Under the pieces are notes generated by a model that saw only the letters and a list, made by a program, of their open reading frames with translations, was not told the origin of the DNA and ran no database searches. A stretch of DNA of 21,982 nt, taken from positions 1 to 21,982 of the IMG/VR virus record IMGVR_UViG_3300043544_000062, one strand, 5' to 3'. Below are positions 1 through 21,982 of this stretch, piece by piece (the first letter of the stretch is position 1; every line of letters starts with the position of its first letter). A program made the position numbers and the translations under genes. The stretch comes from a virus.

Positions 1-417
1 TTCATCATAAACATCGAAAGGATTTGCGGCAGAGCCAAGAGCCTCTTTCTTTACGAGATATTCAACAACGTGAGCGTTGGTTAAAACGATGGTAGCTCCT
101 ACGACATTGCCCTGTGGAATGGGAAGCTTATCAGAGAAGATGATAACTCCAGAGCCAGCTACGACGACGCGTTCAGGCTTTGACCAGTCGCCATATTTGC
201 ATTTCCACTCGCCCTTTTGACCATCAGCGGTGACTTCCTGATACCAAGTGAGAGAGCGTGTATATTTATCAAGATTGACGAGAACTTGCACGGTTACAGA
301 GCGGACGAACTTTTGCACATCAGCTCCTGGAACGACTACAGTTTCGGAGAAACCAGTGCCAAGAGCCACGATTGCCAAGAGAACGATGCACGCTGCCAGC
401 TTTTTAATGTGCCGCAT
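1..417 (-). CDS. Secreted trypsin-like (HtrA-type) serine protease, 3' end beyond window
   Basis: The reading frame is open from ATG at 417 to the left edge (139 residues). Residues 1-24 form a signal peptide: basic MRHIKK, then a hydrophobic run. Residues 87-118 read VAGSGVIIF followed by TIVLTNAHVV, which is the oxyanion-side strand and catalytic-His motif (His116) of S1C/HtrA-like peptidases. The Asp and Ser of the triad would lie outside the window. The start is fixed by a perfect SD six bases upstream, which most other genes here lack. G+C is about 48% by hand count over 1-420, against about 32% in the next genes. It may be a host gene beside a prophage, a recent acquisition, or an assembly join. 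I am fairly sure of the protease family and unsure whether the gene belongs to the phage. Confidence 0.75.
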   Translation of the reverse strand, partial: MRHIKKLAACIVLLAIVALGTGFSETVVVPGADVQKFVRSVTVQVLVNLDKYTRSLTWYQEVTADGQKGEWKCKYGDWSKPERVVVAGSGVIIFSDKLPIPQGNVVGATIVLTNAHVVEYLVKKEALGSAANPFDVYDE

Positions 418-423
418 AGCTCT

Positions 424-433
424 TCACCTCCTT
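424..433 (-). promoter_or_regulatory. Perfect Shine-Dalgarno of the protease gene
   Basis: The minus strand reads AAGGAGGTGA, a 10-base match to the 16S anti-SD tail, six bases before ATG 417. It is notable because nearly all other genes in the window have no such site. Confidence 0.8.
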
Positions 434-470
434 GGGTGGCACTTCCCCCGTAGATTTTAAGGTGCTTTTT

Positions 471-501
471 GGGGACTTTGAGGAATTACCTCTCTGTCCC
501 C
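471..501. repeat. Inverted repeat at the composition break
   Basis: Arms GGGGAC (471-476) and GTCCCC (496-501) enclose a second pair, GAGG (480-483) and CCTC (489-492), with symmetric three-base internal loops. No T tract follows on the minus strand, so I do not call it an intrinsic terminator. It lies in the 106-base gap where base composition changes. Confidence 0.5.
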
Positions 502-523
502 ATCTTTAAATTATCACATTTTT

Positions 524-706
524 TTATTTTATTCCTTCTTCGGCGACCATTTCAAGGATTTTACTTTCTATTTTCAATGCCTTTTTGATATCTATCTTTA
601 ATTTTTTAGCAACTTCAGCAATAGGTTTTGTTATTCCATCCATAAAACCCCATCTCAAAAACATATAATCAACTTCTAATTGTGAAAGTTTATTTTTCTT
701 TGCCAT
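524..706 (-). CDS. 60-aa sigma70 region-4-like helix-turn-helix protein
   Basis: I chose ATG 706 (MAKKNK...) because it has the AAAAACTATG start context seen at many genes here. The frame stays open upstream to 808, and an ATG at 739 also has an AAAGGTG 5' of it, but both lie inside the zinc-ribbon gene. The protein reads LSQLEVDYMFLRWGF, then DGITKPIAEVAKKLKID, then IESKILEMV. That order, with LRxGF and a helix-turn-helix ending in IE, resembles sigma70 region 4, which contacts the -35 element and the beta flap. Regions 1-3 are absent, so it cannot be a full sigma factor. It could be an anti-sigma or co-activator mimic, or an unrelated small HTH protein. It overlaps the upstream gene by 17 bases. 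Confidence 0.6.
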   Translation of the reverse strand: MAKKNKLSQLEVDYMFLRWGFMDGITKPIAEVAKKLKIDIKKALKIESKILEMVAEEGIK

Positions 707-851
707 AGTTTTTAAAAATATATTTTCCTTGTACTTCATCTCTACACCTTTTTGAACAATACATTGCGTAAGGTTTATCTTTTGGAATATCTTTTCCGCA
801 CCAGACACAAGCCAGATATTTTGGTTTTATTGTTCTTTTTTTCTTTTCCAT
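690..851 (-). CDS. 53-aa zinc-ribbon protein
   Basis: Frame from ATG 851 to TAA 690. A basic N-terminus (MEKKKRTIKPK) precedes CVWCGKDI, and about ten residues later YCSKRCRDE, giving two CxxC-type pairs that would bind one zinc ion. This layout is common in small phage and plasmid zinc-ribbon proteins of unknown role. The four cysteines at ideal spacing, absence of internal stops and tight fit between neighbours make it a real gene. Its stop lies 17 bases inside the next gene, which suggests translational coupling. It may bind nucleic acid or RNA polymerase, but nothing here decides that. Confidence 0.8.
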   Translation of the reverse strand: MEKKKRTIKPKYLACVWCGKDIPKDKPYAMYCSKRCRDEVQGKYIFKNYGKEK

Positions 852-871
852 ATTTTACCACATTTTTACAT

Positions 872-1264
872 TCAAACCAAATACTTGTAATACTCGTATT
901 TTGCCTTTTCTTCCTCGGCATCTCTTTTTTTCCAATATACTCTAGGTAAAAAAATCTGTGCTCTATGGTCTTTGTCTTCTTCTTTAAAGTGAAAATACTG
1001 TCCGTGTTTTTTCATTTCTTCAGCCGTGGTCTCGTAAATGACATTTTCTTCTCTTTCCCAAACTTCAATCTTGTAATTGTTTGGTAAAAGAACTTCTTCA
1101 AAATACTGAGCATCTATTCCGATAGCATCTAAAACTCTCAAAATGTGTTTTGATGCGTGAATTGCTTTTTTAAACACCTTTCGTTCTGTATCTAAAAATC
1201 CTATAACCCGTTCTTCAGAAGTTCCTTCATTGATTCTAACTACAAACATTGTTTTACTTTTCAT
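872..1264 (-). CDS. Hypothetical phage protein, 130 aa
   Basis: No family recognised. The protein is charged and soluble, with a compact alpha/beta look: VIGFLDTERKVFKKAIHASKHI, then a strand-rich middle, and an acidic/basic C-terminus ending KYEYYKYLV. It has no signal peptide, membrane segment or cysteine motif. The start at 1264 overlaps the end of the winged-helix gene by 11 bases; ATG 1249 is an alternative five codons in. It sits in the same tight operon as the winged-helix, zinc-ribbon and sigma4-like genes. Confidence 0.75.
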   Translation of the reverse strand: MKSKTMFVVRINEGTSEERVIGFLDTERKVFKKAIHASKHILRVLDAIGIDAQYFEEVLLPNNYKIEVWEREENVIYETTAEEMKKHGQYFHFKEEDKDHRAQIFLPRVYWKKRDAEEEKAKYEYYKYLV

Positions 1265-1976
1265 AAATGGGTTTTACAACTATACGACCATCTGGTTTCT
1301 TAATCTCTTCAAATCTAATAATTTTAGGACCCTGTTTTTGTTCTTCAGCTACGACCTGGTCAATATACTTACAAATAGTTTCAAGAGTTATCTTTTTAAG
1401 ATAATCGGTATTTTTACATACCTGAATTGTTTTCTTAATCTGTTCATCGCTATAACCAATGAGGTTCCGGGCTGCTCTCAAGTTTCTTTTGATTATATGA
1501 TTAAACTGTTCTTTGTTTTCTGGTTTTAATCCCATTTCTTTCACAAATAAGGAGATAATATGCAAGTCCCTACGGGGCTTGCTTACTTTTAGTAAATTTT
1601 CTTTATATTCTTTTCTTTTATCTAAATCTGTTTTAGTAGCCTCCTTAAACTGTTTAATATCCTCCTTAACCAGTTTAAGTAGGTATACAACATTGGGCAA
1701 ATTTTGTTTCTGGCGATTTTCTATTTTGATTAAACCGTTTTCCTCTAGAATCTTATTATACTTTATCAAAGTTGGAATGCTTATTCCTAACTTAGATGCA
1801 ATAGTTTTTTGATTTGGATAACAATAACCTTTATCCCGAGCATACGAAGCATAAGCGTTATACAAAGCTAAACCAATAACCCCAATCTTAGATGCATATT
1901 CCTCGAAAACTACTCTATGAATCCAATACCAATCACTATTTCTTAAGTCTCTTACTTCAAATGATTCATTTTGCAT
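1254..1976 (-). CDS. Winged-helix (HTH_36-like) replication initiator or regulator, 240 aa
   Basis: The N-terminal residues 15-90 form a winged helix-turn-helix: IGLALYNAYASYARDKGYCYP, then QKTIASKLGISIPTLIKYNKILEENGLI. This is typical of phage replisome organisers and RepA/DnaD-type initiators with an HTH_36 domain. The C-terminal half (LKPENKEQFNHIIKRNLRAA, then a long helical stretch) may be a DnaD-like helicase-loading module, which is inference. I chose ATG 1976 over the in-frame ATG 1997 because it has the AAATACTATG context seen throughout the window and because 1997 lies within the T-rich tail of the leader terminator. It follows the SSB gene but has its own promoter and a structured leader, which suggests independent control, as expected for a replication initiator. 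Confidence 0.75.
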   Translation of the reverse strand: MQNESFEVRDLRNSDWYWIHRVVFEEYASKIGVIGLALYNAYASYARDKGYCYPNQKTIASKLGISIPTLIKYNKILEENGLIKIENRQKQNLPNVVYLLKLVKEDIKQFKEATKTDLDKRKEYKENLLKVSKPRRDLHIISLFVKEMGLKPENKEQFNHIIKRNLRAARNLIGYSDEQIKKTIQVCKNTDYLKKITLETICKYIDQVVAEEQKQGPKIIRFEEIKKPDGRIVVKPIYEK

Positions 1977-2002
1977 AGTATTTTTAGATTTTAACACAAA
2001 AC

Positions 2003-2066
2003 AAAAAGGATTGGGCGAGGGAGGTAAACTTGATAAATAAATTCTTGTTTACCATTCACCCAATCC
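2003..2066 (-). terminator. Intrinsic terminator in the leader of the winged-helix gene
   Basis: On the minus strand GGATTGGGTG (2066-2057) pairs with CGCCCAATCC (2017-2008, one G-U pair). Inside it GGTAAAC (2053-2047) pairs with GTTTACC (2029-2023). The 3' arm is followed directly by TTTTTGTTTTG. This terminator would stop transcription about 30 bases before ATG 1976. It shares its 3' half with the competing hairpin at 2017-2092. Confidence 0.6.
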
Positions 2067-2092
2067 TCTTTGCATTCAAGTTTACCTCCCTC
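2017..2092 (-). promoter_or_regulatory. 17-bp perfect inverted repeat: antiterminator or operator
   Basis: GAGGGAGGTAAACTTGA at 2092-2076 (minus) is exactly complementary to 2033-2017. As RNA it forms a 17-bp stem that uses sequence also needed by the terminator at 2003-2066, so the two structures compete. The 5' arm begins almost at the predicted transcription start and contains the SD (GGGAGG) of the tiny leader ORF. As DNA it could instead be an operator or replication site bound by the winged-helix protein. Confidence 0.6.
2049..2075 (-). CDS. Putative leader peptide MQRGLGEW
   Basis: An 8-codon ORF with AGGGAGG ending nine bases before its ATG. Its codons coincide with the 5' arm of the terminator hairpin, and the last sense codon is Trp. 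A ribosome here would block terminator folding, as in classical attenuation leaders. The ORF is very short and chance is possible. Support comes from the strong SD in a genome that mostly lacks them and from its exact position between the two competing arms. Confidence 0.35.
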   Translation of the reverse strand: MQRGLGEW

Positions 2093-2099
2093 TATCTTT

Positions 2100-2129
2100 A
2101 TTTTATTTTATACCAAAGACCTTTGTCAA
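2100..2129 (-). promoter_or_regulatory. Sigma70 promoter for the winged-helix gene
   Basis: Perfect -35 TTGACA (2129-2124), 18-base spacer, -10 TAAAAT (2105-2100, five of six). It lies just after the stop codon of the SSB gene. Transcription would start near 2093, so the RNA begins at the 17-bp inverted repeat. An earlier TAAAAT at 2110 would give a spacer of only 13. Confidence 0.6.
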
Positions 2130-2132
2130 GAG

Positions 2133-2705
2133 CTAAAACGGAATTTCTTCTTCTGGTTCCTCATCTTCAACAATCGGAATTTCTTCGCTAGATACTTTAG
2201 AACCCGAAGTAATTTTGGCTTTCATATTTTCAATAATCTGTTTTACTGGTTTGATTTTTTCCATTATCATTTCTTTCTCTTTGTCAGTTAAAGGAGTATT
2301 TTGTCTGGCGGGCAAAACAGAATAAATGGTATCTAATCCCCGTCCACTTCTTCTAATCGTAATATCATAATCGGGTATAGTATCAAAGGCATATTCTTCA
2401 CTTTTTGCCAATTCACCAATCTGTTGAAAAACCTTGTATCCAATTCTCAAAAGTTTAACTCTATTATCTGACCTATCGATAACCCAACCCAAAAACTGCA
2501 CCCTTGGAATTTCCCCTTTTTGACAGAAGGGGCATTTATCTTTTCCGATGCAAATCACTGATTTCCTTGTTTTTGTATCATAATGAACGCCGTAATCTTC
2601 AAATTCAGAAACAATTCTAATCTTATTATCTCCTTCTTTTAAGGACATCCAATCACTTTCCAATCCATATTTTTTACTTATAGATTTATAATCAGCAAAC
2701 TTCAT
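2133..2705 (-). CDS. gp32-like zinc ssDNA-binding protein with SSB-type acidic tail
   Basis: The N-terminus contains WMSLKEGDNKIRIVSEFEDYG, then His41, Cys52, Cys58 and Cys61 (CIGKDKCPFC). This H-x10-C-x5-C-x2-C arrangement recalls the zinc site of T4 gp32. The following strands (VQFLGWVIDRSDNRVKLL, and DYDITIRRSGRGLDTIYSVLP) fit an OB-fold core. The last residues, EDEEPEEEIPF, match the acidic tip ending in IPF of bacterial SSB, which recruits replication partners. It probably coats ssDNA during replication and recombination; the nuclease gene lies next upstream. The AAAAAGGTCG element lies 26 bases before the start, inside the end of the nuclease gene. I am fairly sure of ssDNA binding; the exact family is inference. 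Confidence 0.75.
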   Translation of the reverse strand: MKFADYKSISKKYGLESDWMSLKEGDNKIRIVSEFEDYGVHYDTKTRKSVICIGKDKCPFCQKGEIPRVQFLGWVIDRSDNRVKLLRIGYKVFQQIGELAKSEEYAFDTIPDYDITIRRSGRGLDTIYSVLPARQNTPLTDKEKEMIMEKIKPVKQIIENMKAKITSGSKVSSEEIPIVEDEEPEEEIPF

Positions 2706-2716
2706 ATTAGTGATTT

Positions 2717-3268
2717 TTAATTATTTTGTATCGACCTTTTTAACGCCTCGTGAAACCTTATTAAGGTTTTCACGATTTTCTCCCATCTAAACTTAGAGGG
2801 AGTATATGCAATTTGTTTTATAGAAAATGGATGGTATACTTGCCAGAGATATACTGGTAAATACCAACCCCTGTATTCACATTCTAACTGATACTGCCAT
2901 TTAACGGGTATATCCTCGTATAGTTTATAGGGACATTTAAGTTCGACCAAAAAATCTGGAAATTGAAAATCGGGTTTTACAACAAGAACAATATCTTCTC
3001 TAATCTGAATTTCTTTTTTGGGCTGATAAACACAATCTACTTTCATTTCTTCAAAAACTTTATGTAAATACTCTTCTGCAGCTATACCAGAACTAATACA
3101 CTTTGCTCCAAATTCATCAATAAGAGGTTTTTCTTGGAAAAAGTTCTCGGGAGTTAAATCGCCTTTAATTATTGAATAAATTTCGGAAGCATAATATCTA
3201 CCAAGCTCTCGCTTTTTATCTTCTTTCTTATTAACAAATTTAACAATAATCTCACTTAACTTTGCCAT
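2717..3268 (-). CDS. PD-(D/E)XK nuclease (RecB/Cas4/YqaJ-like)
   Basis: At 183 residues, the motifs occur in family order: SEIYSII near residue 28, GIAAEEYLHKVFE (61-73), VVKPDF with Asp100, VELKCP with Glu109 and Lys111, and WQYQLECEYRGWYLPVYLWQ, which supplies the QxxxE/Y helix. The four cysteines of the Cas4 iron-sulfur cluster are not present. Phage proteins of this type usually act as recombination exonucleases or process DNA ends. Its position beside an SSB is the usual recombination pair, though no annealase is seen here. The start has the AAACTATG context four bases after the previous gene. Confidence 0.8.
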   Translation of the reverse strand: MAKLSEIIVKFVNKKEDKKRELGRYYASEIYSIIKGDLTPENFFQEKPLIDEFGAKCISSGIAAEEYLHKVFEEMKVDCVYQPKKEIQIREDIVLVVKPDFQFPDFLVELKCPYKLYEDIPVKWQYQLECEYRGWYLPVYLWQVYHPFSIKQIAYTPSKFRWEKIVKTLIRFHEALKRSIQNN

Positions 3269-3271
3269 AGT

Positions 3272-3520
3272 TTATTCTTCTTTTACTTTTATATCGGGCT
3301 CCTCTTCTATTTTTTCCACTCTATTAAATGCTTCTTCGCTAAAATCCATTGCTAATTCAAATGCTTTTCTTGCCAGCGCCTCCAATTCTTCCAAAGCAAT
3401 ACCTTTTCCTTGATAAGCTTGTCCTATTAGATTACATAAACTTCCAAACGGCATCCACAACGCTTCTCTCAAAAACTTTTCATCCCATTGGGTTTTGGCT
3501 ATTATTTTATTGTTAGGCAT
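3272..3520 (-). CDS. Hypothetical protein, 82 aa
   Basis: No family recognised. The protein is mostly helical, with EALWMPFGSLCNLIGQAYQG and then a long amphipathic helix, ending in an acidic/basic tail. I prefer ATG 3520; the frame can start five codons earlier at a TTG (3535). An AAAAAGGTCG element lies at 3580-3589, farther upstream than usual (59 bases). The nuclease gene follows three bases after its stop, so the two are probably co-translated. Confidence 0.65.
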   Translation of the reverse strand: MPNNKIIAKTQWDEKFLREALWMPFGSLCNLIGQAYQGKGIALEELEALARKAFELAMDFSEEAFNRVEKIEEEPDIKVKEE

Positions 3521-3601
3521 GTTATTAACAATCAAGGTATAGGAACTTATATATTTTGATTTTTAGGTGTTTTCTCACCCGACCTTTTTAAGGTGCCAAT
3601 T

Positions 3602-3820
3602 TCAATTTTCTTTTGTCTCTGGCGTTTTCATAGGAAACCTTTCTGTTACTTCTGTTGTCAATTCTTCTATTACATTTTTTGCTTCTCTCAAACGATTAAG
3701 AAATTCCGCACTATCCACAATTTTATTATAGATATAATCTTTCAAGGCGTCTAATAAAATTTTTCTTACTTTTCTAACTTGGATTTGGATTTTTCTTTCG
3801 ATTTTTTGGGGTCTTGCCAT
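3602..3820 (-). CDS. Hypothetical basic protein, 72 aa
   Basis: Not recognised. A very basic N-terminal half (MARPQKIERKIQIQVRKVRK) is followed by predicted helices (ILLDALKDYIYNKIVDSAEF). This suggests nucleic-acid binding or a small regulator, but no defined fold can be named. AAAGGTCG lies 33 bases before the start, and the start context is AAAACTATG. Confidence 0.65.
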   Translation of the reverse strand: MARPQKIERKIQIQVRKVRKILLDALKDYIYNKIVDSAEFLNRLREAKNVIEELTTEVTERFPMKTPETKEN

Positions 3821-3874
3821 AGTTTTTGATTATTTTTTAAATCTTTTAAATTACGACCTTTATTTTGGGGCTTC

Positions 3875-3916
3875 TTTTTTCTACTCCGTCCTCGCAAAAG
3901 TAGGACAGAGTAAAAA
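3875..3916. repeat. Dispersed hairpin element, copy 1
   Basis: The core 3883-3911 folds on the minus strand as ACTCTGTCCT paired with AGGACGGAGT (ten pairs, one U-G) around a nine-base loop. T-rich and A-rich flanks lengthen the stem. A related element lies in opposite orientation at 6689-6717. The rest of the 149-base gap (3821-3969) holds no gene of its own, but see the possible extension of the next gene. Confidence 0.5.
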
Positions 3917-3969
3917 CAGAAACCTATCTATTCAATAAGTCCCATTTCTTCAATCCAGTTTTTGACAAT

Positions 3970-4251
3970 TTAAAAATCTTCACCCTCTAACTCTCTCACT
4001 GCCCCATCAAACCAATCCAAAAAATGATAACTAATACTTTCAATTTCTGGGGCATTTCCCGAAGGCATTCTATCAACCCATACCTCAAAATAATCTTGCG
4101 GTCCACCCCAACTCAATTCAATCGTCCAAACCTCTTTTTTGGTAACTGCCAACAAATTTTCTCCTGTTAATTGTCCTTTTTTTATTTCTGCCAATCTATC
4201 TTTTAAATTTTCGTCAATTCTTTGCTCGCAAGTTAAATGTTTTGCTTCCAT
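3970..4251 (-). CDS. Conserved-looking phage protein of unknown function, 93 aa
   Basis: The middle reads WTIELSWGGPQDYFEVWVDR and then ISYHFLDWFDGAVREL. I recall this 'LSWGGP ... DWFDGA' pattern from uncharacterised phage and plasmid proteins; no function is known to me. AAAAAGGTCG lies 25 bases before the start, which has the AAAACTATG context. After the TAA the same frame continues for 13 sense codons (IVKNWIEEMGLIE) to TAG at 3928. That looks like a natural C-terminus, so the gene may carry a recent nonsense mutation or be read through. Confidence 0.75.
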   Translation of the reverse strand: MEAKHLTCEQRIDENLKDRLAEIKKGQLTGENLLAVTKKEVWTIELSWGGPQDYFEVWVDRMPSGNAPEIESISYHFLDWFDGAVRELEGEDF

Positions 4252-4284
4252 AGTTTTATTTTTTATTTATTTTTTTCGACCTTT

Positions 4285-4527
4285 TTACTCAATTAAGAAA
4301 CCATCTTTTAGTGGAGGTGAATTTTCGTCGTAATTCCATTCTTGAGGATAGATATAAATTTTAGTTCTTGTTTTTCCCTTATCATTTACATAATCAACTG
4401 CTTTTATACTTAATCCCCACTTTTCAGCAATCTTTCCCGCCTCTTCTAAATCGTCAATCCCTATTAGCTGTTTTATTCTTTCATAATCTTCTAAAAAGCT
4501 TTTGAGAATATAGAAGGAATTGAACAT
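4285..4527 (-). CDS. Hypothetical protein, 80 aa
   Basis: Not recognised. The N-terminal half is helical (FLEDYERIKQLIGIDDLEEA), and the C-terminal half looks strand-rich (TRTKIYIYPQEWNYDE). There is no membrane segment or metal motif. AAAAGGTCG lies 30 bases upstream, in the end of the preceding gene. Start context AAAACTATG. Confidence 0.65.
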   Translation of the reverse strand: MFNSFYILKSFLEDYERIKQLIGIDDLEEAGKIAEKWGLSIKAVDYVNDKGKTRTKIYIYPQEWNYDENSPPLKDGFLIE

Positions 4528-4533
4528 AGTTTT

Positions 4534-4737
4534 TTATTTAGTTATTTTTTTATTTTTCGACCTTTTGAGGGTTTGATTTAATCTTGCTTTCATTCTTTCA
4601 TAGGCATCTTTCTTTCCAGCCAAATAATTGGCATATTCTGGAAGGTTAATCATTTCATAAAACTTAATTGTCGATTTCAATTCTCCTATTCTTTTTTCAA
4701 TTTCTTTTTTGAGTTGAATAATTTCTTCTACTAACAT
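4534..4737 (-). CDS. Small coiled-coil protein, 67 aa
   Basis: Almost entirely helical and charged: VEEIIQLKKEIEKRIGELKS with heptad-like hydrophobics, then YLAGKKDAYERMKARLNQ and a basic tail. Function unknown. Its start lies 41 bases inside the zinc-finger gene, with AAAAGGTCG 23 bases upstream. Its own last codons contain AAA AGG TCG (Lys-Arg-Ser), which is the leader element of the next gene. Confidence 0.65.
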   Translation of the reverse strand: MLVEEIIQLKKEIEKRIGELKSTIKFYEMINLPEYANYLAGKKDAYERMKARLNQTLKRSKNKKITK

Positions 4738-5257
4738 GGTTTAGAGTATTTTTTAATTTTCGACCTTTTAAAAGTTTTTTGATTTTTTCAACCCTTATTA
4801 ACCCGTGCTTATTAAATAAATGACTTTCTAAATGTTGATATCTTATTCCACACACCGGACACCTTTTCCACTCTCTTTTTACTTTCTCGTTTATTTCTTG
4901 TATTCTTTCAATGGCATCCCTTAAAGCCAATAAAGTTTTCCTTTGGATTTTCGTTCTTTTTTCTCCCTTTTTAAAAGCGTATTTCTTCCAGTTCTTGAAA
5001 TTCTCTTTCCAGGTTTTCTGCCAATTGGCAATTTTTCTTTTTTTCTCTCTTACCTCTTCAGAAATTAAGCCCCATTTGTAAGGTAGTCCAAAAATTCCTT
5101 TATATTCCCGAGCTGTTAACCCGTGAGCGTGCCAAATATGGGAACCCAAATGTTCAAATCTTTTATGGCAAATTAAACACTCAACCTTTAAGTCATCTTT
5201 GCTCTTTTTCAAAATCTCTTTTGTAGCAATTTCAATTGTTTTTTTAGTGATTAACAT
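4697..5257 (-). CDS. MucR/Ros-like protein with two C2H2 zinc fingers
   Basis: The first finger is CLICHKRFEHLGSHIWHAHG (Cys27, Cys30, His40, His45). It is followed by LTAREYKGIFGLPY and SEEVREKKRKIA, which matches the Ros/MucR signature of a C2H2-like finger, 'HGLT..EY...GLP' and a trailing basic helix. A second finger, CPVCGIRYQHLESHLFNKHG (Cys133, Cys136, His146, His151), repeats the pattern after a basic linker. A double arrangement is unusual for this family. Likely a DNA-binding regulator. It lies far down the early operon and uses a variant leader element (AAAAGGGTGG, 24 bases upstream). Confidence 0.8.
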   Translation of the reverse strand: MLITKKTIEIATKEILKKSKDDLKVECLICHKRFEHLGSHIWHAHGLTAREYKGIFGLPYKWGLISEEVREKKRKIANWQKTWKENFKNWKKYAFKKGEKRTKIQRKTLLALRDAIERIQEINEKVKREWKRCPVCGIRYQHLESHLFNKHGLIRVEKIKKLLKGRKLKNTLNHVSRRNYSTQKRN

Positions 5258-5303
5258 TTTATTTTTGGTTTCTTTATCCTTCCACCCTTTTAAATTTTAT
5301 TTT

Positions 5304-5459
5304 TTAATAAGGAAAAGTTTTTCCTCCAATAATCATTGCTAACAACCAAATGATTATTACGAGTATCAAACCACCTATTTCTTTCAATTTCTTAATTCGT
5401 TTTTGTCTTTTTTGGTTCTCAAGAAAATATTTTCGATAAATTATATAACTAGTTGCCAT
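5304..5459 (-). CDS. Small single-pass membrane protein, 51 aa
   Basis: Frame from ATG 5459 to TAA 5304, start context AAACTATG. A basic N-terminal segment (KRQKRIKKLKE) precedes one strong hydrophobic helix (LILVIIIWLLAMIIGG). The positive-inside rule predicts a cytoplasmic N-terminus. It starts three bases after radC. Function unknown; small early phage membrane peptides can be superinfection-exclusion or host-takeover factors, which is only a suggestion here. Confidence 0.7.
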   Translation of the reverse strand: MATSYIIYRKYFLENQKRQKRIKKLKEIGGLILVIIIWLLAMIIGGKTFPY

Positions 5460-5462
5460 AGT

Positions 5463-5882
5463 TTATATCAGGTCCTTCTCTTTGAATGATGTATACCGAC
5501 CTTTTTCTGAAATGATTATATGGTCTAATAAATCAATACCCAAAATTTTTCCTGCTTCTATCATTCTTTTAGTTATTTCTATATCTGCCATACTTGGTGA
5601 AACATCGCCCGATGGGTGATTATGAACCATAATTGCTCCAGTTGCTGAAACTTCTATAGCGGGTTTGAAAAATTCTCTGGGATGAACTAAATTTCCATCT
5701 ACTATTCCCAAACTTATTAACTCTACTCTTTTTATTACATTTCTACTATTAAGATACACCCCCCACAGGTGTTCTTTTGCTCTGTCTATTTCATTTTCTA
5801 CTTTCAAGACCTTGACTAAAATTTTGCTTACATCTTTGGGGCTCCCGATTGGTTTTCTTTGTTCTTTTATTTTTATTTCCAT
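5463..5882 (-). CDS. radC: RadC-type JAMM domain protein
   Basis: The hallmark HNHPSGDVSPSMAD is present: His87, His89, Ser97 and Asp100 form the JAMM zinc site with Glu37. The context LISLGIVDGNLVHPREFFKPAI and the C-terminal DHIIISEKGRYTSF match RadC (DUF2466/MPN). At 139 residues it lacks the N-terminal helix-hairpin-helix part of chromosomal RadC, as is usual for mobile-element copies. The biochemical role of this family is not settled; it was once thought to act in repair. AAAAGGTCG lies 18 bases upstream. Confidence 0.9.
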   Translation of the reverse strand: MEIKIKEQRKPIGSPKDVSKILVKVLKVENEIDRAKEHLWGVYLNSRNVIKRVELISLGIVDGNLVHPREFFKPAIEVSATGAIMVHNHPSGDVSPSMADIEITKRMIEAGKILGIDLLDHIIISEKGRYTSFKEKDLI

Positions 5883-5926
5883 ACTCTTTGATTTATTTTT
5901 CGACCTTTTATAGTTTTGCGTTATAT

Positions 5927-6181
5927 TTATTCTATCCTTTCTAATTCAGCCCATTGCTCATTTAAGAAAGTGGTAATATCAGAAATAGCCAATTCAACCG
6001 CTTCTAAAAGTAATTGGCTTCTTTCCAAATTCCATTTAGCAACCCCAATCGCCGTTTCATCTTTCTCTTTATCGGCTTCCTTGAACCATTGTTCAGTGCT
6101 TTTAATATCATCTTCTAATTCTTTTTTAAGCTCTAAATATTTTTGAAGTTTTTGGTATAATTCTTGATTTGTGGTTACCAT
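5927..6181 (-). CDS. Coiled-coil protein, 84 aa
   Basis: Not recognised. Helical and acidic throughout (LQKYLELKKELEDDIKSTEQ, then a second helix in ERSQLLLEAVELAISDIT). It looks like a helical hairpin. AAAAGGTCG lies 21 bases before ATG 6181, and the start context is AAAACTATG, as for its neighbours. Confidence 0.65.
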   Translation of the reverse strand: MVTTNQELYQKLQKYLELKKELEDDIKSTEQWFKEADKEKDETAIGVAKWNLERSQLLLEAVELAISDITTFLNEQWAELERIE

Positions 6182-6223
6182 AGTTTTATTTATTTATTTT
6201 TTCGACCTTTTAAATTTAAGAAA

Positions 6224-6616
6224 CTAATCCCATTCAGCGCCTTGTTCTTCAGCCCATTTCATTGCTATTTCGTGGGACAATCTCCAGTCAATATCTTCTA
6301 ATTTTTTATACAATGCCGATTTTGGAACCTCGCCTTCGAAACATTGATAAAGATAACAAGCCAAAGACATAAGGAACTGCGCTTTATCTTTTGGATTATG
6401 TTCTATGTCTAACCAATACTCATCGGTAAATTCAAATGGTCTTATTAAATCGCTTGGGTCTTCGTATCTTTCCTTTAATGCTTGAACATTCATTTCATAT
6501 AAATCTTTTGCTAAATCGTAATCTGTTTTATATTCTTCATACAAATCTTCGTCGTATCTTCTTAATGCGTCTGCCAATTTTGATAAAGTTGAATTTTTAA
6601 CTAAAAATGCTGACAT
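6224..6616 (-). CDS. Conserved hypothetical protein (MSAFLV-type), 130 aa
   Basis: The N-terminus MSAFLVKNSTLSKLADAL and the later LACYLYQCFEGEVPKSALYK resemble a group of phage and plasmid proteins I have seen without assigned function. It is acidic, soluble and mostly helical. AAAAAGGTCA lies 22 bases upstream, and a second copy lies 29 bases farther at 6667-6675. It is one of the first genes after the origin region, so it is probably expressed early. Confidence 0.7.
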   Translation of the reverse strand: MSAFLVKNSTLSKLADALRRYDEDLYEEYKTDYDLAKDLYEMNVQALKERYEDPSDLIRPFEFTDEYWLDIEHNPKDKAQFLMSLACYLYQCFEGEVPKSALYKKLEDIDWRLSHEIAMKWAEEQGAEWD

Positions 6617-6688
6617 ATTTTTTATTTTTTTTATTTTTTGACCTTTTTACTATTTCATTTAATATTTGACCTTTTAACTTTTTATTTT

Positions 6689-6717
6689 ACTCTGTCTCGC
6701 TTTTGCAAGGACGGGGC
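6689..6717. repeat. Dispersed hairpin element, copy 2
   Basis: Similar to the reverse complement of 3883-3911: both contain ACTCTGTC and, with one base difference, CTTTTGCAAGGACGG. It folds on the plus strand as CTCTGTC with GACGGGG (two G-U pairs). It lies in the 125-base gap 6617-6741, which holds no gene that I can see. Confidence 0.45.
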
Positions 6718-6741
6718 AAGAAAAAAAGCAAAAATTATTTT

Positions 6742-7137
6742 TTAGCACCTTAATTCAACCCTTACCCCGTGTTTTTCTTCAATTACTTTTAACAATTTGT
6801 TTATATCGTTGGAAAGCTTCAGGATTTTTACTGAATGGTTCCAAATGCCCCCTGCACCTTTTTCGCTTTTTATTTCTTCAAGGAAATATTTTCCAAGAAC
6901 CCAATAGAAGCCAATTTCATATTCATATTTTACATTTTCTCCTTTCAAAATTTCCTCCGTTGTTATTCTCACGCCTTTAAATGCTCTATTTTCTGCTTTT
7001 AAGGTTTTCATAGTTTTATTTTTTTGATTTTTGGACCTTTTTTCGACCTTTTGGCTATCCATTTGACTTCCTACTAATGGAACAGCCCTTAAAACTCTTT
7101 TTACTTTTAACAATTTTTTTAAATTTATTGGTTTCAT
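6742..7137 (-). CDS. Hypothetical early protein, 131 aa or 89 aa from an internal start
   Basis: First gene behind the consensus promoter at 7192-7220. Two starts are possible. ATG 7137 has AAAAAGGTCG 26 bases upstream. ATG 7011 has the AAAACTATG context and two copies of the element (7033-7043 and 7044-7052). Between them residues 29-42 are simply translated leader (KVEKRSKNQKNKT), so I favour 7011 for the main protein, with the 7137 start as a fused short ORF or N-terminal extension. The core is strand-rich (RITTEEILKGENVKYEYEIGFYWVLG), ending in a helix and GVRVELRC. No family recognised. Confidence 0.65.
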   Translation of the reverse strand: MKPINLKKLLKVKRVLRAVPLVGSQMDSQKVEKRSKNQKNKTMKTLKAENRAFKGVRITTEEILKGENVKYEYEIGFYWVLGKYFLEEIKSEKGAGGIWNHSVKILKLSNDINKLLKVIEEKHGVRVELRC

Positions 7138-7163
7138 TTTTTTGTTTTTTTACTTTATTTTTG

Positions 7164-7173
7164 CGACCTTTTT
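7164..7173 (-). promoter_or_regulatory. AAAAGGTCG leader element (example of a recurrent motif)
   Basis: AAAAAGGTCG lies just inside the predicted transcript of the 7192-7220 promoter, 26 bases before ATG 7137. Equivalent sites, with the bases between site and ATG in brackets: 2732 (26), 3854 (33), 4277 (25), 4558 (30), 4761 (23), 5282 variant (24), 5901 (18), 6203 (21), 6639 (22), 7033 (21), 8306 (24), 11232 (21), 17754 (37). It is too far from the ATG to be a normal SD. It sits in the 5' leader or between genes, so it is probably an RNA element acting in translation or processing. Confidence 0.6.
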
Positions 7174-7191
7174 ATACTCTATTACACTTTC

Positions 7192-7220
7192 ATTATAACC
7201 TCTATAAGCAAATTTGTCAA
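7192..7220 (-). promoter_or_regulatory. Perfect consensus sigma70 promoter of the early operon
   Basis: TTGACA (7220-7215), 17-base spacer, TATAAT (7197-7192): six of six at both boxes with optimal spacing. Transcription would start near 7185 and run left into the early genes. A palindrome directly upstream may bind a regulator. Confidence 0.8.
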
Positions 7221-7221
7221 G

Positions 7222-7255
7222 ATATTGACCAAATTCCCAGAATATGGTCTAATAT
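7222..7255. promoter_or_regulatory. Imperfect palindrome upstream of the early promoter
   Basis: Left arm ATATTGACCAAATTC (7222-7236) and the reverse complement of the right arm, ATATTAGACCATATTC (7255-7240), match except for one inserted base and one substitution. It abuts the -35 box, a usual place for an activator or repressor site. Confidence 0.5.
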
Positions 7256-7303
7256 ACAAATTTCAATTGAAAATCGAACAAAAAAAACAGTTCAAAACGG
7301 GGC

Positions 7304-7312
7304 TGTGGAAAA
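7304..7312 (-). promoter_or_regulatory. DnaA-box-like 9-mer (one mismatch)
   Basis: Minus strand TTTTCCACA, one base from the consensus TTATCCACA. It is part of a longer direct repeat with the second box: both copies read CTGTGGA, one base, then AACTTT. Confidence 0.5.
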
Positions 7313-7343
7313 CTTTTACATCAAAAAAGGTTCTTCAGGGGCC

Positions 7344-7352
7344 TGTGGATAA
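7344..7352 (-). promoter_or_regulatory. Perfect DnaA-box 9-mer
   Basis: Minus strand TTATCCACA, an exact match to the strong DnaA box, 40 bases from the first copy and in the same orientation. Confidence 0.55.
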
Positions 7353-7360
7353 CTTTAACA

Positions 7361-7415
7361 AATAAAAAAGCCCCCTAGCAAACTGCATCGGATTCGGGGG
7401 CGAAAACCACTAGGG
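7361..7415 (-). terminator. Intrinsic terminator of the lysis operon
   Basis: On the minus strand GCCCCC (7401-7396) pairs with GGGGGC (7375-7370), followed by TTTTTTATT. An alternative outer stem, CCCTAG with CTAGGG (7373-7378 and 7410-7415), is followed by TTTT on the plus strand, so the element may work in both directions. It lies about 50 bases past the lysozyme stop. Confidence 0.65.
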
Positions 7416-7464
7416 TTTTACTTTATAATTAAGACGAAAAAACTTGACAACTATTACAGAGAGT

Positions 7465-8004
7465 TTATTTCCCTAAACAACTTTTGTATGATGTCCATAA
7501 GTAACCTTCCCCGTTTCTAATTTTATTTACTGACCACTCGGTGCTACATTCAAAATCCATAGCACATTCTTCGGTAATTTCGTGCTTATCTATGTGGATT
7601 TGCCAACATCCGTATGCTTTTCCATTATCTCCCCTTAAGTGTTTACAATAAGTGCTTTCTTTCTTTAACATACAAAGCAACAGCCATTCCATTTCTGGAT
7701 ATCTTTCCTTAATATATTTTCTAATTTCTTCTTCTGTCCAATTTTCCCCAATTATATTTCCAAAAACTTTTGGCGTTATATAAGAAAAATAACTACTAAC
7801 GAAACAATTATCTATAACAAAAAATCCTTCAGTATCGAAGGATTTTTGGACAACGGGGGGAGGTTTCAATTCTTTATATTCTTGTTTTTTTTCAATGTAT
7901 TTTTGGCTTTTCCAGAAAGCAAACCCAATCCAAATCCAAAACAATACTCCCAATAACAAAAACAGACACTTCAAAATCAAATCAAGAATCTTTTCTTTTT
8001 TCAT
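7465..8004 (-). CDS. Membrane-anchored lysozyme/transglycosylase-like endolysin
   Basis: An uncleaved-looking signal anchor (residues 9-30, hydrophobic and Trp-rich, after MKKEKILDL) places the rest outside the membrane. The catalytic domain has MLKKESTYCKH with the likely acid Glu116, then GDNGKAYGCWQIH (125-137), which is the Glu-Ser and G-x-x-Q-I pattern of the SLT/goose-lysozyme superfamily. Seven cysteines outside the anchor suggest disulfides. It is the last gene before the terminator and follows two-helix holin candidates, as expected of a lysis cassette. A virion-associated or host-derived transglycosylase is an alternative. Confidence 0.75.
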   Translation of the reverse strand: MKKEKILDLILKCLFLLLGVLFWIWIGFAFWKSQKYIEKKQEYKELKPPPVVQKSFDTEGFFVIDNCFVSSYFSYITPKVFGNIIGENWTEEEIRKYIKERYPEMEWLLLCMLKKESTYCKHLRGDNGKAYGCWQIHIDKHEITEECAMDFECSTEWSVNKIRNGEGYLWTSYKSCLGK

Positions 8005-8041
8005 TGAGAATTAGGGTTCTATATGCCCTACCAGCTTCTGA

Positions 8042-8281
8042 CTAAGGAAGATTTACCCCTACTCTATGCTTCAGCCAATCGTAGACAAAAATTATCAGTG
8101 CCAGACCCAAAAATAAACCTGGTTTCTGACTAATCAAATTAACTTCTTCTGGGAATTGAATTCCTACCCCAGCTATAACAATTCCCAAGATTTTCAAAAT
8201 GTAACTAGCAATTAACCCGAAAACGGGATACTTAACCGCCTTCATTACAGATTTCTCTAATGAGTAATCAGTATTCTTCAT
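8042..8281 (-). CDS. Two-helix membrane protein, holin candidate
   Basis: 79 residues. The hydrophobic segments are YPVFGLIASYILKILGIVIA and PGLFLGLALIIFVYDWL, with a short charged N-terminus. This is holin-sized with holin-like topology, immediately before the lysozyme and behind its own promoter (8319-8347). AAAGGTCG lies 24 bases before the start, which has the AATACTATG context. Small two-helix proteins cannot be assigned with certainty; an antiholin is equally possible. Confidence 0.6.
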   Translation of the reverse strand: MKNTDYSLEKSVMKAVKYPVFGLIASYILKILGIVIAGVGIQFPEEVNLISQKPGLFLGLALIIFVYDWLKHRVGVNLP

Positions 8282-8318
8282 AGTATTTTTTACTATTTTT
8301 ATAGGCGACCTTTACTTA

Positions 8319-8347
8319 ATAATAGTATATTCCTTCCAACTTGTCAA
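8319..8347 (-). promoter_or_regulatory. Sigma70 promoter of the lysis genes
   Basis: TTGACA (8347-8342), 17-base spacer, TATTAT (8324-8319, five of six). A second TTGACA lies at 8360-8355. The predicted start near 8312 falls at the AAAGGTCG element of the downstream gene. Confidence 0.65.
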
Positions 8348-8356
8348 ATCATCTTG

Positions 8357-8518
8357 TCAATAGTTTTCAAGGGCATTTCTACATTCTTCCTCGTATATTT
8401 TATAAGCCAATCTCTTCAAATCTGTTTCTTTGCAATCTTCGCACCCCAAATTTTTTGATTTCTTTTTAGATAACTTATTCTTTTTTCTTTTTCTCCGCCT
8501 TAAAACTGCTCTTTTCAT
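8357..8518 (-). CDS. Small basic protein with a CxxC pair, 53 aa
   Basis: Frame from ATG 8518 (context AAAACTATG) to TGA 8357. A highly basic first half (RRRKRKKNKLSKKK) precedes CEDCKETDLKRLAYKIYEEE. The CxxC pair is single, so zinc would need a dimer or another ligand. Not recognised. It lies between the holin remnant and the lysis promoter. Confidence 0.6.
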   Translation of the reverse strand: MKRAVLRRRKRKKNKLSKKKSKNLGCEDCKETDLKRLAYKIYEEECRNALENY

Positions 8519-8613
8519 AGTTTTATTCTAATCTATTTAGAAAACAAAATCAATCAATTTAAACAATCTCGAACCCAAACCCGCCAAAACAACAATGGTT
8601 TTATTGAAAATTA

Positions 8614-8697
8614 CTATGACCTTTTCTTAATTGAATATTGATACATCTTTGCCACCCAGCCAATAATTCCTCCAATTCCGCCAACGGCAATTATATT
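8614..8697 (-). pseudogene. 3' remnant of a second holin-like gene
   Basis: After the HNH stop another frame reads NIIAVGGIGGIIGWVAKMYQ and ends IKKRS. It resembles the C-terminal helix of the holin candidate at 9344-9529 (IAGIGGIVGYVIKGVSKKRK). It has no start codon and begins at a stop. It looks like the tail of a gene whose 5' part was lost when the HNH gene arrived. The rest of 8519-8613 holds no clear gene. Confidence 0.5.
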
Positions 8698-9347
8698 TCA
8701 ATGTTTAAAATTCTTTTATGAAGCCTTAAATGACAACTTCTACACAAAGTAATTCCATTATCTACACTAAATCTTAATTCTGGAAATTCGGAAAAAAGCT
8801 TTAAATGATGTGCTACAATATCCTTATTGCTGCATTTCTTGCCACACAACCTACAAGTCCAATTATCTCTTTTATACACTTCATTTCTCCAAATAATATA
8901 TTCGAGTGATTTTCTAATTTTTTCGTTTTCGGGCGTAATTCCCCCTTTCCAATTTGGATTTTGACCCTCTTTCCACATTTTACTTCTCATTTTTCTAAAT
9001 TCTTTACCAAATCTTTTTCCCCGTGATGTTTTATTCTTTTTTCTATATTCTGGATTTTGCCATAGTTTCTTAACAGTTTCACTTATTTTTTTCTTTACTT
9101 CTTCTGATAACATTCTGCCCCTTAGTTTTTCACTTAATTTTTTTCTTATTTCTGGTCTTTTCATAGGGTTTTTTTCTCCTCTTAAGCCAGGGCGGGGGTT
9201 GGATAATTTTTCCCTAACTTCTGGTCTTGACATTGCCCTTCTGGTTGCTTCCCTTATTTTTTCTCTAAATTCTGAATTTTGATATAACTTTTTAATGCTT
9301 TCACTTATTTTCTTTTTTTGTTCTTCCGTGCGAGGTTTTTTGTTCAT
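8691..9347 (-). CDS. HNH homing endonuclease with NUMOD3-like repeats
   Basis: The N-terminal two thirds are basic helix-turn repeats (TEEQKKKISESIKKLYQN, then several RPEIRKKLSEKLRGR-like units), typical of NUMOD3 DNA-binding modules. The C-terminal nuclease has CRLCGKKC, then AHHLKLF, VDNGITLC and CRSCHLRLH: a zinc-stabilised HNH with paired CxxC sites. Such genes are selfish and cleave genomes lacking them. The start overlaps the holin candidate stop (ATGA). The flanking holin remnant suggests insertion into a tandem holin pair. No intron core is evident, so it is probably free-standing. Confidence 0.9.
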   Translation of the reverse strand: MNKKPRTEEQKKKISESIKKLYQNSEFREKIREATRRAMSRPEVREKLSNPRPGLRGEKNPMKRPEIRKKLSEKLRGRMLSEEVKKKISETVKKLWQNPEYRKKNKTSRGKRFGKEFRKMRSKMWKEGQNPNWKGGITPENEKIRKSLEYIIWRNEVYKRDNWTCRLCGKKCSNKDIVAHHLKLFSEFPELRFSVDNGITLCRSCHLRLHKRILNIEI

Positions 9348-9529
9348 TTTCTTTTTTTGGAAACCCCCTTAATAACATATCCTACTATTCCCCCTATTCC
9401 CGCAATCGCCAAGCCGAAAAGTTGTCCATCAATTCCTTTAAGTAAAGCCAGAATTTCCAGAATGAAAATCGCTATAATGCCAATTGTTGCCACTATTAGT
9501 TCATCTGCTATTTGAAGGTTTTTGAACAT
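9344..9529 (-). CDS. Two-helix membrane protein, holin candidate, 61 aa
   Basis: Helix one is ELIVATIGIIAIFILEILAL, then a short turn (KGIDG), and helix two is LFGLAIAGIGGIVGYVI with a basic tail (KGVSKKRK). Its size, two-helix hairpin and charged tail fit a class II holin. It overlaps the upstream gene by 29 bases and the HNH gene by four. Another small phage membrane protein cannot be excluded. Confidence 0.65.
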   Translation of the reverse strand: MFKNLQIADELIVATIGIIAIFILEILALLKGIDGQLFGLAIAGIGGIVGYVIKGVSKKRK

Positions 9530-9941
9530 AGCTTTCTAAAAGATAATCAAGATATTTGTCATATTGACCCCAATTAACCTTTAAATACTTTGCAACCATC
9601 TTTTCTATCTTGGTTGCGAAAGCGTGTTCTTTTCTATAAGGACAATCTTTTTGTTCTCCAGCAACTGCTTTTTTGGGTCTTTTTCCTTCTTTTTTTTCTT
9701 GTTCAAATTTGTTTTCCCATTCCTCTATTTCTTTAAAATTAACCCCTCTTTTTATAAGCAAATAACTCTCAATAAGTTCGTGCAAAACAACTAAAAATTC
9801 ATAATCTGGATTTTCCATTTCAGCTACTACAATCTTCAAAATATTTTCTTCTGGAACAGGAGAAACTATCCAATAATAATCTCCTATATCTTTAAATCTT
9901 GTTCTCCAAATAGGTTTTGTGCGAATATTAATTTTCAACAT
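9501..9941 (-). CDS. HELIE-motif metalloprotein (phage peptidase-like), 146 aa
   Basis: FLVVLHELIESYLLIKRG gives His54-Glu55 and Glu58, and CPYRKEHAFATKIEKMVA gives His106 and Glu113. HExxE followed by YxxxHxxA is a pattern I recall from a widespread uncharacterised phage family. It suggests a metal site of zincin type, but the catalytic histidine spacing is not the standard HExxH, so activity is unproven. It lies between the ATP-grasp and holin genes; the start has the AAACTATG context. Confidence 0.65.
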   Translation of the reverse strand: MLKINIRTKPIWRTRFKDIGDYYWIVSPVPEENILKIVVAEMENPDYEFLVVLHELIESYLLIKRGVNFKEIEEWENKFEQEKKEGKRPKKAVAGEQKDCPYRKEHAFATKIEKMVAKYLKVNWGQYDKYLDYLLESYVQKPSNSR

Positions 9942-9944
9942 AGT

Positions 9945-11210
9945 TTAAAAATCTATTCCAAAATCTTTTGCCCTTTCAATCTCTTTTAAAATAACTTCTT
10001 TATCTACAGGTTTTGACAGTGCAAAAGCGGAAACCCCAGATTTCTCATATACATTTAAAGCATCTTCTACTGCTTCTTGGGGGCTATCTCCCAAACCAAC
10101 AATCGTAACAACAGATTCAAATCCAGGAACCGCCCAATAAATATCATCTTTCTGACAAGCAATTCTAAATCTTATTCTATTTCTCCACTTTTTATCAAAT
10201 GAAATATCTACCCAGTTTTTTAAAGCGTCGTTTGTTTCAAGCGTCATTGCAAAAGCATAAGGATACTTAACATCAATCTTTACATCTTCTCCTTTTGCCA
10301 CTTTTTCTATAATTTCTGAATAGTTTCCAATCAAATCTTCGATAGTATACATAGCACTGCCAGGATAGAACCACCTCGCACACCAATCTATTACGGCTAA
10401 TTTTCCGTTTGTATCTTTTCCGATTCTCCCCTCGTTTGAAATTGCTCCCCTCCAATTAACTTCCTTTAAATAAGGAATAAGTTTTACTGCTGTTTCTTTT
10501 ATTGGCTCTGGTAAATCATCTATTGTTGGAACAAATCTCTCGATTTGGCAACCCGCTCCTTTTATTTCAAACCCATAAGCACAAGGTTCTAAAAATTTCT
10601 CTCCGTTAAAAATCAAATCATACCCCGGTTCAATTTCTCCTACTTTCTTTTGAACAACAAAGGGCATTTCATTGTAAAATGGACCAAAATCAATCCTTAA
10701 CCCAGATAATTTCAATTCCAATACTTTATCGTATTTTGGGACATATTTAGGAAATCCGAAGGTTTCTTGGTTGCCTCTGAAGATGTCGAACTTTACATAA
10801 ACTGGTTCTTTTATTTTTCTGAGATACTCTTCTAATTTATCTACTCCAACCACCAATTCTGAAGGCGGGTGTGGAATTTTTAACTCGTCCATTATTTCAA
10901 TTGCTCTCCATCTTTGTAATTCTAATTCTTCTCCCCTCCCAGCTCCCCAAACTATTTTTTTGTCCTTTTCTCTTAAATGGTCTACTAAATCTCCCATTCC
11001 GCAATCTGGAAAATAAATAATATCAGCCCAATCTAAATCATCAAAAAAGTAAATACTTTTATCTACCATTCCCTTCCCTGGTACATAATCCATAAAATCT
11101 GGAAATCCCGTTCCAGCCCAAAAGGTAAAATACTTAACCTTGTGTCCGTCTTCTTTTAATCTTTCAGCGTGAGCTGTGGCTAAATTGGTATCCCAAATCA
11201 GGAATTTCAT
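9945..11210 (-). CDS. PurD-like ATP-grasp ligase
   Basis: 421 residues, close to the usual length of GAR synthetase. A Rossmann-like pre-ATP-grasp domain (MKFLIWDTNLATAHAERLKE, ADIIYFPDCG) is followed by IPHPPSELVVG and EPVYVKFD with a candidate ATP-binding Lys140. Then come VVQKKVGEIEPGYDLIFNG, NWRGAISNEGRIG and AVIDWCARWFYPG, which stand where PurD has its metal-binding EFNCRFGDPE. The end (VTIVGLGDSPQEAVEDALNV) matches the PurD C-terminal domain. The altered metal ligands (Asp-Trp-Cys in place of Glu-Phe-Asn) suggest a changed substrate. ATP-grasp enzymes join a carboxylate to an amine; the substrate here is unknown. AAAAGGTCA lies 21 bases upstream. Confidence 0.75.
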   Translation of the reverse strand: MKFLIWDTNLATAHAERLKEDGHKVKYFTFWAGTGFPDFMDYVPGKGMVDKSIYFFDDLDWADIIYFPDCGMGDLVDHLREKDKKIVWGAGRGEELELQRWRAIEIMDELKIPHPPSELVVGVDKLEEYLRKIKEPVYVKFDIFRGNQETFGFPKYVPKYDKVLELKLSGLRIDFGPFYNEMPFVVQKKVGEIEPGYDLIFNGEKFLEPCAYGFEIKGAGCQIERFVPTIDDLPEPIKETAVKLIPYLKEVNWRGAISNEGRIGKDTNGKLAVIDWCARWFYPGSAMYTIEDLIGNYSEIIEKVAKGEDVKIDVKYPYAFAMTLETNDALKNWVDISFDKKWRNRIRFRIACQKDDIYWAVPGFESVVTIVGLGDSPQEAVEDALNVYEKSGVSAFALSKPVDKEVILKEIERAKDFGIDF

Positions 11211-11287
11211 AAAATTATTTTATCTATCATTTGACCTTTTGATATGTTCCTTCTATTGGTTGTGATGAAATGGATATAGTCATAGGA

Positions 11288-12433
11288 TTATATGGCAATT
11301 ATAATTCCGGTAGATGATATTGCCCTCCCAGCTTTTACAGTGCGTGACCCTGGAGATAGTCCAATGTTTGACTTGATTAAACTATAGGTTCTAAAAGTAA
11401 AGTCATAGTTCGGGTTGATAGAAGAAATCCCACCGGGGTAGGGGTTGTCTGTTTTATAATACCAGTAGATATTGCTGTCTGAAGAATTAACAGCAATTGT
11501 ATATTTCTGCCCAGGCGTCAGAGAAATTGGAGAATCGAGAGTAAAATTAAAAAAAGCGGTCACCCCACTTGATATTGATATTGTAGAAGTAACAGTTGAT
11601 AAAAGTGTCCCAGAGGTTCCTTCTCCAGCATAAATTCTAATCGTAATATCAGCGGTTATAAAGTTAAGGGCCGCATTTCTCAAATAAAAACCTACTCCAT
11701 ACAAACTTGAAGCGGAGGGAGTAAAACTCTGCCATACATTAGTTGCACTGGTCGAATCAGAGGTCGCAGTTTGTGCCTGGTCTACTTGCCAGGTTCTATC
11801 TTGAACATAATAATTAAAGCCCATAATCAACCCAGAAAAAATATCGACTTTCCCAACCAAAACAACAGGAACTTCACTGTTACGAACAGCATTGCTTAAT
11901 GCAAAGCCCGCGAAATTTATCCTATTGACGTTGCCAGTATCACAAACATAAACCTTACCATCTGAATCAATATGTATGGGGTCTCCTCTTACTATATATT
12001 CTCCAGCAGTAAAAGTTCTAACAAATGAAAAGTTTGCCATAAACGCCCCTACATCTTTATAAATATACCCATTCGTATTATCATCACTATCCTTAATACA
12101 AGTTTGACTTGGTCTATTATAAACTTCGCAAATCACAAATTTATCTGCTGGATAATCGGGAGCAGTAGGATTATCGCTTTCTGTTCCTTGAACTATTTCT
12201 AGAGTTCCAGACTCTGTTACAACTAACAAATCTATTCTTGGATTACTAGAGGGAACAGAAAATTGAGGAGAATTCCCACCAGAGAAAGTAACTACTTGCC
12301 CACCTAAAATAACTGAACCAGGAGCAACATTCACAGTTAAATTTGGAACTGGTTGCTGAACAACTCCAAAAGGTGTAGTTTGGTTTAATCCGCTTGCTGT
12401 TATTATTTCACCTGGTATCCATCTTTTTGGCAT
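11288..12433 (-). CDS. Tail fibre or receptor-binding protein
   Basis: 381 residues. The N-terminal part (WIPGEIITASGLNQ, then NVAPGSVILGGQVVTFSGG, PRIDLLVV) is typical of phage proteins that attach to the tail tip and carry fibre domains. The middle is strand-rich with Gly and Asp. Residues about 220-350 look like a beta-sandwich (TNVWQSFTPSASSLYGVGFY ... LTPGQKYTIAVNS), similar to DUF4082/CBM-like modules that bind sugars. It follows the other tail-tip genes. Receptor binding is inferred from position and fold. Confidence 0.7.
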   Translation of the reverse strand: MPKRWIPGEIITASGLNQTTPFGVVQQPVPNLTVNVAPGSVILGGQVVTFSGGNSPQFSVPSSNPRIDLLVVTESGTLEIVQGTESDNPTAPDYPADKFVICEVYNRPSQTCIKDSDDNTNGYIYKDVGAFMANFSFVRTFTAGEYIVRGDPIHIDSDGKVYVCDTGNVNRINFAGFALSNAVRNSEVPVVLVGKVDIFSGLIMGFNYYVQDRTWQVDQAQTATSDSTSATNVWQSFTPSASSLYGVGFYLRNAALNFITADITIRIYAGEGTSGTLLSTVTSTISISSGVTAFFNFTLDSPISLTPGQKYTIAVNSSDSNIYWYYKTDNPYPGGISSINPNYDFTFRTYSLIKSNIGLSPGSRTVKAGRAISSTGIIIAI

Positions 12434-12437
12434 ATTT

Positions 12438-12953
12438 TTAGGTAGTTAAAGCCTCAATATCATAATCAATTGTGAGGCTTTCATTGCTCGCCTTTGATAT
12501 GTTAATAGAAGCGTGGGTAAATAAAGCCCCACTATCCTTAGTAGAGGTTGCATTACTTCCTCCAAACAGACCAATCTCTGTGTGGGTTCCGTTTGCCTCA
12601 TCGGTCGCCAAATAAGTTGAGGTTCTTACAAACAATCCGTCTCTTGCCTTTGTAGTAATCAATTTTCTAAAAGTTTCATTCGCCAATTTCGTATCGGTAA
12701 TCGATGGTTCAGCGGTTCCGTTTCCTAAAGCAAGATACAACAAATGTCCTTCATTCAATCCAGCCATTCTATCTAAAATCGAATATCTACCAGGATTACA
12801 GAATACATTTTCATAACAATCAACCGAAACAACTTCGCCAAATTTCTTTGCTAAATCATACAACCCAATCAATTCAAAAATTTTAACCCATTTAGGAACC
12901 CTCCTTTTTGTTATTTTAATATAACCTTTAAATTGTGTAAAGTTTTCTTTCAT
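12438..12953 (-). CDS. Tail-tip or fibre-associated structural protein
   Basis: I chose ATG 12953 (MKENFTQFKG, context AATATG) over the in-frame ATG 13016, which lies inside the tail-hub gene. It is 171 residues. The C-terminal half (LYLALGNGTAEPSITDTKLA, then TEIGLFGG, and INISKASNESLTIDYDIEA) is a pattern I know from structural proteins located beside tail fibres in many phages. Its precise role is unknown. Co-transcribed with the hub and fibre genes. Confidence 0.65.
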   Translation of the reverse strand: MKENFTQFKGYIKITKRRVPKWVKIFELIGLYDLAKKFGEVVSVDCYENVFCNPGRYSILDRMAGLNEGHLLYLALGNGTAEPSITDTKLANETFRKLITTKARDGLFVRTSTYLATDEANGTHTEIGLFGGSNATSTKDSGALFTHASINISKASNESLTIDYDIEALTT

Positions 12954-12960
12954 ATTATTT

Positions 12961-14433
12961 TTAACTGCATTGTGAAAAATCTGTTTTACCAATGGGTAAA
13001 TTACTATCGGCAACATACCAGGGACCTGACAATCTATCTCTGGCTGTAGGAACTAAGTCGGCAAAACCAAAACCTTCTACGAGGGTCGTATATTTATCCA
13101 AGATTTCTCCTTTCTGAATTTCTATATTCTTGCTAGGGTCAGTTTCCAATAACTTTGTTAAAACATCTATTATTCCCTTTGTTTCTGAGGCAATCATACT
13201 AACTTGATATTCTCTTTCCCCTGTTTCTGCGTTTCTAACTTTAGTTACTATTCTGTTTATCGTGAACCACTCATCTATTCCCCTAATTTCACTATTTACT
13301 CTAATTCTTTGCCCAACCCTCAATCCGTTTTTGTAGGTTGTAAAATTAGCCTCAGTGGTGTTTTTAGCATAATCATTCAAAATTCTTCTGGCTCTTTGTT
13401 TTGCTTCTTCTATTGACTTAATACTTTTATCTACTTCTCTATACTGATATTCTCCGTATTTAGCTATACTACTTTCTTCTCTAACATAAACAATAATTGG
13501 CAAAGTAAAATTTCCAGAAACCCTGACAATAGTTCCGCTTGCTGGCTTGTTGTCTTCTCTAAAAGCAATGAATTTCTTATTGGGGTCATATAAAACATCG
13601 TACATATTAGGGTCATCTTTTCCATACATTCCTTCATTCAAGTCAATCCAGGTTTGCCCCCCATTGGTGCTTATTTCTACTTTAAAATCAACATCCAAAT
13701 TAAATGCGTGAGCAAGAGGAAAAAATCTTTGTTGTCCATCGGCAGTGTATTTTTCTCCTTCTTGTGGTGTAAGCTTTACCGTATAATCTCCGCCCCTAAC
13801 ATAAACGGCATTTCTCAACTGGCTGATATCTTTTCTTATTGTTAAACTATTCCAAACAAAATTTCCCTCTGTATCATTTAGTTCAAAGGGGGCTACATGC
13901 TGTTCCTCTGAAAAAAAGTGAATATCTTTGTTTTCGTCTACATACCAATCATACCCTACCTGGTCACAAATTTCCTGAATTGCTTTTGTTACGGGAGTGT
14001 AATTGAACTTTATACTCTCTATCTTTGGTCCAGTAGCAACATGATTCGTTGTAAATCCGGGAGCGTATCTTGAAATAATATCCCGAATAATATCTCCTGC
14101 ATAAAGTTTTGTGGTTCTTCCAGCTTCATAACTTTCTACAACCAGTTTTCTATCGAGCAAATGAGAGTAATCTTTGCATGTAACCTCAATATTTCTTAAC
14201 AAACCTTCTGATGTTTCTGAAATTTCTATGATTATTCCACCATAAATTTTAGTATCACCATCATAAACCTCTACTTCATCAGTAAGATTTGGAGAATAAG
14301 TTTGTCTTGAATGCTTTTTCAATCTAAAAGAAAGAGTATCAACTTCCTTTGTTAAAACCTGAACCAATTCAAAACTATCCCATTCTATTAAGGAAGTTCT
14401 ATCAACGCCATTTATTTTTATTTTCGATGCCAT
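12961..14433 (-). CDS. Tail hub (gp27/gpD-like) protein
   Basis: 490 residues. It begins KIKINGVDRTSLIEWDSFEL, then DTLSFRLKKHSR and DEVEVYDGDTKIYGGIIIEI: the paired beta-barrel start of hub proteins that close the tail tube. AGDIIRDIISRYAPGFT and AIQEICDQVGYDWYVDENKD are the intervening alpha/beta part seen in late-control-D/gp27-like proteins. The C-terminal part (RILNDYAKNTTEANFTTYKN and GQRIRVNSEIRGIDEWFTIN) again resembles the hub family. It follows the tape measure, as in most siphophages. Confidence 0.8.
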   Translation of the reverse strand: MASKIKINGVDRTSLIEWDSFELVQVLTKEVDTLSFRLKKHSRQTYSPNLTDEVEVYDGDTKIYGGIIIEISETSEGLLRNIEVTCKDYSHLLDRKLVVESYEAGRTTKLYAGDIIRDIISRYAPGFTTNHVATGPKIESIKFNYTPVTKAIQEICDQVGYDWYVDENKDIHFFSEEQHVAPFELNDTEGNFVWNSLTIRKDISQLRNAVYVRGGDYTVKLTPQEGEKYTADGQQRFFPLAHAFNLDVDFKVEISTNGGQTWIDLNEGMYGKDDPNMYDVLYDPNKKFIAFREDNKPASGTIVRVSGNFTLPIIVYVREESSIAKYGEYQYREVDKSIKSIEEAKQRARRILNDYAKNTTEANFTTYKNGLRVGQRIRVNSEIRGIDEWFTINRIVTKVRNAETGEREYQVSMIASETKGIIDVLTKLLETDPSKNIEIQKGEILDKYTTLVEGFGFADLVPTARDRLSGPWYVADSNLPIGKTDFSQCS

Positions 14434-14435
14434 AT

Positions 14436-16178
14436 TTAAATTTTAATGTTTCTTTTTAAGGCTTTAATAATCATATCTCCAATTTTCACAGCAGCATCTT
14501 CATCTGACATAAAGGTATTTCCAGTTATTGTGATATTTATCCCACCAATACCAGCACCTGCATAAGCATAGGCGACTCTTCCCCTTGGGACAACATATTC
14601 TCCTTCGTGTAACAGATAAAGTCCTGTTTCTGGAATATACCCACCGAGTTGTTTTGATGTTATTCCCAATTTTCCACCAACCCACTGAGCAGCTTCTTTT
14701 AACTTTGTAATTGCTTTTTCAGCCATATTTACTATATTTCCAATCCATCCCGCAATTGCATTGTAAATTGGCTCAAACCCACTTATAATAGCATTCCAAA
14801 CCCCCAAAAAAGTTTCTTTTAGTTTTTCTTTGTGAGTAATTACATCGACAATTTTCTGTATTAGTTTAGCAAACCAGTCTATTATTTTGGCGACAATTTC
14901 TATAACAAAGGCAATTGCATATACTACACCTGCCAAAATAGCTATCAAGAACGAAAGTGCTCCTACTACCATCATAATCGCTGCGCCTAAAACAAATTCC
15001 AACAACTCGGCCAAAAATTTGAGTATGGGAATAAGAACAGGAGACAAAACCTGAATCAAATCCCAAATCGCTTTCCCTAAATCTTTTAAAGCATTCCATA
15101 AATCTTTCAAAGCATCTTTCAAAATATTCCAAGCCGCCTTAAGAGGAGTCAGTGCCAGTGAAATAAAATCATTAATCTGTTTTTGTATATTATCAAAAGT
15201 TTCTTTATGAGAATTGTAAAATTCTATCAGTTTTTCTTTTACTGCCTTGAGTGCCCCAATAATTTTATCTTTAAAGTGCGTCCAGATTAAAATAACCGCT
15301 CCAATTATTGCCCCAATTGCTAATCCCCAAAGAGCAGCTGCTTCTAATGTTATATTGAAAAATGATAAAAATTTCTTTATAGCTCCTCCAGCAAGAAATC
15401 CAGTAATAGCAGTAGTGATACCGAAAAGTGTATCAGCAATAACTTGTTTTAAAACGGGAAACCTGTCTATCAGCAAATTTATCCCACCTAAAACTGTATT
15501 TACTGTTTCTAAAAAAGGAGCCCCCACTTTTTCCTTAATGTCTTTCCATATCACTTTAAACTTATCTATCTGTAATCCTAAACCGCTGAAATTTAATCCT
15601 TGCACTGTTTTCTGTAACTTTCTCAAAATTTCATCCATATCCTCGTATTCAGGATTTACTTCTAATCCAATGCTTCTTGCTAAATAAACCAAAGCCCTGC
15701 GAGAATCTTCTACGGTTCCCATAAATAACCTTGAAGAAGTTTCTAGGTTCATTACGTCCAATCTATGAAACTTAGTCAATAAATCTAACCATTCCATTGC
15801 CTTACTGGTATCTTTCATCTTTACAGTAAGCCTCGCCATTGCCAAACTGGCTTCTTCGTTATCCACTCCCCACTTTTCCATTTCTTTTCCAGCCTTAACA
15901 ACTATAGGCATTAACTTATCGGCAGTTTCTTTCCCAAGAAGATTTAATGTCATTCTTGTCTGAAGCATCAATTGGTTCGCTCTTCTGGTGCTTTCTATGA
16001 AACCTCCAATCACTCTTATACTACCATAAGCCATCAGGGCATTTGTTGCTGCTCTGGTCACTTTTTCCATACTGCTAAAATTCTTTTCAAGCTCTTTTAC
16101 ACTTTCCGATACCTTTCTCATCCTATCGCTTATCTCGTCCTTCAATCTCGCTATAACTTCTAATAAGGCTGTTGGCAT
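14436..16178 (-). CDS. Tail tape-measure protein, 580 aa
   Basis: The N-terminal helices (RMRKVSESVKELEKNFSSME, then LLTKFHRLDV) resemble the start of tape-measure proteins. The centre has several hydrophobic segments (about residues 240-320 and 370-450) that probably insert into the host membrane. The C-terminus GGYIPETGLYLLHEGEYVVP followed by RGR is a signature of this family. Using the usual 0.15 nm per residue, the tail would be near 85-90 nm. The chaperone pair precedes it and the hub gene follows, which is the canonical order. Confidence 0.9.
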   Translation of the reverse strand: MPTALLEVIARLKDEISDRMRKVSESVKELEKNFSSMEKVTRAATNALMAYGSIRVIGGFIESTRRANQLMLQTRMTLNLLGKETADKLMPIVVKAGKEMEKWGVDNEEASLAMARLTVKMKDTSKAMEWLDLLTKFHRLDVMNLETSSRLFMGTVEDSRRALVYLARSIGLEVNPEYEDMDEILRKLQKTVQGLNFSGLGLQIDKFKVIWKDIKEKVGAPFLETVNTVLGGINLLIDRFPVLKQVIADTLFGITTAITGFLAGGAIKKFLSFFNITLEAAALWGLAIGAIIGAVILIWTHFKDKIIGALKAVKEKLIEFYNSHKETFDNIQKQINDFISLALTPLKAAWNILKDALKDLWNALKDLGKAIWDLIQVLSPVLIPILKFLAELLEFVLGAAIMMVVGALSFLIAILAGVVYAIAFVIEIVAKIIDWFAKLIQKIVDVITHKEKLKETFLGVWNAIISGFEPIYNAIAGWIGNIVNMAEKAITKLKEAAQWVGGKLGITSKQLGGYIPETGLYLLHEGEYVVPRGRVAYAYAGAGIGGINITITGNTFMSDEDAAVKIGDMIIKALKRNIKI

Positions 16179-16179
16179 A

Positions 16180-16742
16180 TTATTTTATTTGTTTTGTTTT
16201 TAATTTTAACTCTTCCATTTTCATTCTTTTTTCGTGTTCTTTTTCCTCTAAATTTCTTAACTCAATTAGTAAATCAATAAACCAACTGGGTTGGTTTTGA
16301 AATTCTTGATAAGTCCAACCCATTTCCCTACATATCTGAACCATAACAGCCTCTTCTGGCAACCTCCCGCCTCCAAGCATTAAAAACCTTCTATACTTTT
16401 CAATTATGTCTTTTTTTTTGTGTTATAAACAACCTCCCTTGTAACTTTATCAATTTCTTCCATTACTTGGTCGAATTCTTCAGCCCTAAAGTCCAACAAT
16501 CTCTGCAATATATTTTCTCTACTTCCATCAATTGACACAACTACTATTTCAATTGCTCTATTTTCTGCCTCCGTAATAACATCAGGAGAAAACTCACTAA
16601 TTCGAGGAGTGTCTCCTTCCATATTTACTTTCATTCCTTTTAACAACACATCTCTCAACTGCCTTTTTTCTCCAGCAGTGATATATGTCTTAATCTCCAC
16701 CTGATGGTTTTGGGTTTTTATTATCTTTGTTTCTCTATCCAT
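16180..16742 (-). CDS. Tail-assembly chaperone, -1 frameshift fusion (gpGT-like)
   Basis: If ribosomes slip at 16416-16410, residue 111 of the short chaperone continues as DIIEKYRRFL and runs directly into the downstream frame from ATG 16380 (66 residues, MLGGGRLPEEAVMVQICREM ...). This gives a 187-residue fusion, as in lambda gpGT. The downstream frame alone lacks a good leader, which supports expression by frameshift. It would load tail-tube subunits onto the tape measure. Confidence 0.75.
16404..16742 (-). CDS. Tail-assembly chaperone, short form (gpG-like), 112 aa
   Basis: The product is small, acidic and mixed alpha/beta, located between tail tube and tape measure, where siphophages encode the chaperone. 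It begins MDRETKIIKTQNHQVEIKTY and ends at TAA just after a run of nine A. No sequence family is obvious; position and the frameshift site carry the assignment. Confidence 0.75.
   Translation of the reverse strand: MDRETKIIKTQNHQVEIKTYITAGEKRQLRDVLLKGMKVNMEGDTPRISEFSPDVITEAENRAIEIVVVSIDGSRENILQRLLDFRAEEFDQVMEEIDKVTREVVYNTKKKT
16410..16416 (-). promoter_or_regulatory. Slippery heptamer A AAA AAG
   Basis: In the zero frame the codons are ACA AAA AAA AAG ACA TAA. A -1 slip gives GAC ATA ATT, in frame with the 66-residue ORF at 16180-16380. A AAA AAG is the same heptamer used in E. coli dnaX. No strong downstream hairpin is obvious by eye. Confidence 0.75.
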
Positions 16743-16747
16743 ATTTC

Positions 16748-17716
16748 TTAGTATGAGCTTCTTTGGTTCCTGACCTTTATGTCCATTGTCATTCCATCTG
16801 AACTAGAATACTCTGCTATAAAATCAATTCCCTCAGTTGCCAAATCATCAATCGGAATTTCTGGAGCATAGTCTTCAAATCTCAACTTGGCAATTCTAAA
16901 CTTTACAAACTCATACATTCCCCCACCAAGAGGAGCACCAGTTAAGGTAACAACCATTGCTTTCTTTGATAGATTTCTAAATATATTTCTTTGTGTTGTG
17001 TTTTCGAACAATAGAGAAAAATGCCCTGCTACTCCAAAATTTTTAACAAGAATGCTATCAACATCATTGTTCCCAATAACATAAACCTGTTCAGCATTGT
17101 TATTTATTGTCAATCTAAAATCTCTAACTTTTAGTGGTGTAGCGCTTTCAGCTTCTGTTAGGTCATCTCCTAATCTAACAGTTGCGTCTCTGAAACTAAA
17201 CAATGTCCCAGAAACGGGCGCAAATGTTCCAGAGGTGGTAACAACGGGAAATCTTGATAAACAATCAACAGAAAGTTCTGCCAATCCATCAGAGAAAGAA
17301 ACCTCAGCCGTATTTACTACCAAATAAGGAAATAATAATCTATCAACCACTCTGTCAAAAATGACCGAGGCAGTTTTGGGAGTATTATCAGATTTTCTAG
17401 TGAAGGTATGCGTATAAACACCACTCCCTTCTGATTGGGGGGTTCCAAAATTTCCCATTGCCAATCCTAACAAAATCGGGGCATAAGTTGGGTCTAAATT
17501 GACTCTTATTCTTCCCTCTCCCCATTTTTTACCGATGAGCGAATTTTCTCCTTGTTCATCTCTTACTCCCCTTGCAGACAATTCTGGAATTGGCGTCATT
17601 CTTTCTCTTAAACTACATTCAAGAAAGGGAAGGTAAATATCAGATGGTCCTGCGGGAACTCCGGGAGTGGTTTCTAGTGCTATATTTAACCAACCTCTTC
17701 TTCCTATTGTTGCCAT
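16748..17716 (-). CDS. Major tail (tube) protein, 322 aa
   Basis: Strand-rich protein beginning MATIGRRGWLNIALETTPGV, with IYLPFLECSLRERMTPIPEL and GENSLIGKKWGEGRIRVNLD, patterns typical of phage tail-tube subunits. The repeated halves (VYTHTFTRKSDNTPKTASVI near the middle, FGVAGHFSLLFENTTQRN later) suggest a duplicated tube fold. It sits between the tail terminator and chaperone genes. AAAGGTCG lies 37 bases upstream, one of the few structural genes with that element. Confidence 0.8.
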   Translation of the reverse strand: MATIGRRGWLNIALETTPGVPAGPSDIYLPFLECSLRERMTPIPELSARGVRDEQGENSLIGKKWGEGRIRVNLDPTYAPILLGLAMGNFGTPQSEGSGVYTHTFTRKSDNTPKTASVIFDRVVDRLLFPYLVVNTAEVSFSDGLAELSVDCLSRFPVVTTSGTFAPVSGTLFSFRDATVRLGDDLTEAESATPLKVRDFRLTINNNAEQVYVIGNNDVDSILVKNFGVAGHFSLLFENTTQRNIFRNLSKKAMVVTLTGAPLGGGMYEFVKFRIAKLRFEDYAPEIPIDDLATEGIDFIAEYSSSDGMTMDIKVRNQRSSY

Positions 17717-17765
17717 ATTATTTCAATTTGTTTTTGGTATGTTTTATAATTATCGACCTTTGAAA

Positions 17766-18206
17766 TTACATTGTAATTTCTGCTGCTGTTTCGACGACTA
17801 TTGTAAAATCTATTAACAATCTGGGTTCGCTTGGATGTTTTCCAAATTCATAACTAACTGTTGTTCGTAATACATTATCTAATCCCAAATCGTTATCTGA
17901 ATGAATTTTATTTATTACATCTTCTGCCCTCTGTCTACTTACTCTTTCTGCTTTCTGAGGACCAAACCCCCCTTCGCTTTCTGGAATTTTTTCCTGAATT
18001 ACTCTTGCTAAAAAAGTATGTCTCATTAGATTTCTGGTGTTATCCAAAACGGATTCATCTCCTCTCATAGCTATTACGCAAATTGCAGGATAGCCTTCTG
18101 GCATTGAACATTCATAGTCATAAACCCTTATACTTCCATCACTTCCCTTAAAAGAATCTATTGTTTTAAAAATTTCTATTAATCGGTTTAAAATTGTGTT
18201 AATCAT
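17766..18206 (-). CDS. Tail terminator/completion protein, 146 aa
   Basis: MINTILNRLIEIFKTIDSFK starts an alpha/beta protein with YPAICVIAMRGD and LIDFTIVVETAAEITM. Size, fold pattern and position between the gp10-like protein and the tail tube match tail-terminator proteins (lambda gpU/HK97-type). Family membership is by position and general pattern, not a unique motif. Confidence 0.65.
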   Translation of the reverse strand: MINTILNRLIEIFKTIDSFKGSDGSIRVYDYECSMPEGYPAICVIAMRGDESVLDNTRNLMRHTFLARVIQEKIPESEGGFGPQKAERVSRQRAEDVINKIHSDNDLGLDNVLRTTVSYEFGKHPSEPRLLIDFTIVVETAAEITM

Positions 18207-18207
18207 A

Positions 18208-18672
18208 CTATTTCCCTAAAAGATAATCTATTGCCTTTTTAAACTCCTCCAAAATTCTATTTTTCAATTGCTCAAAGGCAGGTATTAAAAATGGCTGAGG
18301 TCTGGTTCCTCTTCTACTAATAGCAATTGCCAATGCCCAAGGATTTATTCCTCTTTTATTTGCCCATCTTTCGAGTGCTTTAACTGGAGGAAAGTGGGGT
18401 CGTGTTCCAAATTCCACTGGTGCTCCATAAGGTTCGGTTGGTCCAACTCTTCCTGTAATTTCCCTTGCTCCTACTTGCACTATATCTCTAATTGACCTTC
18501 TTAAACTACCAGTGTCAACTGGAACCAGTTCTCTTGCTCTATTTTTCACCATTTCCGTTGCTCTATACATTGTCCTTTCCATCTGTTGTCTAACAGGAAA
18601 ATCACTCAAACTTTTCATTTTTTCTTTTAACTTATCAAGCCCCTTTATTTCAATTTCTATTACCTCTGCCAT
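18208..18672 (-). CDS. HK97 gp10-like head-tail protein, 154 aa
   Basis: IEIKGLDKLKEKMKSLSDF, then ARELVPVDTGSLRRSI, EPYGAPVEFGT and GTRPQPFLIPAFE are the hallmark strings of the HK97 gp10 family, which joins head completion to the tail. I chose ATG 18672, one base after the stop of the upstream gene and in AATATG context; a GTG three codons earlier is possible. Confidence 0.9.
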   Translation of the reverse strand: MAEVIEIEIKGLDKLKEKMKSLSDFPVRQQMERTMYRATEMVKNRARELVPVDTGSLRRSIRDIVQVGAREITGRVGPTEPYGAPVEFGTRPHFPPVKALERWANKRGINPWALAIAISRRGTRPQPFLIPAFEQLKNRILEEFKKAIDYLLGK

Positions 18673-18673
18673 A

Positions 18674-19012
18674 TTATTCACCTGGCTGTAAAAGTGTTAA
18701 ATTATAATGCGTTCCTAATGGTCCTGACCATTCTTCTACTCCTAAAACCTTCAATCTTAATCCTGAAGCAGTTATTGTTCCAGATGTTTCAATAATCATT
18801 CCTACTTTAACACCAGGACAGGTCGTAAATCCCCTATACATTTTACCAGTTTCACCCATTGGCGTCAAAGCAATATATTCTGGTCCCGCTGGCTGAATAT
18901 TAACTTTGAAATTTGGGTTGACAACCACATACCCTTCTTTATCAGCGTCTTCTGAATCTGGGGATAACTTTTTCAATACAGCGTTCTGTTGGTATATAAG
19001 AAATCCAGCCAT
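18674..19012 (-). CDS. Head closure (stopper)-like protein, 112 aa
   Basis: Small beta-rich protein (GYVVVNPNFKVNIQPAGPEY, then MYRGFTTCPGVKVGMIIE and LRLKVLGVEEWSG). It sits between the connector and the gp10-like gene, where head-closure proteins are encoded. The C-terminal 'LKVLGVEEWSGPLGTHYNLT' is the kind of segment seen in this group. Assignment rests mainly on position. Confidence 0.65.
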   Translation of the reverse strand: MAGFLIYQQNAVLKKLSPDSEDADKEGYVVVNPNFKVNIQPAGPEYIALTPMGETGKMYRGFTTCPGVKVGMIIETSGTITASGLRLKVLGVEEWSGPLGTHYNLTLLQPGE

Positions 19013-19013
19013 A

Positions 19014-19649
19014 TTAGTATCTTCTTACATAGGGTTCTAACAGTTCTTTTGCTCTTTTTATCAAATCGGATTCTCCCGACCGATAACTCATTGAAATTCC
19101 TCCTTGACTAACGCTTCCTAATCCCATTGGATTTGCCTGTCTCATAAAAATATCTTTTGCAACCAAATTAACGGCATCCTTAATCGCATCTGGTATTGTT
19201 TCATAACCAGCTCTATAAGATATCTGTGTAAAATACAATCTCGTCCTTACTTGTAATAAATCTTTCAATGCAACCTTTCCCGTTAATTGCAATTGCTGAA
19301 AAGGATACACAATATGGTGTCTTGGTTCTGGAATATCGTAATACGTTCCACTTTCATCTTCTAAAATTAAATCGGTATCATACTGCCCCAATTTCAATCC
19401 AATTTTGTAAACAGCGACAATTGGAATTTTTCTTGGGAAAATTATTAGGTCTCCGTCTGTCGTCACGGTTGCCTCTGTTAATTCATTTTCAATATCTTCT
19501 ATCATTAACGAATAACCTAAATAATTATCTACCCAATCCGAAGCACGGGCAATCATACCGGACAATGTTACTACTGAATAATCACTAAAATCAGTTTCTG
19601 GGTTCCAATCTTTAAATTCATCTACGCTAATATAATTTGCTTTAATCAT
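19014..19649 (-). CDS. Head-tail connector (gp6-like) protein, 211 aa
   Basis: ISVDEFKDWNPETDFSDYSV, then MIARASDWVDNYLGYSL is the helical start of HK97 gp6/SPP1 gp15-like adaptors. The middle (IPIVAVYKIGLKLG) and the late AGYETIPDAIKDAVNLVAKD and RQANPMGLGSVSQGGISMSY fit that family, which forms a ring beneath the portal. It begins the head-to-tail gene series. Confidence 0.8.
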   Translation of the reverse strand: MIKANYISVDEFKDWNPETDFSDYSVVTLSGMIARASDWVDNYLGYSLMIEDIENELTEATVTTDGDLIIFPRKIPIVAVYKIGLKLGQYDTDLILEDESGTYYDIPEPRHHIVYPFQQLQLTGKVALKDLLQVRTRLYFTQISYRAGYETIPDAIKDAVNLVAKDIFMRQANPMGLGSVSQGGISMSYRSGESDLIKRAKELLEPYVRRY

Positions 19650-19654
19650 ATTTT

Positions 19655-21982
19655 TTAAAATGGCTCAAAATCTTTATACGGAATTTCTTTACCTTTTGGC
19701 TTAAAAGCTCCTCTTAAAAATGACATTATCTTACTTCCTGGTTTAAACATTCCCCTTAAATACGGCAATTCCTTCAATTTCTTCAATTTCTTTATTACAA
19801 AAGTTTCGACCTTTGTCAAACTTACTATACTACTTTCTATTACTGACAATATCCTATAAAAAGTTTTTTGAATTGAAATACTTACTACTGATACTTCAGT
19901 CGTTATTAAATTTCTAAAATAAGTTCCAATCTTTTCTAAATTAGGAATGCTAATTTCTGTTGCTGCTAAATTTCTGAAATACTGACTAATCTTACTTAAA
20001 CTTGGCAATGAAACTTCTGTTACCATTAAACTTCTAAAAAATGAAACTACTTTTTCTAAACTTGGAATACTACTTTCTTCTACTGTCAAATTTCTAAAGT
20101 AATTTACAATTCTCTCTAAACTCGGTATGCTTATTTCTGTTGTTAATAAATTTCTAAAAAAACTTACAACCTTCTCTAAACTTGGGATACTTATTTCTGT
20201 GACTAATAAGTTTCTGAAAAAGGTAACAACTTTTGACAATCCGGCTACGCTAATTTCTGTTACTGCCAAAGATTTCAACCAAGTAATAGTTTTTGATATT
20301 GTTGCTACCGAACTTTCTACCACTGGCAAACTCCTGAAATACTGACTGATTTTAGTTAAACTCGGTAATGAAATTTCCGTCGTTGCTAAACTTTTAAATA
20401 ATCCTTTAAATAAACTGACAATGCTACTTTCTACTACTGATAATGTCCTATAAAAACTTTTAACCAAATTTATTGTTACTACCGATATTTCTGTCGCTAC
20501 CATTTCCACATAATAAACTGCTCCTGATATCTTATTGGCTATCAATTCGGCAACAGAAATAACAGTTGAACTCAGGGTTTGGTAGAATGTCTTAAGTAAA
20601 CTCATTACTGGTATTGAGATTTCAGTTACTACTAAACTCCTAAAAAATGATGCAACTTTACTCAATCCTGCAATACTGCTTTCAACTACCGATAAGCTTC
20701 TGAAATACTGACTGATTTTGGTTAAACTTGGAATTGAAATTTCCGTTGTTACTAAACTTTTAAATAATCCTTTAATTAAACTGACAATACTGCTTTCTAC
20801 TACTGATAAACTTCTGAAATAACTTGCTATTTTTTCTAAGCCTGGAATACTTATTTCAGTTGCCGCCAAACTTCTAAAGAAACTTGCAATTTTTGATAAA
20901 CCAGCCACGCTAACTTCTACTACTGAAAGAGATTTTAACCAAGTGATTACTTTTGAAATTGTGGGCACTGAAACTTCCGTAATCGCCATTGAAATTGTAT
21001 AGAGAAATGATTTTGTTAAATTCGCTACTGAACTTTCTACCACCGACAAGGTCTTAAACATTCCTTTTATCAAACTTACTATACTATTTTCAATTACTGA
21101 TAAAGTCCTATAAAAAGTTTTGGCTAAACTCATTACTACATTTGAAACTTCAGTCACTATTAAAGACCTAAAATAACTGACTATTCTTGATAAGCTGGCA
21201 ATACTGCTTTCAATAACTGATAGCAACCTTCCCAAAATCAATACACTTGATAAAGTAATAACCGATACTCCTGTTACAAACAAATTTTGATAATAAGTTT
21301 CGCCTACTGGTATCGTATAATCTACCGTAAGCTTTACATAATCAATATAGAAAGTAACAGCGGTGTTAGAGTTTCCCCTTACACTCCTTAATCTCATTCT
21401 TACCGTATCAGCGGTTCTCAAGTCTGAAAGGGTGATACCAGAAGTAACTTGATGAGTTTTAACTACATCAGAAGTTGGCTCAGTGTCATCACTCTGTTCA
21501 GTTCCCAATCCCGTTGTTCCTTTGAATGTTTGCCAATACTGAGTAGCAATAGAAGCAGTAGTGCTAACACGATACTCAAATTCTGTCGTTACAGAATTGA
21601 TAGTAGCCCCATCTGGGATTTCATCAGTAGAAAAAGCGGGAAATCCAAAATAAGCAGAAACTTCAGCATTTTTAGCTGGTGCGGCTGTAGCATAAACTCC
21701 ATCATCAGCATAGGCATTAGACGGGTTTGTATAACCAGTCGTTATTGGTGTATGATATGCGGCATATTTAGAAATACTTTTCCTATATTGTTTTATTAAA
21801 CTGGCAATACTACTTTCAACAACTGATAACAATTTTAACAAAGGCAATGCTTTTAATAAAGAACAAACTGCTACTTCTGTTGCGGCTAAAGTTTTATAAT
21901 AAGTTTGTCCCACCGCTACGCCATAATTTCTGACAAACGGCTGTGCCTGATAGGCATAATCCATTGTCTTTAAATCAATAGC
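19655..21982 (-). CDS. Virion repeat protein with an embedded beta-sandwich domain, possibly 5'-truncated
   Basis: At least 769 residues from ATG 21964, but the frame is open to the right edge and this ATG lacks the usual context, so the true start may lie outside. About 27 copies of a 20-residue unit, roughly FFRSLxVTEISIPSLxKxxx, run through the protein. Two copies lie before, and the rest after, a beta-sandwich-like domain (about residues 75-215: DGATINSVTTEFEYRV and AVTFYIDYVKLTVDY). Units alternate between TEIS and VESS types. The tail has two FKP units (LRGMFKPGSK, LRGAFKPKGK) and is basic. I recall similar repeats in phage structural proteins; function unknown, perhaps a decoration or fibre protein. 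Confidence 0.7.
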   Translation of the reverse strand, partial: AIDLKTMDYAYQAQPFVRNYGVAVGQTYYKTLAATEVAVCSLLKALPLLKLLSVVESSIASLIKQYRKSISKYAAYHTPITTGYTNPSNAYADDGVYATAAPAKNAEVSAYFGFPAFSTDEIPDGATINSVTTEFEYRVSTTASIATQYWQTFKGTTGLGTEQSDDTEPTSDVVKTHQVTSGITLSDLRTADTVRMRLRSVRGNSNTAVTFYIDYVKLTVDYTIPVGETYYQNLFVTGVSVITLSSVLILGRLLSVIESSIASLSRIVSYFRSLIVTEVSNVVMSLAKTFYRTLSVIENSIVSLIKGMFKTLSVVESSVANLTKSFLYTISMAITEVSVPTISKVITWLKSLSVVEVSVAGLSKIASFFRSLAATEISIPGLEKIASYFRSLSVVESSIVSLIKGLFKSLVTTEISIPSLTKISQYFRSLSVVESSIAGLSKVASFFRSLVVTEISIPVMSLLKTFYQTLSSTVISVAELIANKISGAVYYVEMVATEISVVTINLVKSFYRTLSVVESSIVSLFKGLFKSLATTEISLPSLTKISQYFRSLPVVESSVATISKTITWLKSLAVTEISVAGLSKVVTFFRNLLVTEISIPSLEKVVSFFRNLLTTEISIPSLERIVNYFRNLTVEESSIPSLEKVVSFFRSLMVTEVSLPSLSKISQYFRNLAATEISIPNLEKIGTYFRNLITTEVSVVSISIQKTFYRILSVIESSIVSLTKVETFVIKKLKKLKELPYLRGMFKPGSKIMSFLRGAFKPKGKEIPYKDFEPF
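19800..21304 (-). repeat. Tandem ~60-base repeats inside the virion repeat protein
   Basis: About 25 units of 57-60 bases, each encoding about 19-20 residues with Arg-x-Leu, then Glu-x-Ser, then Leu-x-Lys. Neighbouring units are diverged in DNA, but several blocks recur (for example, the SQYFRSL-containing blocks). The array could change length by recombination. Confidence 0.7.

Follow-up and report, generated by a model that had tools for sequence, protein, structure and literature searches.

Transcription attenuators that are on by default and rely on a pre-emptor helix are known from the copy control of plasmid initiators. In the repC leader of pT181, a pre-emptor arm at the 5' end and a distal arm block an intrinsic terminator before the start codon (PMC5703833); our own method, applied to pT181 (L016), placed the pre-emptor helix at 4111-4124 with 4243-4256 (14 bp) and the competing terminator, with a T-run and before repC, at 4248-4258 with 4271-4281 (11 bp). 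The theta replicons pIP501 and pAMbeta1 (Inc18) carry a leader terminator before repR/repE and use transcriptional attenuation with the antisense RNAIII (PMC4981023). In satellite phage P4, the CI RNA comes from the sense strand, is complementary to segments of its own leader and, once released, provokes termination before the replication genes (PMC4825925). A translational variant is found in the pSK41 rep leader, where antisense RNA induces sequestration of the ribosome-binding site (RBS) (PMC5703833). Our search of open-access papers returned nothing directly on such attenuators before phage initiators.

The window analyzed here is the whole of IMG/VR virus record IMGVR_UViG_3300043544_000062 (21,982 bases, 34% GC), in which every annotated-size gene lies on the minus strand, as do the promoter and leader elements described next. 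At 1254..1976 it encodes a winged-helix, DnaD-like replication initiator (rep; Pfam HTH_36 at 1e-8; PHROG replication initiation / DnaD-like helicase loader), and the upstream neighbor, at 2133..2705, is a gp32-like phage single-strand DNA-binding protein (SSB; PHROG 1192, 5e-15). The 156-base gap between the two holds a promoter and a leader of ~95 nt. The sigma70-type promoter TTGACA-18-TAAAAT claimed in an earlier note on this DNA was borne out at 2129..2100 (11/12 matches), with the -10 element ending 7 nt before the first arm. This arm, A (GAGGGAGGTAAACTTGA, 2076..2092), stands at the predicted 5' end of the transcript and would be the 5' arm of the pre-emptor, or antiterminator. It is followed by B (GCAAAGAGGATTGGGTGA, 2056..2073), the 5' terminator arm; by A2 (GGTAAAC, 2047..2053), a degenerate copy of A that supplies the 5' arm of the inner terminator stem; by A' (TCAAGTTTACCTCCCTC, 2017..2033), the partner of A (17 bp) or, in part, of A2; and by B' (2001..2018), the 3' terminator arm, flush against A'. 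A U-rich tract (TTTTTGTTTTGT, 1996..2007) overlaps B' and then extends past it.

With the arms in the order A-B-A'-B', A:A' comprises 17 perfect pairs and B:B' 17-18 pairs including G-U. Both the perfect 17-bp inverted repeat (2092-2076/2033-2017) and the inner stem (2053-2047/2029-2023) described in the earlier note were recovered. The terminator hairpin it had described is also present, with an outer helix that is longer than claimed (2073-2056 with 2018-2001, 17-18 bp). Its statement that the two folds are mutually exclusive holds, but a single shared 3' arm is not the main reason, since A' and B' are adjacent; the competition comes from the interleaving of the arms and from the additional pairing of A' with A2. 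Because A2 resembles A, two partners are open to A': A itself, matched perfectly, and A2, matched imperfectly within the terminator hairpin.

This arrangement departs clearly from chance. Folding of the leader gave z = -5.36, with 0 of 200 dinucleotide shuffles as stable, and a scan of both strands of the whole window for interleaved arms (A-B-A'-B', A' touching B') returned this site only, while the same descriptor gave 0 matches in 30 shuffled windows. Scored by the energy of the weaker helix of the pair, the window leader reached 32.2 kcal vs. a maximum of 12.4 in 100 shuffles. This score and that of a related contig, L005 (30.7), were unequalled in the ~0.5 Mb of strand scanned, in which the next-best score (23.8) came from a GC-rich phage. 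Six of the seven rep-upstream regions (window plus relatives) exceeded all 100 of their own shuffles, the relatives L005, L007, L008 and L034 among them.

The relatives appear to keep the plan while changing the letters. Related SSB proteins were found in five virus contigs, the closest (SSB 71%) being L005 (IMGVR_UViG_3300009503_000163), whose SSB-rep gap contains the promoter CTCTTGACT-17-TAAAAT, then A (GAGGATAACACAATTTGGA), B (AGATTAAAAAGCACAGGGT), A2 (ACAATCT), A' (TTCCAGATTGTGTTATCCTC) and B' (GCCCTGTGCTTTTTAATTT), followed by the rep ATG. No similarity to the window leader is left beyond TAAAATAAAATAA of the promoter, and the arm partners stand in identical order. A blind scan of all loci yielded a third case, L007 (IMGVR_UViG_3300033233_000094), in which the arms (628-693) and a TTTTTG tail lie directly before an HTH gene; A2, seen in L005, is absent from L007. 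A search with the L007 HTH protein led to four further rep-type genes (L008, L033, L034, and L035). The L008 leader consists of A (CTCACGACTAA), B (AAAGCGGGGT), A' (TTGGTCGTGGG) and B' (GCCCCGCTTT) plus TTTTTG, and that of L034 of A (AACATTCAC), B (TCTCTCACCTATG), A' (GTGAATGTT) and B' (CATAGGTGGGAGG) plus TTTTT. Promoters of the sigma70 type were located closely before A in L005 (TTGACT-17-TAAAAT), L007 (TTGATT-17-TATAAT) and L008 (TTGAAA-17-TAAAAT). Comparison of these sequences argues strongly that L005, L007 and L008 share one promoter-A-B-A'-B'-U-tract-rep plan in unrelated sequence, and more weakly that L034 does, with an HTH gene of the rep type immediately downstream in each; taken alone, L034 could be a chance match (score 14.1 vs. 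a shuffle maximum of 13.3). The arms of L033 (3934-3999) are interleaved alike, but its B' (GGAGATTAAT) is the RBS plus start codon. Because scores >13.5 recur about every 10 kb of strand among the relatives and control sequences, L033 and L034 are supporting, not decisive. The L035 leader is doubtful, as its arms overlap the terminator stem and it failed the strict test, and it was left out of the count. Before rep in L006, a promoter-like sequence is present and the leader fold is absent.

Controls comprised twelve cultured phage or plasmid loci (L018-L029), of which eleven surround HTH rep-type genes and the last surrounds the match to the SSB in Geobacillus phage GBK1. A relaxed scan found no such leader before any rep gene in these loci, where many rep genes directly abut the preceding gene. 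A U-tract match in L037 was rejected, being located between convergent AT-rich sequences and not before a rep gene. An exact search of IMG/VR for the arms gave a single chance match, in the coding region of an unrelated phage. Queries with the full Rep found no relative among viral and genome contigs, the Rep C-terminal domain had no match among genome contigs, and a distant DNA search of cultured phages gave no match. The leaders of the relatives share no common sequence beyond the promoter. That several uncultured tailed phages conserve this topology, and not the sequence, ahead of their initiators suggests rationing of the initiator by RNA folding in phages too. Sequence-profile searches such as Rfam are blind to switches of this kind, hence the value of a motif-free descriptor, interleaved arms in which A' adjoins B', applied upstream of rep genes.

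Growing-chain minimum-energy folds were computed for the five terminator-type leaders (window, L005, L007, L008, and L034). Once A' was made, the mean pair probability of A:A' was 0.94-0.99 (0.45 in L007), and in 5/5 leaders B:B' became the optimum only once B' was complete to within 1-4 nt, at the U-tract. At full length, the terminator fold of the window leader has -36 to -39 kcal vs. -32.5 kcal for the A:A' fold, a difference of 4-6 kcal in favor of the terminator; the two folds of L005 have -34.2 vs. -34.4 kcal. A true pseudoknot, with both helices present together, was rejected as the main reading given an A'-B' linker of ~0 nt vs. helices of 10-20 bp.

From the sequence comparisons and these modeled folds we conclude that the leader is probably a default-ON, pre-emptor-type transcription attenuator of phage rep. 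Judging by the promoter, the transcript would start at or just before A. A is computed to pair with A' ahead of B' synthesis, leaving B in a closed loop, so that the B:B' terminator would be hard to form and RNA polymerase would read into rep. With B inside the A:A' loop and B' just outside it, switching would need A:A' to be undone. If A were masked, A' would be free, B (with A2) would pair with B' (with A'), and transcription would stop at the U-tract before rep, a likely use being to hold back initiator production while genome copy number increases. Since the terminator fold of the window leader is slightly more stable, fast refolding or slow elongation could make termination its default. 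The earlier note had already read the region as an attenuator, with exclusive folds, one terminator and a replication-type gene; relatives that keep the topology with unrelated sequences support that reading strongly.

Compared with the described systems, the present leaders would, by analogy, work like pT181/pIP501 attenuators; we do not claim membership, as the initiators are non-homologous (the window Rep to both RepC and RepR/RepE) and no counter-transcript is evident. The window has in common with these plasmids an initiator gene directly downstream and, in the predicted folds, a pre-empted terminator near the start codon. Like the window, pT181 sets a pre-emptor helix against a terminator directly before the initiator gene. 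However, the pre-emptor partner of pT181 doubles as the 5' arm of the terminator, whereas the window has separate B and B' arms interleaved with A and A'. Control in pT181 is by an 87-nt counter-transcript, RNAI, with none evident in the window, and RepC is a rolling-circle initiator, while that of the window is HTH_36/DnaD-like. In pIP501 and pAMbeta1, the leader before the initiator gene likewise contains a terminator, but this leader is 329 nt long and is accompanied by a counter-transcript and the CopR repressor, none of which was seen in the window. The complementarity of A' to A and A2 of its own leader recalls P4 CI; P4 differs in its lysogeny and in its stable, processed RNA that confers immunity in trans, and scans of the P4 leader region did not show the interleaved U-tract architecture. 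L033 resembles pSK41 in ending on the RBS/start codon and not on a U-tract, although pSK41 uses antisense RNA and none was identified in L033. The last arm of L033 (GGAGATTAATG) coincides with the RBS and start codon of rep, apparently a translational version.

As to what masks A, the chance that it is complementary RNA falls only a little short of even. The arms have no conserved sequence and yet are mutually complementary, which suits RNA-RNA recognition. One candidate, to which we give a modest minority chance, is inhibition in trans by the terminated leader itself: in the manner of P4 CI RNA, its A' would capture the A of the next nascent transcript and cause that transcript to terminate. 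In the OFF fold, the mean unpaired probability of A' is 0.38-0.86, and the computed duplex between A' of a terminated leader and A of the next transcript has -13 to -32 kcal. If true, copy number would be sensed without a separate antisense gene, and each phage would have its own recognition sequence, explaining free divergence of the arms under a constant plan. Trans-acting arms would also set superinfection or incompatibility specificity.

A classical pT181/pIP501-type mechanism, in which termination is triggered by a distinct antisense RNA, transcribed from the opposite strand, that covers A, has a similarly modest chance. The gene type and the default-ON pre-emptor logic are those of pT181/pIP501, and free sequence with kept pairing is typical of such RNAs. 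However, within the leader plus 150 nt of rep, the best opposite-strand promoter is at background (8/12 in the window); none rose above background in the window, L007, L008, L034 or L035, and that of L033 was mildly notable (10/12, with 10% of stretches as good). The leader of only ~95 nt, vs. 329 nt in pIP501, also speaks against it.

Translation could provide the control instead, with a ribosome on a leader ORF near A masking A or shielding the terminator, which we regard as unlikely. An ATG occurs near A in 6/7 leaders, although in DNA this rich in AT chance would be likely to supply one. ORFs span A' and B' in L005 (47 codons), L008 (32) and the window (2055 on, 23), and end 7-10 nt upstream of the rep ATG; this layout would permit coupling, so that coupled translation is possible in these three. 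Across the relatives, however, the start positions of leader ORFs range from 21 nt upstream of A to 37 nt inward, their lengths are 1-47 codons, and their stops lie upstream of B, within A2, within A' or downstream of B'. The effects of a ribosome would thus be opposite in different members, and ORFs that differ in start, end and position in each relative indicate that translation is not a common mechanism. A search for trp-type leader-peptide features found no conserved ORF, regulatory codon run or use of a Shine-Dalgarno sequence (SD). The 8-codon ORF to which the earlier note had assigned a role (MQRGLGEW, 2049..2075) does exist, but is probably not regulatory: leader ORFs are not conserved and these phages lack SDs. 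The AGGGAGG proposed as its SD is doubtful, since none is seen at any of the phage gene starts listed for the window; the typical context is aaactATG, and L005 is likewise without SDs.

The leader might instead be an unregulated, leaky terminator, in which the balance of the folds and the speed of RNA polymerase fix a low ratio of rep mRNA. The near-equal energies of the two folds (as in L005) and a switch that comes only when B' is nearly complete are consistent with this. But a plain weak terminator would suffice for such a purpose, and the additional long, exact A:A' complement suggests a control input; we consider the leaky terminator quite unlikely.

The initiators themselves bear on a further explanation. 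All seven downstream proteins are of the HTH/replication type by Pfam, PHROG or homology, the assignment of L007 being weak and resting on C-terminal homology to the L008 initiator. Between the Rep proteins of the window and L005, 79% identity is confined to the C-terminal ~104 residues; BLASTP found no relationship between the N-terminal HTH parts, which match different phage groups. From these comparisons, exchange seems to have moved the leader and the N-terminal domain as one unit. Swapped N-terminal HTH domains on the conserved C-terminal domain thus characterize the initiators at 1254-1976 of the window and 6770-7531 of L005, and the L007 and L008 initiators show a similar pattern of N-terminal exchange.

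This joint difference of leader and DNA-binding domain, beside C-terminal domains of 79% identity, resembles an initiator and origin swapped as one cassette, as would be expected if the inverted repeat were a DNA-level element to which Rep binds, as operator or as part of a replication origin. An operator had been offered as an alternative in the earlier note, and it now looks improbable. L007, L033, L034 and L035 have homologous N-terminal domains (38-49% identity) and unrelated arms, which disfavors binding of Rep to the arms. Further, the A-A' spacing ranges from ~27 to ~76 nt, the core words of A are not repeated outside the leader, and a DNA site has no need of B, B', a U-tract or a switch point within 1-4 nt. 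Least probable is a metabolite- or protein-binding riboswitch with an aptamer, the ligand option of the earlier note: the two-state expression platform would fit, but no Rfam riboswitch or leader family, T-box included, matched at gathering score (only weak miRNA-type hairpin matches were returned), and no loop or sequence is conserved between the relatives, making a shared aptamer unlikely.

Several minor observations were made alongside the leader analysis. An AAGGTC motif (often AAAAGGTCG) usually sits immediately past a stop codon, with the next ATG following at ~20-40 nt, e.g., on the minus strand of the window at 3506-3601, 4252-4284, 5883-5926 and 6182-6223. There are 23 copies on the coding strand vs. 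1 on the opposite strand, and ~8/kb between genes vs. 0.5/kb within them. It is also abundant in L005 (3832, 4388, 4644, 7520, and 7993) and L006. In a phage that lacks SDs, such a motif could signal translation or RNA processing. At the window end (1-523) lies gene 1-417, a minus-strand gene truncated there, whose 48% GC and strong SD (AAGGAGGTGA) set it apart from every other gene of this 34% GC, SD-less phage. By eye its product resembles a signal peptide plus a trypsin-like GSGVI/TNAHV pattern, Pfam gave a weak unrelated match only, and the gene is possibly host-derived or marks a prophage boundary. In L008, a 16-bp intergenic hairpin at 5065-5118, which is not a rep leader, immediately precedes an ORF with homology to window 3272-3535. 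A long intergenic stretch of the window (7138-7464) contains a very good promoter (TTGACA-17-TATAAT at 7220), several G+C-rich hairpin-like stretches and two DnaA-box-like repeats (TTTTCCACAG/TTATCCACAG), making it a possible origin or control region.
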